Shown here one piece after another: positions 1 to 64,000 of a DNA stretch of 64,000 nucleotides. The DNA comes from Spartobacteria bacterium (GTDB taxonomy: Bacteria; Verrucomicrobiota; Verrucomicrobiia; Chthoniobacterales; UBA10450). Made by a program: the position numbers and the translations under genes. The stretch's first letter is position 1; each line of letters opens with the position of its first letter. The stretch lies in the NCBI GenBank assembly GCA_003169975.1, contig PNAA01000017.1, positions 62,001-126,000 on the forward strand, written 5' to 3'. The notes beneath the pieces were generated by a model. It was not told where the DNA came from, searched no databases, and saw nothing but the letters and a program-made list of their open reading frames with translations.

Positions 1-1
1 G

Positions 2-82
2 AAGCTCGCGAAGGCAGCCCCTGCCGAGAAGACCGAGGCAGAAGCAAAGATCAAAGAGGTCCACAGCACATACGATAAGTAG
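2..82 (+). CDS. C-terminal end of an upstream gene (partial)
   Basis: Only the last 26 codons and a TAG stop are in the window. The tail is rich in Lys, Ala and Glu (ending HSTYDK) and has no recognisable motif. The frame is open from the left edge and ends 32 bases before the next start codon, on the same strand as the respiratory cluster, so it may be the preceding member of that operon. The product cannot be named from this fragment. Confidence 0.5.
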   Translation, partial: KLAKAAPAEKTEAEAKIKEVHSTYDK

Positions 83-114
83 CCGTTCGCTCCTTCAAGC
101 CGAGGCTCAGTGAA

Positions 115-2037
115 ATGTCTTCGACGTATTCAGTTGAGCTGCCGGACTTGAATTATTTCACCCGGCAGGTTCTCTGCCGCGAGGGCTGCCCGGTGCGCAC
201 GGATTCCGGCGGCTATGTCCAAGCGATTGCAGAAGGTCGTTATGAAGATGCCTACATCATCGCGCGAACACCAAACCCTTTTGCCTCCATCTGCGGCCGC
301 GTGTGCGCGGCGCCGTGCGAGGCCAAATGCCGGCGCGGAGCACTCGACGCCTCGATTTCCATCCGTGCGCTGAAACGGTTCGTCTGTGAAAAATTCGGCG
401 TTGAGTCGGAAAGGTTTGACCTCGGCAGGGTCTATCCTGAACTGCGCGATCCGCGGCGCGAGCGCATCGGCGGCGGTCGCAAAGTCGCGGTGATCGGGGC
501 CGGGCCGGCCGGCCTGTCGTGCGCGCATGAACTGGCGCTGATGGGTTTCGAGCCGACGGTGTTCGAGGCGCAGAACCTGGCGGGCGGAATGTTGGTGCTC
601 GGCGTGCCCGAATACCGACTGCCGCGTGAAATCATCCAGGCGGAAATCGAAGCGATCAAATCGCTCGGCGTAGAGATCCGCTTGAACACCCGGCTCGGTC
701 GCGACTTCGCGTTTTCGGACCTCAAGCAACAGGGTTATGAAGCGATCTTTCTCGGCATTGGTGCGCACAAAAGCCGCGAGCTGGCCATCGAAGGTGTGGA
801 AATGGATGGCGTCCTGCGGGCGATTGATTTTCTTCTCAACGTCAATCTTGGCTACCGTGTGACGCTCGGACGCAAAGTCGTCGTCATCGGTGGCGGTAAC
901 GTGGCATTTGACGTGGCGCGTTCGGTCCTGCGGCAGACGGAAAAACTGGCGGACATGAGCGAAGCGGAGTTGCGCGCGGCGTTGCACACCGCTGCCGCGA
1001 CACTGGAGGAACTGACTATCCGGGAACCCGAAGCGCCTGATCAAGTTCGGCTCGCCTTGGACGTGGCGCGCGAAGCCATCCGCAAGGGTGTGCCGGAAGT
1101 CCACATGTATTGCCTGGAGAACCTCGACGAAATTCCGGCGGCGCGCGAGGAAATCGAGGAAGCGGAGAAAGAAGGGATTCGGCTACACACGCGGTTTGGC
1201 CCCAAACGCATTCTCGGCGACGACGGCAAGGTTTCCGGCATCGAATTGATTAAGTGCAGCCGGGTATTCGACGAGAACCGGCGCTTCAATCCGCAATTCA
1301 TCGAAGGCAGCGAGGAAACGGTTGATTGCGATACGGTCGTTCTCGCCGTCGGACAAGCGGCGGATCTTTCCTGGATTCATCCCGAGGACACCCTGAAGCT
1401 GACGCCGCGCGGCACGCTGCAAACCGATCCTACAACGATGGCGACGTCGCGGCCCGATGTGTTCGCGGGCGGCGATGTGGCTTTCGGACCGCGCATTATT
1501 ATTACGGCCGTCGCCGAGGGCAAAAGAGCGGCGAACTCCATTGCGAAGTTCCTCACGGGCCGCGTTCCGGCCGAGCCGCACCAGGCGCGTATAACCATCT
1601 ACGACACACAGCAGTATCGGATGAAGCCCGATTACGAGAAGCTGGTGCGCCGATCCCCGCCGACTCTGCCGTTGGACCGGCGTATCGGAATTGCCGAAGT
1701 GGAGAAGGATTACCCCGAGACCGAGGCGGTAGTACAGGCAATTCGCTGCCTCAAATGCCACGTCAGTCCCGTGTTTAACGGGGACGAGTGCGTCCTTTGC
1801 GGCGGCTGCGCGGATGTCTGCCCTGAGTATTGTTTTCGTCTGGTGGATGTCGCCGACCTGCGTGGCGCTGAAGATTTGCAAGCGGCGGTGCTCGCGCGCT
1901 ATGGACGCATCCCCGAGCGCGGGGAGCAGGCTGCGATTATCAAGGACGAAACTCGTTGTATCCGCTGCGGCCTGTGCGCTGCACGCTGCCCTACCGGCGC
2001 GATCACTATGGAGAGAGTAGAACTGGTGCCTGCCTAA
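115..2037 (+). CDS. GltD-like FAD/NAD(P)-dependent oxidoreductase with C-terminal 2[4Fe-4S] ferredoxin domain
   Basis: 640 residues. Order of domains: an N-terminal Fe-S domain of the glutamate-synthase small subunit/DPYD type (Cys clusters LCREGC and CGRVC..PCEAKC, residues about 20-75), an FAD Rossmann fold ([14 protein letters not shown], about 126), an NAD(P) Rossmann fold ([15 protein letters not shown], about 260), an FAD-closing segment ([10 protein letters not shown]), and two C-terminal 4Fe-4S motifs ([12 protein letters not shown] and [12 protein letters not shown]). The family moves electrons between NAD(P)H, FAD and iron-sulphur clusters. The gene is followed within 2 bases by a Rieske gene, so I infer that it couples NAD(P)H or ferredoxin to the cytochrome bc module, as NAD(P)-oxidoreductase subunits do in some planctomycete bc complexes. 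There is no glutamate synthase large subunit nearby. Its stop lies in a GCCTAACA variant of the dispersed nonamer. Confidence 0.85.
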
Positions 2038-2039
2038 CA

Positions 2040-2510
2040 TTGAACGAAGCCACGCCAAACAAAGACCTTTCACGCCGCGGATTTCTTGAGATCACGTTCG
2101 GCTGGCTGGCGGCTACCTTCGCGGTGGCGGCGTCGGCCATCGCTTCTGTGCGCTTCCTCGTGCCAAATGTTCTCTACGAGCCGAGCCTGCTGTTCAAGGC
2201 CGGCAAGCCGGATGATTTCCCCGAAAAATCGGTGACATTCATGGAAGACGAGAGAGTTTTTCTCGTCCGCCAGGGAAACACGTTCCGCTGCCTCTCGGCG
2301 GTCTGCACTCACCTCGGTTGCACGGTCAATCGCACCGAAAAAGGTTACCACTGCCCGTGCCACGGCAGCTTGTTTGACGACCAGGGCAAAGTCGAAAGTG
2401 GTCCGGCTCCGCACCCGTTGCCTTGGTTCCTGGTAACCCTGAGCAAGGATAACCGCCTGCTCGTGGACAAGAGCCAGACGGTACTCGCAGACAAATACCT
2501 GGTCGTGTGA
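2040..2510 (+). CDS. Rieske [2Fe-2S] protein, first bc module
   Basis: 156 residues from a TTG start placed 2 bases after the preceding stop; the frame is open further upstream, but that part overlaps the ferredoxin domain of the previous gene. A twin-arginine motif (SRRGFLE) followed by a hydrophobic segment marks Tat export with a retained N-terminal anchor. Cluster ligands are visible as CTHLGC and CPCHGS, the full Rieske signature. The protein would take an electron from quinol at the cytochrome b Qo site and pass it to a cytochrome c on the periplasmic side. The 3' end overlaps the cytochrome b start (GTGA), so translation is probably coupled. Confidence 0.88.
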
Positions 2511-3793
2511 GCGCGCCTCTGCCCAAACGCCTTTGGCAAAAGTTTGAGCGCTCCCGCGTTGGCCGCTCGATCTTCCGCGTCGGCCTGCCGGAAAGCAACC
2601 TCGAGCGGTCGCAGGCGATGGTCTCAAGTTTCCTGCTGCATATGCAACCGGCGAAGGTCAATCGCCACTCGTTACGCGCCTCCTACTCGTTCGGATTGGG
2701 ACTGATTTCGCTTTATCTCTTCCTGATCCTGGTTGGGACCGGCGTGCTGCTGATGTTCTATTACGTGCCCAGTACCGAGCGCGCGTATGACACGATGAAG
2801 GATCTCGAGTTCGTCGTCTCTGCGGGTTTACTTATGCGCAACATGCACCGCTGGGCGGCGCACCTGATGGTGCTGTTCGTGCTGCTGCACCTGTGCCGCG
2901 TCTTCTACACCGGAGCCTATAAACGGCCGCGCGAGTTCAACTGGGTGCTGGGCGTGGGGCTATTTCTGCTGACGCTGGCGCTAAGTTTCACCGGCTACCT
3001 GCTGCCGTGGGATCAGCTCGCCTTTTGGGCGATCACCGTCGGCACGAGCATCGCCTCCTACGCGCCCTACATTGGTCCCAAGCTGAGGTATCTGATGCTC
3101 GGCGGTAACGTTGTCGGACAAGAGGCACTGATCCGGTTTTATGCGCTGCACGTGTTCGTGCTTCCGGCGGTGGCGGGCTTGATGGTCGCCATTCACCTCT
3201 GGCGCGTGCGCAAGGACGGCGGTTTGTCTCACCCTAACGAGCCGGGCGACGTCGTTGAGCAGGTCGATCTTGGCCAGTTACCAACGAACAAGACCTATGG
3301 CCTGATGGAACTGGCGCGCGGCACTACCCTGCAAGTTGGTCAGAACCCCGACGATGAGGTGTTCTCCTGGCCGCACCTGGTTTTTCGCGAGCTCCTTCTC
3401 TTCCTCATCGTCATGGCTGTGGTGCTCTTTCTCGCAATTTTCTGGAACGCCCCACTGGAGGAATTCGCCAACCCGATCCATCCGCCGAATCCGGCGAAAG
3501 CGCCGTGGTATTTTCTCGGTCTGCAGGAATTGGTCAGCTACTCGGCATTCTGGGGCGGCGTCGTTGTGCCAGGCTTGCTCGTGACGGCGCTGCTGTTGCT
3601 GCCCTACATCGACCGCAAGCGCCAAGGTGTAGGCCGCTGGTTTGCCCGCGAGCGCAGAGTCGCGATCACGATTTTTACCGTCTGCCTGCTCGCCGCCATC
3701 GCGTTTACGGTCATCGGTACGTATTTCCGCGGGCCGAACTGGGGTTGGCAAGAGCCGTGGAAGAGACCACCTCCCGCGGCGGAGGGCCATTGA
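2507..3793 (+). CDS. Cytochrome b (fused b6/subunit IV type), first bc module
   Basis: 428 residues from a GTG overlapping the Rieske stop. The N-terminal half carries the four-helix cytochrome b core with haem ligands in [16 protein letters not shown] and the second pair near [22 protein letters not shown] and [12 protein letters not shown] are conserved b-family stretches. The C-terminal half is subunit-IV-like with three hydrophobic helices. The Qo-site PEWY signature of canonical complexes is replaced here by APWY ([12 protein letters not shown]), unlike the second cytochrome b of this locus, which has PEWY. It would oxidise (mena)quinol together with the Rieske protein upstream and the hexahaem cytochrome immediately downstream. 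Confidence 0.88.
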
Positions 3794-3794
3794 C

Positions 3795-5183
3795 ATGGCC
3801 GAAGGCTCGCTCCGCCATTTCTACGGCTGGTTCACCGTGCTCGGCCTCCTTGTCGGGGGCTTGGTCGTGCTTGGCTACTACAAGGACGAATACCGCGAGT
3901 GGAAGGACTACCAAAAGAAGTTTATCCACGAGGAAATGCACCGCGCGGCAACGCCGCAGCAGTTAGCCACGGCCAAGAGAATACCGGTCGAGGTCCGGCA
4001 AATCCTCCTGCCCGATCTCAACCGTGTGGATCGTTGCACAACCTGCCACCTCGCGGTGGAGGATCCGAGCTACGGCGGCTACCCGCAACCTTTGGCCTAC
4101 CATCCGCTTAACGAACAACATCCACCTGAGAAATTCGGTTGCACCGTCTGCCATCGCGGGCAAGGCCGGGCCACCACCGTGGCCGACGCGCACGGCAACG
4201 TTCCGCACTGGGATGAACCCATGTTACCCCTGCAATATATCCAGGCTTCATGCGGCAAATGCCACCAAGCCGCGGACAATCCCGCTGCGCCCGAACTGGC
4301 GCGTGGCGAGCAGGTGTTCGAAGAAAGCGGCTGCCGTGGCTGCCACAAACTCGGCGGCACCGGCGGCATTCTCGGCCCGGAACTCGACAAAGTCGGCGCC
4401 CACCGTTCGGCCGACTGGCTCAAGAAGCATTTTCTCAAGCCTGCCGCGGTCTCGCCCGGCTCGGGGATGCCGCCGCAGAAACTCTCCGAAGCAAATCTTG
4501 AAGCAATCACACTCTTCATGCTTAGCCAGACTGGAGAAACGGCCCCGGGCTATTACGCTTCGATGAAGGTGATTCCAAGCGCGGCCGAGGGGCAACGCTT
4601 GTTCACACAGAAAGGTTGCATCGGCTGCCACTCCGTCGGCGGCAAAGGCGGCGACATTGGCCCGGCATTGGATGATGTCGGGCTGCGCCGCGCACCCGAA
4701 TGGATTGTCCGGCATTTTCGCGACCCGCAAGTCGTTAGTCCAGGAACGGTCATGCCGCAGTTTGGTTTCACCGAAACCGAGGCTCGCGCGCTGACGGATT
4801 TTCTCCTCCACCTGCGCGACCAGAAGGTCGCGTTGAGTTTGCCTTCATTCATGGATCAGGTCGAGCGCGGTCATGATGTCTATCGCAAATACGGGTGCGC
4901 CGGCTGCCACGGCCAGGATGGCAAAGGCGGCGTGCCTAATCCCAACGCCAAGACCGCCCAACTGGTCCCAGACCTGATTCACGTGGCCGATGGCTACACC
5001 AAGGACGAATTGAAGGCACGCATCCTCAAAGGCCAACACGAGATCAACGCACTCGACCCGAAACGTCCGCCCCCACCGCTCTACATGCCGGGATGGGGTG
5101 GCACGATCAAGGACGCCGAAGTTAATGACCTTGTTGCCTACCTCATCAGCCTGAAACCAAAAGGAGAAGACGCCGGTTTTTGA
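3795..5183 (+). CDS. Membrane-anchored hexahaem c-type cytochrome
   Basis: 462 residues from the ATG one base after the cytochrome b stop; the frame is open upstream but that part overlaps cytochrome b. One N-terminal transmembrane helix (about residues 10-28) is followed by a periplasmic part with six CxxCH haem sites: CTTCH, CTVCH, CGKCH, CRGCH, CIGCH and CAGCH. The last three sit in separate mono-haem cytochrome c domains, each followed by a likely distal Met (for example SGMPPQ and GTVMPQ). It most likely accepts electrons from the Rieske/cytochrome b pair upstream and hands them to a terminal oxidase or reductase. Its last haem domain has the CxGCHGxxGxG pattern of small class I cytochromes. 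Confidence 0.87.
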   Translation: MAEGSLRHFYGWFTVLGLLVGGLVVLGYYKDEYREWKDYQKKFIHEEMHRAATPQQLATAKRIPVEVRQILLPDLNRVDRCTTCHLAVEDPSYGGYPQPLAYHPLNEQHPPEKFGCTVCHRGQGRATTVADAHGNVPHWDEPMLPLQYIQASCGKCHQAADNPAAPELARGEQVFEESGCRGCHKLGGTGGILGPELDKVGAHRSADWLKKHFLKPAAVSPGSGMPPQKLSEANLEAITLFMLSQTGETAPGYYASMKVIPSAAEGQRLFTQKGCIGCHSVGGKGGDIGPALDDVGLRRAPEWIVRHFRDPQVVSPGTVMPQFGFTETEARALTDFLLHLRDQKVALSLPSFMDQVERGHDVYRKYGCAGCHGQDGKGGVPNPNAKTAQLVPDLIHVADGYTKDELKARILKGQHEINALDPKRPPPPLYMPGWGGTIKDAEVNDLVAYLISLKPKGEDAGF

Positions 5184-5417
5184 GCAGTGGTTCGAAAACT
5201 GACGAAAATGATTTTGAGTTGGATGACGGAGGACGAGTTCGCCTTCTGTGTCGTGCTGAGTCGCGTGCCATTCGTTGCTCCTTCGCGAAAGTAAGACAGC
5301 GCCTGTTTACCCAAGCTGCGGCTAACTCTACGATGGTGCCGCGAGCTCGAATAGAGCGAAAGCCCGGAGACAATCGATCGCGATTCCGGCGGCGGCACCG
5401 GCCGCCACGATCACGTT
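5184..5417 (+). other. Intergenic stretch between the two bc modules, no gene seen
   Basis: Open frames here are short, overlap on both strands and encode Arg/Ser-rich peptides with no motif. With the decayed cytochrome that follows, this makes a 600-base break between two otherwise tightly packed operons. No convincing terminator or promoter was recognised. Confidence 0.5.
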
Positions 5418-5625
5418 TTGCATGAAATTGCGGCGCAACGGGTCGCCGCAGCTTTGGCATTCGCCTTCGCCCGCCCCAAGCTCGTCATGTCATCTCATTC
5501 TCGCGCAGGGCAGAGGCGAAGCACTCAACCAAGTGAATCCAAAAGGCCACGATTTCATGCACATCGATGCGAAGTATGCCGACTTCTCCTGCACCGAGTG
5601 TCACACCGGCGGGTTGCAGAAATGA
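5418..5625 (+). pseudogene. Remnant of a small c-type cytochrome
   Basis: The frame ending at 5625 encodes a compact haem-protein-like segment: CHLILAQGRGEA followed by an intact CTECH haem site and GGLQK at the C-terminus. The first haem site reads SSSCH where CSSCH would be expected; a single T-to-A change (TGC to AGC) would explain it. A hydrophobic signal-peptide-like stretch (RVAAALAFAFA) lies in a different frame, opened by the ATG at 5418, so the N-terminus seems to be frameshifted. It was probably a small two-haem electron carrier belonging to the neighbouring bc modules. It could instead be a functional single-haem protein started at 5422. Confidence 0.45.
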
Positions 5626-5785
5626 TTGGAACCGGTAGTTTCCGAAAAAATGCGCAGCTTTTTTCCTCGCCAACCGGGCTCTTGCTGGTGTGGTGTCGGA
5701 GGTAATTTTTCAGAGGAGAAAAACAATCTGCCAACTGATGAGAGTCTTTGCCCGCGGATGAGCCTTCGGCATCAGGAGATCTGAA

Positions 5786-6256
5786 ATGCAGGAACAAGTC
5801 CATACCGTTTCAAATTCGACAACATCGCGGCGCCACTTTATCGATCTTCTCCTGGGGGCAAGCATCCTCGGGTGGCTGGCCAGTATCGCCTACCCGGTGA
5901 TTCGCTATCTCAAGCCGCTCCCGCAAACCGGTGCCACCGGGCCGACGCGTTTGACCCGCGAAGAGACTGCCAAGCTCGAGCAGGATCAATTCATCATTGT
6001 CCCGGTGAGCGGGCAACGGGTGATCGTTTTGCAATCGCAGGATCAAAAATTGTTGGCCTTCAGCGCCAAGTGCACACACGAAGGTTGCACGGTTACGTAT
6101 TTGCCGGGGCAATCAGTCATCTGGTGTCCTTGCCATGATGGCCGATACGATCTTAGCGGTCGCGTATTGTCCGGGCCGCCGCCTAAGCCGCTGCCCGAAT
6201 ATGCAGTCCGGCGGCAGCCGGATGGAGGGATTGTCATTTCTGAAGAACGAGCCTGA
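5786..6256 (+). CDS. Rieske [2Fe-2S] protein, second bc module
   Basis: 156 residues with an AGGAG ribosome binding site at about 5771. The twin-arginine motif SRRHFIDLLLG and a hydrophobic anchor (about residues 20-40) predict Tat export. Cluster ligands are CTHEGC and CPCHDG; the second box lacks the usual Ser after the Gly position (CPCHDGRYD), a variation seen in some Rieske proteins. It starts the second module and overlaps the cytochrome b gene behind it by 35 bases. It differs clearly in sequence from the first Rieske gene at 2040, so the two are not a recent tandem copy. Confidence 0.88.
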   Translation: MQEQVHTVSNSTTSRRHFIDLLLGASILGWLASIAYPVIRYLKPLPQTGATGPTRLTREETAKLEQDQFIIVPVSGQRVIVLQSQDQKLLAFSAKCTHEGCTVTYLPGQSVIWCPCHDGRYDLSGRVLSGPPPKPLPEYAVRRQPDGGIVISEERA

Positions 6257-7643
6257 TAAGAACGGCGCGGAGCCCGGGAGAGGGCTGCTAGGCTGGGTGG
6301 ATCGGCGCTATCAAGTGACGCCGCTGCTGGAATTCATGCGCCACAAGCAGGTGCCGTTGGGGTCGCACTGGATGGGCTGGTACTACCTAGGCGGGATCAC
6401 GATGTTCTTCTTCATCGTCCAGGTCGTCACCGGCGTGCTCTTGCTCATGTATTTCCAGCCAGGTGAAGCGACCGCCTACGAGAGCATCCATTTTCTGACG
6501 ACAAAGGTCCCCTTCGGCTGGCTGATCCGTTCCGTGCACAGTTGGAGCGCGCACCTCATGATCATTTCGCTGACGCTTCACATGTTCAGCACGATGATGC
6601 TGAAGGCTTATCGACCGCCGCGCGAACTCACATGGGTTTCCGGTTACCTGTTGTTTCTGATCACGCTCGGGTTCGGCTTCTCCGGTTACCTCCTGCCGTG
6701 GAACAAACTGGCTTACTTCGCCACCACGGTCGGCACCAATATCGTGCGCTCCGTGCCGTTCCTCGGCGACTGGCTCTTGCTCGTCTTGCGCGGAGGGCAG
6801 GATGTCACGATCAACACGCTCTATCGGTTCTTCGCCGCCCACGTCGTGATCCTGCCCCTGGCCTTCGTCGGTATCATCAGTTTGCACCTCCTCTTCATTC
6901 AACGGCAAGGCATGGCGCCACCCATCAGCGCCAAAGTCGCGCCGCGCGGGATGAAGTTCTTTCCCAGCTTCGCTCTGCGCGACGTGTTGTTATGGCTGGC
7001 TTGTTTGATGTTGCTGGTCACATTGGCGGTTTTCCTCCCCTACGGACCGGGTATTCCGGGAATGGATTGGGAACTGGGTTCGAAGGCGGACGCAATGGCA
7101 CCGGCCTATGCCGGCATCAAACCGGAATGGTATTTCCTCTGGGAATACCAATTACTGAAGGAATTTCCGCCGCACCTTTTTGGTCTGGAGGGGCCGCAAG
7201 TCTGCCTGTTTTTGATCGCGATCTTGTTAGGCATCTGGGCCATCATCCCATGGCTCGATCGGCGCGCTGCCCGGAACAAGCCATCACCCGCTTTCAGCGA
7301 TTTCGGCTGGGCAGCGATCCTCTTCCTCGTCTACCTCACCCTGATGGGCTGGGATATCGGCGCAACCGGAGCCGGCAATGACATGTCTTTGGTGCAAAGG
7401 TCGGCGCGGGTCTGCGCATGGTGGACTTTGGCTGCGGGCGTGGTCATGATTGCCTTTCGCTCCTGGTGGTTCGAACATCGCTGGTTTGTGCTCACCGGCG
7501 CGGCGCTCCTGCAGATAGCGTTGCACGGGTTAATGGGAATCTCTTATCTCCTCGCCGGGGCGATCTCGGCCGGGCTGGCGATCATTGTCATTGCGGCCTC
7601 ATATTTCATGACGTCTCGGCCTAACGAGACAGGCACAACGTGA
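6222..7643 (+). CDS. Cytochrome b with PEWY motif, second bc module
   Basis: 473 residues if started at the ATG inside the Rieske 3' end (TTG at 6231 is an alternative). Haem ligands are in SVHSWSAHLMIISLTLH and AAHVVILP..SLHLL; conserved YRPPRELTW and GYLLPWNKLAYF follow. The Qo motif is canonical (KPEWYFLWEYQLLK). At least nine hydrophobic helices are visible, with extra C-terminal helices after the subunit-IV-like part. Together with the upstream Rieske and the nonahaem cytochrome downstream (GTGA overlap at 7640) it forms a complete quinol:cytochrome c module. An exact GCCTAACGA copy lies at 7619, just before its stop. Confidence 0.88.
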   Translation: MEGLSFLKNEPDKNGAEPGRGLLGWVDRRYQVTPLLEFMRHKQVPLGSHWMGWYYLGGITMFFFIVQVVTGVLLLMYFQPGEATAYESIHFLTTKVPFGWLIRSVHSWSAHLMIISLTLHMFSTMMLKAYRPPRELTWVSGYLLFLITLGFGFSGYLLPWNKLAYFATTVGTNIVRSVPFLGDWLLLVLRGGQDVTINTLYRFFAAHVVILPLAFVGIISLHLLFIQRQGMAPPISAKVAPRGMKFFPSFALRDVLLWLACLMLLVTLAVFLPYGPGIPGMDWELGSKADAMAPAYAGIKPEWYFLWEYQLLKEFPPHLFGLEGPQVCLFLIAILLGIWAIIPWLDRRAARNKPSPAFSDFGWAAILFLVYLTLMGWDIGATGAGNDMSLVQRSARVCAWWTLAAGVVMIAFRSWWFEHRWFVLTGAALLQIALHGLMGISYLLAGAISAGLAIIVIAASYFMTSRPNETGTT

Positions 7644-9178
7644 GAGCGATCCTCGTCATCCTTGGCGTCGTTTTGATTCCCTCCGCGGTGTTTGCCGCAG
7701 ACCAAAAACCCGCCGTCGCCGCTCCGACGCTGGCCTCCCTTCTCGACGCCAAAGACAAGAGTGGCAAATCAATTATCACTCAGGAGGAGCGGGCCTATTA
7801 CAACGGCCTCAATGATAATCTCAAAGAACTCCTCAACCAGGCCGTGCAAAAGGAATTCATTAGCGCGCCGGCGCATTTGGGGACGCTACTGTCGCTCCAG
7901 TTGCGCCCGCAAAAGATGGAGTTGCTCCTGAAAAACAACTGCGCCCTCTGCCACAGCGACCCGGAAGTCCAAACTCCGGAAGACCTCTTTTCGGTCGCGC
8001 CCGCTTCCCACCACTCGCCGGCGCACATGAATCTCAAGGAGATTGTCGAGGACGTTCATTTTCGAAGCGGACTCTCTTGTGCGGGATGCCATGGCGGCGA
8101 TCCCACCGCTGATCTCGGTCACGATATGGTGAAGGAATGGCCGGGGAAAGGCCGGGACAAAAACCGCGCCTGGATCGTGCAGTTTTGCGCGCGTTGCCAT
8201 TCCGATCCCACCTTTATGCACCAGTTCAACCCGGGGTTGCCGACCGATCAATTGGCGAAGTTCCAGGACAGCCCACATGGTCAGGCGCTGCTCGTGAAAC
8301 ACGACGACCGCGCACCGCAATGCGTCAGTTGCCATGGCGTCCACGGCATTCGCCCGGCGAAGGATCCACAGTCAAAAGTCTACGCCCAGCGCGTGCCGGA
8401 GACCTGCGGCGCGTGCCACTCCAACCCCAAGACCATGGCCGGATTCACCCTGCCTGACGGCGCGCCGCTGCCAACCAATCAACTCGCAGAATACAAGAAG
8501 AGTGTGCACGGCCAGGCGCTGCTTGTGCGCGGCGACCTGGGCGCGCCCGCCTGCAATGATTGCCACGGAAACCACGCCGCCAGCCCGCCCGGGGTGGCGA
8601 GCGTGAGCCACAGTTGCAGCCTTTGCCACTCGGCCAATGCGAGCCTGTTCGATGGCAGCAAACACAAGCAGGCTTTCGACCAGCATAATTGGCCGGAATG
8701 CAGCAAGTGCCATGGCAACCATGATATCGCGAAGACCCATGACTCCATGCTCGCGACCGGGCCCGGCGCCTTGTGCGGTGATTGCCATCGCCAATTCGCG
8801 AAGGCCGATCCCAAATGCATCCCCACCGCCAATTATTTTCACGCGACGATCACCCGGATGGACGAAGCGCAGAAGAGGTTCACCGCCGCCTCGGAGAAGC
8901 TCGCCGCCAAAGGTCTGGACATCGAACCGATCAGCAACCAGCTAACCGATCTCAACGACGCCCTGAAGAAATCGCGGACCTACGTCCATTCCTTTAGTCG
9001 GGTTACGTTCCAGCAGGTGGCTGCGCCGGGAGAAGAAGCGATCAGGCGCACTGACGGCCTGGTCGACAAAGCGCGCGGCGAATACAAGTTCCGGCAGATC
9101 GGTCTGGCTGGGAGCATTGCCCTGATCGGACTCCTGATACTGTCGATTTATTTGAAACTCCGCCAACTCGAGAAGTAA
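7640..9178 (+). CDS. Nonahaem c-type cytochrome, membrane anchored at its C-terminus
   Basis: 512 residues from a GTG overlapping the cytochrome b stop. A clear Sec signal peptide ends at VFA-A (about residue 20). Nine CxxCH sites are present in order: CALCH, CAGCH, CARCH, CVSCH, CGACH, CNDCH, CSLCH, CSKCH and CGDCH. Two internal repeats of the type H-G-QALLV share a spaced haem pair, so part of the protein arose by duplication. A C-terminal transmembrane helix (about residues 488-505) ends in a basic tail, so the haem part faces the periplasm. It resembles NapC/NrfH-like and tetrahaem-repeat cytochromes and would draw electrons from the second cytochrome b. Confidence 0.87.
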   Translation: MRAILVILGVVLIPSAVFAADQKPAVAAPTLASLLDAKDKSGKSIITQEERAYYNGLNDNLKELLNQAVQKEFISAPAHLGTLLSLQLRPQKMELLLKNNCALCHSDPEVQTPEDLFSVAPASHHSPAHMNLKEIVEDVHFRSGLSCAGCHGGDPTADLGHDMVKEWPGKGRDKNRAWIVQFCARCHSDPTFMHQFNPGLPTDQLAKFQDSPHGQALLVKHDDRAPQCVSCHGVHGIRPAKDPQSKVYAQRVPETCGACHSNPKTMAGFTLPDGAPLPTNQLAEYKKSVHGQALLVRGDLGAPACNDCHGNHAASPPGVASVSHSCSLCHSANASLFDGSKHKQAFDQHNWPECSKCHGNHDIAKTHDSMLATGPGALCGDCHRQFAKADPKCIPTANYFHATITRMDEAQKRFTAASEKLAAKGLDIEPISNQLTDLNDALKKSRTYVHSFSRVTFQQVAAPGEEAIRRTDGLVDKARGEYKFRQIGLAGSIALIGLLILSIYLKLRQLEK

Positions 9179-9483
9179 AAGACGCGTCTCAGGCGGCGGC
9201 CGGATCGCCTACGAAAGTCGGCACCCCGCCGCGAGCATACTTCCATCGCCAGTAACCTGCTGCGAATGAGTGCCGTCCAGTAAGGTCGCCCGCACCTATC
9301 TGTCGAGTCGGCAGGCCTTTTTCTCCTGCCGGGCACTTTGAGCATCGACGGGTGATGGGCTTCTCCATCGTGAAGCCGGACTATAGGCAAAGCATTTCGC
9401 CGGCATTCGAGCCAGCAGTGAGCAAAATCATCGCGCTTATTTGTTTTTGATCCGACGAATTCTGCGTAATCTGGCGATCTCTC
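9179..9483. other. Intergenic region, nothing recognised
   Basis: About 305 bases between the cytochrome operon and the ATP-grasp gene. The only long open frame here runs antisense into the next gene and looks like a compositional shadow. No hairpin with a T tract and no clear promoter was found. Confidence 0.5.
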
Positions 9484-10446
9484 ATGAAAAAAATCGGAAT
9501 CCTTTTTGGCCAGGAAAACAGCTTCCCGCCGGCCTTTGTCGAGCGGGTGAATCAGAAAACTGGCGGCAAAGAAATCCGCGCCGAGTTCGTGCGCATGGAC
9601 AAAGTCGCGCAGGGCGAATCGGCCGGCTACGACGTCGTCATCGATCGCATCTCGCAGGACGTCCCGTTTTATCGCGCCTGGCTGAAGAACGAGGCGCTCA
9701 CCGGCTGCGCGGTGGTGAACAATCCGTTCTGGTGGAGCGCCGACGAGAAATTCTTTAACAACGCGCTCGCGACGAAAATAAGCGTCGCCGTTCCCAATAC
9801 GGTTCTCCTCCCGTCGCATGAGCTGCCGCCGGATACGAATGACAATTCATTCCGCAACCTCGCCTACCCGCTCGATTGGGAGGCGATCTTCGCCTACATC
9901 GGCTGGCCGGCTTTTTTCAAGCCCTTCGCCGGCGGCGGCTGGAAAAACGTCTACAAGCTGCATAATCCCGAGGAATTTTTCCGCGCTTACAGCGAGACCG
10001 GGCAGCTCGTCATGATGTTGCAGGAAGAAGTGCAATTTCAAATGTACTTCCGCTGTTACTCGATCGATCAGCGCCATGTGCGGGTCATGAACTACGAGCC
10101 GCGGCATCCCTATCATCTGCGCTACCAGACCGACTGGCAGGCGCCGCGCGAGATTCTCGAAAAGGTCGAGCAGGGCGTCCTCGTGCTGAATGAATATCTT
10201 GGCTACGACCTCAACACCGTCGAGTTCGCGATCCGCGACGGGGTGCCGGTGGCGATCGACTTTTGCAATCCCGCGCCGGATGCGGAAAGGACCAACGTCG
10301 GGGAGGAAAATTTCCAGTGGATCGTCGAGGCGGTCTCGGAGATGGCGATCCGCAAAGCCCGCGAGCACGTCCCGGGACGCGACAATCTGAGCTGGGGAAA
10401 ATACGTGCAGGCGGCCGTGAATCGCCGTTCGTTAGGCGTGCCCTAG
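9484..10446 (+). CDS. ATP-grasp domain protein (RimK/glutathione-synthetase-like), substrate unknown
   Basis: 320 residues. The N-terminus (KKIGILFGQENSF) fits the pre-ATP-grasp Rossmann-like subdomain. The ATP-grasp core shows GWPAFFKPFAGGGWKNVY (nucleotide-binding Lys and Gly-rich loop, about residue 140), MMLQEEV (adenine contact) and the metal-binding TVEFAIRDGVPVAIDFCNPAP (about residue 245). Such enzymes make carboxylate-amine or carboxylate-thiol bonds through an acyl phosphate. The gene stands alone between the respiratory cluster and odhB, so the substrate cannot be inferred. No Shine-Dalgarno sequence is obvious before the ATG. A TCGTTAGGC copy lies at 10429, next to its stop. Confidence 0.7.
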   Translation: MKKIGILFGQENSFPPAFVERVNQKTGGKEIRAEFVRMDKVAQGESAGYDVVIDRISQDVPFYRAWLKNEALTGCAVVNNPFWWSADEKFFNNALATKISVAVPNTVLLPSHELPPDTNDNSFRNLAYPLDWEAIFAYIGWPAFFKPFAGGGWKNVYKLHNPEEFFRAYSETGQLVMMLQEEVQFQMYFRCYSIDQRHVRVMNYEPRHPYHLRYQTDWQAPREILEKVEQGVLVLNEYLGYDLNTVEFAIRDGVPVAIDFCNPAPDAERTNVGEENFQWIVEAVSEMAIRKAREHVPGRDNLSWGKYVQAAVNRRSLGVP

Positions 10447-10462
10447 CGCCGGTCGACGCTGA

Positions 10463-10561
10463 TGTAGACGCCTCCCTCTGGGAGGCGCGAGTTTGCGCTC
10501 CGCACCCTTCGCTCAATCCACCCCGCCGCCGCCCCGCGCTTCGCAGAGCGAAGCGTCTACA
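10463..10561. repeat. REP-like double-hairpin element, GTAGACGC family (copy A)
   Basis: The ends read TGTAGACGC and GCGTCTACA. Two hairpins lie inside: CGCCTCCC-TCT-GGGAGGCG and CGCTTCGC-AGA-GCGAAGCG, each with 8-bp perfect arms. Three more copies are at 36546, 43125 and 48028. This copy lies in the gap between the ATP-grasp gene and odhB. Confidence 0.8.
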
Positions 10562-10609
10562 GGAATTTTTTCGACCGCGCGACCCTCTTCGGCTTAAGTT
10601 GCGCCTGCC

Positions 10610-11839
10610 ATGAGCATCGAAGTGAAAATCCCGCCGGTCGGCGAATCCATTTCCAGCGGCGTCGTCTCTGTCTGGCACAAAAAATCCGGCGAGTACGTCG
10701 AAGCGGGTGAAGCGCTCCTAACCCTCGAGACCGACAAGGTCTCGACGGAAATTACGGCCGAGAAAGCCGGCCTCCTTGAGACGAAAGCGGAGGAAGGCCA
10801 GGAAGTGCAAATCGGCGAAGTCGTCGCGCTGATCGACGACCAGGCTACGCCCCCCGCGAAAGCCAAAACAACCGCCCGGAACGAGCCTGCTCCGGCCGCG
10901 AAGAAAGTGGCGGAGAAACGTTCCGCGAATGCTGATGTCCTTTCGCCCGCCGTCAGAAGAATGACGACTGAAGAGAAGATCGACCCCGCCAGGATCAGCG
11001 GCACCGGCAAAGGCGGTCGCCTAACGAAAGGCGACGTCATCTCGCATCTGCAGGCTGCGCCCCAAACTTTAACCGACGATCAGGAAAAACCGCGGGGACG
11101 AAAGCAGCCTGCGAGCGAGGAACCGGCTGCCGGCGGGCACGAGCGTTTCACCCGCAAAAAAATGTCGCCCCTCCGTCGCAAGATCGCGGCCCAGCTCGTC
11201 ATGGCGCAGCAAACCGCGGCCATTCTTACCACCTTCAATGAATGCGATATGAGCGAGGTGATGGCGCTGCGAAAAAAAGCGCAGGAGAAGTTCACGGCCG
11301 ATCACGGGGTCAAACTCGGTTTCATGTCGTTTTTCATCAAAGCCACGGTCGAAGCGCTCAAGGCAGTGCCGGCGATTAACAGCCGGATCGAAGGCGACGA
11401 TTTCATTTTGAATCATTACTACGACATCGGCGTCGCGGTTGGAACGGAGCGCGGCCTGGTGGTGCCGGTGGTGCGCGACGCGGATACGAAAACGTTCGCC
11501 GATCTCGAGCGGGAGATCGCCGATTACGCGACCCGGGCGCGCGATGGCAAGATCAAGATCGAAGACCTGCAGGGCGGCACCTTCACGATTTCCAATGGCG
11601 GCGTTTACGGTTCGCTCATGGGCACGCCGATCCTCAATCCGCCCCAGAGCGGCATCCTCGGGATGCACGCCATCCAGCAACGCCCGGTTGCGGTGAAAGG
11701 CGAAGTGGTCGTTCGGCCGATGATGTATCTCGCGCTTAGCTACGATCACCGCGCGGTCGACGGCAAGGAAGCGGTCACTTTTCTCATCAAAGTGAAGGAA
11801 GCGATCGAGAACCCGACCGCGTTGCTCCTTGATCTCTAG
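10610..11839 (+). CDS. odhB: Dihydrolipoyllysine succinyltransferase, E2 of 2-oxoglutarate dehydrogenase
   Basis: 409 residues, normal length for the family. One N-terminal lipoyl domain carries the lipoylated Lys in ETDKVST (about residue 43). After an Ala/Lys-rich linker comes the peripheral E1/E3-binding domain ([20 protein letters not shown], about 105-145) and the catalytic trimer-forming domain with YDHRAVDG near the C-terminus. It transfers the succinyl group to CoA in the TCA cycle. The single lipoyl domain and the DKVS motif favour OdhB/SucB over pyruvate-type E2. lpdA follows 20 bases downstream, but no E1 gene (odhA/sucA) is present in the window. Confidence 0.9.
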
Positions 11840-11859
11840 GGGATCTCGTTAGGCGTTTC

Positions 11860-13266
11860 ATGGATAAATTCGACATCATCATCATCGGCTCCGGCCCGGG
11901 CGGCTATGTCGCGGCCATCCGCGCCGCGCAGCTCGGGCTCAAAACCGCCATCATCGAAAAGGACAACGAACTCGGCGGCACCTGCCTCAACGTCGGCTGC
12001 ATCCCGAGCAAGGCGCTTCTCGCCTCGAGCGACCATTTTGTTTTCGCGAAAAAGGAAGCGGCCAAACACGGCATCGTCCTCGACAAAGTCAGTCTCGATC
12101 TCGCCACCATGCTCGGTCGCAAGGACAAAGTCGTGAAAACTCTCACCGGCGGCGTACGCGCGCTGATGAAGGGCAACAAAGTCACCACCTTCACCGGACT
12201 CGGCACCATCACCGCGCCGGGCCAGGTGCGCGTTCAGCCTAACGAAGGCAACGCGACCGAGATTGCCGGCGATCACATCGTCATCGCAACCGGCAGCGTG
12301 CCGATCAATCTCCCGAGCATGCCCTTCGACGGCGTCACGGTCGTGAGCAGCACTGAGGCGCTCTGCTTCGATAAACCGCCGGAAAAATTCCTGGTTATCG
12401 GCGCGGGCGCGATCGGTCTCGAGCTCGGCTCGATCTGGAATCGCCTCGGCTCCGAGGTCACCGTCCTCGAATTCCTCCCGCGCATCGCCCTCGGTTTCGA
12501 TCTCGAAATCTCCAATCTTCTCCAGCGCGCTCTCACCGCCCAGGGGATCAAGTTTCATCTCGAAACCAAGGTCAGCTCGGTCAAAGTCGCAAACGGCCAG
12601 GCCATCGCCACCGCCACCAAAGGCGGCGAAGAACTCAAATTCGAAGCCGACAAAGTCCTCGTCTCCGTCGGTCGCCGCGCCTTTGCCGAAGGCGTCGGCG
12701 CGGACAAAATCGGCGTTGCGCTCGACGAACGCTGCCGGATCAAAGTGGATGAAAAATTCCGCACCAACGTCGCCGGCATCTACGCGATCGGCGACGTCAT
12801 CGCCGGCCCGATGCTCGCGCACAAAGCGGAGGAGGAAGGGATCGCCTGCGTCGAATTAATCGCGGGCAAAGCCGGCCACGTGAACTACGACGTCATCCCC
12901 GGAATCATCTATACGAACCCGGAACTGGCCGGCGTCGGCCTCACCGAAGACCTCGCGAAAGAAAAAGGGCTCAAGGTGCGCATCGGCAAATTTCCCTTCC
13001 GCGCGAACGGCCGCGCTTTGGCGAACGATGACGTCGAAGGGGTGGTAAAATTCGTCGCCGACGCCGCAACCGATCGAATTCTCGGCGCCTCGATCCTCTC
13101 GCACGCGGCCTCGGAGTTGATCGCCGAGATCGTCGCGGTGATGGAATTCGGCGGGAGCAGCGAAGACCTCGGCCGCACGGTGCACGCGCATCCGACCTTG
13201 AGCGAAGCGGTCAAGGAAGCCGCGCTCGCCGTCGAGAAGCACGCCATCCACATCGGCAACCGCTGA
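11860..13266 (+). CDS. lpdA: Dihydrolipoyl dehydrogenase (E3)
   Basis: 468 residues, typical length. FAD-binding IIIGSGPGGYVAA at the N-terminus, redox-active disulphide in GGTCLNVGCIPSK (about residue 40-52), NAD-binding VIGAGAIGLELGS (about 180), second FAD contact YAIGDV, and the C-terminal catalytic dyad HAHPTLSEA. It reoxidises dihydrolipoamide on the E2 protein encoded just upstream and reduces NAD+. The spacing (20 bases) indicates one operon with odhB. A TCGTTAGGC copy sits in the short gap before the start and a second copy lies inside the gene at 12237. Confidence 0.94.
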   Translation: MDKFDIIIIGSGPGGYVAAIRAAQLGLKTAIIEKDNELGGTCLNVGCIPSKALLASSDHFVFAKKEAAKHGIVLDKVSLDLATMLGRKDKVVKTLTGGVRALMKGNKVTTFTGLGTITAPGQVRVQPNEGNATEIAGDHIVIATGSVPINLPSMPFDGVTVVSSTEALCFDKPPEKFLVIGAGAIGLELGSIWNRLGSEVTVLEFLPRIALGFDLEISNLLQRALTAQGIKFHLETKVSSVKVANGQAIATATKGGEELKFEADKVLVSVGRRAFAEGVGADKIGVALDERCRIKVDEKFRTNVAGIYAIGDVIAGPMLAHKAEEEGIACVELIAGKAGHVNYDVIPGIIYTNPELAGVGLTEDLAKEKGLKVRIGKFPFRANGRALANDDVEGVVKFVADAATDRILGASILSHAASELIAEIVAVMEFGGSSEDLGRTVHAHPTLSEAVKEAALAVEKHAIHIGNR

Positions 13267-13279
13267 CGATTTACCAGGT

Positions 13280-13555
13280 GTGGCGGACGATTCTGAAAAG
13301 CTCTCCGGCGCGGAGGAATACATCGCCGTCGAGATCGAGTTGATCAAGGCGCTCGATCCGGATCAGGAAAAGAGTCTGCGCGCAGCTTTAGAAAAGCTCG
13401 ATCCGCACGCTTTCGATTCCCGTGATATCGACCCGAGGAAGGTCTCGCTTTGTTACGATCCGACACGGACCTCGCAGAAAGACTTGCTCCAACTGATCAA
13501 ACAAGCCGGCGGCAAATTGAAGCATGTCGAGAGCGAAAGCTCGCCGCTGTTGTAG
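13280..13555 (+). CDS. Small HMA-like fold protein without metal-binding cysteines
   Basis: 91 residues from a GTG, 13 bases after lpdA, so likely in the same transcript. The pattern (strand-helix-strand-strand-helix, with VSLCYDPTRTSQKDLLQLIKQAG near the end) resembles heavy-metal-associated domains, where the segment before the second helix usually reads V.V.YDP.. The CxxC metal site is absent; only one Cys remains. No confident family assignment is possible. A related-looking protein that keeps the CxxC is encoded at 42852. Its role with the 2-oxoacid dehydrogenase genes is unknown. Confidence 0.6.
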   Translation: MADDSEKLSGAEEYIAVEIELIKALDPDQEKSLRAALEKLDPHAFDSRDIDPRKVSLCYDPTRTSQKDLLQLIKQAGGKLKHVESESSPLL

Positions 13556-13588
13556 CAACCGCTAGCGATCGCAAGTAAAAACGCAGCG

Positions 13589-14463
13589 CTATTTTCGCAG
13601 TTCGACGGCGTGACGCTTGACCTCGTCCAGAAACGATTGCGAGATGGCCGGGAGCTTGCCCGTCCAGAGTGCGCCGAGCACAAACTTGGGAAACTTGGCA
13701 AGCGGAAGCATCCGAATCACGGAATCTCCGGTCGAGCCCGGGTTCGCGACAGACAGTCCGATGCCGAACCCACCCGCGACATAGTCTTCATCGATTCAAT
13801 CGACGAAACCTCGACTCCAATGGCGAAATCGAGTCCGCGCCGCGAAAAACCCTTTTGGAACAAGCGCGTCATCGCTTCTGTCGCCGGGAGAGAGATCAAT
13901 ACTTCGCGCGGGCGATCCTCGCACAGAAACTGCTCGGCGGTACGCAACGTCGAGTTCTTCGGGACCATCAGCGCCAGCGGCAGCTCGAGGATGACGCACG
14001 ATTTGATTCCGGGCGGTGATTTCCCTTCGAATTCGGTGATCGCCAGGTCGATCTCGTCCTGTTGCAGGAGCGTTTCGGCTTCGAGTTGGTTCGTTTCGCG
14101 CAGGGCGAGGCGCAGGGCCGGATATTTTCGCCGATGCGCGGCCAGGATCGACGGAAAGTGATTCCGCAATATTGGTCCGGAAGCGGCCAGGCGGAGGCGC
14201 TGACTGGTCGCGCCGCGGATCTGTGCCGCCACCTCGTCGAGTTGCGCGAAGAACGGCGCGATAAAATCAAAGAGCTGCCTCCCCGCCGTCGTTAGGCGAA
14301 AAGGGCGCCGCTGAAACAGGACAGTGTTGAGGTCTTCCTCCAGCCGCAGAATTTGCGCGCTCACCGCCGGCTGCTGAATGCCGTACGGCATTTTGCGCAC
14401 CGCCGGGCTAATCCCGCCGTTTTTCGCGACGTGATAGAACAATTCGAGGTAATGGATGTTCAT
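13589..14463 (-). pseudogene. LysR-type transcriptional regulator, frameshifted near the C-terminus
   Basis: The N-terminus is a standard LysR winged helix (MNIHYLELFYHVAKNGG..QPAVSAQILRLEEDL), chosen as start at 14463; the periplasmic-binding-like effector domain follows (LRLAASGPILRNHFP..ALRLALRE). The reading frame is cut by a TGA at 13717, but a second frame continues the family pattern from about 13770 (GFGIGLSVANPGS..FLDEVKRHAVELRK) to a TAG at 13589. One G missing from the C/G run at 13769-13771 explains the shift. Full length would be about 291 residues, normal for LysR. It is divergent from the desaturase operon and would be expected to regulate it. The shift may also be an assembly error. 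Confidence 0.75.
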
Positions 14464-14472
14464 TTTGTGATC

Positions 14473-14487
14473 ATCGATCTGATCGAT
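14473..14487. promoter_or_regulatory. Candidate LysR operator
   Basis: A perfect dyad ATCGATC-T-GATCGAT lies 10 bases upstream of the LysR start and 58 bases upstream of the divergent desaturase gene. LysR regulators usually bind such interrupted dyads in their divergent intergenic region. Assignment rests on position and symmetry only. Confidence 0.35.
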
Positions 14488-14544
14488 TCTGGGCGAATTC
14501 TTATCAATTAACAATGCGGCCGAGGCGTGACTTAGGCTCGGCCC

Positions 14545-15360
14545 ATGTTGTGGATCATCTGTGGGATCGCGCTCGGTTGCATCGTCGTGGAACGCCTTTG
14601 GCCGGCGAACGAACTCCCGCGTGTTCACGCCTGGTGGGCTCGCGTGATTTTAGTCAATGCCATCCAATTGGAGATCGTGATCGTGGCGGGCCTGGCCTGG
14701 AATCGTTGGTTCGCACAACGATCGCTTTTTCATCTCGCCGATCATTTCGGGGACGCGAGCAGCGGTGCGATCGCCTACTTCGTCTCAACTTTCATCTACT
14801 ATTGGTGGCATCGCTACCGGCACGAATCGCGATTCTTCTGGCGCGTTTGCCATCAATTGCATCACTCCGCGCGGCGGATTGAGATCGTCACCAGCTTCTA
14901 CAAGCATCCGGTCGAGATTTTCCTTAATTCCGTCCTGAGCAGCGCGATCGTTTATCTCTTGCTTGGCTGCAGCCCGCGGGCCGCGGCGATTTACACGCTC
15001 CTGACGGCGCTGGCGGAATATTTCTATCACTGGAACATCCGCACCCCGCGCTGGCTCGGGTTTGTCGTGCAACGACCCGAATCGCATCGCATCCATCATC
15101 AATTTCGGCATCACACGAACAACTTTGCCGATCTTCCGCTCTGGGATGCGCTCTTTGGCACACTGAACAACGCGCTTGGGAATCCGGCGCGCTGCGGTTT
15201 TGAAACGGAACGCGAAGAGCGTTTCGAAGACATGCTGGCCTTTCGCGATCTGCACACCCCGGGCCGTGAAAATTTGAGTCCGCTGCATTTCCTGCCCACC
15301 TGCATCGGTTGCCGGAAACGCTGGGCCTGCGCGACGGCCAACTCCGAGGTTGCGCGATGA
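14545..15360 (+). CDS. Sterol desaturase / fatty acid hydroxylase family membrane di-iron enzyme
   Basis: 271 residues with about four hydrophobic helices. The histidine boxes of the family are visible: HRYRHESRFFWRVCHQLHHS (about residues 90-110), FYHWNIRTP and HRIHHQFRHHTNNFADLPLWD (about 177-197). These enzymes use a di-iron centre and O2 to hydroxylate or desaturate lipids. The 3' end overlaps the next gene (ATGA), and together with the DUF and HTTM genes it forms an operon divergent from the LysR gene. The lipid substrate cannot be told from the sequence. Confidence 0.85.
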   Translation: MLWIICGIALGCIVVERLWPANELPRVHAWWARVILVNAIQLEIVIVAGLAWNRWFAQRSLFHLADHFGDASSGAIAYFVSTFIYYWWHRYRHESRFFWRVCHQLHHSARRIEIVTSFYKHPVEIFLNSVLSSAIVYLLLGCSPRAAAIYTLLTALAEYFYHWNIRTPRWLGFVVQRPESHRIHHQFRHHTNNFADLPLWDALFGTLNNALGNPARCGFETEREERFEDMLAFRDLHTPGRENLSPLHFLPTCIGCRKRWACATANSEVAR

Positions 15361-15839
15361 ACGGCCTCTCCTGGCGCGACGCCGCCGCAGTCGCACTACT
15401 TCTTCTCGGTTTGACCCAAATGACCGGCGATCTTCTCGGCAACCGTGTTCTCAAAGGCATCGGGGCGGCAAGCGCGATGGCTCCATGCCCCAAAGTCTTT
15501 TGCGATGTGAATGGACTCGAAGGCTTTGCTTCCACTTTCACCCTGCAACTCGAGACCAACTTAGGTCATACTCAAGATCTCGAGATCACGCCGGAGATTT
15601 ATTCGCGTCTGCGCGGACCCTACAATTGACGAAACGCCTATGGCGCGGCGTTGTCGTTCGCGCCCAAACTGCCGCCCCGTCTCTGGCAGAGCGTTTATGA
15701 TTACGGCTGGAGTGAGACGGGCCCGTTACGCGCCGAGCTCGGCGTGCCCAACAACATCCGAAGCGTTTCCACGCTCGTCCGCACGCAAACCCGCGGCCGC
15801 GACGATACTTGGAAACTGCAAACCAGTCGGGCGCGATGA
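15357..15839 (+). pseudogene. Secreted or membrane-anchored protein of unknown family, interrupted by an in-frame TGA
   Basis: The start overlaps the desaturase stop (ATGA). A hydrophobic N-terminus (AAAVALLLLGL) suggests a signal anchor. At 15627-15629 an in-frame TGA follows GPYN, yet the same frame continues without interruption for 70 codons of plausible protein (RNAYGAALSFAP..YDYGWSETGPLRAEL..) to a TGA at 15837 that overlaps the next gene. A single C-to-T change in CGA would create the stop. Read as intact it would be about 160 residues; otherwise only 90 are made. No known domain was recognised, but position between desaturase and HTTM genes suggests a linked membrane function. Confidence 0.65.
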
Positions 15840-16709
15840 GGCAAATTTCCGGCCGGCAATTTGCTCTCTTTCGCGTCGCCCTCGGCGTCTATCTCGCGTT
15901 CCATTTTGCGCAGCTCATCCCCTACGGCGCCGAGCTTTTCAGCAACCAGGGGATGATCGGGGATGCGCGGCTCAATCTGACCTTCGGAATTTTTCCAAAC
16001 CCGCTCGCAATCTGGGATTCGCCGGAATGCGTGACCACGTTTCTCGCCGGCTTGACGATCTTGTCGCTTGTCCTGGCCGCGGGAATATTTCGTCGGAGCG
16101 CGGCCCTTCTTCTCTGGTTCGGCTGGGCCTGCCTGTTTAATCGCAACAACCTCATCATTAACCCGTCGCTTCCGTACATCGGAATGCTCTTGCTCTTGAG
16201 CGCGCTGGTCCCGCTCGGGGAAAACTGGAGCAGGGAAAAAACACGGCCCGGTTGGCGGTTTCCCCCGAGGGTGTATTGGGCTGCGTGGTCTGCTCGCCGC
16301 GGGCTACAGCTACAGCGGCTGGATGAAATTGCTCAGTCCGAGTTGGATCGACGGCGCGGCGCTATTCCACATCTTAAATAATCCACTCGCCCGTCCCGGC
16401 GTTGTCCGGGACGCTCTCCTGCGCCTTCCCGGCGTCTGGTTGCAGCTCGCGACCTGGGCCTCGCTCGCCGCCGAGCTGATTTTCTTGCCGATGAGTCTTT
16501 GCCTAACGACGCGAAAGATCACCTGGCTCGCGATGTCCGGCCTGCAAATCGCGATTCTCTGCTTTGTCAACTTCGCCGATCTCACGATCGCGATGTTGCT
16601 CGCGCACTTGTTCACCTTCGATCCGCGCTGGTTGCCGTTGCCAGCCGGGCCCGCTTCACGCCAGGCCCAAGCCGGTGCGGGCGTCCCGCGCGAACTTGAA
16701 TCCGCCTAA
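15836..16709 (+). pseudogene. HTTM-domain (vitamin K-dependent carboxylase-like) membrane protein, frameshifted
   Basis: The first frame (MRQISGRQFALFRVALG.., starting at 15836) gives hydrophobic helices and the family-like LFNRNNLIINPSLPYIGMLLL. From about 16285 the family pattern jumps to another frame: LLAAGYSYSGWMKLLSPSWIDG..NNPLARPG, continuing to TAA at 16707. Bacterial HTTM proteins typically carry GYTYSG..KL.SPSW.DG and NPLARP in one frame, so a single-base indel near 16285-16292 is the simplest reading. The 3' end overlaps the convergent MidA gene by 54 bases and ends in a GCCTAACGA copy. Decay or assembly error cannot be separated by eye. Confidence 0.7.
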
Positions 16710-17843
16710 CGAATTGGCGGACGACACTTCCTTTGCGAGAGCGAGAAATTGAAATTTCGTGCCCAAAAATTCGGGATGGATCAGCGTTTGCAGGGCGCGG
16801 CTTTTCTCCGCGCCGGCGGAGGCGAGCGCGGGATGGCTAGAGAGGAGACCGGTGAGAAAATGGTGCTGATCGGTGAAGCCAGCAATGCGCAGCCCGCATT
16901 CTTCCGCGTGCTCCGCGAGGCTCGTCCATTCTACATGGGTCGTCATGTCGCTCGAACCAATCCTCTCGAAGAGCGAAGGCAACACCCGATGCTCGGCGTA
17001 GCATTGCAGCGTCCCGGTGCGGCGACTCGGCGCGTAAAATGCCTCCCGCGCCAACCCGTAATCGGCCACCAACACCACCCCGCGGAGCAACTTGCCCGCG
17101 AGCGCATTGATCCAATCAAGCGCCGCAAGATTGATTTCCGTTTCGTACCTCTCCGGCGGCGGCGGCGGAATTTTCGCGAGCCGTTCGCGCAGCCGCGCAT
17201 CCGAGACCGGGCGGTCGACGAACGTGAAACCACAGGAAGTTCGCTCGACGTATCGCTCGTGCCAGCTCCGCGCTTCGCCTTTCCCCGCCGCTCTGAGCAG
17301 ATGCACCGGCATCGCGTCGAGCAGCTCGTTGGAAAAGTGGACGCCACAAAATCGCTCCATCTCGTCCACGGACGCCGCCCATTCCACCTTCTCGATAAAC
17401 GGCCGCAGCGCCTCCCGCTGGCGTCGTCGCAAAACCGGAAATGGCTCCACGATCCGGTAGCGCAGCACGGCAAAAAACTCCGGCTCCTTTTCGTGGAGCG
17501 CTTTCAGGACGTCGATCGCGAATTCCCCATGATGCGCGCCCTGCTCGATGATCACAAAATCGTCAGGCCGATCGAGCGCTTCCCAAATCTCCGCAAATTG
17601 CCCAGCCATTAATTTCCCAAACAACGGCCCCACGCTCACACTCGTGAAATAATCGCCGCGCCGCCCGATCGCACACCGGCCCGAGCCGTAATAGCCATGC
17701 TCCGGATGATAGAGCGCCTGCTCCATAAACCACGCAAACGGCGCCGTCCCCCGCCCCCGCAGGCCGTCGCGGATGATTTGAATCAATTCGAGATCGCCGT
17801 CGTCCATGGTGAAATCATCGGCCTCGCCACGCCCGGATTCCAT
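16656..17843 (-). CDS. MidA/NDUFAF7-type SAM-dependent methyltransferase
   Basis: 395 residues (an ATG at 17807 is an alternative start). Family hallmarks: FAWFMEQALYHPEHGYYGSG near the N-terminus (about residues 36-55), DYFTSVSVGPLFGKLMAGQ, a SAM-binding segment VIIEQGAHHGEFAIDVL (usual form E.GAG.G.L..D; here the acidic glycine loop reads QGAHHG), and the late motifs HFSNELLDAMPVH and VVLVADYG. The eukaryotic homologue methylates an Arg of the complex I subunit NDUFS2; bacterial function is less sure. It is transcribed against the HTTM remnant, with overlapping 3' ends. Confidence 0.85.
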   Translation of the reverse strand: MESGRGEADDFTMDDGDLELIQIIRDGLRGRGTAPFAWFMEQALYHPEHGYYGSGRCAIGRRGDYFTSVSVGPLFGKLMAGQFAEIWEALDRPDDFVIIEQGAHHGEFAIDVLKALHEKEPEFFAVLRYRIVEPFPVLRRRQREALRPFIEKVEWAASVDEMERFCGVHFSNELLDAMPVHLLRAAGKGEARSWHERYVERTSCGFTFVDRPVSDARLRERLAKIPPPPPERYETEINLAALDWINALAGKLLRGVVLVADYGLAREAFYAPSRRTGTLQCYAEHRVLPSLFERIGSSDMTTHVEWTSLAEHAEECGLRIAGFTDQHHFLTGLLSSHPALASAGAEKSRALQTLIHPEFLGTKFQFLALAKEVSSANSLGGFKFARDARTGLGLA

Positions 17844-17962
17844 GCCAGCGCGGGCGCGCGCCGATCCCTATACTATTACCACTCCAATTTGGATTTTGCA
17901 GAAGTTTGCCGCTAAGTTGCGCGCGATTGCCAAATCCTTTGGGCTCCCGCCCGCCTCGCCGC

Positions 17963-20503
17963 ATGCCTGTTGATTATTTCACGCCGACGGAGTTTTCCCG
18001 CGACCACCGTCCCTGGTACACGCGTCCGTGGTTTTTTCTTCCCCTGATCATCGGGATCGTGGTTGTGGTCGCCGCTCTGCTTGCCTTCCTGCCGGTCGCG
18101 GCCTCGCTCGAACAGCAGGCCGCCGGCTTCGATCTCTCGCATCTCGAGCAGATGGAATCGGCCAGCGTCATTGTCGATCGGAACAACAAAATCTTCGGCC
18201 AAATCTACGTCGAGAATCGCGAAACCGTCCCCTACGAGCAGCTGCCCCTTAACCTCGTGAACGCGGTCATCGCGACAGAGGACAACAAATTTTACCAGCA
18301 TCACGGCTACGACTTGCTCGGCATCGCGCGGGCCGCGCTCAAGAACGCCGCTGCCGGTCACGTGCGGCAGGGTGCCAGCACGATCACCCAGCAACTGGCG
18401 CGCAACAGTTTCGATCTCAAAGGCAAGACGTTTCGCCGCAAGCTGCTCGAGATGTTTGTCGCCCGGCGGATCGAGGACCATTTCTCCAAGCGCAAGATCA
18501 TGGAGCTCTACCTCAACCGGATTTATTTCGGCGGCGGACTCTACGGGGCGGAGGCAGCGGCGCGCGGTTATTTCGACAAACCGGCCCACGAAATGTCGCT
18601 CGCCGAATGCGCCACCCTGGCCGGGCTGGTCAAGAGCCCGAACAAGCTCTCGCCGTGGGCCGATCGGGCGGCCTCGCGCGAGGCGCGCAACTTCGTTCTC
18701 TCCCGGATGCGCGAACTCGGCTTCATCACCGCTGCGCAATACGAAAACGCGCAGGCGGAGGATTTGGTGATCGGCAACCGCCAGAACGCACGCGGACAAA
18801 ATTACGCGATCGATTACATCCGCCAGCAGGTGATCGCCGCCGTCGGCTGGGATCGCGCGATGAGCGACGGCTTCCGGATTCACACCACGATTGATGCCGA
18901 CCTGCAAAACGTCGCGGAAAAATCGCTCCGCGCCCAGCTCGATGCGGCTGAGGAGACGCCCGGCTACCATCATCAGGCCTACGCGCAATACGCCGCGCTC
19001 GTGCAAGAGGCGCGCAAGAACAGTTCGCCTAACGGAAAGCCGAGCGCGCCGCCGGAATACCTGCAGGGCGCCGTCATCGCGCTCGATAACAATACCGGGG
19101 GCATTCTCGCCCTCGTCGGCGGCCGCGATTTCGAGCATAACGAATACAACCGCGCGCTTCAGGCGAAACGCCCGCCGGGCACGGCGATGCTGCCCTTCGT
19201 TTACGCCGCCGCCTTCGAAAACGGGCTTTTCCCCGGTTCGCTGGTCGAGGATTCCGCGCTCGATAACCGCACGGTGATGATCGGCGGCACCACCGGTATT
19301 CTCGGGGAGTGGGGACCGGAGAACGCCGACAATCGTTATGAAGGACCGATCACCGCGCGGGAGGCGCTCGCCAAATCGAAGAACGGCGCGGCGGTGCGCG
19401 TGGGCGCGACCGCCGGCCTCGAGGCCGTCACACAGCTGGTGCACGCCGCCGGCGTGGAAACCAAATTACGGCCTTATCCTTCGACCTTCCTCGGCAGCAG
19501 CGAGATCACACTCGCAGAGCTGGCGCTCGCCTACACCATTTTCCCTAACGAGGGCTGGCGCCCGGCGCCGCCCCACATCCTCGATCGAATCGAGGACAAG
19601 GATGGAACGATCGTCTGGCAGGCGGAGCGCAGCCGCACCGAAAAGCCGGTTCTCAAACCGGAGATTGCGGCCGAGGTCACTTCCTGCCTGACGGATGCCC
19701 TCGCCGAAGGAACCGGACAAGTCGCCTACCAAAAATATGGTCTGAAGAAGTTTCCCGCCGCCGGCAAGACGGGCACGGCCTACGATTTTACCGATGCGCT
19801 CTTCGCCGGTTACGATTCGGCATTGACCTGTGTGGTCTGGGCCGGGTTCGACAAGCCGCAAAAAATTTATCGCGGCGCTTTTGGCAGCGTGCTGGCACTG
19901 CCCGTCTGGGTGGACGTGATGAACGCCTCGGTCGCCAAATATCCGCCGCAGGAGTTCCCGATGCCGCCGGGTTTGCATAAGGTCGAGATTTGCTCGAAAT
20001 CCGGCCTGCTCGCGACCGACCGATGCTACGAGGACGTGCGGAGTGCGAGCGGAGAGGTCGTGAAACGCCGCACCAGCTATCTCGAGCTGGCCACGGATGA
20101 GCAAATGCCGACCGATCCCTGCGATGTGCATACCGATTCGGTCCGCACGCAGCTGGCCAAAAAATTTCAAGACAGCCAGTGGCCGCGGGCCGCCCTCGCG
20201 ATCGACACCAAAGAGGTCGCGCCGGTGATCATGCGCGCGCCGACCCTTGTCGCCGAGGAGGACCCCTACAATGCGGTCGGCTCGACCTCCCAAACAAAGA
20301 CGCTGGCCAAGGCGGGTGACAAATCCGTGCCCGATTTCGATCCGGATAAACCCATCAAACGCGCTCTTCCGGTGACGCCCGAGCCCGATGCCCCCGTGGA
20401 AGTGCGCCGCGCGCAGCCGGTGCGACCAATCGACGAGTCGGGAAGCGAGCAGTTGCTGCAGAACCAACCGCCGCCTCCGCTGGATTTTGGTGACGACCAT
20501 TGA
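17963..20503 (+). CDS. Class A penicillin-binding protein with a degenerate transpeptidase SxxK motif
   Basis: 846 residues from the ATG at 17963. A transmembrane helix (about 20-45) precedes a glycosyltransferase domain with the catalytic ATEDNKFYQHHG and QGASTITQQLARN. The transpeptidase domain keeps SKN (residues 472-474, the SxN box) and KTGT (from residue 602), but the nucleophile box, normally S-x-x-K in PGSAFKPF, reads PPGTAMLPF, so T407 and L410 replace Ser and Lys. The glycan-polymerising activity should be intact while peptide cross-linking is probably lost. The C-terminal tail of about 150 residues is Pro-rich and low in complexity. The next gene starts inside its 3' end. Confidence 0.88.
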   Translation: MPVDYFTPTEFSRDHRPWYTRPWFFLPLIIGIVVVVAALLAFLPVAASLEQQAAGFDLSHLEQMESASVIVDRNNKIFGQIYVENRETVPYEQLPLNLVNAVIATEDNKFYQHHGYDLLGIARAALKNAAAGHVRQGASTITQQLARNSFDLKGKTFRRKLLEMFVARRIEDHFSKRKIMELYLNRIYFGGGLYGAEAAARGYFDKPAHEMSLAECATLAGLVKSPNKLSPWADRAASREARNFVLSRMRELGFITAAQYENAQAEDLVIGNRQNARGQNYAIDYIRQQVIAAVGWDRAMSDGFRIHTTIDADLQNVAEKSLRAQLDAAEETPGYHHQAYAQYAALVQEARKNSSPNGKPSAPPEYLQGAVIALDNNTGGILALVGGRDFEHNEYNRALQAKRPPGTAMLPFVYAAAFENGLFPGSLVEDSALDNRTVMIGGTTGILGEWGPENADNRYEGPITAREALAKSKNGAAVRVGATAGLEAVTQLVHAAGVETKLRPYPSTFLGSSEITLAELALAYTIFPNEGWRPAPPHILDRIEDKDGTIVWQAERSRTEKPVLKPEIAAEVTSCLTDALAEGTGQVAYQKYGLKKFPAAGKTGTAYDFTDALFAGYDSALTCVVWAGFDKPQKIYRGAFGSVLALPVWVDVMNASVAKYPPQEFPMPPGLHKVEICSKSGLLATDRCYEDVRSASGEVVKRRTSYLELATDEQMPTDPCDVHTDSVRTQLAKKFQDSQWPRAALAIDTKEVAPVIMRAPTLVAEEDPYNAVGSTSQTKTLAKAGDKSVPDFDPDKPIKRALPVTPEPDAPVEVRRAQPVRPIDESGSEQLLQNQPPPPLDFGDDH

Positions 20504-21509
20504 ACGCGGCCGGGCGGACGACTTTCGCCTCACGGTCCTCAATCCGGGCGGTCGCGATCCGGCGCAGGATTTCTCGCGCGGCGTCCCTGGGCCTAACGAC
20601 AGCGGCCATGCGCCGGTCAATTTTCACGGCTACGCCGCCTGCACCGGCGGCGCGTTTCACCGCGACGTGCAGCGCGCGATCGCCGAAGGCCGGCCCGTGC
20701 TCCTTCTCTTGCGCGGCGATTTCAAGGCCACCCAGCGCGCGCTCGGTGAGCTGAAGAAGCACGGTCTCACGGTCGCGGTCTCGCTGAAGGAGACCGGTCT
20801 GCATCAAATCGCGCAGCAACTCGCGGCGCCGAAACGCGCGGCGCTCTTCCGCGAGATCGTGCGCGCAGCGGATAGTTGTCTCGCCGCCACTCCGGAGGCG
20901 CTGCCCTTCTATGGCACCGGCGCGTTTATCCCGACGCCCTACCCGATCGATGATCCGCGCTGGGATTTTTCCCGGCCGGTAGGCGAGCGGAGCGGGATCT
21001 TTGTTGGCACACGCGAATGGAATGTACCCTCGCGTCATCACCTTGCGGCGCTCCACCTCGCGCTCGAGCTCGGCGAACCGATCACCCTCTTTGACGAGGA
21101 TCCGCGGCACTGCCGCAAAGTACTCGCCACGCTGGGAGTGCCGGAAAGTTCGGTGCGCCTGCTCGGGCGGCGTCTTCCCTACAGGGATTACCTGGCCGAG
21201 ATGGCGCGGCACAAGATCGTCCTGCAGGCCGACAAGAGCGCGGTCCCGGGGCAGGTCGCGGGCGACGCGCTTCTTTGCCGCCTGCCCTGCGTCGGAGGAG
21301 ACGGCGCCGTCGATCGCCTCGGTTTTCCCCGCACCTCGGGCTACGGACGTTCGTTAGGCGAATTGAAGGAACTGGCGACGCGGTTGCTCGCCGATCCGGA
21401 ATTCCATGCCGAAATCACCGCGGAATCGCAGCAGCGAGCGCGCGAGCTTCTTAGCTTCGAGACGGTTGCCCGGCAACTGGCGCAATTTTTCGGAAGTCTT
21501 GCTCGTTAG
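20490..21509 (+). CDS. Putative GT-B type glycosyltransferase-like protein
   Basis: 339 residues from a GTG overlapping the PBP gene by 14 bases; upstream ATG codons of this frame lie deep inside the PBP gene. Features: GYAACTGGAFHRDV and RPVLLLLRGDFKATQRALGELKKHG near the N-terminus, RSGIFVGTREWNVPSRHHLAALHLALEL in the middle, and KIVLQADKSAVPGQVAGDALLCRLPCVGGDG near the C-terminus. The last segment, a buried strand then a helix leading to a nucleotide site, is typical of retaining GT-B enzymes, but no E-x7-E motif is obvious. It ends against a convergent GT4 gene. Function is uncertain. Confidence 0.55.
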   Translation: MTTIERGRADDFRLTVLNPGGRDPAQDFSRGVPGPNDSGHAPVNFHGYAACTGGAFHRDVQRAIAEGRPVLLLLRGDFKATQRALGELKKHGLTVAVSLKETGLHQIAQQLAAPKRAALFREIVRAADSCLAATPEALPFYGTGAFIPTPYPIDDPRWDFSRPVGERSGIFVGTREWNVPSRHHLAALHLALELGEPITLFDEDPRHCRKVLATLGVPESSVRLLGRRLPYRDYLAEMARHKIVLQADKSAVPGQVAGDALLCRLPCVGGDGAVDRLGFPRTSGYGRSLGELKELATRLLADPEFHAEITAESQQRARELLSFETVARQLAQFFGSLAR

Positions 21510-22669
21510 GCGCGGCGACCGAGCGCTTCCTGATAGTAATCTTCCAAGGCCCGGGCCTGGGCCTGTTGTTCGAATTTCTCCGCCACCGCTGTGGCGCCGC
21601 GGCGCGCAAGTTGCGCCAATGCCTCCGGCCGGTTGGTCCAATCGAACAACGCTGCCGCCAGCGCCGCGTGAGCGCGCTCTTCGACCAGAACGCCGCTCAC
21701 CTCAGGCGTGATCGCCTCCGGGATCCCGCCGTGATTCGTCGCGAAGACCGGCAGCCCGCTCGCCATCGCTTCGAGCATGGAATTCGGAACACCCTCCTGG
21801 TTGCCATCGCCGCCGAGCTCGCTCGGATGCAAGAAAATATGCGACTCGTAAAACTGCTCGCGCAATTGAGCCTGCGAGAGGAAACCAACAAAGCGGACCC
21901 GCTCCCCGACACCGAGCTCGCGCGCAAGATTTCGCAGCTCAATCAAGAGCGGCCCTTCACCGGCAATCGTAAAAGCGGCGCCTGGATTTTTCGCGCCGAA
22001 AACGGCAAAGGCGCGCAGGCTGGTCTGGAATCCCTTTTTCTCGATCAGGCGCCCCGCCTGCAAAAACTTCCAGGCGCCATCGTTAGGCCAAACCCGTAGG
22101 CGAAAGGGAATTTCCGCGAGCGGAATACCGGTACGGTGCAGGCGGATCTTGTCTTCGTCGCACCCGAGTTTCGTCACCGCGCGGGCGAGCGATCGCGAGC
22201 GAACGAGCACGAGGCGCGCGGCCGCCAGCATTTCGCGCGTCGCCGCTCGATAGCGAGGTTTATCGAGGTCGACCAGCACGTCGGCGCCATGGAACGAGAC
22301 AACCGTCGGTTTCGGCCAGTGGCGGATCAGCGGCAAGAGATGGACCGCGATGTGGCCGAAATAGATATGCAGCAATTGCGCGTCGTTCGTGGCGAGAAGC
22401 CGCTCGATCTGCGCCACTTCCGCGCGCGACATTTGCCACGGCGCATCCTGGAGCGTGCGAAACCAGAAGCGCCGCAGAAAATGCGTCGCCGGTTTTCCCA
22501 CGACGAAGACCGGCGCAAACGGAAAGCGCTCCGCCTCCTCGCGCTTTTGCGCGATAACCACCGGCCGAACGCGCTCGAGCGCCGTGATCTGCCGGTAGAT
22601 ATGCAGCATCTCCGGCTTGAGAAACGTCGCGCAATAGCAGGCGACGACAGGCGGAGAGCGTTCGGGCAC
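21506..22669 (-). CDS. Glycosyltransferase family 4 protein
   Basis: 387 residues. The N-terminal domain has LLHIYFGHIAVHLLPLIRH and VVSFHGADVL (acceptor side); the C-terminal GT-B domain has FLQAGRLIEKKGFQTSLRAF, FTIAGEGPL and the retaining E-x7-E signature within EGVPNSMLEAMASGLPVF. Such enzymes build polysaccharides or glycolipids from NDP-sugars. The stop codon lies in a TCGTTAGGC copy (21503) and overlaps the tail of the converging upstream gene by 4 bases; a second copy lies inside the gene (22080) and a GCCTAACGT variant precedes its start. Confidence 0.88.
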   Translation of the reverse strand: MPERSPPVVACYCATFLKPEMLHIYRQITALERVRPVVIAQKREEAERFPFAPVFVVGKPATHFLRRFWFRTLQDAPWQMSRAEVAQIERLLATNDAQLLHIYFGHIAVHLLPLIRHWPKPTVVSFHGADVLVDLDKPRYRAATREMLAAARLVLVRSRSLARAVTKLGCDEDKIRLHRTGIPLAEIPFRLRVWPNDGAWKFLQAGRLIEKKGFQTSLRAFAVFGAKNPGAAFTIAGEGPLLIELRNLARELGVGERVRFVGFLSQAQLREQFYESHIFLHPSELGGDGNQEGVPNSMLEAMASGLPVFATNHGGIPEAITPEVSGVLVEERAHAALAAALFDWTNRPEALAQLARRGATAVAEKFEQQAQARALEDYYQEALGRRA

Positions 22670-22724
22670 GCCTAACGTTCAACGCCAGCGCGCGCCGGGC
22701 AACTAAATCGATCGACCAGCCGAC

Positions 22725-23057
22725 TCAAAAACTCCAGGCGAAGAGCACGATGCCTTTCGGTTTGCCCGTATCGTTGGGATCGTGCGTGACATGCTCCTGC
22801 GCGTTGCCATAGCGCGCGGGCGCCGCCGGATTGATCAACTGGATCGGCCGGCCCGTGCGGATGGCCACCTGCACTGCGCCCTCGGTCGGCACAAAGGGCA
22901 CCGCGGCCGGCGGCCTCGGCTTCGGCAGAGTCGTCTGCAATTCCCCGGTGGCGGTGGTCCTTGTCGTGGTGGACAACTTACCCTGCACCTGAGCCTGCGC
23001 GAAGGCCATCCCGGTGGTCAACGCGAGCAACACGCTAATGAGCAATTTTTTCTTCAT
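22725..23057 (-). CDS. Small secreted protein, unknown function
   Basis: 110 residues from the ATG at 23057, preceded by a strong GGAGAAGG ribosome binding site; the frame is open further upstream but without support. A textbook Sec signal peptide (KKKLLISVLLALTTGMAFA-QA) is cleaved near residue 21. The mature part is Thr/Pro-rich (QGKLSTTTRTTATGELQTT..) with a conserved-looking C-terminus (DPNDTGKPKGIVLFAWSF). No domain was recognised. It is divergent from kdsD, 75 bases between the starts. Confidence 0.65.
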   Translation of the reverse strand: MKKKLLISVLLALTTGMAFAQAQVQGKLSTTTRTTATGELQTTLPKPRPPAAVPFVPTEGAVQVAIRTGRPIQLINPAAPARYGNAQEHVTHDPNDTGKPKGIVLFAWSF

Positions 23058-23132
23058 AATCCTTCTCCCAAGGCTGAGGGCGCCGCGCAATTTCTTGCCC
23101 GCGCTCTGACCTCACCCCACAATTATAGATCG

Positions 23133-24104
23133 ATGGACTACATTGAAAAGGCCGCACGTGTGCTTGATTTGGAAATTTCCGAGCTCCAGCGACTCCGCCA
23201 ACGGCTCGGACCCAGCTTCGCCCGGGCCGTCGAGCTGATCAAAGAGACGGTCGAGGCGCGCGGCAAGATCATCGTCCTCGGGGTCGGGAAATCCGGCCAC
23301 ATCGGCGGAAAAATCGCCGCCACCCTCACCAGCACCGGTTCGCCTGCGGTCGTCCTCGATTCGCTCAACGCGCTCCACGGGGATCTCGGCGTGGTCGCGG
23401 ATGGCGACGTCGTCCTCGCCCTCAGCTACAGCGGAGAAACGGAGGAACTGCTTCGCATTTTGCCGGCAATCGCGCGTTTCCAGGTCGGCGTGATCGCGCT
23501 CTGCGGCGCGGCCGATTCGACCCTCGCGCAGAATTGCGATGTCTTTCTCGACGTCAACGTGGAGCAGGAAGCCTGTCCGTTAAACCTGGCGCCGACCTCG
23601 AGCACGACGGTCATGCTCGCGCTCGGCGACGCGCTCGCGATGGTCCTGCTCGAGGCGCGCGGCTTTCAGAAGGAGGATTTCGCGAAGTTTCATCCCGCCG
23701 GCATGGTCGGTCGCAGCCTGCTCCTGCGCGTCCACCAAATCATGCGACCGCGCAGCGCCCTCGCGCTCGTTAGGCCGGACACGACCATCCGCGCGGTCCT
23801 CGAATTGATGACTTCGCTCCGCGCCGGCGCGGCGGTCGTCGCGGGCGAAGACGAGCAATTGCTCGGCATTTTCACCCATGGCGATTTCGTGCGGCATTAC
23901 CAGACTGATTCGCACGTCGGTGAGCGGCTCGTCGCCGACCTGATGACCCTCAATCCGGTGGTGGTGCGACAGGACAAACTCGCGGTCGAGGTGCTCAACC
24001 TGCTCGAGCGCCATCAGATCGATGATCTCGTGGTGGTGGACGAGCGCGGCGTGCCGGTCGGGATCGTCGATTCGCAGGACCTGACGAAACTGAAGCTGCT
24101 CTGA
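23133..24104 (+). CDS. kdsD: Arabinose-5-phosphate isomerase (KpsF/GutQ family)
   Basis: 323 residues from the ATG at 23133 (the open frame extends upstream without family similarity). An N-terminal SIS domain carries VLGVGKSGHIGGKIAATLTSTG and ALSYSGETEELLR, the phosphosugar site, and the ALHGDLG loop typical of KdsD. Two C-terminal CBS domains follow (IMRPRSALALVRPDT.., and LMTLNPVVVRQDKLAVEVLNLL). It interconverts ribulose-5-phosphate and arabinose-5-phosphate, the first step to KDO for lipopolysaccharide. This supports a Gram-negative envelope. A TCGTTAGGC copy lies between the two CBS domains. Confidence 0.9.
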   Translation: MDYIEKAARVLDLEISELQRLRQRLGPSFARAVELIKETVEARGKIIVLGVGKSGHIGGKIAATLTSTGSPAVVLDSLNALHGDLGVVADGDVVLALSYSGETEELLRILPAIARFQVGVIALCGAADSTLAQNCDVFLDVNVEQEACPLNLAPTSSTTVMLALGDALAMVLLEARGFQKEDFAKFHPAGMVGRSLLLRVHQIMRPRSALALVRPDTTIRAVLELMTSLRAGAAVVAGEDEQLLGIFTHGDFVRHYQTDSHVGERLVADLMTLNPVVVRQDKLAVEVLNLLERHQIDDLVVVDERGVPVGIVDSQDLTKLKLL

Positions 24105-24114
24105 GGTAGAAACT

Positions 24115-24150
24115 GGACTCGCCGCGGCGAGTCCCTCCGGAGGGACTCGC
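24115..24150. repeat. Overlapping perfect palindromes downstream of kdsD
   Basis: Two perfect palindromes share one arm: GGACTCGCCGCGGCGAGTCC (24115-24134) and the 24-bp dyad 24127-24150 centred on CTCCGGAG. The three complementary arms can form alternative hairpins. No T tract follows, so it is more like a REP sequence than a classic terminator. Confidence 0.55.
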
Positions 24151-24253
24151 TTCCACGCGTCCAGGTTCATGGCAAAGCCGCCGGAGGTTGCTTTAAGATC
24201 GCGCTCCTGTTAAAGCTGTCCACTCTCAACCAACGACTCTCAACTTCTTCTCT

Positions 24254-24811
24254 ATGGCCGCCGCTAACGATCTTCGCAAAGGAATGGCAATTAAATACAA
24301 TGGCAACACCGCCATTGTCCTCGACGTGCACCACCGCACGCCGGGAAATCTGCGCGCGTTCGTCCAGGCGATCATCCGTTACATCAACACCGGCAAGAGC
24401 GCCGATGTCCGTTTCGGTTCGACCGACAAGGTCGAGCTGGTCGATATCTCGCGCAGCACACTGGAGTTCAGCTACAAGGACAACACCGGCTTTCATTTCA
24501 TGGATCCGAGCACCTACGAAACGATCACGTTGCAGGAAAGTCTGCTGGTCGAAGCCAAGGATTATCTCGTCGAGAATCTGCCGGTTGAAGTCCTTTTTAC
24601 CGAAGGCCGGCCGGTGCAGGTGGAATTGCCCTCCTCGGTTCAGCTGAAAGTGGTGGAGGCTCCGGAGGGCCTGCGGGGCGACACCGCGAGCAACGTAACC
24701 AAGCCCGCCCTCCTCGAGACCGGCAAGACGGTGAACGTCCCGCTCTTCATCAACGAAGGGGAGACGGTGAAAATCGATACCCGGACGGGCGCCTACATGG
24801 GCCGCGCCTAA
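24254..24811 (+). CDS. efp: Translation elongation factor P
   Basis: 185 residues, full length, with the three beta-barrel domains in order and the C-terminal signature (GETVKIDTRTGAYMGRA). EF-P rescues ribosomes stalled on polyproline. In E. coli the loop tip is PGKG with the lysylated Lys34. Here the same loop reads RTPGNLRAFVQ, so the tip residue is Asn32 rather than Lys or Arg, and no epmA/earP-type modification gene is seen nearby. The stop codon lies in a GCCTAACGA copy, and the next gene starts 3 bases later. Confidence 0.93.
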   Translation: MAAANDLRKGMAIKYNGNTAIVLDVHHRTPGNLRAFVQAIIRYINTGKSADVRFGSTDKVELVDISRSTLEFSYKDNTGFHFMDPSTYETITLQESLLVEAKDYLVENLPVEVLFTEGRPVQVELPSSVQLKVVEAPEGLRGDTASNVTKPALLETGKTVNVPLFINEGETVKIDTRTGAYMGRA

Positions 24812-24814
24812 CGA

Positions 24815-25627
24815 ATGGCGGCACGCCGCGTCAACCGGCAGCCGGCCCGGCGCAAGACGGAGCAACGCCGCGTCAAAGTGATGCCGTATGTCGTCCCGAC
24901 GCGGTCGGGCGGGTTCGGGCCGGGGCCGCTGATGGTCCCGACGAAGTGGGTCAAGTTCATCGTCGCGCTTTTTCTTCTCCCGCTGTGCGCCGTCCTCAGC
25001 CAGACGTTTTTCACCTCGTTTGCGCGCGCGACGGTCGCGGAACGCCTCTGGACGGGGGAAGAGTTCTGGTTCTTTTCGTTAGGCGCAGTCCTTTGGCTGA
25101 TCGCCTTCTTCGGACTGCCCCGCCCGCTCGTCCTCTACGTTTTTGGTCATGAATTAACCCACGCGCTCTGGGTTTGGCTGATGGGCGGAAGAGTTAGCCG
25201 CTTCCGGGTGGGCCGCGATGGCGGACACATCCTGACCGACAAAAACAACTTTCTCATCGCGCTCGCGCCTTATTTTTTTCCGCTCTACAGCATCCTCATC
25301 CTGGCGATTTACGGAGCGCTTAGCTTGTTCGTAAACATGCAGCCTTACGGCCGGCTGCTCTACGCGCTGGTGGGCGTGACCTGGGCGTTTCACTTCACCT
25401 TCACCTGCTGGATGATTCCGAAAAATCAGAGCGACCTGAGCGATAACGGCACGACTTTTTCCGTGGTCGTGATCTACCTGATGAACCTGCTCTTGCTCAG
25501 CGCGATGCTCATCATTGCTTCGCCGAATATCAACTTCGCCAGCTTCGGCACCGATATGATGCGGAACATCGCAAACTTTTCCCACTGGATGGTGACTCTG
25601 GCCGAGCGTTTCAGTCGCGGCGCGTGA
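24815..25627 (+). CDS. Multi-pass membrane protein with HExxH motif, M50-like
   Basis: 270 residues. A basic N-terminus precedes about six hydrophobic helices. The second or third helix carries FGHELTHALWVW, an HExxH zinc-protease motif inside the membrane, followed by LMGGRVSRFRVGRDGGHI and LAPYFFPLYSILIL; an Asn/Asp-Pro helix near the third metal ligand, as in site-2 proteases, is not obvious. It could be a divergent intramembrane metalloprotease or an inactive relative. It follows efp by 3 bases (likely co-transcribed) and ends convergently with treY, overlapping by 17 bases. Confidence 0.65.
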   Translation: MAARRVNRQPARRKTEQRRVKVMPYVVPTRSGGFGPGPLMVPTKWVKFIVALFLLPLCAVLSQTFFTSFARATVAERLWTGEEFWFFSLGAVLWLIAFFGLPRPLVLYVFGHELTHALWVWLMGGRVSRFRVGRDGGHILTDKNNFLIALAPYFFPLYSILILAIYGALSLFVNMQPYGRLLYALVGVTWAFHFTFTCWMIPKNQSDLSDNGTTFSVVVIYLMNLLLLSAMLIIASPNINFASFGTDMMRNIANFSHWMVTLAERFSRGA

Positions 25628-28490
25628 CACCGCCGCTTCGCTCTTCCCGTTTGGTCAGAACCGCAAACGGGAGTCGGGCAAAAACCTGGGCCAGAGGCAG
25701 TGCGAAATCCTGTTCCCCTTTGCTTTCGCCGGTGAAAAGATCGCGCCCCGCACCAAGGCCAGCCGGCAATTGCACCGCGGTATCACCCCACGCGGGACCG
25801 ATCGGCGGAAATCCAATGCGCGAAGAAAGCCGCGGCGCGAGGACAGTGATCGATTGGCCTTCGTGTTCTCGCGCGAAGGCGATACCGCAATCCGCGAATT
25901 GGCCCGAGAAGCTGAGCGGCACGTAGCGGCCATGGCGAAACAGTGCCGCATGTTCGCGGCGGAAAGTGAGCAGGCGCTGGGTCAGGAACAGCTTGATTCG
26001 TCCGTCACGCCAGTTGCCTAACAAATCCTCGGGCGTCACTCCGTCCAGCGAGTCAAGCATGGCCTGGCGCCGCGCGTAATCTACCGGCCGCCGGTTATCC
26101 GGATCGACCAGACTGAAATCCCAAATCTCATTGCCCTGGTAAATATCCGGCACCCCGGGCGACGTGAGCTTGAGCAGGGTCTGCGCGAGCGAGTTGATCG
26201 CTCCCGCCCGCGCCACTTCCTCCGCGAGCGGAAGAAAACTCTCGAGAAAGCGATTGCGCGGCGAGGGATCGAGAATTTTCGCGACGAAATCCGCCGCCGC
26301 GGAATCCCATAGCTCGTTAGGCTGAACCCAGCTGGTGTTGAGCTTGGCCTCCTTCAGCGCCTTGGCCATGTACTGCTGGATGCGCGCGACGTAGGCGCCG
26401 CGCGCCGCTTCGCTCAGCTCACGAAACGGCTCCAGCGGCCAGGTCCCAAGGAGGATCTGGTAGAGCAGATACTCCTCATTGGCATCCGGCGCTTCGCCTT
26501 CGTCGACCGATTTTTTCCAACGCTTGTTGCAGGTGCGCCAGCGGCCTAACGAACGGCGCCACTCCTCCGGTCGCTCTGAAATCGCGACCATCCGGGCGCG
26601 CACATCCTCGCTTCGCTTCGTGTCGTGGGTGGAGGTCGCGAGGAGCGTGGCCGGCCAGCGTTCGTGCCGTTCGGCGTTTTGGCGATGAAACGCTCCCACG
26701 CTCAACCCAAAGCGCTGCGGTTCACCCCCGACTTCATTCAGGGCCGCGAGGCGGTTGAAAATGTAAAACGCCGTGTCCTCGAGTCCCTTTGCCATGATCG
26801 GCCCCGTGCTCTGCTGGAATTTGAGGACGAAATGCACGTGCCCGGCGCGCTCCTCCTCGCTCAGGTTTTCCGGAAAATGAAAGAGCAAAATGTCGCGCAA
26901 AAAATTGAAGACCGATTCCTCGAGCGCGGGATTGCGTCGCTTGGCCGCCGCGACCGCGCGCTCGATCACGGAGCGATCGGCATCGTTAACCGGACGGTCC
27001 GGCGCGAGATAGGTCCGGTAAACCGGAAAGCAGGCAATCGTCTCGCGGACGGCGAGGGTGAGAGTGTCGAGGGTGTAATCCCGGTACCACCTATTTTCTT
27101 CCGACAACCGGTCGAACATCGCGCCGAGAACATTGACGTCGTTGGCCAGCGAACTGCGCATGACGAGGCGCTTCTTCGCGTAAACGAGGTGACCGAATTG
27201 CAGGGTGTGCCCGATAAACTTGTGAAACGTGCTGGTGATGGCGCGCTCCGCCGAGCCGTCCAACAGCACCCCGATCGCATCGTTCATGAAATCGTAGCCG
27301 GTCGAGCCGTGGACCGGCCAATCGGTCCGCAGTTGTTCCGTGCCGCTCAGGATTTTCTCGACCACGAGATAGATCGCGCGGCCATCGGGCGGCAGTTGGC
27401 TCCGCAGCGCGTCCGCACAGCGGCGTTGCAACTTGGAGAAATATTCCTGCGGCAAATAAAGCCCGTCCGGGTGATCGATGCGCAAACCAGTGACCGCGCC
27501 CGTTCCGACCAGTTCGAGGAGAAGCTGATGGGTCGCCTCGAAAACTTCCGGCAACTCCATCCGGATCGCGGCCAGGTCGTTGACGTCGAAAAAGCGGCGG
27601 TAATTGATTTCCTCCGCCGCCACGCGCCAAAAAGCGAGCCGATAGGACTGCTCGTTGAGCATCTCGTCGAGGGCATCGAAGCTGCGCGCGTCGCCCGGCT
27701 GGCCGTTGATGATCGCGAGGGCTTTTTCGATCGCCGTCTGCACCTCGGGGGCTTCCTGGCAGCGCCGCTCCAGGCGGCGCTTGATAATTTCCTTTTCCCG
27801 CGTCCGTTCCGCGATGCGTTCCGGGTCGGTCTCGGTCCGGCGCGGCAGATATTCGAGCGCGGTGAGGATGCTCTGCAGTTCGGCATAGAAATCCTCCTCC
27901 TGGTGTGCGCTCAACTGTTCGAGCGCGATCTGGAGAACGTGTCGATAGGTGCCGGGGGCGATCGGGAATTCATGCTCGAAATAACGCAGAAAAAATCGGC
28001 CGCTCTCGAATTGCACGCGCAGCTCGCCGCGCTCGAGCACGCGTCCGTATTGGTCGCCGAGAATCGGGATCAGCACCTTGCCGCGCAGATCGGATTTGAG
28101 CGGCTGCCAATCGATGTCGAAATAGGGCGCGTAGAAAGAGCTCGGCCCATTCTCCAGCACATCGGCCCACCAGAGATTGCGCGCCTCGCCAATCCCCATG
28201 TGGTTCGGGACGAAATCGAGTATCTGTCCCATCGCACGAGCGTGCAGTTCCGCGACCCAGGCATCATACTCCGCGCGCGACCCAATCGCGTCATTGAGCT
28301 GGTTGTGATCGGTGATGTCGTAGCCGTGCAGGCTCTCCGCGCGCGCCTGGAAATAAGGCGACGCATAGCAATCGCTGATCCCGAGCGCGTGGAGATAAGG
28401 GACGATCTCGCGTGCCTGCGCGAAAGTGAATTCGCGGTTGAACTGGAGGCGGTAGGTGGAGCTGGGAATGCGTGGATGGTCCGGATTCAA
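25611..28490 (-). CDS. treY: Malto-oligosyltrehalose synthase
   Basis: About 959 residues from a TTG at 28490 with an AAGG four bases upstream; the frame is open to 28529 but that part runs into a repeat. GH13-type sequence: [19 protein letters not shown] at the N-terminus, [45 protein letters not shown] (catalytic Asp region), and [26 protein letters not shown] near the end. TreY converts the reducing end of maltodextrins to a trehalose unit; TreZ then releases trehalose. No treZ or treX is in the window. Three nonamer copies or variants lie inside the gene (26016, 26314, 26544). Confidence 0.92.
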
Positions 28491-28518
28491 GACCCTTGAT
28501 GATAGCGGAAGCAAACGT

Positions 28519-28592
28519 CCAACGTCCAACGCTCAACATCCAACGTTCAATGAAAGATCCGTTTGCTCGGGCAATTCGATGTTGGACGTTGG
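28519..28592. repeat. Inverted and direct repeat cluster (CCAACGTCCAAC type)
   Basis: Perfect 12-base arms CCAACGTCCAAC (28519-28530) and GTTGGACGTTGG (28581-28592), with further degenerate direct copies of CAACRTYC in the left half. It lies between argS and treY, just upstream of treY. Confidence 0.55.
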
Positions 28593-28611
28593 CTTCGCCG
28601 AGAACGTCCGC

Positions 28612-30318
28612 TTACATTTTCTCGGGTACTTTTATCCCGAGAAGATCGAGTCCGCGCTGCAGCACGCGGGCCGTTAGTTCGCAGAGCGCCAACCGCGTCG
28701 CGCGCGCGGGCTCGGTGGATTTCAGAACCGGACACGCCTCGTAAAAAGCGTGGAACGCGTTCGCCAGCTCGAAGAGATAGTTCGTCAGGATGTTGGGACG
28801 AAAATCATTCAGCACCTGCGGCACCGTCTCGGCGAATTGGGTGAGGCGTTTGGCCAGATTCAGTTCCGCCGGTTCCGCCAGCGTGAGCTCGTTAGGCGCG
28901 GAAAATTCCTCGCCCGCCTTGCGGAAAATCGAGCGGATCCGCACGTAGGCGTTCTGCAGGTAGGGCGCGGTATTCCCCTGAAATGAAAGCATCCGGTCCC
29001 AGGAAAATATATAGTCCGTCATCCGGTACTGCGAGAGATCGGCATATTTGACTGCGGCGAGGCCGATCGTTTGCGCGATCGCATTCTTCTCCGCCTCGTC
29101 GAGGTCAGGATTTTTTTGCTCCACGATTTTTCGAGCGCGGACGACCGCTTCGTCGAGCACTTCGCGCAACGGCACGTTGTCGCCCGAGCGCGTTTTCATC
29201 AGTTTCCGGTCTTCGCCGAGAATGCTGCCGTGGGTGATGTGGCGAAAATCCGCGGTGTAACCTTCGCGGCGCGCGATCTCAAAAATCTGCCGGAAATGCA
29301 ACAGTTGCGGAGCGCCGGTGACGACCCAGACCGTGTCGGCGCCGAGGTCGCGAATCCTGTAATCGATCGTCGCGACATCGGTCGTGGCGTAGTTGAAGCC
29401 GCCGTCGCTTTTCCGCACGATGCACGGCCGCTCGGCGAGCTCGGGAATGTCGCGGAAGAAAACACAGACCGCGCCTTCGCTGATTTCCGCGAGACCGGAT
29501 TTGAGCAGCCGATCCACCACCGCCGGCAGGCGATCGTTGTAAAAACTTTCGCCCCGCTGGATGTCGTAGTGGATGTCGAGAATCCGGTAGGCGGCTTCGA
29601 ATTCCTGCAGCGAAAGAGCGACGCATTCGTTCCAGATGTGCAGGTTTTCCTCGTCGCCGGCCTGCAGCCTGACGAGTTCGTTGCGGCAGGCATCGCGCAC
29701 CGCCGAATCGCTTTTGGTCAGATCGTGGGCCGTCTTGTAGATCCGGACCAGCTCGCCGATCGGATCGCGCACCAGCGCCGCCCGATCGAGCAGATTTTTC
29801 CAGCCATAAATCACCATCCCGAACTGCGTGCCCCAGTCGCCGATGTGATTGTCGCGGATCACGTCATGCCCGAGAAATTGCGCGATCCGGGCCAGCGCGT
29901 CGCCGAGGACGGTGCTGCGGATATGTCCGATGTGCATCGGCTTGGCGACGTTCGGCGAGCCGAAGTCGATCACGATGCGGTGCGGCGTTTCCGCGAGCGG
30001 AACACCGAGGCGCTCATCCTGCAAAAGCCGGGCCGTTTGCGCCGCCACCGCCGCCGGCTTGAGCGTAAAGTTGATGAAGCCCGCCCCGGCGATCGTCGGT
30101 GGCTCGCACCATTCCCCGACCGCGAGATGAGGAATGATCTTTTGCGCGAGAGATCTCGGATTTTCACCCCGTTGCTTGGCGAGGACGAGCGCGGCGTTCG
30201 TCTGGTAGTCGCCGAAACGAGCGTCAGTCGCCGGCACGACTTCGCCCGCGGCGGGCAATCCGGATGCGGCCAGCGCGCGGGACAATTCTCGCGTTAATAG
30301 AGTCTGGAAAGTTTCCAT
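28612..30318 (-). CDS. argS: Arginyl-tRNA synthetase
   Basis: 568 residues from the ATG at 30318 (METFQTLL..). Class I synthetase: the HIGH box is in GSPNVAKPMHIGHIRST (about residue 120), the KMSKS-equivalent loop in ILGEDRKLMKTRSGDNV, and the C-terminal DALR anticodon domain ends the protein. An additional N-terminal domain (Add-1 type) covers about residues 1-90. It charges tRNA-Arg with arginine. A TCGTTAGGC copy lies near the 3' part. The upstream region holds a 133-base inverted repeat. Confidence 0.95.
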   Translation of the reverse strand: METFQTLLTRELSRALAASGLPAAGEVVPATDARFGDYQTNAALVLAKQRGENPRSLAQKIIPHLAVGEWCEPPTIAGAGFINFTLKPAAVAAQTARLLQDERLGVPLAETPHRIVIDFGSPNVAKPMHIGHIRSTVLGDALARIAQFLGHDVIRDNHIGDWGTQFGMVIYGWKNLLDRAALVRDPIGELVRIYKTAHDLTKSDSAVRDACRNELVRLQAGDEENLHIWNECVALSLQEFEAAYRILDIHYDIQRGESFYNDRLPAVVDRLLKSGLAEISEGAVCVFFRDIPELAERPCIVRKSDGGFNYATTDVATIDYRIRDLGADTVWVVTGAPQLLHFRQIFEIARREGYTADFRHITHGSILGEDRKLMKTRSGDNVPLREVLDEAVVRARKIVEQKNPDLDEAEKNAIAQTIGLAAVKYADLSQYRMTDYIFSWDRMLSFQGNTAPYLQNAYVRIRSIFRKAGEEFSAPNELTLAEPAELNLAKRLTQFAETVPQVLNDFRPNILTNYLFELANAFHAFYEACPVLKSTEPARATRLALCELTARVLQRGLDLLGIKVPEKM

Positions 30319-30355
30319 GAACGAATGCGACGAACTTAACAGGCGACTGAACCGT

Positions 30356-30488
30356 GTCATCCCGAGCGCAGCCGAGGGATCCCGCGGCGCTGCCTGAAAC
30401 GGCTGCTCGAAGAGCTTTGGGGCCGTGGCGCCATCTTCAGGTTGCTTCCCGGGATCCCTCGACTGCGCTCCGCTCCGCTCGGGATGAC
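30356..30488. repeat. Long imperfect inverted repeat, GTCATCCCGAGC family
   Basis: The left end GTCATCCCGAGCGCAGCC and the right end CGCTCCGCTCGGGATGAC are mirror-complementary over about 32 bases with small gaps (GGGATCCC is shared by both arms). The spacer is about 65 bases. It sits between argS and the EIIA gene. Confidence 0.65.
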
Positions 30489-30508
30489 GGCTCGCTCGCC
30501 GCTGTTCG

Positions 30509-30973
30509 CTACTTCTGGGAGCGCTCCTGGAAGATCGATAAAATCTCTTCCTTCGTCCCGGCGCTCGCGAGGCTTTCGCGCACAGAACGGTCGTTCAAGA
30601 ACTTGGCGATCGACGCGAGCGTGCGCAGATGGGTTTGGAATTGATTCTTCGGGACGATAAAAAGAACGACAAATTTAACCGGGGCATTGTCGAGCGCATC
30701 GAATTCGATTCCTTGCGACGAGCGTCCGAAAGCCGCGACGACTTCGGCGACCGCCTCGGAGGAGGCATGGGGAATGGCAATACCAAAGCCGATTCCGGTG
30801 CTCATCGTCTCCTCGCGCTGTTTCAAGGAAGCCAGAATGCTTTCGCGGTTCGCCGGATCGATCTTGCCCTGACCCACCAGCAGGTCGATCAGCTCGACGA
30901 TCGCGGGCCAGCGCTCGGTCGCCATCATCTCCGGAATGATCTGCTCGGAAGTTAGAAGGCTGGCCAGAGACAT
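30509..30973 (-). CDS. ptsN: PTS EIIA domain protein (nitrogen/fructose type)
   Basis: 154 residues, a single EIIA-Ntr/Fru domain. The phosphorylated His lies in GIGFGIAIPHASSEAV (about residue 70), and the rest of the fold matches (FLNDRSVRESLASAGTKEEILSIF at the C-terminus). Stand-alone EIIA-Ntr proteins relay phosphorylation state to potassium and nitrogen control; no EIIB/EIIC transporter gene is near, which favours a regulatory role over sugar uptake. The gene name is therefore probable rather than sure. Confidence 0.82.
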   Translation of the reverse strand: MSLASLLTSEQIIPEMMATERWPAIVELIDLLVGQGKIDPANRESILASLKQREETMSTGIGFGIAIPHASSEAVAEVVAAFGRSSQGIEFDALDNAPVKFVVLFIVPKNQFQTHLRTLASIAKFLNDRSVRESLASAGTKEEILSIFQERSQK

Positions 30974-31077
30974 GCGGAGTTTTCCGAGTGGAGCGAAAGC
31001 TTAGCGTCCGCTCTTGGGTTGACAAGCGGGAATGGCAACCAAGGAACCATGCTTCTGCGCGTCCCAAACTTTGCGCG

Positions 31078-31785
31078 CTAATCTTTCAGCCGGTAGGTGA
31101 GCTGCCGCGAGAGCAGCCAGCGCACCCCAAACATGTCGACGGTGGCGCGGACCGCGCGATTGCCGAGCCCGTATTTGCTCTGGCCGAATTTGCGCGCGCG
31201 ATGATTGACCGGAACCTCGACCAACCGGTAGCCGGCGCCTTTGACGAGCGCGGGAATAAAGCGGTGCATGCCCTTGAACGGCACGAGCGTGCGCACGCAT
31301 TCGCGGCGCATCGCCTTGAGCGTGCAGCCGGTATCGCGCACTCCGTCCTTCGTAAACCGGCTGCGGACGAAGTTGGCGATCCAGCTCGTCAGGCGCTTGA
31401 CCAGCGTGTCCTTGCGTTGCGCGCGATAGCCGCAGACCAGGTCCGCCCCGCGCTCGATCTCGGCGAGCAGGCGCGGAATATCGGCCGGGTCATTCTGCAG
31501 GTCGCCGTCGATCAGGACAACGGTCGCGCCGCGGGCCGCATTCGCCCCGGCGTAAAGCGCCGCGCTCTGGCCCGCATTCTGCGCAAAGCGCAGCACGCGA
31601 ACAGCCGGACCACTCGTTAGGCGAGCGAGCGTGCCATCGGTCGAACCGTCGTCGACGAAGATGATCTCGTGCTCGAGTCCGGCGAGCGCCGCGGCCAACT
31701 CCGTCTGCAGGATCGGCACGTTCTCTTCCTCGTTGAAAAGCGGCACGACCACCGAGACTGCCGGGCTGGATGGAACACCGCTCAT
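31078..31785 (-). CDS. Glycosyltransferase family 2, dolichol-phosphate-mannose-synthase-like
   Basis: 235 residues. N-terminal GT2 signature VSVVVPLFNEEENVP, nucleotide-binding HEIIFVDDGSTDGT, DXD-like IDGDLQNDP (about residue 95) and KLTSW..FTKDGVRDTGCTLKAMRRE, the region typical of DPMS/ArnC-like enzymes acting on polyprenyl phosphate. No C-terminal membrane helices, so it is the soluble type. Its start overlaps the stop of the GT83-like gene by 4 bases. I infer that it makes the undecaprenyl-phosphate-sugar used by that membrane transferase. A TCGTTAGGC copy is at 31614. Confidence 0.87.
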   Translation of the reverse strand: MSGVPSSPAVSVVVPLFNEEENVPILQTELAAALAGLEHEIIFVDDGSTDGTLARLTSGPAVRVLRFAQNAGQSAALYAGANAARGATVVLIDGDLQNDPADIPRLLAEIERGADLVCGYRAQRKDTLVKRLTSWIANFVRSRFTKDGVRDTGCTLKAMRRECVRTLVPFKGMHRFIPALVKGAGYRLVEVPVNHRARKFGQSKYGLGNRAVRATVDMFGVRWLLSRQLTYRLKD

Positions 31786-33356
31786 AGGGGCATCGTCCGG
31801 TAATCGTAACAGGCGTAAATCTGGACCGTGCGCAGCAGCCGGCCGCCGGTGCGCACTTCGATCGTGGCGATCCGCTCCATGCGCCCGAAGGCGCCGCGGA
31901 TGTTGCGGGGCGCGCGCTCTGGTTTCCCCTGCTCGAGATAAAGCGCCGTGCGGCCGACAAAGAGATTTTCGCCCTGTTCCTCGGTGTAAACTTCGTTCGC
32001 ATCGCGCGCCGCGTTCGGCGGCATTGGGACGAACTCATCATAACGCGGCCAGAAAGAAAATTGGTTCACCATGTCCTGCGATTCGGGGAGGTAAACCGGC
32101 GGGTGACCCGGCCCCTCGACGCGTTTATCGGGCAGGTAAAACGCGAGCTCGGAGGCGCGATCGCGTGCGTCGGCGATCAGAAAAACGGGCTTGCCGGTCT
32201 GCTTTTCGAAGTCGCTCCGGACCTGGTTGACGGCTTCGGCGAACGAACGCCAGCCGCGCAATCGATCGCTCGGGTCCCGTCCGCGAAAATCAAGCCCGCG
32301 ACCATTCACGAGCAAAGCGACGAGCAGCGCGCTCATCACCAGGCTGAGAACGACCGCGGCTTTGGTCCAATTTTTGGCGGCAACGCGCGCGGCGGAACGT
32401 TCGCGCCAATAAGAAATCGCGAGAATGCCGAGGCTGAGGAAAGCGAGACCATCCCAGTTCGGCGCGGCGGCCTTGTTCAGTGAAAGAATCGTGTAAAACA
32501 GGAACACCGGCAGCCCAAACCAGAGAAGATAAAGCACCTTGAAACTTTGCGCGGCGCGGCGCCAGCTCGCGATCACCGCCCAAACGAGCCCGAGAAATAG
32601 CAACGGCGAATAGGTGCCGAAATGTTCCCCGAGAAAAGAGAGCAGCTCGAGCGGATGAAAGCCCGGCGCGTGATCGAGGCTGCCGCGCGCTTTGAGATGC
32701 GCGAGCGTGATCCAGGCGTGCTGGGAATTCCAAACGAGCGGCGGAATGGTGCAGAGCGCGAAGACGAAGAGGAGCAGATAAAGACTCGGCCGCAGAAATT
32801 CGCGGCGCAGATCCCGGGTGAGAAGAAGGACCAGCAAGATCGAGATTAACTCGAGCGCGTTGGTGAATTTGCAGAGAAAGCCAAGGCCGATGAGCAACCC
32901 GGTGAACGGCCACCACCAGGAAAACTTGGGGCTCCGCTCGAGGGCGAGCCAGAAGGTGTAAAACGCCGCCACCCAGAAGAAAATCGAGAGCGGATCGATC
33001 GTCAGGACGAGGCTGCCGAGATTGAAAATGGGAGTGATATTGAGCGCGACGACGGTCCAGAAGCCGGCGAGCGCGCTAAACAAGCGGTACGCGAAATAAT
33101 AAAGCAGCAGGCTCGTGCCGGCGGCGAAGAGCGGGCTCCAGAAGCGCACGCCGAATTCGTTGTCGCCAAAGAGCGCGGTGCTCGACCGGATGACGAAGGC
33201 CACACCGGGACCTTTGCTGAAATAAGAGAGCGCCGGCCGCTGCCCCCACATCCAGTAATAAGCTTCGTCGGGCGAGAGCTGAGTGGCGTTCAAGAGCGCG
33301 AGGCGAACCACCGTGAGCACGAACAGAAAAATCCACACTGCGCGAGTCGTGCTCAT
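31782..33356 (-). CDS. ArnT/PMT-like membrane glycosyltransferase (GT39/GT83 type)
   Basis: 524 residues with about 11 hydrophobic helices followed by a soluble C-terminal domain. The first periplasmic loop has the catalytic-type acidic motif SPDEAYYWMW, and SYFSKGPGVAF follows; this is the pattern of ArnT-like enzymes, which move a sugar from undecaprenyl phosphate to lipid A, protein or another lipid. Its neighbours are a PAP2 phosphatase (start overlap, ATGA) and a GT2 enzyme (4-base overlap), so the three genes form a compact lipid-linked sugar transfer operon. The acceptor is not known. Confidence 0.85.
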   Translation of the reverse strand: MSTTRAVWIFLFVLTVVRLALLNATQLSPDEAYYWMWGQRPALSYFSKGPGVAFVIRSSTALFGDNEFGVRFWSPLFAAGTSLLLYYFAYRLFSALAGFWTVVALNITPIFNLGSLVLTIDPLSIFFWVAAFYTFWLALERSPKFSWWWPFTGLLIGLGFLCKFTNALELISILLVLLLTRDLRREFLRPSLYLLLFVFALCTIPPLVWNSQHAWITLAHLKARGSLDHAPGFHPLELLSFLGEHFGTYSPLLFLGLVWAVIASWRRAAQSFKVLYLLWFGLPVFLFYTILSLNKAAAPNWDGLAFLSLGILAISYWRERSAARVAAKNWTKAAVVLSLVMSALLVALLVNGRGLDFRGRDPSDRLRGWRSFAEAVNQVRSDFEKQTGKPVFLIADARDRASELAFYLPDKRVEGPGHPPVYLPESQDMVNQFSFWPRYDEFVPMPPNAARDANEVYTEEQGENLFVGRTALYLEQGKPERAPRNIRGAFGRMERIATIEVRTGGRLLRTVQIYACYDYRTMPL

Positions 33357-34003
33357 GAGATGGAATCACCCACAAGGCGGGGATGCCTGACGAAAAACTG
33401 GGGCGCCCAGCGCGGGAAGGCGCGACGATAAACCGCCTCGAGGAGCGCGAGGAGGAGCGCGGTTTCGCCGGCGGCCAGGAAAAAAGTCGCGAGCACGTCG
33501 CTCGGCCAGTGCGCGCCGAGGTAAATCCGCGACCAGGCGATGGCCGCGGCCACCAAAAAATAAAGCCATCCCCAGCGCCGGAAGAAAAAGGTGAGGATAA
33601 TGGCAACGCTCACATTGTTCGCGACATGACCGGAGGGAAACGAAGGACCCGAGCGGTCGCGATCGCGATCGTCGGAATAGCGAATCTTCACCCTTTTAAA
33701 GAGGGTAAGAAATTCCGGGCGTGCCTTGGCCAGTTCCACCATCCGGACACGCTCGACCTGTTTCGGCCGGCGGCGATCGACAAACCTCTTCAAACCAGAG
33801 GTCAGGCTGCCATTTACGAGGAGGGCGAAGCCGATGCAGAAAACAAGCGCGCGCCCCTTGAATCCACCGAAGATTAACGCATACAACGCGAGCAGGACGA
33901 ACAACGGCTTCCAGATCTCGACGTTGCTGATCGCCGCCATGAACAAATCGAGCGCGGGATGCGTCCATCGCTCGTTGATAAGATGAAACAAAATTTGATC
34001 CAT
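33353..34003 (-). CDS. PAP2-family membrane phosphatase
   Basis: 216 residues from the ATG at 34003 (the frame extends upstream without similarity). Motifs of the PAP2 superfamily: KRFVDRRRPKQ (KX6RP, about residue 70), SGPSFPSGH (about 116) and SRIYLGAHWPSD (about 158). Five to six hydrophobic helices. Such enzymes dephosphorylate undecaprenyl pyrophosphate, phosphatidylglycerophosphate or lipid A. Given the operon, recycling of the polyprenyl carrier or trimming of lipid A is the likeliest task. The start overlaps the divergent LolA-like gene by about 20 bases. Confidence 0.87.
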   Translation of the reverse strand: MDQILFHLINERWTHPALDLFMAAISNVEIWKPLFVLLALYALIFGGFKGRALVFCIGFALLVNGSLTSGLKRFVDRRRPKQVERVRMVELAKARPEFLTLFKRVKIRYSDDRDRDRSGPSFPSGHVANNVSVAIILTFFFRRWGWLYFLVAAAIAWSRIYLGAHWPSDVLATFFLAAGETALLLALLEAVYRRAFPRWAPQFFVRHPRLVGDSIS

Positions 34004-34753
34004 GAAACCGCCGCGCGCCCCGCGGTGCGGCACGATAAGAAGCGGGTCGCGGCGAAACAAGCGATTAACGCCATCTCCCTCGTTATCATCCTCCTCCTCG
34101 TTCTCGGCAATTCCCTCACCAAGGCCGTCGCGGACGCCCCGCCTTCCGCGCCGGAAATTCTCGACCGGGTGCGGCTCCAACAGTCGCAGCAGCAACTCGA
34201 TCTGCAGGGGCAACTGCGCACCGGCGCGACGGTGATCCCGTTTCGCATGACCCAGACCGGTCCGGTGATTCGCTACACCTTCGCGAATCCGCCGGAAGTG
34301 CTTCAACTGCGACTCGGCGAAAAGGGTTCACGGCTCGATTTGGTGACGGAAAACAGCGCGAAGAAATTTTCCGCCTCTCGGCTCGATGAAAAAATCGGCG
34401 GCACCGGCGTGACCTACGGCGACCTCGCGCTAAAGTTTCTTTATTGGCCAAACGCGCAGGTCATCGGAGCCGATACCATCCGCACGCGCGATTGTTGGAA
34501 GCTGCGGTTGCCGGCACCGGGGAAGGACGCGCAATATTCCAGCGTCCTCCTCTGGGTCGACAAGGAGAGCGGCGCAATCATGCAGCTCGAGGGTTACGAC
34601 AAAACGGGCCAACTCGCGAAGCGCTTCGAAGTCGTCTCCGCGCAGAAGATCGGGGGTCGTTGGTTCTTGAAACAAATGCGGATCGAAGAATTGCAGCCGG
34701 GGACGAACAAGGTGCTCGTGCGCACCTATCTCGAGATTAAGAAACCAAGCTAA
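33983..34753 (+). CDS. Periplasmic LolA-like / outer-membrane lipoprotein-sorting family protein
   Basis: 256 residues from the ATG at 33983. A charged N-terminal region (about 28 residues) precedes a hydrophobic segment (NAISLVIILLLVLGNSLTKAVA), so it is exported or anchored. The mature part has the strand-rich pattern of LolA-like folds (EILDRVRLQQSQQQLDLQGQLRT.., YSSVLLWVDKESGAIMQLEGYDKTGQLAKRFEV.., RWFLKQMRIEE). It may bind lipid or lipoprotein at the periplasm. It is divergent from, and overlaps, the PAP2 start, so the two share a promoter region. Confidence 0.65.
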   Translation: MKQNLIHETAARPAVRHDKKRVAAKQAINAISLVIILLLVLGNSLTKAVADAPPSAPEILDRVRLQQSQQQLDLQGQLRTGATVIPFRMTQTGPVIRYTFANPPEVLQLRLGEKGSRLDLVTENSAKKFSASRLDEKIGGTGVTYGDLALKFLYWPNAQVIGADTIRTRDCWKLRLPAPGKDAQYSSVLLWVDKESGAIMQLEGYDKTGQLAKRFEVVSAQKIGGRWFLKQMRIEELQPGTNKVLVRTYLEIKKPS

Positions 34754-34816
34754 GGAATTGCGCTTCCATTGCGCCGGGCGGTTGAGCGGGAGGAAAAACC
34801 ACGTAGTAATGCACGG

Positions 34817-36550
34817 ATGTTTTCCGCACGTTTGTCCCTGCTTGCTCTCGTCGTCCTTCTGCCGCTGCGCGCCTTCGGGCAGAATGTCGCCCCGGTAGTC
34901 ACTGCGCCGATTGGCGACGCCACCCTTTTCCAAAACGCCAGCGCGGAAGTGGTGCCGCTGACGGATCACTTCAATGACCCCGACACGATCGGCGTTCGCC
35001 TCACGACCGTGCTCGGGAACATCGACATCGCGCTCTACAATCAGCGCACGCCGATCACGGTGGCGAATTTCAAGAACTACGTCGACAGCGGCCGCTATTT
35101 TGTGACCGACCCGACGACCGGGCAACCAGCGTCGCTCTTCGTGCATCGCTCCGTGCCCGGGTTCGTCATTCAAAGCGGCGGCTTTCTTTCGACCGTGAAT
35201 CCTTCCGATCCCGTCCACGTGCTGCCAACGCAAGTAACGACCTTTCCTGCCATCACCAATGAGCCCGGCATTTCCAATACCCGCGGCACGATCGCGATGG
35301 CGAAAATGGCGAGTGCTCCGAACAGCGCGACGAGCCAATGGTACATCAACCTGGCGGACAACGGCGGGCCGCCGAACAATCTCGACACGACCAATGGCGG
35401 ATACACCGTCTTCGGCCGCGTGCTCGGCGCTGGCATGACAGTGGCGGACGCGATCGCGGCCCTGCCGTTTTACAATTTCGGGTTGCCCTTCGACACCCTC
35501 CCGTTACGCAATTACACCTCGGGCCTGCCGACGCCGGCCAACCTGATCACGATCCCCGCGATCAGTTACGTCTCCTCGCTCATCTTCACGGCGGTGAGTG
35601 ATCATCCGGCAATCGCCACCGCCCAGATCAGCGGAACGAATTTACTCGTCAACGGCAAGCAGCTCGGCAGCGCGCAGATCACGGCCACCGTGACTGATGT
35701 CGACGGGGCGCAGGTCTCTGCCTCCTTCAACGTCAGCGTGATTGCGAACCCGGTGCATCTCGCCAACATCTCGACCCGCGCGCTCGTCGGCACGGACGAT
35801 GCCGCGCTCATTGGCGGCTTCATCTTGCGGGGCGACGCGCCCAAGCGGGTCATCATCCGCGCGCTCGGTCCGTCGCTGGCCGGCGCTGGCCTAACGAATC
35901 TCCTGGCTGATCCGACGCTCGAGGTACACGACAGCACCGGCGCGCTGATTGGCTTTAACGACAACTGGCAGGACGACCCCAACAGCCAGGGCGTGATCGA
36001 TGCCGGAATCGCGCCTACCGAGCCGAGCGAATCGGCCATCCTCCTTACTCTCCCGGCTAGCAGCACGGGGACCGTCTACACCGCTGTGGTCCGGGGCGCT
36101 GGTGGGGCCACCGGGCTCGGACTGGTGGAAGTTTACGACGTCGACAGCGGCCCCGGCTCCAGTGTCCTGAACATTTCCACCCGGAGCGATGTGCAAACCG
36201 GCGATGACATCTTGATCGGCGGTTTCATCGTTTTCGGTAACGGTTCCCAGCTTGTCCTCGTGAGGGCAATTGGACCATCGCTGGCCGGCGCCGGCATCGC
36301 CAATCCGCTAGGCGACCCGACCCTGACGCTCGTCGACAGCCAGGGAACGCAGATCGATTTCAACGACAACTGGCAGGATAACCCGGCAAAAGCTGAGATC
36401 GAAGCGACCACCATTCCGCCGACCGATCCGAAGGAATCCGCCGTCCTGCAAACGCTAGCCCCGGGTGGTTACACCGCAATCGTGCGCGGGACCGGTTCCG
36501 CGCCGACCGGCACCGGCCTGGTGGAAGTTTACGCGCTGCCTTCGATGTAG
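34817..36550 (+). CDS. Secreted cyclophilin-type peptidyl-prolyl isomerase with two C-terminal repeat domains
   Basis: 577 residues from the ATG at 34817. Signal peptide up to AFG-QN (about residue 21). A cyclophilin domain follows (RLTTVLGNIDIALYNQRTPITVANF.., VPGFVIQSGGF, ATSQWYINLADN, YTVFGRVLGAGM; about 55-220). After a cadherin-like linker come two related domains of about 120 residues, each starting NISTR, then GGFI..G, RALGPSLAGAG, FNDNWQD and ending GLVEVYD or GLVEVYA. These domains recur in secreted Verrucomicrobia proteins and may anchor it to the surface. The TAG stop lies in the first bases of a REP-like element. Confidence 0.85.
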   Translation: MFSARLSLLALVVLLPLRAFGQNVAPVVTAPIGDATLFQNASAEVVPLTDHFNDPDTIGVRLTTVLGNIDIALYNQRTPITVANFKNYVDSGRYFVTDPTTGQPASLFVHRSVPGFVIQSGGFLSTVNPSDPVHVLPTQVTTFPAITNEPGISNTRGTIAMAKMASAPNSATSQWYINLADNGGPPNNLDTTNGGYTVFGRVLGAGMTVADAIAALPFYNFGLPFDTLPLRNYTSGLPTPANLITIPAISYVSSLIFTAVSDHPAIATAQISGTNLLVNGKQLGSAQITATVTDVDGAQVSASFNVSVIANPVHLANISTRALVGTDDAALIGGFILRGDAPKRVIIRALGPSLAGAGLTNLLADPTLEVHDSTGALIGFNDNWQDDPNSQGVIDAGIAPTEPSESAILLTLPASSTGTVYTAVVRGAGGATGLGLVEVYDVDSGPGSSVLNISTRSDVQTGDDILIGGFIVFGNGSQLVLVRAIGPSLAGAGIANPLGDPTLTLVDSQGTQIDFNDNWQDNPAKAEIEATTIPPTDPKESAVLQTLAPGGYTAIVRGTGSAPTGTGLVEVYALPSM

Positions 36551-36651
36551 ACGCTTCGCTCTGCGAAGCGCGGGGGAGGCCGACGATCGCGCGGTAGAGC
36601 TCTCGCGCAGGCCCGGCGAATGCCCGCGCCGCCCAGAGGGCGGCGTCTACA
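36546..36651. repeat. REP-like double-hairpin element, GTAGACGC family (copy B), supplies two stop codons
   Basis: Ends TGTAGACGC and GCGTCTACA, with hairpins CGCTTCGC-TCT-GCGAAGCG and CGCCGCCC-AGA-GGGCGGCG; the hairpin order is reversed relative to copies A, C and D. The TAG in its left end stops the cyclophilin gene (36548-36550) and the TAG in its right end, read on the minus strand, stops tpiA (36649-36647). Confidence 0.85.
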
Positions 36652-37420
36652 GGCCCTCGTTAGGCGCGCCGGCCTGCACGATCTGGGCAAAGCTGCGCGG
36701 ATCGAGGCTCGCGCCGCCCACCAACGCCCCGTCGATGTCGGGCTGGGACATCAGTTCGCGCGCGTTGTCGGGCTTCACGCTGCCGCCGTACTGAATACGG
36801 ATTTTCTCGGCGGTCGCGTCGTCCGACATTTCGCGGAGCGTCTGGCGAATGAAGGCGTGTGCTTCCTGCGCCTGCCCGGAGCTCGCCGTTTTGCCGGTGC
36901 CGATCGCCCAGATTGGCTCGTAAGCGATTACGGTTTCGTGTAATTCCTTCGCCTCGACGTCGGCCAGGCTGCCGCGCAATTGCCGCGCGAGAATTTTCTC
37001 GACGTTGCCTTTCTCGCGTTGCTCGAGGGTTTCACCTACACAAACGATCGGGCGCAACTGCTCCACATGCGCCGCCCGGACCTTGCGATTCACGATTTCA
37101 TCCGTCTCGCCAAAAAGCGCGCGCCGCTCGCTGTGGCCGAGCACGACGTAGCGGACGAATAACTCGCGCAACATGGCGGGGCTGATCTCGCCCGTGAAGG
37201 CGCCGCTCCGTTCCCAATGCATGTTCTGCGCGCCCACTTTGATGTTCTGCGTCTGAGTGAGAAGCTCGGTGACTTTCGGGATCGCGGTGAAAGGCGGCAC
37301 GATCACGATCTCGACTTCATCGAGGTCGCCGATCTCGCGCAGAAAAGTCGTGATAAATGCTTCCGACTCGCTCTGCGTCATGTGCATTTTCCAATTAGCG
37401 GCGATGATTTTTTTACGCAT
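36647..37420 (-). CDS. tpiA: Triosephosphate isomerase
   Basis: 257 residues. Catalytic residues are visible: Asn/Lys in AANWKMHMT (residues 9-14), His in VVLGHSERR (about 95) and Glu in VIAYEPIWAIGTG (about 168); phosphate loop IQYGGSVKPDN and GALVGGASLD near the C-terminus. Interconverts dihydroxyacetone phosphate and glyceraldehyde-3-phosphate. It is the last gene of the minus-strand run gap - S23-like - pgk - tpiA, 46 bases behind pgk. Its stop codon belongs to the REP-like element downstream, and a TCGTTAGGC copy lies a few codons before it. Confidence 0.95.
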   Translation of the reverse strand: MRKKIIAANWKMHMTQSESEAFITTFLREIGDLDEVEIVIVPPFTAIPKVTELLTQTQNIKVGAQNMHWERSGAFTGEISPAMLRELFVRYVVLGHSERRALFGETDEIVNRKVRAAHVEQLRPIVCVGETLEQREKGNVEKILARQLRGSLADVEAKELHETVIAYEPIWAIGTGKTASSGQAQEAHAFIRQTLREMSDDATAEKIRIQYGGSVKPDNARELMSQPDIDGALVGGASLDPRSFAQIVQAGAPNEGL

Positions 37421-37429
37421 AGCTAGTTC

Positions 37430-37465
37430 GTCATTCCGAGCGGAATGCAGCGCAGCGGGAATGAC
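37430..37465. repeat. Short inverted repeat between pgk and tpiA
   Basis: GTCATTCCGAGCGGAATG..CGGGAATGAC: the outer arms GTCATTCC and GGGAATGAC pair, and CATTCCG/CGGAATG forms an alternative inner hairpin. It resembles a shorter relative of the element at 30356 and sits in the 46-base gap behind the pgk stop. Confidence 0.5.
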
Positions 37466-37466
37466 A

Positions 37467-38678
37467 TCATCTTTCCGTCAGCGCCGCCACACCGGGCAAT
37501 TCCTTGCCTTCGATCAACTCGAGCGAGGCGCCGCCGCCCGTGGAAATGAAAGTCATCTTGTCGGCCAGACCCGCTTGCTTCACCGCCGTTACGGAATCGC
37601 CGCCGCCAATGATCGTAGTGGCGTTCGATTCCGCGAGCGCTTCGGCGATCGCCTCCGTCCCGGCCGAGAACTCCTGGATCTCGAAAATTCCCGGAGGTCC
37701 GTTCCACAGGATGGTCTTGGCGCGCGCGATTTCACTTCGGAAAAGCGCGATCGTTAACGGCCCGATATCGACCGCCTGCCAGCCGTCGGGAATGTTGTAG
37801 TCTGGGGAGATTCGCCCGCTATGCCGCGTCGCTGCGCCAGGTTTGATCTCCTCCGCTCCTAACACATCAATGGGCAAGAGCAGCCGGACGTTTTTCTGTT
37901 TGGCGAGCTCGACCAGTTCCCGCGCCAGCCCGAGCTTGTCGCGCTCGACCCGGCTGCTTCCCATGTGGATGCCCTCTGCTTCGAGGAAAGTGTTCGCCAT
38001 CGCGCCGCAGATCAGAATCGTATCGGCCTTTTCCATCAGCGCTTTGATCACGCCGATCTTATCCGAGACCTTGCCGCCACCGAGGACGACGAGAAATGGC
38101 GCGGCCGGATGCGCCAGTTCTTCCTGAAGGTATTTCAGCTCCTTTTCCATCAGGAAACCCATCGCGGATTGCCGGATAAATTTCGTGATACCCGCGATCG
38201 AGGCATGGGCCCGATGGGCCGCGCCGAAAGCGTCGTTCACGTAAACCCCGTCGCCCAGTTTGGCGAGTTCTTCCGCGAACACCGGATCGTTCGCTTCCTC
38301 GCCGGCGTGAAAGCGCACATTCTCGAGCAGGACCACGTCCCCATCCTGCATGTGCGAGACGATTTTTTCCGCGTCCGCGCCGATGCAGTCGTGGCTGAAG
38401 ACGACCGGATGGCCAATCAGGTCATGGAGCGCGACGCCCACCGGCCGAAGCGAATATTTTTCCACCGGCTTGCCCTTCGGCCGGCCGAAATGCGCCATCA
38501 GGATCGTCTTCGCGCCATGGTCGCGCAGGTATTTGATCGTCGGCAAACTCTCGCGCATCCGGGTGTCGTCCGTGATGCAGATCGCGCCCTCGCGTTCCTC
38601 GGTTGGCACGTTGAAATCGACGCGGACCAGCACGCGCCGGCCGCGGACCTCGAGATCGCGCAGGCCCAGCTTGCTCAT
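37467..38678 (-). CDS. pgk: Phosphoglycerate kinase
   Basis: 403 residues from the ATG at 38678 with a GGGGGAG ribosome binding site 12 bases upstream. N-terminal [12 protein letters not shown] and [11 protein letters not shown], basic-patch [10 protein letters not shown], hinge and nucleotide region [23 protein letters not shown], and C-terminal [35 protein letters not shown]. It makes ATP from 1,3-bisphosphoglycerate in glycolysis. Its start codon overlaps the stop of the four-helix-bundle gene upstream (ATGA on the minus strand), so its translation has become coupled to that inserted gene. Confidence 0.95.
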
Positions 38679-39130
38679 TCCGTCTTTTCTCCCCCTTCGT
38701 AATCGTGCTCGTGCTCCTGCTCGTGATCGATCCGAGGAGAATAGTCTCCCTCGTCCTCCTGCAGGTACTCCGCTCGCCCAGAAAATTTGCGAAGCATTCC
38801 CATCAGCATTTGCACGATCCGGCTGAGCTGTTCTTTCCGAGCCGCGATGCTTTCGCTCGGAAGCCACGACCGGATGACCATCACGTCCAGACACGCTGCG
38901 CATTCCAACGCCGACCCGCGGGCGATCTCGAGAAAACGGGCGCGGTCTCGTTCGGAGAATTTGCCGTTCCCTTCCGCGATGTTTAGCGGGATGCTGGTCG
39001 AAGCGCGATCGAGTTGGTCTTTGACCGCAGCTCGCGCGCCTATCGTGGCGAGCACCTCGCCAGCCCAGCCGCAGAAGGCGATCGCTTCGCGGTAAACGTC
39101 CAGTTTCTCGTGATCAAAATAGATTTTCAT
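38675..39130 (-). CDS. Four-helix-bundle protein, 23S rRNA intervening-sequence (S23) type
   Basis: 151 residues from the ATG at 39130. The family pattern is clear: FDHEKLDVYREAIAF.., KDQLDRASTSIPLNIAEGNGKFSERDRARFLEIARGSALECAA. The role of these small helical proteins is unknown; they are classically encoded by intervening sequences inside 23S rRNA genes. Here the gene sits between gap and pgk and is bracketed by 34-base inverted repeats (38697-38730 and 39137-39170). The His/Glu-rich C-terminal tail (HEQEHEHDYEGG) is encoded by the repeat arm and the flanking target DNA up to the pgk start. Confidence 0.85.
   Translation of the reverse strand: MKIYFDHEKLDVYREAIAFCGWAGEVLATIGARAAVKDQLDRASTSIPLNIAEGNGKFSERDRARFLEIARGSALECAACLDVMVIRSWLPSESIAARKEQLSRIVQMLMGMLRKFSGRAEYLQEDEGDYSPRIDHEQEHEHDYEGGEKTE
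38697..38730. repeat. Inverted repeat arm flanking the S23-like gene (pgk side)
   Basis: TCGTAATCGTGCTCGTGC.. pairs over 34 bases, with one mismatch, to the arm at 39137-39170. It encodes part of the acidic/His-rich C-terminus of the S23-like protein. Confidence 0.8.
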
Positions 39131-39136
39131 GGCGTG

Positions 39137-39170
39137 TCGATCACGAGCATGAGCACGAGCACGATTACGA
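39137..39170. repeat. Inverted repeat arm flanking the S23-like gene (gap side)
   Basis: Ends ..GAGCACGAGCACGATTACGA. It is the reverse complement of 38697-38730 except for one position, lies 6 bases upstream of the S23-like start codon and directly abuts the gap stop codon. Confidence 0.8.
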
Positions 39171-39171
39171 G

Positions 39172-40167
39172 CTACTGCGAGATCATCTCGAGCATCTCGA
39201 CGCAGCGGTTGCTGTAACCCCACTCGTTGTCGTACCAGCCGACGACTTTCACAAACTTGCCTTGCGCCATCGTGAGTTTGCTGTCGAAAACGCAGGAGTG
39301 CGGGTTGCCCACCACATCGCGCGAAACGAGCGGCTCGTCGCTGAATTCGAGCACGCCTTTGTAACTCGCATCGCTCGCCGCTTTTTGGAACGCGGCGTTG
39401 ATCGACTCCACGGTCGCTTCTTTCTCCAAGATAACGGTGAAATCGGTCACCGAACCATCCGGCGTCGGGACACGGAAGGCGCCGCCATTGAGCTTGCCTT
39501 TGAGGGCCGGCAAGACCTCGCCGATCGCTTTCGCCGCGCCGGTGCTCGAAGGAATGATGCTGACCGCCGCCGCCCGCGCGCGCCGCAAATCCTCGTGCGG
39601 CAGATCGAGGATGCGCTGGTCGTTGGTGTAGCTATGGATCGTGCTCATGAAGCCGTTCACGATCGTGAAATTCTCGTGCAACACCCGGGCGAGCGGCGCG
39701 AGGCAGTTGGTTGTGCAGCTCGCGTTCGAGACAATTCTGTGCTTCGCCGCATCGTAAATGTTGTCGTTGATCCCAAGGCAAATCGTCGCATCGGGATTCT
39801 TCGCCGGCGCGCTGATCAACACTTTCTTCGCCCCGCCGACAAAGTGCAGTTCCGCCTTTTCGCGGTTGGTGAAAAAGCCGGTCGATTCGAGCACGACATC
39901 CACCCCCAGGTCCTTCCAGGGCAACTTCGCCGGGTCGCGTTCCTTCAGGATCTTAATCTTCTGGCCGCGCACGATGATGTTCTCGTCGTCGTAGCCGATC
40001 TCGCCGTCGAATTTTCCATGAACCGAATCCCACTTGAGCAAGTGCGCGAGGGTGTGGGTATCGGTCAGGTCGTTGATCGCACGAACCTGCGTGACCTGAT
40101 CCTGGGACATGGCGCGCAAGACGTTGCGCCCGATGCGGCCGAAGCCGTTGATGCCGAAGTTTGCCAT
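39172..40167 (-). CDS. gap: Glyceraldehyde-3-phosphate dehydrogenase
   Basis: 331 residues. NAD-binding N-terminus (FGINGFGRIGRNVLRA), catalytic Cys in SNASCTTNCLAPLA (about residue 150), phosphate-site sequences SSTGAAKAIG and FRVPTPDGSVTDF, and VGWYDNEWGYSNR at the C-terminus. Oxidises glyceraldehyde-3-phosphate to 1,3-bisphosphoglycerate. It leads the glycolytic operon on the minus strand; pgk follows after the inserted S23-like cassette. The upstream 100 bases run into the transposon end. Confidence 0.95.
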   Translation of the reverse strand: MANFGINGFGRIGRNVLRAMSQDQVTQVRAINDLTDTHTLAHLLKWDSVHGKFDGEIGYDDENIIVRGQKIKILKERDPAKLPWKDLGVDVVLESTGFFTNREKAELHFVGGAKKVLISAPAKNPDATICLGINDNIYDAAKHRIVSNASCTTNCLAPLARVLHENFTIVNGFMSTIHSYTNDQRILDLPHEDLRRARAAAVSIIPSSTGAAKAIGEVLPALKGKLNGGAFRVPTPDGSVTDFTVILEKEATVESINAAFQKAASDASYKGVLEFSDEPLVSRDVVGNPHSCVFDSKLTMAQGKFVKVVGWYDNEWGYSNRCVEMLEMISQ

Positions 40168-40263
40168 AAGAGAAGTTGCGAGTTGTTAGTTAGGAGTTGA
40201 ATGCCGGCAAAAAGCCGGAAGGGCATACCATTAGAACGCGCCGAAAGCGGAGGCAAGTCAATG

Positions 40264-40271
40264 AGCAAACC
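40264..40271. repeat. Target-site duplication, left copy
   Basis: AGCAAACC directly abuts the left terminal inverted repeat. The same 8 bases abut the right terminal repeat at 42799-42806. Confidence 0.8.
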
Positions 40272-40321
40272 GGTAGTGGCTCAGTTTGAAATTTAATTCG
40301 CGAACGTCGAAGCGCTCAAGC

Positions 40322-40609
40322 ATGGTATTTCCCATGCAGAAGCAAAAGTTGCCTCGCGACAGCAATTCCCTCGCCGCTCGTATCGTGGCGCTCTCCACAG
40401 GACAGCCTGAGCCTGATATTACGGGGAAATCAAAACAGGACATTACCGTTACAAAGCCGCAAAAAGAGAAAAATCCGGCTGCGGTCGAGCTTGGACGGCT
40501 GGGCGGGCTCAAGGGCGGCAAAGCGCGAGCCGAAAAGTTATCTGCGAATCAGCGAAAGAAGATCGCAAAAGAGGCCGCTGAGGCTCGCTGGAGCAAGCCT
40601 AGGCGCTGA
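40322..40609 (+). CDS. Small basic KGG-motif protein
   Basis: 95 residues if started at 40322 (ATG at 40334 is an alternative). The C-terminal half carries NPAAVELGRLGGLKGGKARAEKLS..RKKIAKEAAEARW, a pattern common in small basic proteins of soil bacteria annotated as histone-like or left unnamed. High Lys/Arg content suggests nucleic acid binding. It lies 29 bases inside the left transposon end and overlaps the 3' end of the HTH-ImmA gene by 11 bases, convergently. Its function in the element is unknown. Confidence 0.6.
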   Translation: MVFPMQKQKLPRDSNSLAARIVALSTGQPEPDITGKSKQDITVTKPQKEKNPAAVELGRLGGLKGGKARAEKLSANQRKKIAKEAAEARWSKPRR

Positions 40610-41777
40610 ATCGCAGGATATTCTCCTCAGTGTCCACGCCAGTATTAAACCGGGGCCTTGGAAGCGCGCGGAGACTAGTCGGGGAAAGATGCCCCAATTC
40701 AAGACCGCACAACTCTTCTACATCATGCGCTGATATTCGGAGATCGGCCAGAATCTGCTCCCTCGTTTTGAATCCTTCGTCGATCATCATTCGGAGACAT
40801 TGAGACAACAGCGATGGCTGTTCCGGCTCAATGGTGTCGTCTAACGGCTCGTGTGTTTTCCATCCGCGCCGATTCATATTAATCCACAATCGTCTTTCCT
40901 GGGCTTCGTCGATTAGCCCTAAATCGGAGCAACGTTTAATCATTGCTCCGATAGAAACCTTCCAACGCGACTTTAAGAGCCGGAAAGCATCTAACGTCGG
41001 TGCATACAAATCGCGTGTGAAATCCTTGGCTGGTAAAAGGAATGCCGACGCAAAGCGGTGCGCTTGGATCTCTATCAGCTTGTGATCTTTTGGACTCGCG
41101 ATCACGGCATCGCTTACATTTCGATGAAGCATGAGATGACCAATCTCATGGGCTAAATCGAACCGTGAACGGACGGCACTTGCTTTGTCGCTGCCGAGGA
41201 ACGCAATCGGCCTACCGATAATACTCCATTGGGAGAAAGCGTCCAAGCCCTCGGCATCCAGCTTCCCTTTGCTAACCAAAATACCTTTCGACTCTGCAAG
41301 TCGAACCAGGTTCGGAACTGGGCCGCTCGCTAATCCCCAATGGTCACGACAAGCCGACGCGGCTTCCTCGATCTGCTCGCAATCGATCTTTCGGAAATCA
41401 ACCGGCACATCACAGGCCGGAAGATTGAGCTCCGGAAAATCAAAATTTTCGCTCAGATACATTACAATTTCTTGAAGCCATTCGTAGCGACGCTTTCCAC
41501 GGCTGCGCGCACCTTTCGTAGCGTAGTTCATCGATCTCCAAAAAATGCGATCGTGCGAGAAAGCTGGAATATCGGTTGAGAAATAATCCCCCGTGACGTT
41601 CAGAATCGAGGCCAATCTCTCCACCACTTCGATTGGAGGTTTTTGTCGTCCGTGCTCATAAGACGAAATGGTGGCAGGACTGACGCTCAGAATATCGGCG
41701 ACGCTGGTCGCCGTCATAAGTCTAGCCTCTCTCGCTTGCGTGAGTCGTTCCCCGACGAATGATTTCGCGCCGATCAT
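40599..41777 (-). CDS. XRE-type HTH regulator fused to ImmA/IrrE-like metallopeptidase
   Basis: 392 residues from the ATG at 41777. An N-terminal HTH of the XRE type (ERLTQAREARLMTATSVADILSVSPATISSYEHGRQKPP; about residues 10-60) is followed by a COG2856/ImmA-IrrE domain with the zinc-binding HEIGH at residues 210-214 (RSRFDLAHEIGHLMLH) and the downstream E.QAHRFASAFLLP ligand helix. Family members cleave repressors (ImmA, IrrE) or act in toxin-antitoxin and phage-control modules. The gene starts 2 bases behind the partner gene, so the two form an operon inside the transposon. Confidence 0.85.
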   Translation of the reverse strand: MIGAKSFVGERLTQAREARLMTATSVADILSVSPATISSYEHGRQKPPIEVVERLASILNVTGDYFSTDIPAFSHDRIFWRSMNYATKGARSRGKRRYEWLQEIVMYLSENFDFPELNLPACDVPVDFRKIDCEQIEEAASACRDHWGLASGPVPNLVRLAESKGILVSKGKLDAEGLDAFSQWSIIGRPIAFLGSDKASAVRSRFDLAHEIGHLMLHRNVSDAVIASPKDHKLIEIQAHRFASAFLLPAKDFTRDLYAPTLDAFRLLKSRWKVSIGAMIKRCSDLGLIDEAQERRLWINMNRRGWKTHEPLDDTIEPEQPSLLSQCLRMMIDEGFKTREQILADLRISAHDVEELCGLELGHLSPTSLRALPRPRFNTGVDTEENILRFSA

Positions 41778-41779
41778 CT

Positions 41780-42367
41780 TTACTGATTGCTGTTGCGCGC
41801 CGCACGTTTCTTCCAAGTGGCGACCGCCGTAATTTCTTCTTGGGAAGGGGCAACCGTGTCCCCGATTATTAGCTCGTGAATGTCAAAACACTCTTCCCAC
41901 CACGAAAAGTCCTCGCGGGGAACTCCTATCCGAACAAATCCTGGAATCGATTTATCCACTCTGTCCGTCGCGTGGAAAATGATTGCGCTAAATCTCCGTT
42001 TGGCATCCGTAGGCTTAATGCCCAAAATGCTCGGCATAACGAGTTGAGGAAGTAATCCGTTCAGTTCAGCGCTCTGCTCGCGGAAGATTGACGACTTGAG
42101 CATATGCTTTTCGTCGCTCGTGTGCTTGAGGGTAAAAACCCAATCGCCTGCCTCGATCTCAGTGAATTGATAGTTGTTTGCTTGATTCCATTGCAGGGAA
42201 ACTGAAAGACCTGCGGCCCGCGCTGAATCCCGCACGCGCTTTTCCATTATCGCCCGCCTGAGATGAGGATAGCTGTATTCCGCGTCGCATTCATCAAGCA
42301 GCGGGTTGTTGAAACTTGCTGCGTGGGATTCGCTGTAAGACCAAAATTTAACAATGAGAATGTCCAT
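41780..42367 (-). CDS. Unknown protein, operon partner of the HTH-ImmA gene
   Basis: 195 residues from the ATG at 42367; the frame is open to 42427 but that overlaps the transposase fragment on the other strand. Start MDILIVKFWSYSESHAASF, a charged middle part (RRAIMEKRVRDSARAAGLSVSLQW..WVFTLKHTSDEKHMLKSS) and an acidic-aromatic C-terminal segment (GVPREDFSWWEECFDIHELI). No transmembrane helix or signal peptide and no family that I recognise. Placement just upstream of an HTH-ImmA gene suggests that it is the substrate, antitoxin or effector of that protein. Confidence 0.6.
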   Translation of the reverse strand: MDILIVKFWSYSESHAASFNNPLLDECDAEYSYPHLRRAIMEKRVRDSARAAGLSVSLQWNQANNYQFTEIEAGDWVFTLKHTSDEKHMLKSSIFREQSAELNGLLPQLVMPSILGIKPTDAKRRFSAIIFHATDRVDKSIPGFVRIGVPREDFSWWEECFDIHELIIGDTVAPSQEEITAVATWKKRAARNSNQ

Positions 42368-42569
42368 GCGGCGTTTCACTCGCTTAACGAACGGATTTTC
42401 AAAGAAAGTCGCAAACCACGAGCACATGCTCGCGCTGCATTACATGTATTACAATTTTGCCCGCATCCATCAATCGCTTCGCGTCACTCCTGCGATGGAA
42501 GCTGGCATTGCCGACCACGTTTGGAGTCTGGATGAGATTATCGGTTTGCTAGAGTCGAATCGAGGCTGA
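42354..42569 (+). pseudogene. C-terminal fragment of an IS1/IS1595-type DDE transposase
   Basis: The frame gives RMSMRRFTRLTNGFSKK.., then LHYMYYNFARIHQSLRVTPAMEAGIADHVWSLDEIIGLLE, the characteristic C-terminus of this transposase group. Everything upstream of about 42354 is replaced by the partner gene on the opposite strand, so only some 70 residues remain. It ends about 200 bases before the right terminal inverted repeat, the position expected for the native transposase 3' end. This shows the element began as an insertion sequence whose transposase was lost or displaced. Confidence 0.75.
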
Positions 42570-42776
42570 TCTGTTTACCAATGGTGGCGCTCCTATTGCT
42601 CGGTGCGATTTCCGCATGAATTGGCTACGATGCTATTTCAGCGGTGCGGTCCGGCGTGGCGAGAGCACGAGGTTTCCGCTATGAGCGCACAAAGCAGCCC
42701 GCTAGGTTCTGGTTTGCCGTCACGTTTCAAATTGGAGTGGCCGTTTTCCTTTTCTACGTGATGCTGAGTCACATCT

Positions 42777-42798
42777 AATTTCAAACTGAGCCACTACC
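42777..42798. repeat. Right terminal inverted repeat of the transposon
   Basis: A perfect reverse complement of 40272-40293; ends ..CTGAGCCACTACC, followed at once by the AGCAAACC target duplication (42799-42806). Confidence 0.85.
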
Positions 42799-42851
42799 AG
42801 CAAACCGGCCCGCACGACGTCCGGAGGCGGGGCGGGACGCGAAGTAAAAGC

Positions 42852-43118
42852 ATGGACCCGTCTGATCCGCATAATCTTCACGACACCGCCGACCAGCCCG
42901 TTTGGGAGCGGATCGATATCGCGACTGAGGGCAATGATTGCGATGAGTGCGTACGCGCGCTACGCGAACCGCTCATGAAAGTCGACGGCGTGAAAGAAGT
43001 CATCGCCGATCCACAGACGGAAAACGTCTGGGTGACTTTCGACGCGCGCAAGACGCATGCCCCCGAGTTGCATGACGCCATTCTGCGCAGCGGCTACAAG
43101 CCGGCACGGACGGTGTAG
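42852..43118 (+). CDS. Heavy-metal-associated (HMA) domain protein
   Basis: 88 residues. The metal site is CDEC in TEGNDCDECVRALREPLMKVDGVKEVIADPQTENVWVTF, the standard order of an HMA domain (GM.C..C...V...L..V.GV..V.V....V.V). The usual Met before the first Cys is Asn-Asp here. It probably binds a soft metal such as copper as a small chaperone. No P-type ATPase is nearby. Compare the Cys-free relative at 13280. A REP-like element follows 7 bases after its stop. Confidence 0.75.
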   Translation: MDPSDPHNLHDTADQPVWERIDIATEGNDCDECVRALREPLMKVDGVKEVIADPQTENVWVTFDARKTHAPELHDAILRSGYKPARTV

Positions 43119-43124
43119 TCGCTC

Positions 43125-43207
43125 TGTAGCCGCCGCCCTGTGGGCGGCGCGGAACCTTGGGCCCGGCAGAAGCGTCCTCCCGCGCTTCGCACAGCGAAGC
43201 GTCTACA
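43125..43207. repeat. REP-like double-hairpin element, GTAGACGC family (copy C)
   Basis: Left end TGTAGCCGCCGCCC (slightly diverged) and right end GCGTCTACA, with hairpins GCCGCCC-TGT-GGGCGGC and CGCTTCGC-ACA-GCGAAGCG. The TAG of its right end, read on the minus strand (43205-43203), is the stop codon of the agmatine deiminase gene. Confidence 0.8.
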
Positions 43208-44249
43208 ACGGCTGCTGTTGCGTGAGGCAATGGAAAGCGCCGAGGCCCCAGATGAGCTCCCGACAATCGATCGGGATAATCCGTCGCGTCGGGAAGGCGG
43301 CCTGCAACACCGCGACCGCCTGCGCATCGTGTGGATCGGCGAAGGTCGGCAGGAGCACATTCTCGTTGGCGATGTAGAAATTCGCGTAGCTCGCCGGCAG
43401 ACGCAGATCTTCCCGCACGATCTTCGCCGGCATCGGCAGCGTCAGGATTTCGAGCGGTTTTCCGGCGATCGATAGGCTGCGCAAACGCTCGAGATTGGCT
43501 TGGAGCGGCGCGTGGTTTGGATCCGACGCGTCCGGTTCCAGCACCGTCACGACCGTGCGTTCGGCCACGAAGCGGGTCAGGTCGTCGATGTGCCCGTCGG
43601 TGTCGTCGCCCTCGATCCCATCGCCGAGCCAGAGGATCTCGCAGACCCCGAGATAATCGCGGAGGCGCTGCTCGATCTGTTCGCGGTTGAGCTGCGGATT
43701 GCGATTCGGATTGAGCAGGCAACCCTCGGTCGTGAGCAGCGCGCCCGTGCCGTTCACCTCGATCGAGCCGCCTTCCAGAATCATGTGCGGGTAGTAGACT
43801 GGCAGTCCGAACTTTTCCGCGATGCGCGTCGGCACGACTTCATCGAGATCGCAGGGCGGATACTTACCGCCCCAGGCGTTGTAATCCCAATCCACGACCG
43901 CGAGCCGGGGCTCTTCCTTGCGTGTGAGGAAAATCGGCCCGTGATCGCGGCACCACGGCTCGTTCGTCGGGATGAGGTGGAAGGTGAGGCGCTCGTTAGG
44001 CAAACCGTCCAGCGCGGCGCGCGCTTCCGCTTCCTGCGCGCCGTTGCCGACATTGATGTTGACCGGCTCCGACTCGAGGAGCGCCGCGACCATCGCGCGG
44101 AGGGTCGGCACGACGCGGTCGTAGGAATCGGGAAAACTGATTCCCTCCCGGCGCGGCCAGGAGAGCCAGGTGGCGGCGTGCGGCTCCCACTCCGCCGGCA
44201 TGCGGTAGCCGAGCGCGGACGGCGTGGCCGATTCCATGTCGTTAGGCAT
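43203..44249 (-). CDS. Agmatine deiminase / porphyromonas-type peptidylarginine deiminase family
   Basis: 348 residues from the ATG at 44249 (MESATPSA at 44237 is an alternative). Guanidine-group hydrolase motifs: MPAEWEPHAATWLSWP at the N-terminus, NEPWCRDHGPIFL (substrate carboxylate and His/Asp), MILEGGSIEVNG, GDDTDGHIDDLTRF (catalytic His) and the catalytic Cys in GLGAFHCLTQQQP near the C-terminus. The usual reaction is agmatine to N-carbamoylputrescine, feeding polyamine synthesis; the matching amidohydrolase gene is not in the window. Nonamer copies lie at its first codons (44239) and at 43993. Confidence 0.88.
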   Translation of the reverse strand: MPNDMESATPSALGYRMPAEWEPHAATWLSWPRREGISFPDSYDRVVPTLRAMVAALLESEPVNINVGNGAQEAEARAALDGLPNERLTFHLIPTNEPWCRDHGPIFLTRKEEPRLAVVDWDYNAWGGKYPPCDLDEVVPTRIAEKFGLPVYYPHMILEGGSIEVNGTGALLTTEGCLLNPNRNPQLNREQIEQRLRDYLGVCEILWLGDGIEGDDTDGHIDDLTRFVAERTVVTVLEPDASDPNHAPLQANLERLRSLSIAGKPLEILTLPMPAKIVREDLRLPASYANFYIANENVLLPTFADPHDAQAVAVLQAAFPTRRIIPIDCRELIWGLGAFHCLTQQQPL

Positions 44250-44279
44250 AACGGCGTGCAACCTAGCATGGGGGCATTT

Positions 44280-44345
44280 AATGTGGGAGCCGCCTTTGTG
44301 CGGCGATCGGCGCGCAGATCGGGGCGCAAAGGCCCCTCCCACATT
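44280..44345. repeat. REP-like element, GTGGGAG family (copy 1)
   Basis: Ends AATGTGGGAG and CTCCCACATT, with an inner hairpin GCCGCCTTTGTGCGGC and a right-hand GGGGCGCAAAGGCCCC. Similar in every part to 47261-47321. It sits between the divergent agmatine deiminase and DUF1801 genes. Confidence 0.75.
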
Positions 44346-44390
44346 GTGCTTGGCGAGAGCAAACTCCCTCGGCATGCTCGAGAACGCGCG

Positions 44391-44726
44391 ATGCAATCGA
44401 AGGCCAAGACTGTGGACGACTATCTCTCCGCGCTGCCGCCAGATCGCCACGCGGAGTTAAAGCCGCTCCGGAAGTTGATCCGGCGCACGCTCCCGCAGGC
44501 GGAGGAGACCATGGCCTACGGAATGCCAACCTACATGGGCGAGAAAATGATCTGCGCCTTCGCCGCGCAGAAAAATTATCTCGCGCTTTATCTCTGCGGA
44601 CTGGGCGCAAACCGGAAAGAGTTTGCCGGGCTCAACTGCGGCAAAGGTTGCGTTCGTTTCAAGAAACTCGAGGAACTGCCGCTCGAAGCCGTGACCAAAG
44701 TTTTACTTGCGGCGGCGGCTCCTTAG
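44391..44726 (+). CDS. DUF1801 domain protein
   Basis: 111 residues from the ATG at 44391 (the long open frame upstream is antisense to agmatine deiminase and is not coding). The sequence VDDYLSALPPDRHAELKPLRKLIRRTLPQAEETMAYGMPTYMGEKMICAFAAQKNYLALYL is the typical DUF1801 (YdhG/iron-chaperone-like) core. Members have a frataxin-like or CyaY-like fold in some cases; the role is not settled. It ends convergently with the helicase gene, 4-base overlap. Confidence 0.82.
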   Translation: MQSKAKTVDDYLSALPPDRHAELKPLRKLIRRTLPQAEETMAYGMPTYMGEKMICAFAAQKNYLALYLCGLGANRKEFAGLNCGKGCVRFKKLEELPLEAVTKVLLAAAAP

Positions 44727-47221
44727 GCGCGTCGCTGCTGCGCCGCGAGGAGCGGAGGGAAATCAAAGAACGCGGGGGACGCCGTGCGCCCGAGTAATTC
44801 TTCTGCGGCCGCTTTCAGCGCCTGCCAGCGATCCCATGCGAGGTCGGGCGCGGCCGCGATGTGTCGGATGAGGCTGCGCCATTCCATCAAGGCGCGCTCG
44901 ACGTCGCCGTGTCGCAGCGATTCGGAGGTGATCTTGTAGCGGCCGCTGGAATTGGTGACAACTGCGCGAATGACCTCCGACGCGCCCGCTCCGTAGTGGA
45001 CCGGCACCCCCATCTCGAGGTAGCCGGAATGATCGGCCCGCTTGTAGACGCGCTGGCAGAGTGCGCCGAGACGTCCGCCTAACGGCGCGTCGTTGCCGGC
45101 AAAGCGCGGGCCGGCCCGGATATTCGCGAGGTCGAAAACCAGCTCGTCGATCGGGTAGGTTTCGTCCTCCAGCGCGGCGGCGATGGCGAGCCCCTCGCCG
45201 CTCTGGAAAAAGCCAAAGAGAACGCCCCTCCGCGTCGGTTTGCCATCCGGCTCGACCAAACCAAGCCGCCGCCAGGCAAAAGCCGGCGAAGCGACAATCT
45301 CGACCGTTTGATCGTGCTCCAGCTCGGAGCAACCGCGGCAAACGAGCGGGAGCGCGGCCCGCTCAGGCGGGTCGAGGAGCGCCTGCCCTAACGAATCTCG
45401 CCAGACCTCGATCGGCACCCTGGAAAAGTCGATTCGGACGGAAAGAAGATTCCCCCGCCTAACGAATTCGTCCACCACCCCGCCGCCGGACAACTCCGGG
45501 AGGATCGAAGCGATCCTGGCACGGAAGATTTCCTCCTGTAGCGGCGATCTGTGACCACCGATCCCTTTCCCTGGCGCACCCCTTCGGCGGTCACAGACCG
45601 CCGCTACAGCTTCCGGCCTATTGCGCAGCCATTTTACCGGATGAACGATGCCGTCGGCGACTGTCGCGAGCGGCAGTTCGCGTCCGTAAATTTTCTTCTC
45701 CTGCAGGCGACAGAGATTGCCGAGCGGGAACCGGTCGAGCGACTTCGGCAGGCGCAAGGCGGGAATCCAGCGGTCGTTTTCCCGGAGGAGCGCTTCGCCT
45801 AACGACGCGTCCACTTTCTCCCCGCGCGGCTCCCATTCTTCGCGGCTGTTCCGGATTTCGACGATCGGGCGCCTGACGAAGCGGGCGCGCTCCGCATCGA
45901 CCCAGAGCTCGCAGGGCTTGGGCCCGGTGGCGAGCGAATGCTCGACCCCGAGCGGGACGCGTTGCGCACTGAAAAGCGAGCGGCTCACCTCAACCGCGGC
46001 CGCGAAGGTGTTGTAGCCGGGATCGGTGATCCCGGCCGCGTGGCCAGCTCTAAGCCCACCGGGATCACCGATCCCGGCTACAGTCATCACGCTGATCAGG
46101 CTCGGCCAGTCGACCTGCGTCGCCCGTTTCAACTGCCGCGGCCGCGCGAAGCTGAGCCGCGGTTGGTCGGGCGTGAACAGGACGAACCCGGTGTCATCGA
46201 GTCCGCGGCGCCCGGCCCGGCCAAACATTTGGAGCAGTTCATCCGGCTGGACCTGCCGCTCGAAATTTCCCGAGAAATAGCGCGTGTCGGTGATGAGAAC
46301 CGAGCGCATGGAAAAATTGATTCCGGCGGCGAGACCCATGGTCGCGACGACGACGTTGAGCTGGCCCGCCTTGGCCAGCGGCTCGATCAACCCGGCCCGG
46401 ACCGCATAGCTGAGACCGCTGTGATGATAAGCGACCCGGCTGCGTAATAATTTTGTCAGGCGTTTTCCCGCGAGCGCTTCCTGTGGCGGCGAGAGCGGCA
46501 ACGGATCACGCATCGGCACGGCACTGGCAATGGCCTGCGCCATCTCCTCGGTCGCGTTGCGTCGCGGGGCGAAAACGAGAATGGGCGCGAGCCCCCCATG
46601 CAGCGCCTTCGCGATCATGCGCGGCCAGAATTCCCGCACCTGGAGAAAGTCGACTTCGGGCAGGTTGCGCAGATCGACCTCGTGTTGCGGGACCGGACGC
46701 TGGTCGTGCCTAACGAGGACAGCGTCACGCCCGATCCGACGCAGCCATACGACCACGTCCTGTGGATTGTTGACGCTCCCGCTAAGCAAAAGGAGCTGGG
46801 TGCCCGGCGGCGCGAGCGCGAGCGAGAGTTCGTAATGCACTCCGCGTACCGGGTCGGCGATGAGTTGATATTCATCCACCACGAGGAGGCGCGGACCGTC
46901 ACGGCGCAGGAAGCGCGTTCGCTGGGTCTCGAGAGTGGCGACCACCACCTTCGCCTCGAGGTTCAGCGCGAGGTCGCCGGTCGTAATGCCGACATCCCAG
47001 CCGCGCGCTCGCCATTCCGCCAGCTTGTCGTTCGCCAGCGCGCGAGTGGGCACGGTGAAGACGGCCTGTCCCTTGAGCGACGGGTAGAGCAGCTCGAAAA
47101 TGTAAGTCTTGCCCGCCCCGGTCGGCGCGTGCACGACCACATCCTTGCCCGCCTGCAACGCCCGCACCGCCTCCTGCTGCCAGAGATCGGGAACCAGCAA
47201 GTTGATCTCAAGCCCTCGCAT
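44723..47221 (-). CDS. Ski2-like DEAD/DEAH-box helicase
   Basis: 832 residues from the ATG at 47221 (the frame is open to 47635 but that part holds a REP element). Walker A HAPTGAGKTYIFE, motif II LLVVDEYQLI (DEYQ instead of DEAD), motif III SGS, and motif VI QMFGRAGRRGLDDTG; ATMGLAAGINF is the usual motif V region. The C-terminal half is a family-specific winged-helix/ratchet region without a known domain. It would unwind RNA or DNA using ATP. Two perfect or near-perfect inverted repeats lie in frame inside the gene (46012-46082 and 45536-45609). Five nonamer copies or variants are present. Confidence 0.85.
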   Translation of the reverse strand: MRGLEINLLVPDLWQQEAVRALQAGKDVVVHAPTGAGKTYIFELLYPSLKGQAVFTVPTRALANDKLAEWRARGWDVGITTGDLALNLEAKVVVATLETQRTRFLRRDGPRLLVVDEYQLIADPVRGVHYELSLALAPPGTQLLLLSGSVNNPQDVVVWLRRIGRDAVLVRHDQRPVPQHEVDLRNLPEVDFLQVREFWPRMIAKALHGGLAPILVFAPRRNATEEMAQAIASAVPMRDPLPLSPPQEALAGKRLTKLLRSRVAYHHSGLSYAVRAGLIEPLAKAGQLNVVVATMGLAAGINFSMRSVLITDTRYFSGNFERQVQPDELLQMFGRAGRRGLDDTGFVLFTPDQPRLSFARPRQLKRATQVDWPSLISVMTVAGIGDPGGLRAGHAAGITDPGYNTFAAAVEVSRSLFSAQRVPLGVEHSLATGPKPCELWVDAERARFVRRPIVEIRNSREEWEPRGEKVDASLGEALLRENDRWIPALRLPKSLDRFPLGNLCRLQEKKIYGRELPLATVADGIVHPVKWLRNRPEAVAAVCDRRRGAPGKGIGGHRSPLQEEIFRARIASILPELSGGGVVDEFVRRGNLLSVRIDFSRVPIEVWRDSLGQALLDPPERAALPLVCRGCSELEHDQTVEIVASPAFAWRRLGLVEPDGKPTRRGVLFGFFQSGEGLAIAAALEDETYPIDELVFDLANIRAGPRFAGNDAPLGGRLGALCQRVYKRADHSGYLEMGVPVHYGAGASEVIRAVVTNSSGRYKITSESLRHGDVERALMEWRSLIRHIAAAPDLAWDRWQALKAAAEELLGRTASPAFFDFPPLLAAQQRRA
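45536..45609. repeat. Inverted repeat inserted in frame in the helicase gene (TGTAGCGGC type)
   Basis: 25-base arms beginning CTGTAGCGGCG (45536-45560) and ending CCGCCGCTACAG (45585-45609), two mismatches, 24-base spacer. Encodes the stretch around VAAVCDRRRGAPGKGIGGHRSP of the protein without breaking the frame. Confidence 0.75.
46012..46082. repeat. Perfect inverted repeat inserted in frame in the helicase gene (TGTAGCCGGGATC type)
   Basis: Perfect 24-base arms (46012-46035, starting TGTAGCCGGGATCGG, and 46059-46082) with a 23-base spacer. It codes for TVAGIGDPGGLRAGHAAGITDPGY in the helicase, a Gly-rich insertion between motif VI and the C-terminal part. Confidence 0.85.
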
Positions 47222-47260
47222 CCTCTGGCAAAGATGGAGGGTTCGCGGGGGCGGGCAAAC

Positions 47261-47321
47261 GTGGGAGCCGCCTTTCTGCGGCGACGAGCGACAGAGATCG
47301 GGGCGCACAGGCCCCTCCCAC
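47261..47321. repeat. REP-like element, GTGGGAG family (copy 2)
   Basis: GTGGGAGCCGCCTTTCTGCGGC at the left and GGCCCCTCCCAC at the right, matching 44280-44345. It lies in the 101-base gap between the lipoprotein gene stop and the helicase start, both on the minus strand. Confidence 0.75.
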
Positions 47322-47322
47322 A

Positions 47323-47973
47323 TTAGTTCAGATTTGCCGCCGCCCGCTCTTTGCCTTCGAGCTCGAGAACCATCCGATGGATATGCCGATACTTCGTGTG
47401 TGACGCGAGGCGGCGCAGGCTCTCCCGCGGATCGCCCCATTGTACGATCTGGATCAGTTCCGGCCGCGCGCCCCAGTTGTTCATGTCGCGCGGCGTCGCC
47501 ATGTAAAGGTCGATCGTGTTTCGGCCGGCCAGCGCCCAGCCGTAATCTTCCACCCGGTAAAGTTGACCGGTTGAAACCACGCGAAGAATCGTGCCCGCCG
47601 GCCAGCGCGCCCAATCGGCCGCGGCGCTCCCGCAAATCGAAGCGGCGAAGCCATCATGCGCGAAGGGCTGCGACGGGGTGACAAAGGCGATGCTCTGGTA
47701 ATCGTTGCGCGCACGCCCCTCGGTCCGTTGCGCCACCGGAATCGCGCGCGGCACCGGCAGCGCCGGGGCCGCGGCGTGGAGCACTCCACCGAGCGCGTTG
47801 CGGTTTCCGTATTCCTCGTGGTCCGCTTCCGTGTGGGTGTAAGCGGTCGTCCGCACTTGTTGGAAATCGGTGCGCGCGAGCGGTCGCTCATAAGCCGGCA
47901 GATTGCGCGAGGTGCTGCACGCACCTAACGACAAGGCGGCGACAAGGAGACCGAAGGCAGGGTGGATTCTCAT
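47323..47973 (-). CDS. Lipoprotein with C-terminal 3D domain
   Basis: 216 residues. Signal peptide with a lipobox LSLGACS (Cys at about residue 19), so it is anchored in a membrane by lipid. The C-terminal part matches the 3D domain, named for three Asp residues (AGTILRV..TGQLYRVEDYGWALAGRNTIDLYMATPRDMNNWG; about residues 128-175), which forms the catalytic region of MltA-like lytic transglycosylases. It likely binds or cuts peptidoglycan. It is separated from the helicase gene by a REP element, so co-transcription is possible but not certain. Confidence 0.82.
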   Translation of the reverse strand: MRIHPAFGLLVAALSLGACSTSRNLPAYERPLARTDFQQVRTTAYTHTEADHEEYGNRNALGGVLHAAAPALPVPRAIPVAQRTEGRARNDYQSIAFVTPSQPFAHDGFAASICGSAAADWARWPAGTILRVVSTGQLYRVEDYGWALAGRNTIDLYMATPRDMNNWGARPELIQIVQWGDPRESLRRLASHTKYRHIHRMVLELEGKERAAANLN

Positions 47974-48027
47974 TCCACGAATTCGGGAAGTTATTAACAG
48001 TTATTCACAAGCTCGACAAGGGCTTTC

Positions 48028-48120
48028 TGTAGACGCCGCCCTCTGGGCGGCGCGGGGCTGCGCAACGCTGCAGATGCCGGCGGCGTTTCCCACCGCGCTT
48101 CGCACAGCGAAGCGTCTACA
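48028..48120. repeat. REP-like double-hairpin element, GTAGACGC family (copy D)
   Basis: Ends TGTAGACGC and GCGTCTACA, hairpins CGCCGCCC-TCT-GGGCGGCG and CGCTTCGC-ACA-GCGAAGCG. It lies between the divergent lipoprotein and kbl genes and ends 33 bases before the kbl start. Confidence 0.85.
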
Positions 48121-48153
48121 TTGCATCGCTCCCGCTTTGCTCGAAATTGCGCG

Positions 48154-49338
48154 ATGCTCGCGAAATTTGCCGACTACGTCTCGCAAATCCTGGACGAAAT
48201 CAAAGCGCAGGGACTTTTCAAAACCGAGCGGGTCATCACCGGTCCGCAGAACGCCGAGATCTCGATCGCGGATGGACGGCGAGTGATCAATCTCTGCGCG
48301 AACAATTATCTCGGCCTGGCTGACCATCCCGCGCTCATCGCGGCGGCGAAGGAGGCGCTCGACAGTCACGGCTTCGGGATGGCGAGCGTGCGTTTCATCT
48401 GCGGCACGCAGGACATTCACAAGGACCTGGAAGCCGCTCTCACGAAATTCCTCGGGACGGAGGACACGATTCTTTATCCTTCCTGCTTCGACGCCAACGG
48501 CGGCTTGTTCGAGACGTTGTTAGGCGCGGAAGACGCCGTCATCTCCGACGAGCTGAATCACGCCAGCATCATCGACGGCGTCCGGCTCTGCAAAGCGCAG
48601 CGTTACCGCTACAAAAATTGCGACATGGCCGATCTCGAAGCGCAGTTGCAGGCCGCAAAGGAGGCGCGCTTCCGCCTCATCGCGACCGATGGCGTTTTCT
48701 CGATGGACGGCACGATCGCGAATCTCAAGGGAATCTGCGACCTGGCTGAGAAATACGACGCGATGTTGATGGTGGATGACGCGCACGCGGCCGGCTTCAT
48801 CGGCAAAACCGGGCGCGGCACGCCGGAACATTGCGGAGTGCAGGGGCGGGTCGACGTAATTACGGGAACGCTGGGCAAAGCGCTCGGCGGCGCGAGCGGT
48901 GGCTACACCAGCGGGCGCAAGGAGATCGTCGCGCTCCTCCGCCAACGCTCGCGGCCCTATCTTTTTTCCAACACCGTCGCCCCGCCGATCGTCGCCGCGT
49001 CCTTGCAAGCGCTCGCGCTGCTGACCGCCTCCACGGCGTTGCGCGACAAACTCGCCGAGAACACGAAATACTTCCGCGCCGCCCTGACGGAGCGCGGCCT
49101 AACGATTAAACCCGGGACGCATCCGATCGTCCCAATCATGCTGGGAGATGCCGCGCTCTCGCAAAAGTTCGCCGCGCGCATGCTGGAGAAGGGCGTTTAC
49201 GTGGTCGGCTTCTTCTACCCGGTCGTGCCGCACGGGACCGCCCGCGTGCGCACACAAGTTTCGGCGGCACATTCGCGCGCGGAACTGGAGCGCGCCGTGA
49301 AAGCCTTCGCGGAAACGAACGCGGAATTGGCCGGGTAG
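48154..49338 (+). CDS. kbl: Glycine C-acetyltransferase (2-amino-3-ketobutyrate CoA ligase)
   Basis: 394 residues from the ATG at 48154, normal length. PLP fold type [45 protein letters not shown] (the Kbl form of this loop), [20 protein letters not shown] and the PLP-Lys in [15 protein letters not shown] (about residue 244). It splits 2-amino-3-ketobutyrate with CoA into glycine and acetyl-CoA, in threonine breakdown; the threonine dehydrogenase gene is not adjacent. The stop codon TAG lies inside the left terminal repeat of a small MITE-like element. Confidence 0.92.
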
Positions 49339-49484
49339 CGCACGCGTCTCGCGTGCTGGCGACGGTGTTCCACCGTCGCGAACTTTTAGAGAAGGCCGAA
49401 GCTGGAGCAGGGTCCAGCGTCGCAAGGGAAAGTCCGCAATAGAGAGACACCACTGCCAGCACGCGAGACGCCTGCGCTACCCGG
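49331..49484. repeat. 154-bp MITE-like element with 30-bp terminal inverted repeats
   Basis: The first 30 bases (starting CCGGGTAGCGCACGCGTC) and the last 30 (ending GCGCTACCCGG) are inverted repeats with one mismatch. Inside is a perfect hairpin GCGACGGTG-TTC-CACCGTCGC followed by GAACTTTTAGA; a related hairpin with the same GAACTTT tail occurs at 63019. The element provides the TAG stop of kbl. Confidence 0.8.
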
Positions 49485-49491
49485 CAGATCG

Positions 49492-50682
49492 CTAGCCGCG
49501 CGGATGCAGCGCGATGCTCGCGCCGACCCAGGTTTTGTTCTTGTTGAAGTCGACCCCCATCATCTTGCCCTGGCTCATCCGGACGAGGTTGTTCGCGAGG
49601 ATCGGCTCACCCTCGTTAGGCCAGAGAAACATCATCCGAATTTCCACTTTCGAACGGTGGCCATCGACCGTCGGAACAAAATCTGCGTAGAGCACCTTCT
49701 TTTGCAGAATCCAGCTTTGCGGCGCTTCGAGCGCGGCGAGTTTTTCGCGTGTCGGTTCCATGTCGACCCCGAGCCCGGCGAAGGAATAAAGCGGCTTGAG
49801 CACATAATCCTCCAGCGACTCGTCAGGCGGAAATTGGTCGGCAAAATATGCCGGAGAAGTGTGCGCCGTCTTGAGGAACGGGAGCGAATGTTTGCTCACC
49901 CGGAAATACCAGTTCGGGTGCCCGGCCCAGACGACGTCGAGCTCGTCCTGGAAGTGGAAACCGGGCGTCACGTCCGGCCGGCGCAGCAGCTCATCGAAGA
50001 TGACGCGGTTGTAGATCCGCTCGATCCGCACTTCGCGCCCGTCGCGCTCGTAAAACAACTGGCGTCCCCGCTTTCGGACCTTCGTCAGGCAGACCGGTCG
50101 CACGCCGATGAGGCTTTCGGTGCAGGCGAAATCGATCCGCGTTTTTTGCTTCTCGGGCTCGATCTCGAGCAGGATCACGTTTTCCGGATGGGCCGGACCG
50201 ATGATGACCTCGCGGAGGAGGGAAAGATAGCTTTCGTCCTTCAATCCGCTGAAGGCCGAGGTCCAGTGCCGCGGGATGACGGGAAACGTCTGGCGAATGC
50301 AACCGAGCAGCAGGAATTGAAAACCGTAGAGACTGGGGAACGCCTGCAACTCGATCAGGCGCGGGGTGAGCCGTCCGCCTTCCTCGCAAATCCCAAAGTC
50401 CACGACGAAAAAGTTGGGGTGGACAGTCTCGTTAGGCACTTCCAGTCGCGGCGGGATGGCGCGGGCGGCGTGCCGGGCAAATTCCGGAGTGCGGGTCCGC
50501 GCCACGATTTCATTCGCCGCGCCGACCACTTCGTCAGTGAACTCGCGCGTCAAAAAAACCGGCGTCTCGGAAATCCGAAAATCAGCCGGCCAGCGTTCCG
50601 TGTGCTGGACACAATTGAGAAACGCTTCGTACCTGGCCGGTGAAAATTCGGCATTGAACCGGGCGCGCAGAGTCGGATCCAT
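49492..50682 (-). CDS. Conserved protein of unknown function, ATP-grasp-like C-terminus
   Basis: 396 residues from the ATG at 50682. The middle part shows HPNFFVVDFGICEEGGRLTPRLIELQAFPSLYGFQ, the C-terminal part YVLKPLYSFAGLGVDMEPT (resembling the ATP-grasp Lys and Gly-rich loop), SWILQKKVLYADFVPT and SKVEIRMMFLW. This suggests a peptide or amino-acid ligase of the ATP-grasp superfamily, but the match is loose and the order of motifs may be permuted. It stands alone, convergent with kbl. Substrate unknown. Confidence 0.5.
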   Translation of the reverse strand: MDPTLRARFNAEFSPARYEAFLNCVQHTERWPADFRISETPVFLTREFTDEVVGAANEIVARTRTPEFARHAARAIPPRLEVPNETVHPNFFVVDFGICEEGGRLTPRLIELQAFPSLYGFQFLLLGCIRQTFPVIPRHWTSAFSGLKDESYLSLLREVIIGPAHPENVILLEIEPEKQKTRIDFACTESLIGVRPVCLTKVRKRGRQLFYERDGREVRIERIYNRVIFDELLRRPDVTPGFHFQDELDVVWAGHPNWYFRVSKHSLPFLKTAHTSPAYFADQFPPDESLEDYVLKPLYSFAGLGVDMEPTREKLAALEAPQSWILQKKVLYADFVPTVDGHRSKVEIRMMFLWPNEGEPILANNLVRMSQGKMMGVDFNKNKTWVGASIALHPRG

Positions 50683-50975
50683 CGGCCGTGAGCATGGCAC
50701 AAGGAGCCGCTCACGACAAAGCCGTTGCCGACGTCAGTTTGTCCGCTGGAAGACGAACGACACCCCCGAATTCAGGTAGGCTAATCTGGGCACGAGGAAG
50801 CCAGGATGAGGTTCCTGATTTCCTCCGCAGCCTCTGCCATCGTCGTCAGCCTGCTCTTTACTGGAGCACGGCACGCCAGGTTGACGAGATTCGTTACTCC
50901 TCGCGCCGTCTGACCTCGATCCGAACCTCAGGCATCCATTGACACCTTCAGGAATTGGCCAGAGGAACAAGCATT

Positions 50976-53900
50976 ATGAGACGTGTCTTTGGTTACGTGA
51001 ATGTCACCGTGCTTCTTGTTTTTGCGATCGCTGCCTTGATTCCCTCTCTCGCCAGATCGCAGGGGTCGGGGCCTCTTCCGCCGCAAACCCTCATGAGCAA
51101 GCTCAAGTGGCGTTGCGTTGGCCCGTACATCGGCGGGCGAGTGGTAACCGTGACCGGCGTTCCGGGAAACAACAACCTCTTTTACGCCGGAGCGGTCGGC
51201 GGCGGCGTTTGGAAAAGCACAGACGCGGGCGTCGAGTGGGAAAACATCACCGATGGCAAGCTGCCCGGGCCGAGTTCGAGCATCGGCGCGGTCGCCGTGG
51301 CGCCGTCCGATCCCAACATCCTCTACGCCGGGACCGGCGAAGCCGATATTCGCAGCGACATGATCCCCGGCGACGGCGTTTACAAATCCACCGATGCCGG
51401 CAAAACGTGGCAATTCGCCGGTTTGCGCGACGCGCACTCGATCAGCGCCATCCTCGTCGACCCGAAGGATCCCAACGTTGTCTACGTCGCTTCCATGGGG
51501 CACGTCTTCGCTCCCGATCCTAGCCGCGGCATCTTCAAGTCCACCGACGGCGGAAAGACCTGGCAGAAAACCCTCTTCGTGGACGACAACACCGGGGCGA
51601 TCTGCCTTGTGATGGACCCGAATCATCCGGGCCTGATGTACGCCTCGATGTGGCAGGCCGCCCGCATGCCTTGGGGACTAACGAGCGGCGGCCCGGGCAG
51701 CGGCATTTACAAGACGACTGACGCTGGTGCGCACTGGACCAACATTACTCGCAATTCCGGTTTGCCGGAGACGGTCCTTGGTCGCATCGGCTTGTCCATC
51801 GCCGCCAGCAAACCGGACACGGTTTACACCATCATTCAGGCAAAAGAAGGCGGGGTGTTCCGCTCGGATGACGCCGGCGCCACGTGGAAGCATGTGAACG
51901 ACGAAATGAAGCTGCGGCAACGCGCCTTTTATTACATGACGATTTTTGCAGACCCCAAGGATCCCAACACCGTTTACGTGCCCGAGGTGGATGCGCTCTG
52001 GGTTTCACACGACGGCGCCAAGACCTTCACGAAACTGAAAACGCCGCACGGCGATAACCACGTCGTCTGGATCAATCCGGACGACACGCGGATTTTGCTG
52101 GAGGGCAATGACGGCGGCGCGACGGTCTCGACCGATGCCGGCAAGACCTGGAGCACCGAGCACAACCAGCCCACCGGCCAGTTTTACCACGTGAATCTTG
52201 ACGACCAGTTTCCCTATCACATCTACGGCGCGCAGCAGGACGAGGGTTCTTTTGAGGGGCCGAGCGCCAGCGACGAGCGAATGATTCCGCTGGGCGCCTG
52301 GCACAGCGTGGCGTATGGCGAAAGCACTTATACCGTGCCCCAACCGGGCGATCCCAAGATCACGTATGGGAGCGGCTATTACAGCATCTTCGTGAAGCAC
52401 GATCAGCGCACGGACGAATACCGCAGTGTGAGTCCATGGCCGCATTACCAGGAAGGCGCATCCTCGGGCGAGCTGAAGTATCGGTGGGGTTGGACTCATC
52501 CGATTCTGTTTTCGCCGGCAAACCCGAAGCAACTGTTCACCGCGGCCCAATATGTGTTTAAGAGCGGCGACTACGGCGCGACCTGGAACCAAATCTCGCC
52601 CGATCTCACTCGGAACGAGAAAAGCATGCAAGTGCCGAGCGGCGGGCCCGTCGATCTCGACCAGTCGGGCGCGGAAATCTTTCCCCTCGTTTCGGCTCTC
52701 GCGATTTCGCCTCTCGATGGCAATCTCATCTGGGCCGGATCCGATGACGGTCTCGCTCACGTCACCACAGATGGCGGGAAGCATTGGCAGAAAGTTACTC
52801 CGCCCGAGCTGCCAGAGTCATCCTGGATCAGTTGTATCGAGCCTTCCCATACCGACAAACAAACGGTCTGGCTGACAGCCCGTCGCTACATGCTGGATGA
52901 TTTCAAGCCTTATATCTTTAAGACGACCGATCTGGGCAAACATTGGACCGCAATCGCGACGGGATTACCGGAGGACGAATTTGTCTTCGATCTGCGGCAG
53001 GACCCTAACGACTCTAATCTGCTCTTTGTTGGAACTCGCAGCACGGTCTACTTCAGCCTCGACGCGGGCGCGCACTGGCAGCCGTTAACCTTGAACCTGC
53101 CGGTGGCGCAGGTACGCGATATCGCCATCAATCCGCGCCAGGGCCAGATCGTTGCAGCCACTCATGGTCGCTCATTCTGGGTGCTTGATAATCTGACGTT
53201 TCTCGAGCAGTTGACCAAAAACCCGGCCGTCCAGTCCAACACCAGCTTCCTCTTCGCTCCACAGCAGACCTGGCTAACTCATGACTACGGCCTTCCCGAC
53301 CCTGACCGCAGGCGGCCGCCCGATGCCGGCTACAATCCGCCCTTCGGCGCGCCCGTCTTCTTTCACTTGCCGGAAGATTATGACGGTAAGACGCCGGCCA
53401 CTCTCGAGTTCGCCGATGCAAAAGGGAAGGTGATTCGCAGCATCCCGCTGCACCTCGCCACCGCGAAAGAGAAAGAGGACAAGGAACACGCCAGCGCAGC
53501 GCAATATGGCGAGCATCTGGAGAACGCCGCCGCCGAACCGGACCAGAGCGGCAAGGGCACAGATGAGAAGATTCGAGAAAAAGAAGCGAAGCTTGCCGCG
53601 GCCGAGCCGGGGATGAATCGGCTGCATTGGGACCTCCGTTACCCGTATGCCACCGAGATCACCGGCTACCATGCTCCCATCGCGGCTGGTGGGCTGGAGG
53701 ATTCGGTTGAGGGCCCCGTCGTCCCGCCCGGCACCTATTCAGTCATGCTCGATTATGGCGGACAGAAAACGCAACAAAGCCTTAAGGTCGCTCTCGACCC
53801 GCGGCTTCATGCCACGCAACAGGACCTGGAGGCGCGCCTCGAGTTAGACCTAAAGATTCACGCCGACCTCGACACGCTGGATAAAGACATCAACCAAGCG

Positions 53901-54230
53901 CTGGCCGCGCGCGACAAGCTACAGAAGGCGGTTTCCGGTCACACGATGACCGACACACAAGCCGCCGACGCCCTGGCCGCGCTCACCCGCGACATCGACA
54001 GCATGGCGCAGATGGCCATGAAAGCGAGCGAAGGCAGCCTGCTCCATGAGACCAAGCTGCACGATCATCTCGCCTACCTGGCCGCGGACATTGACTTATC
54101 CTACGGTCGCCCAACTGCTGAGCAGGAAGCCGTCTTCCGCCAAGTCGACCCGCAAGCGAAGCAAGGCGAGCAAAAGCTCGAAGCCGACACCGCCCAGGCT
54201 AACAAAGTAACCGCCCAAGCAGCGCAGTGA
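50976..54230 (+). CDS. Large secreted BNR/sortilin-type beta-propeller protein (glycosyl-hydrolase-like)
   Basis: 1084 residues from the ATG at 50976, with AGAGGAA about 8 bases upstream. Signal peptide ends near LARS-QG (about residue 28). The body holds many BNR/Asp-box repeats of the form S(T)DGG/AGKTW (KSTDAGVEW, KSTDAGKTWQF, KSTDGGKTWQK, VSTDAGKTWS, VTTDGGKHWQK, KTTDLGKHWTA), forming one or two beta-propellers as in sortilin and xyloglucanases. The last 150 residues are a charged helical region, likely a coiled coil. Relatives are abundant in Acidobacteria and Verrucomicrobia, often annotated as glycosyl hydrolases without proof. The catalytic role is unknown. Confidence 0.83.
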   Translation: MRRVFGYVNVTVLLVFAIAALIPSLARSQGSGPLPPQTLMSKLKWRCVGPYIGGRVVTVTGVPGNNNLFYAGAVGGGVWKSTDAGVEWENITDGKLPGPSSSIGAVAVAPSDPNILYAGTGEADIRSDMIPGDGVYKSTDAGKTWQFAGLRDAHSISAILVDPKDPNVVYVASMGHVFAPDPSRGIFKSTDGGKTWQKTLFVDDNTGAICLVMDPNHPGLMYASMWQAARMPWGLTSGGPGSGIYKTTDAGAHWTNITRNSGLPETVLGRIGLSIAASKPDTVYTIIQAKEGGVFRSDDAGATWKHVNDEMKLRQRAFYYMTIFADPKDPNTVYVPEVDALWVSHDGAKTFTKLKTPHGDNHVVWINPDDTRILLEGNDGGATVSTDAGKTWSTEHNQPTGQFYHVNLDDQFPYHIYGAQQDEGSFEGPSASDERMIPLGAWHSVAYGESTYTVPQPGDPKITYGSGYYSIFVKHDQRTDEYRSVSPWPHYQEGASSGELKYRWGWTHPILFSPANPKQLFTAAQYVFKSGDYGATWNQISPDLTRNEKSMQVPSGGPVDLDQSGAEIFPLVSALAISPLDGNLIWAGSDDGLAHVTTDGGKHWQKVTPPELPESSWISCIEPSHTDKQTVWLTARRYMLDDFKPYIFKTTDLGKHWTAIATGLPEDEFVFDLRQDPNDSNLLFVGTRSTVYFSLDAGAHWQPLTLNLPVAQVRDIAINPRQGQIVAATHGRSFWVLDNLTFLEQLTKNPAVQSNTSFLFAPQQTWLTHDYGLPDPDRRRPPDAGYNPPFGAPVFFHLPEDYDGKTPATLEFADAKGKVIRSIPLHLATAKEKEDKEHASAAQYGEHLENAAAEPDQSGKGTDEKIREKEAKLAAAEPGMNRLHWDLRYPYATEITGYHAPIAAGGLEDSVEGPVVPPGTYSVMLDYGGQKTQQSLKVALDPRLHATQQDLEARLELDLKIHADLDTLDKDINQALAARDKLQKAVSGHTMTDTQAADALAALTRDIDSMAQMAMKASEGSLLHETKLHDHLAYLAADIDLSYGRPTAEQEAVFRQVDPQAKQGEQKLEADTAQANKVTAQAAQ

Positions 54231-54502
54231 TGTGAAACACACGGATTGGCGGTTATGGTCTCAGCTGCTGGGGGAGCAGCCACCAGCCCGTCCGCGAAAC
54301 ATCGTCAGCGATCTTACGAAGTTAATCCGGGAAGCGCAGGGAATCCGGAACCCAGGAGAATCCGGAAATCAGGGAGAGAGAACGGGGTCGCTCTTATTCC
54401 TTAACGTTGGATTGCCCGATGCCGGAGGCGGCAGGTTGAAAGTTCGAGCGAGGCAACCGGCTCTTTACATGTCTGGTCCGTTCCCGCTAATCTCCGGCCC
54501 GC

Positions 54503-55894
54503 ATGACCGCCACCGCTAATCCCGAAGATGCCGCGCCGCTCGCCGGCGAAGACCACATCCCCAACTTCCTCGGCCATCCGCGCGGGCTTTGGTATCTCGC
54601 GTTCACCGAAGCCTGGGAACGCTTCTCCTTCTACGGGATGCAGGCGCTGCTCGTCCTTTACATGGTCAAATATCTCCTGCTGCCGGGGCGGATCGAGCAC
54701 GTCGTCGCGTTCGACGCTTTCCGCCGGCTCCCGCTTTATAGCGGACTCGATGGCCAGGCGCTCGCTTCCGCCATCTTCGGCACCTACGCCGCCAGCGTTT
54801 ATCTCACGCCGATCTTCGGCGGGTTTCTGGCCGACCGCCTCCTCGGCCGGCGCCGCACCGTGCTGCTGGGCGCGCTCACCATGGCAGCCGGCCATTTTCT
54901 CATGGCCTTTGAGACCGCGTTTCTCTTCGCACTGCTTTGCCTGGTCCTCGGGAGCGGCATGTTCAAGGGCAACATCGCCAGCCAGGTCGGCTCGCTTTAT
55001 AAACCCGAAGACCTTCGCCGCGCTGACGCCTTCCAGATTTTCTACCTCGGCATCAATGCCGGCGTCATCGCCTCGCCGCTTATCGTCGGCACGCTCGGCG
55101 AAGTTTACGGCTGGCACTACGGCTTCGCCGCCGCCGGAGTGGGTATGCTCCTCGCCATCGGCATCTACCTTTCCGGCCAGAAATACCTGCGCTCCGGGGA
55201 AAACCAAGCCCGCGCCATCGCCGCAGCGCCGCGCGCGAAACTCACCGGACGCGACTGGCGGGCCGTTATTGCGCTGCTCCTCCTCATCCCGGTGCTGGCG
55301 GTCGCGATCGTGCCGAACAACCAGATCTTCAACGTCTACCTCCTCTGGGGCGACCAGCAGTTCGATCTCAACTTCATGGGGCATAAGCTGCCCACCACCT
55401 GGCTCGTCACCCTCGACGCCATCGTCAGCGTCAGCTTCCTCGCGCTCGTCGCGCTCTTCTACCGTTGGTATGGGAAGCGCTGGCGCGAGCCGGATGAGAC
55501 CACCAAGATCATCATCGGCTCCGGGTTCTCCATCGCTGGGGTGATGTGCCTCGTCATTGCGGCCGCCACGCAGCACGCCGGACACAAGATCGGCCTCTTC
55601 TGGCCGGTAGCCTTCCACGTTCTCAACAGTATCGGCTTCGCCCACATGCTGCCGGTCAGCCTCGCCCTCTTCGCCAAGTACGCGCCCAAAGCGATCAACG
55701 CCACCATCATCGGTCTCTACTACCTGGCCTTCTTCTTTGCCAACAGCATCGTCGGCTGGGTCGGCGGCTTCTACCAGACGATGCCGACCACCACCTTCTG
55801 GCTCATGCACGCCGGCTTCGCCGCCGGTGCGGGAATGTGCTTTGTGATCTTCAAATTCGTCGCCAGCCACCAACTCACGGTGGAGCCTGGGTAA
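54503..55894 (+). CDS. POT/PTR-family proton-dependent oligopeptide transporter
   Basis: 463 residues with about 12-14 hydrophobic helices. Family signature FTEAWERFSFYGMQALLVLYM (ExxERF, about residues 32-52) and YLTPIFGGFLADRLLGRRRTVLLG; KYAPKAINATIIGLYYLAFFFAN near the end. Imports di- and tripeptides with protons across the inner membrane. It has no partner gene. Standing 270 bases behind the large secreted BNR protein suggests, weakly, a role in uptake of breakdown products. Confidence 0.9.
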   Translation: MTATANPEDAAPLAGEDHIPNFLGHPRGLWYLAFTEAWERFSFYGMQALLVLYMVKYLLLPGRIEHVVAFDAFRRLPLYSGLDGQALASAIFGTYAASVYLTPIFGGFLADRLLGRRRTVLLGALTMAAGHFLMAFETAFLFALLCLVLGSGMFKGNIASQVGSLYKPEDLRRADAFQIFYLGINAGVIASPLIVGTLGEVYGWHYGFAAAGVGMLLAIGIYLSGQKYLRSGENQARAIAAAPRAKLTGRDWRAVIALLLLIPVLAVAIVPNNQIFNVYLLWGDQQFDLNFMGHKLPTTWLVTLDAIVSVSFLALVALFYRWYGKRWREPDETTKIIIGSGFSIAGVMCLVIAAATQHAGHKIGLFWPVAFHVLNSIGFAHMLPVSLALFAKYAPKAINATIIGLYYLAFFFANSIVGWVGGFYQTMPTTTFWLMHAGFAAGAGMCFVIFKFVASHQLTVEPG

Positions 55895-56038
55895 CAGACA
55901 GCAGCGAAATTCTAAAACTGACCTAGGAATTCACCGCAGCCTTGACTATCTCAGCCCGATCAACTTTGAATCCAAACTGAACTAAATTCTCCCTTCCTCA
56001 CTGTCCGAGAAAACAATGCAAGCCCAGACCGACCCCCG

Positions 56039-56275
56039 ATGAAATTCATGTCATCTCGAAAGACGCTGCAAGCGGTAATGGATGAAGATCTTCGCGATCT
56101 CCTTGAATCCATCGGCCAATTAGAGGCGTTCGATACGGGCCAACGCTTTTGTAATGTTTGCGGCGCACTGCTCACGTTAAAAAATCTGCAGATGATTATA
56201 CCGCGTGAGGGCGGGAATTTCACCTTTGTGTGCGACAGGCCAGACTGTATCGCCACCAGCGACAAGCAGATCTAA
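56039..56275 (+). CDS. Small zinc-ribbon-like protein
   Basis: 78 residues (ATG at 56048 is an alternative start). Two Cys pairs, CNVC and CDRPDC, are spaced by about 25 residues, the layout of a zinc ribbon; the N-terminal part is helical (MDEDLRDLLESIGQLEAFDTG). No known family. It is followed 5 bases later by the multi-S1 membrane protein, so the two are likely one operon. The base composition here is more AT-rich than in neighbouring genes and codon use differs, which suggests transfer. Confidence 0.65.
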   Translation: MKFMSSRKTLQAVMDEDLRDLLESIGQLEAFDTGQRFCNVCGALLTLKNLQMIIPREGGNFTFVCDRPDCIATSDKQI

Positions 56276-56280
56276 GCCAA

Positions 56281-58806
56281 ATGGAAGAGATCATCATCGA
56301 GACCTTGAAGGGCGCCTTCAAGGTGGGCGGAACGCTCCTAATTGCGGTGATAATCGTACTGTTTCTGTTAGGGCAATTTCCGAACCTAAAATTGCTCGTA
56401 AGCGCGGTGCTCACATTTTTTGGGGGTGCTGGGAAGTGGGTTCGACGGCGCGCGCTCGAGACCGAAATTGAAGGAGCGGTGAACTCTTTTTCGAAGTCGT
56501 TCAATCGCAACTATTCATTCGATTTACTTCCAGAATGTGACGTCCAGTGGGTCACGGCTCGCAATCAGGAGAACGTGCTCAAACCGGGGAAGGCGATCGT
56601 TAAGTTGAGTTTTAGTCGCGACGATCACGACCTGAATTTTTACAACGCTGCGCAGGCTTTTGTAGAAACAGGGCTCTTGCCAGATACGCGACCGTTCTTA
56701 GTGCGTGCCACGGCTAAGGCGATCGACCTGTTGATGGTTAAGATTCTGATACTACAAGGGCGACGACAAGCTCTCCGCATTTTCAACAGCAAATTCGCTG
56801 AACAGGAGCCGGATGCTCAGTCCGTTTATGCGAAGTTAGCAGAGACCGACGAAAAAGGCTTATTCCGTCAGTTGTTGCTTCCCGAACTACATCTGTTCGG
56901 CCAAGCAGTTTCTCAGAAGACCCCCAGCGCTGAAATCTCGGCGGAGACTGAAAGTTTCGTCGATTGGTTCCACGAACTCGCCACACGCTTGGCGGGCGAG
57001 GTCACCCAACTGGCTTTCGAGAGCACGAACATCAGGGTTGGCGTGATCTTGGTCGCCGATCAAGAGACGTACGACAAGTACGGAATCCGGGCTTACCTGC
57101 GAAGAGCAAACCTTTACGCCGCCCGCGAATTTCATTGCATCTATGTCCTTTCGCGGGGACGGCGCCGCGCGGATATCGCAGGGACGATTGTCGACAAACT
57201 TTGTCAGACTGGAGGCTATTCCGTGCTCAGTAAGCGAACCGCAGCGGTGAAAGGTATAGGCGACGATGAGGTTTTAATTACCTGCATCGCGATAAAGCCT
57301 GATATTACGGCCATACTTTCGAACGCTTGGCAGAAGCTAGGCGAAGACTTCAGCGCTGCCAGCGTTGTTACCGGGACGGTAGAGTATGTGACGGAAGATT
57401 TGGTCACGGTCGATGTTTACGGAATAAACTTTGAATTAGATCGGGAGCATCTTTCGTCAGTGGCGATGGGCCCGGTGTTTCGTTTCTTCGAAAGAGATCA
57501 AGAACTTGAGCTACGAATTCTCCAGTTTGACGAAGCCGGACAGACTGCTGAACTCACGAACTGCGACACGGCGACAGATCCGAAGGCGCTGGCAGAACTT
57601 GTCGAACAAAACAAGGGACAGACAGCTAAAGCAACGGTCGAGAAAATCATCAGTAGCAGGGATTATGAGGTCGGGTTAGCTCTGACTACACGGCTTGGCG
57701 ATCGGTCGGTTCGAGCATTTCTGCCTCGGATCAATGCTACGTTTAGTCGCTATGTTTCTCTTGCCGAGAGATTCCCGATCGGTTCTGAAGTAAGCGTTCG
57801 GGTTGAGAAATTCGACCTCGAGCACGGCGGTCTGACATGTAGTTTGGAAGGGTTACGCGATCCATGGGACCCACCCCCGCCTTTACAAGAGGGTTCCAAG
57901 ATCAAGGCTCGCATCTGTGAAGTCAGTGAAAATCACGCGACTTGCGAGATTGAAGAAGGCATTGAAGCACGCCTCCACCATTTAGAAATTAGCTGGGAGG
58001 CTGCTGAAGTTAACCGGCGGTACATCCGCGACATGGCTGTAGGAACGCTGCTTGAGGGCGTCGTTTTGCGTATCGAACCCGAGAAACGCTACATCTCATT
58101 CAGCGTCAAGAGGCTGACCAAGAGCGATACCGAGAAATTTTTCGACGATCACCACAACGATCTTGTTGATGTGAAAATTGAAGATATTGGGCCTATAGGC
58201 GCTACCGTTTCGTTTCCGGGAACACTGATTTCAGGCCGATTGCACGTCTCCGATATTATTTGGGGTTATTGCGAGCGCATTACCGACTACGTTCAAGAGG
58301 GAGACACCACGAGCGTGAGATGTCTAGCCTACGATCAATGGGCGGATGTCATTCACGTCGGCATCAAACAAGTCGAACCCAATCATTTTGGAGAGTTCCA
58401 GTTGCATCACGAAGTGGGCAGTTCAGTGACCTGTCGCGTCGATGCTGTTTCGGGGCGATCGATTCGAGTCCGCGCACTTTTTGATGGGCAGCAGGCCTTT
58501 GGCTACGTCTATCGAACCGAGATATCTTGGCTTCTATTTGTCGATGATCGAATGGCTCGGCACATTTTTCGCCCCGGCGAAGTGTATCAATGTTGCGTAA
58601 AGAGGTACGACGCAGCCAACCAAGTGGTTGAATTTTCACGGAAACAGTTCCTCGCCCTCCAGCATGAGAAAAACGCTTACGGAACTCCGTACCCGCTCGC
58701 TTGGTTTTTTCGAAATGGGAGGCTTTCGCCTACGGCGATTTGCTTGAAGGCAAGATCGTCGACCGCGTTGATGACCGCCGTAATCGACCGACCAACATTG
58801 AGGTGA
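56281..58806 (+). CDS. Membrane-anchored protein with multiple S1-like RNA-binding domains (3' frameshift)
   Basis: 841 residues as read. A hydrophobic segment (LLIAVIIVLFLLGQF.., about 15-50) anchors the N-terminus; residues 60-340 form an unknown mostly helical domain. At least five S1/OB-type repeats follow, seen as repeated patterns such as GSKIKARICEVSENHATCEIEEGIEARLH and VGTLLEGVVLRIEPEKRYISFSVK. After about 58700 the natural sequence moves to another frame (SKWEAFAYGDLLEGKIVDRVDD..) that stops at 58859, suggesting a lost T in the T6 run at 58708 and one more S1 unit. S1 proteins bind RNA; membrane anchoring of such an array is unusual. Atypical codon use and no TCGTTAGGC copy suggest transfer. 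Confidence 0.75.
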   Translation: MEEIIIETLKGAFKVGGTLLIAVIIVLFLLGQFPNLKLLVSAVLTFFGGAGKWVRRRALETEIEGAVNSFSKSFNRNYSFDLLPECDVQWVTARNQENVLKPGKAIVKLSFSRDDHDLNFYNAAQAFVETGLLPDTRPFLVRATAKAIDLLMVKILILQGRRQALRIFNSKFAEQEPDAQSVYAKLAETDEKGLFRQLLLPELHLFGQAVSQKTPSAEISAETESFVDWFHELATRLAGEVTQLAFESTNIRVGVILVADQETYDKYGIRAYLRRANLYAAREFHCIYVLSRGRRRADIAGTIVDKLCQTGGYSVLSKRTAAVKGIGDDEVLITCIAIKPDITAILSNAWQKLGEDFSAASVVTGTVEYVTEDLVTVDVYGINFELDREHLSSVAMGPVFRFFERDQELELRILQFDEAGQTAELTNCDTATDPKALAELVEQNKGQTAKATVEKIISSRDYEVGLALTTRLGDRSVRAFLPRINATFSRYVSLAERFPIGSEVSVRVEKFDLEHGGLTCSLEGLRDPWDPPPPLQEGSKIKARICEVSENHATCEIEEGIEARLHHLEISWEAAEVNRRYIRDMAVGTLLEGVVLRIEPEKRYISFSVKRLTKSDTEKFFDDHHNDLVDVKIEDIGPIGATVSFPGTLISGRLHVSDIIWGYCERITDYVQEGDTTSVRCLAYDQWADVIHVGIKQVEPNHFGEFQLHHEVGSSVTCRVDAVSGRSIRVRALFDGQQAFGYVYRTEISWLLFVDDRMARHIFRPGEVYQCCVKRYDAANQVVEFSRKQFLALQHEKNAYGTPYPLAWFFRNGRLSPTAICLKARSSTALMTAVIDRPTLR

Positions 58807-59044
58807 CGCTTTCGCGCAAAGGCCGGTCGCCGCGCGACGTCGAATTATCACTCGCCTGATTGACCTTCCGCGCTAAGAGGCGCAGGTGGAAAGTGGGATT
58901 GCGGGTAAGTGTGCAAATCTTGACAAACGCTTCCCTGAGTTCGCGTGCGAACCCAACAACCGCGCTCGGTTTATTTTATGAACCGGATCGTCATCGGGTA
59001 GCGATAGGACCGAGAAGCGGTAGTTACATGTTATCGGTTAATCG

Positions 59045-59671
59045 TTAATGATCTCGCGCCGGTCCTGGCGGCGCCGGGAAGATGACGAGGTTCATGTCGC
59101 CGAGGCGACGGGCGCAGAGGATTTTGCTGCCGTCCGGGGACCAGCGCGGGTTGACGAATTCTCCCGCCGCATCCGTGAGCTGCTGGATGCCGGTGCCGTC
59201 GCGGTTCATCACGAAAAGCTGGAAGCGATCGTTGATCCGACGCGAGAAAATGACGCGGCGACCGTCGTGCGACCAGGCCGGCCAGCCGTCGAGCGTGGCC
59301 TCGCCGGAGATGTTGCGATCACCGGTGCCGCCGGCGTTCATGACGAACAATTGGGAGACCTCGCTGCGGATGGAAACGAAAGCGATCTTCTTCCCATCGG
59401 GCGACCAGGCGGGCGTGTCGTCCTCATCGTTGCCGAAGGTGAGCTGACGCATGTCGCTGCCGTTCGTTTTCGAGTCGGCCTTGAGGAGATGGATTTTCAT
59501 GCCGCCGTGCCGGCTGGAGACGAGCACGATCTGCCGGCCATCGGGCGACCAGAATGGCTCGTAATCCACCGTCCAGGTGAAGGCCGCGAATTTCTTGATC
59601 GGGAAATCTTCGGCGCGCGTCACCGCCGTGGCGCTGCACAAAAGCAGGAGGAGGATGAAGCGAGGAAGCAT
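59045..59671 (-). CDS. Periplasmic TolB-like beta-propeller protein
   Basis: 208 residues from the ATG at 59671, with signal peptide (RFILLLLLCSATAVTRA-ED). Four PD40 repeats are visible: FWSPDGRQIVLVSSR, AWSPDGKKIAFVS, AWSHDGRRVIFSRR and RWSPDGSKILCARR. TolB-type propellers mediate protein-protein contacts in the periplasm. At 208 residues it is about half the length of TolB, with no N-terminal TolB domain, so it is not the Tol-Pal component itself. Alone in its neighbourhood. Confidence 0.8.
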   Translation of the reverse strand: MLPRFILLLLLCSATAVTRAEDFPIKKFAAFTWTVDYEPFWSPDGRQIVLVSSRHGGMKIHLLKADSKTNGSDMRQLTFGNDEDDTPAWSPDGKKIAFVSIRSEVSQLFVMNAGGTGDRNISGEATLDGWPAWSHDGRRVIFSRRINDRFQLFVMNRDGTGIQQLTDAAGEFVNPRWSPDGSKILCARRLGDMNLVIFPAPPGPARDH

Positions 59672-59823
59672 TGCTGGGAGCGGGCTGGGATATTGATGAT
59701 GCACAGGATCGCGGGCGATGGCGAGACTGCGCTCGAGCGACCCACCCGGCGTGGCATGATGCGTACGCGAAACGCGCCGAGATTGCTCCCGGCGCGCTGC
59801 ATTGTTGGAATTGAAATCGGCGC

Positions 59824-60138
59824 TCAGGCGGCCGGCTTATCTTTCATGCCTTTGCATTCGGTTTTGAATGTGGCGTACTGCTCCGGGGTGAGGATGGATT
59901 TGGCCTCGTGCATGTATTTGTTCTCGGTAGCTTTCGAGCAACCTTCCTTGTGATGCTCGGCCATCAAGGCGTCCATCTTCGTCTTCTGTTCTGGAGTCAG
60001 GTTGAGGTCGGCGGTTGATACCGTGCACGCCATTTTCCCATCGTTTCCGACTTGCTTGGTGCAGTTGCCGTGGTCGCCCGCGAACACGGTTCCGGCCGCA
60101 AAGAGTCCCGCTGCCACTAACGCGATCAGTTTTGTCAT
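59824..60138 (-). CDS. Small periplasmic protein with LTxxQ-like motifs (Spy/CpxP-like)
   Basis: 104 residues with signal peptide (KLIALVAAGLFAAGTVFA-GD). Two LTPEQ motifs (LNLTPEQKTKMDALMAEH and ILTPEQYATFKTEC) recall the LTxxQ repeats of Spy and CpxP, periplasmic chaperones induced by envelope stress. Four Cys residues in the mature part may form disulphides. Function inferred from the motif only. Confidence 0.65.
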   Translation of the reverse strand: MTKLIALVAAGLFAAGTVFAGDHGNCTKQVGNDGKMACTVSTADLNLTPEQKTKMDALMAEHHKEGCSKATENKYMHEAKSILTPEQYATFKTECKGMKDKPAA

Positions 60139-60347
60139 AGTGCAACCTAGACGCCGGCGCGGAGGTTGTCGTTCAAAAGTTCCCGCGAGGCACGGGGTTG
60201 CGCGGCGGGGCTGGCGGCATAAACGAGGAACCTGCCGGGCCGGCGCGGGAAAACGATCCGGCTGATCGGGCGACGCCGATTTCGATGCGTCGGGACCTCT
60301 GCCGACTCACATTATTCACACTCGTTGAATCCAAATGTCACAAGCAA

Positions 60348-60364
60348 GGTATCATACCGGTATG
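60348..60364. promoter_or_regulatory. Candidate operator with three half-sites over the permease start codon
   Basis: GGTATCATACCGGTATG contains the dyad GGTAT-C-ATACC and the perfect palindrome CATACCGGTATG, whose last ATG is the proposed start codon. Such repeated half-sites suit a dimeric repressor, for example a PadR-type regulator often linked to this permease family. No regulator gene is adjacent, so this is a structural observation. Confidence 0.35.
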
Positions 60365-62914
60365 CTTCACGACTTCAGATTTGCGTTTCGGCAGCTCGTG
60401 AAGGCACGGGCTTTTACGGCGGCGGCGGTCATCGTGCTCGCGCTCGGGATTGGCGCGAACACCGCGATCTTCAGCCTCATGAACACGCTGCTCTTCCAGC
60501 CGCCGCATTACACGAAGGCGGACGAGATCGTGCAGGTCTTTTCGCAGGATAAGAAAAACCCGAAGACGTTTCGCGGCTTTTCCTATCCGACCTACCTCGA
60601 TATCCGCGACCAAAACAGCGTCTTCTCCGGAGTGATGGCGCACAACCTGGCGATGGTCGGCGTGGGCGATAAGGGCAATACCCGGCGCGCGTTTACCGAC
60701 GTCGTGAGCGCCAATTATTTCTCGGTCCTGGGTGTGATGCCAATACAGGGTCGCGCCTTCCGGGCAGAAGAGGAAACACCTGACACCAACTCGGCGGTCG
60801 CGATCGTGAGTTACAACTATTGGAAGAAGGAAGGACTCAATCCGGCAATGCTCGGCTCGACGATCACGATCGACAGTCGGCCCTTCACCGTGATCGGGAT
60901 TCTTCCGCAAGGCTTTACTGGCACAACCCAGATCTTCGCGCCGGAAATCTGGTTGCCGCTCGGGGTTTACGATCAGGTCGCGAACGATTTCGAGACGGAG
61001 AACAAGGACAAGCTCGATGATCGCGGAGGCCGGCAACTCATGATCGTCGGCCGGTTGAAACCGGGCGTGACAGCCGCCGCGGCTGCTTCGGCCTTGAAGA
61101 CGTTGGCGGCGAGTCTCGAGCAGGCCTATCCAGTCGAGCAGAAAGATCAGACGTTCACCCTGGAAACGCTTTCGCGTTTTGCCATCAGCACCAGCCCGAC
61201 CAGCGGCAACAATATCAAACGACTGGCGCCGCTCCTCTTCGGAATGTCGGGTGTGGTGCTGCTGGTCGCCTGCCTGAACCTGGCCAACATGCTGCTCGCG
61301 CGGGGCGCGGCGCGGCGCAAGGAAATCGCGATCCGCCTGGCGCTGGGCGCCAGTCGCGGTCGGATCGTGCGGCAATTACTCGTCGAAGGCTTCGTCCTCG
61401 CACTGGTCGGCGGAGGTTTCGGGTTGCTCCTGGGTCTTTGGTCGTCCGATCTCCTCGTGGCTTCGTTAGGCAAAAAAATGCCGATCGATATCGTCTGGCA
61501 GGGCGGCCTGAGCGCGCCGGTGCTCGCGGCGACGTTCGCCTTTTGTCTGCTCGGGACGCTGGCCTTCGCGCTCGGGCCGGCGCTGAAGCTGTCGAAAGCC
61601 GCCGTCATTGGCGATCTGAAGGAACAGGCAGGCGAAGATACAGTCGTTAGGCATTGGAAATTCCTGCCGCGCAATCCCCTGGTCGTGGTGCAGATCGCGT
61701 TTTCGCTCGCGCTGCTCACCGCGGCCGCGCTCTTCATTCGCGGCGCGGGCAAGGCGGCGGCGGTCGAGACCGGTTTGCAGACGAGCTCGAATTACCTCTT
61801 GGAAGTCGACGCGAGTCTCGCGACCTACGATCAGGCACGCTCCCTGAATCTCTATCGCACACTCGAGGAACGGCTCGCCGCCCTGCCCGGCGTCGAGCGC
61901 GCGAGCATCTCCTCCACCGTTCCGTTCGGGATGGTCTCGCTCGACAAGTCGGTGCAACGCGGCGGAGCCAATCCGGCGCCGGACGCGAAGCCGGCTACCG
62001 CGGCGGAAGGTCTCGCGTTCAGGGCGAACTGGAACAGTGTCGGTGCGGATTATTTCAAAGCCGTGGGCTTGCCTCTCCTCCGCGGCCGCGCCTTTAACAT
62101 CTCGGAAGCGATGCACCAAACGTCACCGAAAGTCGCCATCATCGACGAAGTGCTCGCGAAAAAGCTCTGGCCCGATGGCGACGCGCTGGGCGAGCGAATT
62201 CAATTTGCGGAAAAGGATCCGACCACGGCCAAGGGCGGCGGTGACGCGACGAGAGCGCAGATCGAGGTCGTCGGTATCGTGCCTTACGCGCGCAACGATT
62301 TGTTCGAGAAAAATCCCAGCGGCATGCTCTATCTCCCCTTTGCCGGCGGTTTCCAGAGCAACGTTTTCTTTCACATCAAATTCGCGCCCAACGCCGGCCG
62401 CGATGTCGGCGCGACCACGGATCTCATTCGTCGCACCGTGCGCGAAGTGGATGCTGCCGTTCCGGTCTTGACCTTGAAGACGTTCGCGCAACATCTCGAT
62501 GGCAATCTCGAGCTCTGGATCGTGCGCGCGGGCGCGGCCTTGTTCAGCATCTTTGGCGGTCTGGCCCTGGCGCTCGCGACCGTCGGCGTGTATGGCGTGA
62601 AGGCCTACTCGGTCGCGCGTCGCACCCGGGAAATCGGGATTCGCATGGCGCTCGGCGCACAGCGCGAGACGGTGCAATGGATGATCCTGCGCGAAGGTAT
62701 CGTGATGCTCGCGAGCGGAGTGTTGCTCGGCCTGCTCCTGGCGGCAGCGACTGGCAAACTCATTAGCGGAATGCTCTATAACGTCGGCGCGCTCGATCCG
62801 CTCGCGTTTGCGATTGCACCGGTCGTGCTCGCCGTGGCGGCGTTCGTCGCAACCTGGCTTCCGGCGCGGCGCGCCACGAGGATCAGCCCGATGGCCGCCC
62901 TCCGCACGGAATAG
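60362..62914 (+). CDS. MacB/FtsX-type ABC permease (ADOP family)
   Basis: 850 residues from the ATG at 60362 (an ATG at 60335 would add nine residues). One N-terminal helix (FTAAAVIVLALGIGANTAIFSLMNTL), a large MacB periplasmic core domain, then FtsX-type permease helices repeated twice (LLVACLNLANMLLARGAARRKEIAIRLALGASR near residue 310 and GVKAYSVARRTREIGIRMALGAQRE near 750), with a second periplasmic domain between. The duplicated FtsX arrangement is typical of ADOP permeases of Acidobacteria and Verrucomicrobia. There is no ATPase gene adjacent, so an ATPase encoded elsewhere would be required. Transported substrate unknown. Confidence 0.88.
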   Translation: MLHDFRFAFRQLVKARAFTAAAVIVLALGIGANTAIFSLMNTLLFQPPHYTKADEIVQVFSQDKKNPKTFRGFSYPTYLDIRDQNSVFSGVMAHNLAMVGVGDKGNTRRAFTDVVSANYFSVLGVMPIQGRAFRAEEETPDTNSAVAIVSYNYWKKEGLNPAMLGSTITIDSRPFTVIGILPQGFTGTTQIFAPEIWLPLGVYDQVANDFETENKDKLDDRGGRQLMIVGRLKPGVTAAAAASALKTLAASLEQAYPVEQKDQTFTLETLSRFAISTSPTSGNNIKRLAPLLFGMSGVVLLVACLNLANMLLARGAARRKEIAIRLALGASRGRIVRQLLVEGFVLALVGGGFGLLLGLWSSDLLVASLGKKMPIDIVWQGGLSAPVLAATFAFCLLGTLAFALGPALKLSKAAVIGDLKEQAGEDTVVRHWKFLPRNPLVVVQIAFSLALLTAAALFIRGAGKAAAVETGLQTSSNYLLEVDASLATYDQARSLNLYRTLEERLAALPGVERASISSTVPFGMVSLDKSVQRGGANPAPDAKPATAAEGLAFRANWNSVGADYFKAVGLPLLRGRAFNISEAMHQTSPKVAIIDEVLAKKLWPDGDALGERIQFAEKDPTTAKGGGDATRAQIEVVGIVPYARNDLFEKNPSGMLYLPFAGGFQSNVFFHIKFAPNAGRDVGATTDLIRRTVREVDAAVPVLTLKTFAQHLDGNLELWIVRAGAALFSIFGGLALALATVGVYGVKAYSVARRTREIGIRMALGAQRETVQWMILREGIVMLASGVLLGLLLAAATGKLISGMLYNVGALDPLAFAIAPVVLAVAAFVATWLPARRATRISPMAALRTE

Positions 62915-62995
62915 GCGCCGAAGCGGTCTTTTGTGCGCGCGGCTCAGACAAGAAATTCACCGCCTTCCGCACGCTGACAGACGTTCTTGGGAGCG

Positions 62996-63040
62996 CCCCG
63001 AAAGCGTTCGGGGGGCTGGTGACGGCGCCCTCGCCGTCAC
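62996..63040. repeat. Two hairpins downstream of the ABC permease
   Basis: CCCCGAA-AGCG-TTCGGGG (62996-63013) and GTGACGGCG-CCCT-CGCCGTCAC (63019-63040), both perfect, the second followed by GAACTTTAGA as in the element at 49331. They could act as a terminator for the permease gene but lack a long T tract; a REP relationship is as likely. Confidence 0.5.
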
Positions 63041-63118
63041 GAACTTTAGACTCTGACTGATACCCGTCTTGTTTCGTTCGACGCTATCGTCACCTCCAGG
63101 GCGCGAATAGACCTCGTC

Positions 63119-63445
63119 TCATACTTTTTGCGCGCGGATCTCCTGGGCGACCTCCTCCAGGAGTTGGCGAGCGCCACGAAAGCGTCCGCCAAACCTATCG
63201 GAGTGCTCCTTCTGGAGGGCCGGAGCAAAATTGTCCCGGTAACGGTGATACTCCGCGAGCGACCGGCAATGATACTGCATCACGTAGCTCGGATCGGCCG
63301 CATTGGAGTCGATGACCTTGTAGATGCGACACTCGGAGAAGCATCCCGTGCGGACGACATCGGGAACATGGATGCGCTTCATCCAATCGACCCACTCCGA
63401 CTCGATGTCGGCATCAATGGTTATCGTAACGCAATAAATAATCAT
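63119..63445 (-). CDS. DUF4286 family protein
   Basis: 108 residues from the ATG at 63445; the longer open frame upstream overlaps the ferredoxin remnant. The sequence MIIYCVTITIDADIESEWVDWMKRIHVPDVVRTGCFSECRIYKVI.., with YVMQYHCRSLAEYHRYRDNFAPALQKEH, has the pattern of small DUF4286 proteins with a ferredoxin-like (dimeric alpha-beta barrel) fold. The function is unknown. It lies 47 bases behind the broken ferredoxin gene on the same strand. Confidence 0.75.
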   Translation of the reverse strand: MIIYCVTITIDADIESEWVDWMKRIHVPDVVRTGCFSECRIYKVIDSNAADPSYVMQYHCRSLAEYHRYRDNFAPALQKEHSDRFGGRFRGARQLLEEVAQEIRAQKV

Positions 63446-63492
63446 ACTGTCGCGGCCTTCGGCGGCGGTTCTGTTTTCGCTTTTGTCACGAT

Positions 63493-63623
63493 TCACGCGT
63501 CGGCGCCGTCCCAGCCTACAGCCTGATGCGCCGTCTCCGCGAGCTTGATGCAGTCGACCGGGCAGACTGAAACGCAGGTCGCGTAGCACTCGCCGAGCAG
63601 ATGTCGGTGATGACGTAGGGCAA
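63493..63623 (-). pseudogene. Ferredoxin gene, frameshifted and shortened
   Basis: A TTG start at 63623 with AGAGGAAT upstream gives MPYVITDIC; the sequence then continues in another frame as GECYATCVSVCPVDCIKLAE.. to a TGA at 63493. The combined order C-x7-C-x3-C-x3-C is the first cluster motif of bacterial 7Fe/8Fe ferredoxins, which usually run to at least 60 residues with a second CxxC motif; here only about 43 remain. One base lost near 63594 explains the frame change. It may be real decay or an assembly error, since the short length also argues for damage. Confidence 0.6.
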
Positions 63624-63648
63624 AATGATTCCTCTCGCCGCCGAAGGG

Positions 63649-64000
63649 CTAGACCAGGAATTTGCCGCGTGCCATGATTTGTTCGTTGTCGAACCAGATG
63701 TCGAAATCGCGCCCGACGCAGTCGATGTGCGTTTTGGAAATCCAGGTCTGCCCGGTGTGCTCCGCGTAGGGATGACCGAAGGCGATGTGGATGCCAGGAA
63801 TTTTTTCGTCCTGCAAAATATTGCCGATGACGCGGGTGCAGGCGGTGTTGGTGCCGACGGCGAATTCGCCGACGCGGTTGCTGTTCTCGTCCGTGCTGGT
63901 GTAGGCGCGAAATTCTTCGAGTAACTCCCGGTTGTCGCAGGCTAACGAGTGAATGCGGTTTTCCTTCACCACAATGGTGAGCGGCGTCTTCTGAATGTCG
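63649..64000 (-). CDS. Aminopeptidase of the M29 family (C-terminal part, continues beyond the window)
   Basis: The last 116 residues of a protein that runs off the right edge. Segments GEFAVGTNTACTRVIGNILQDEKIPGIHIAFGHPYAEHTGQTW and KTHIDCVGRDFDIWFDNEQIM match the C-terminus of aminopeptidase T-like metallopeptidases, where Glu, His and Asp in these stretches bind the two metals. The family cleaves N-terminal amino acids from peptides. The 5' part, upstream genes and exact start are outside the window. Confidence 0.75.
   Translation of the reverse strand, partial: DIQKTPLTIVVKENRIHSLACDNRELLEEFRAYTSTDENSNRVGEFAVGTNTACTRVIGNILQDEKIPGIHIAFGHPYAEHTGQTWISKTHIDCVGRDFDIWFDNEQIMARGKFLV

Follow-up and report, generated by a model that had tools for sequence, protein, structure and literature searches.

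Arrays of S1 repeats are familiar chiefly as parts of the ribosome and of RNA-decay enzymes. RNA-binding-type domains are held at the membrane in RNase E (S1) and RNase Y (KH), and the first repeats of bS1 itself bind protein. A study of huge phages reports, in its passages on S1 proteins, that some of these carry as many as six S1 domains, and proposes that they redirect host translation (PMC7162821). Pairs of the RosmerTA type have been described as phage-defence toxin-antitoxin systems (PMC10440598). Here, we analyzed a locus in a 64,000-nucleotide stretch of contig PNAA01000017.1 from a soil-type Spartobacteria bacterium (hereafter, the window), in which a small gene is followed by a larger gene whose product combines an N-terminal membrane segment, an unnamed domain, and an array of S1 repeats. 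The two ORFs lie on the same strand with 5 bases between them. In our literature searches, a membrane-anchored S1 array was described nowhere. The features of the locus and of its relative are summarized in Table 1.

Table 1. Positions of the features of the two-gene locus in the window and of the related pair in genome G935 (locus L034).
Feature	Position	Strand	Basis or remarks
Transporter gene, left flank of islet	54503-55894		
AT-rich islet	55900..59050	.	GC ~0.47-0.55 (GC profiles)
Small partner gene, 78 aa	56039-56275	+	ORF; C-x2-C and C-x4-C motif; no library match
Membrane-anchored S1-array gene, 841 aa	56281-58806	+	One frame, from ATG
Membrane segment, residues ~11-32	56311..56376	+	Kyte-Doolittle; helices in single-sequence model, pLDDT 57-74
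Unnamed N-terminal domain, residues ~55-345 (~290 aa)	56443..57315	+	Conserved in relative
S1-type repeat array, residues ~347-795	57319..58665	+	Pfam, six-repeat model, bS1 colinearity
T6 run, probable -1 frame change	58705..58710	+	Codon likelihoods change frame between 58700 and 58706
Probable true C-terminal coding segment, -1 frame (KWEAFAYGDLLEGKIVDRV...ELSLA)	58711..58859	+	S1-like fragment
TolB-like gene, right flank of islet	59045-59704	minus	
G935 S1-array protein, 628 aa	L034:8218-10104	minus	Membrane segment, N-domain, C-terminal S1 region
G935 small partner gene	L034:10152-10547	minus	Directly upstream, 47 bases from S1 gene

The initial annotation of this DNA, which had been made from the sequence without database searches, placed a membrane helix at the N-terminus of the larger protein, and a strong hydrophobic segment was indeed found there. 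A weaker hydrophobic stretch at residues 36–51 is followed by KWVRRR (Kyte–Doolittle), and because this basic run comes after the hydrophobic part, the protein would sit on the inner side of the cell membrane. The domain that follows had been described as an unknown domain of about 280 residues; this description holds, since its approximately 290 residues had no match in Pfam, NCBIfam, PHROGs, PADLOC, or the PDB sequences. It carries the motif DE-x-GLF-x2-[LI]LL-x-EL. The single-sequence structure prediction of the whole 841-residue protein was unusable (pLDDT 37), and structure prediction of the N-terminal domain, a check that the initial annotation had proposed, yielded a weak two-sequence AlphaFold model (pLDDT 49, pTM 0.35). 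In this low-confidence model, residues ~254–342, the C-terminal third of the domain, resemble the nucleic-acid-binding Alba/IF3-C fold, which we regard as suggestive only. This part aligned with 1vm0_A at a Z score of 8.0 and an rmsd of 2.8 (87 residues aligned), and the best E value in a Foldseek search was 0.011. Pfam gave no match for residues ~254–342, and their profile–profile scores against Alba and IF3 were no better than those of column shuffles, in a comparison in which one of the Alba and IF3 rows, the first Alba row, was checked against a database.

The S1 repeats were identified in three ways. Pfam matched S1 in three stretches of the protein (E 1.3e-12), and in a phmmer search against PDB chains, residues 348–749 were colinear with residues 93–484 of Escherichia coli bS1 in one stretch (E 2.4e-27). 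We also built a six-repeat S1 model from the repeats of the genome's own rpsA, which detected two clear repeats at residues 537–614 (E 2.6e-9) and 627–700 (E 1.6e-4) and a marginal one at residues 361–422; the remaining repeats were taken from the colinear bS1 alignment only. Taken together, these results indicate that the array is real by sequence and consists of about four to five strongly diverged S1 repeats. The S1 assignment of the initial annotation therefore stands, and its count of at least five is reduced to about four to five, of which two are clear and one is marginal. The genome has a canonical six-repeat rpsA at G000:C58, with rpsB-like and tsf-like genes nearby, and because the host possesses this separate, normal gene, we consider that the S1 gene of the window does not encode the ribosomal protein bS1. 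Its product scored far below the curated rpsA equivalog cut-off (best 180.5 vs 524 bits; TIGR00717, 126.3 vs 577). The aromatic residues at the “fgaf” position of S1 domains contact RNA. In the two clearest repeats, this element reads NHAT and IGAT, while the S1 loop histidine is retained in both, and the array as a whole is acidic (51 K+R vs 73 D+E). Because the RNA-contact aromatics are lost in these two repeats, RNA binding cannot be assumed, and the link to RNA made in the initial annotation stays a putative one.

To find relatives, we carried out 1856 genome look-ups, many of them overlapping, which yielded one distinct relative of the S1 gene (E 5.9e-19, 27% identity) in genome G935, which is labeled Gemmatimonadota via a family common to G935 and the metagenome-assembled genome (MAG) Gemmatimonadetes palsa_1244. 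The initial annotation could name no known relatives; the occurrence of the same gene pair in G935 refutes this. The two pairs agree in gene order, orientation, membrane segment, N-domain (27% identity; local score 197, shuffles 33 ± 5), S1 region, and the presence of a homologous partner, whereas the G935 pair differs in having fewer S1 repeats, a partner without the Cys pairs, a 47-base gap, and a prophage setting. The C-terminal region of the 628-residue protein was matched by rpsA models (TIGR00717 E 1.7e-7), and the G935 copy is intact. Because the membrane segment and the N-domain are also common to the G935 relative, we consider that the pair forms a real two-gene family, whose conservation rests on two sequences. 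The gene-neighborhood survey and the pair-conservation test that had been proposed at the outset thus found the pair kept in a single distant relative, where neither the order nor the orientation of the genes has changed.

The small genes of the two pairs are homologous (score 65; 1000 shuffles gave a mean of 23, a standard deviation of 4, and a maximum of 45). The homologue precedes the S1 gene in G935 too, which supports the earlier view that the small gene 5 bases upstream is a partner. That view had also made it a zinc ribbon, and here the evidence is divided: the 78-residue protein does contain two Cys pairs (Cys38-x2-Cys41 and Cys65-x4-Cys70), but no zinc-ribbon profile of Pfam matched it significantly, the best weak match of this kind being the NOB1 Zn-ribbon (E 0.11; 13.1 bits against a cut-off of 24.9), and only one of its four Cys is retained in the G935 homologue. 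Because the Cys pairs are not conserved in the relative, a zinc ribbon is no family trait; by these alignments, the conserved feature is the gene pair, not the zinc motif.

The N-domain was absent from the other 213 searched genomes of the order, including four of the same genus, and was not found in the other sampled genomes of the class and phylum at the sensitivities used. Similarly, no relative was detected in 50,697 phage records, 72,556 plasmid records, or the IMG/VR scans at the sensitivities used, and a two-sequence profile (window and G935) gave no further relatives when run on more genomes. Weak N-domain matches in G110, G387, G488, and G536, four other genomes from the phylum to which the window belongs, were rejected as chance, the matched regions being unrelated genes or stop codons read through. 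A 100% match in palsa_1244 (PKVB01000017.1; L011) was not counted as a second case, being the same contig: the identity extends over 9.4 kb and takes in both flanks (window 54645–64000, 100% identity). A short stretch near 53984–54552 differs between the two assemblies. Because the same contig occurs in both MAGs, a stray contig has probably ended up in one of the two bins. The transporter gene on the left flank of the islet is 84–88% identical in two genomes of the same genus or family as the window, and the contig was therefore placed in the window's own lineage.

The G935 pair is located within one ~42-kb stretch of phage genes, between the early and the late genes. On one side are integrase (phrog_95), ParB-like, and HTH genes, and on the other are the genes for endolysin, major head protein, head protease, portal, and large terminase; the neighbors of the pair are a D12 DNA methyltransferase gene and a DUF4062 gene. 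Positions between early and late prophage genes commonly carry accessory cargo. As a separate observation, the DUF4062 protein (L034:5768-6778) showed a weak match to the TIR-like ThsB (E 0.003). Because the diverged pair recurs inside the prophage of an unrelated bacterium, we conclude that it is a real, very rare mobile two-gene module.

The setting in the window differs, since no phage genes were found in the islet itself. The GC content was 0.513–0.522 in the three 1-kb bins at 56–59 kb, compared with 0.555–0.663 in the other bins except those at 40–43 kb, which agrees with the deviating composition noted in the initial annotation, and the GC content at third codon positions was about 0.6 in the islet genes vs 0.73–0.84 in the adjoining genes. 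With this foreign composition, the window copy looks acquired from outside. DNA similarity to the two genomes that share the transporter gene breaks off where that gene ends. No empty site could be read, since the relatives share the transporter gene and not the right flank, and a search for insertion-marking repeats flanking the islet found none.

Two further observations concern the window. Its second AT-rich islet (40599-42427, minus strand) is a RosmerTA-type pair, consisting of RmrA (HTH and ImmA/IrrE, 405 aa; PADLOC PDLC03948, E 6e-134) and RmrT (215 aa; PADLOC PDLC03934, E 7e-21). In addition, the 9-mer TCGTTAGGC occurs in 31 copies on both strands, at sites from 7619 to 61644, where approximately 0.5 copies would be expected at equal base frequencies, and the flanks of the copies are not conserved. 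In L026, a locus of the same genus, it is dense (25 copies in 17 kb); L028, L029, and L031 also contain it, and L027 and the Gemmatimonadota loci lack it. In appearance, it is a dispersed motif of the uptake-signal type. The initial annotation had remarked that the islet lacks this 9-mer. This is correct, but the window has 31 copies, and the gap between them from 50.4 to 61.5 kb far exceeds the islet, so that the absence is weak evidence.

The explanation that we tentatively place first, though at somewhat less than an even chance, is that this rare two-gene module, which moves horizontally, is carried as prophage accessory cargo and works at the membrane on RNA or ribosomes. Anchoring at the inner face would leave the N-domain and the S1 repeats in the cytoplasm, where they could contact RNA or the ribosome, and the small protein would be a regulator or partner of the S1-array protein. 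The role may be a prophage-encoded accessory function, such as excluding competing phages or controlling translation during lysogeny. Judging from the mobile and prophage context only, we consider an accessory prophage role most likely, in preference to a housekeeping ribosomal role. The initial annotation had proposed a new system: the two-gene family is real, but a defence or stress role is suggested only by context (the foreign islet and, in the relative, the prophage cargo). A more ambitious reading is that the pair represents a new class of membrane-tethered S1 arrays with a dedicated small partner, spread by prophages, with an N-domain of a new or unrecognised family, that captures RNA or ribosomes at the membrane during phage infection for exclusion or defence. 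We hold this to be rather unlikely; if the exclusion or defence function were true, an S1-based effector would be added to the arms race between phages and bacteria.

Another possibility is that a phage or other element encodes a redirector of translation, in which the array would serve as an extra bS1 that brings chosen mRNAs to ribosomes and the membrane segment would locate this process at the membrane, helping the element and not the defence of the cell. The colinearity with bS1 and the prophage location of the G935 relative are consistent with this idea, but the typical RNA-contact residues are lost and neither the window copy nor the G935 copy is in a huge phage. Huge phages offer a precedent in their multi-S1 proteins, for which redirection of host translation has been proposed, but the passages on these proteins describe neither a membrane segment nor an N-domain (PMC7162821). 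On balance, we think a redirecting role rather improbable.

The 3′ end of the window gene raises a different issue. Gene-trained codon statistics preferred the open frame as far as 58700; beyond 58706, they preferred the -1 frame, which runs to a stop at 58859. Because of this preference, 58859, where the initial annotation had ended the gene, is probably the true end of the coding region. The window copy is probably frameshifted, via mutation or assembly error, and it may be decaying, with damage at the 3′ end. It could then be a foreign gene without current function, horizontally acquired and since frameshifted, as the change of frame at the T6 run, the last S1-like piece in the -1 frame, and its uniqueness within the order would suggest. 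However, most of the gene, approximately 805 codons, is open and retains the conserved motifs, one homopolymer indel might have arisen in the assembly, and the G935 copy is intact. The identical DNA of PKVB01000017.1 does not decide whether the frameshift is genuine, because it is possibly from the same reads and so not independent. We judge it unlikely that the gene is simply decaying. Finally, it is quite improbable that the S1 repeats serve protein contacts (e.g., docking to the ribosome or the partner) in a membrane scaffold with no RNA-binding role. The acidic array, the lost aromatic residues, and the protein-binding first repeats of bS1 point that way, but the conserved S1-loop histidine is retained in two repeats and the low-confidence model of residues ~254–342 resembles a nucleic-acid-binding fold.

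The combination of a membrane-anchored array, an unnamed domain, and a linked partner points to an uncharacterised means by which mobile elements could influence translation or RNA at the membrane. The module resides in a prophage in one phylum and in a foreign islet in a second phylum, and the family at present has two known distinct members. Like prophage exclusion and defence cargo such as RosmerTA, the pair consists of rare mobile genes that occupy accessory or prophage positions; it differs in having no recognised toxin domain and no PADLOC match (PADLOC 2.0.0: 0 families matched by either window protein or either G935 relative). It is also similar to the rpS1-like proteins of huge phages, which are multi-S1 proteins encoded on phage genomes, whereas the passages on those proteins describe no membrane anchor, N-domain, or small partner (PMC7162821). 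With RNase E and RNase Y, the window protein shares RNA-binding-type domains at a predicted membrane anchor, although Pfam showed no ribonuclease domain in it up to E 10 and no KH or HD domain. It is like bS1 (rpsA) in its colinear S1 repeats, and differs from it by the N-terminal membrane segment and the unnamed domain of approximately 290 residues.
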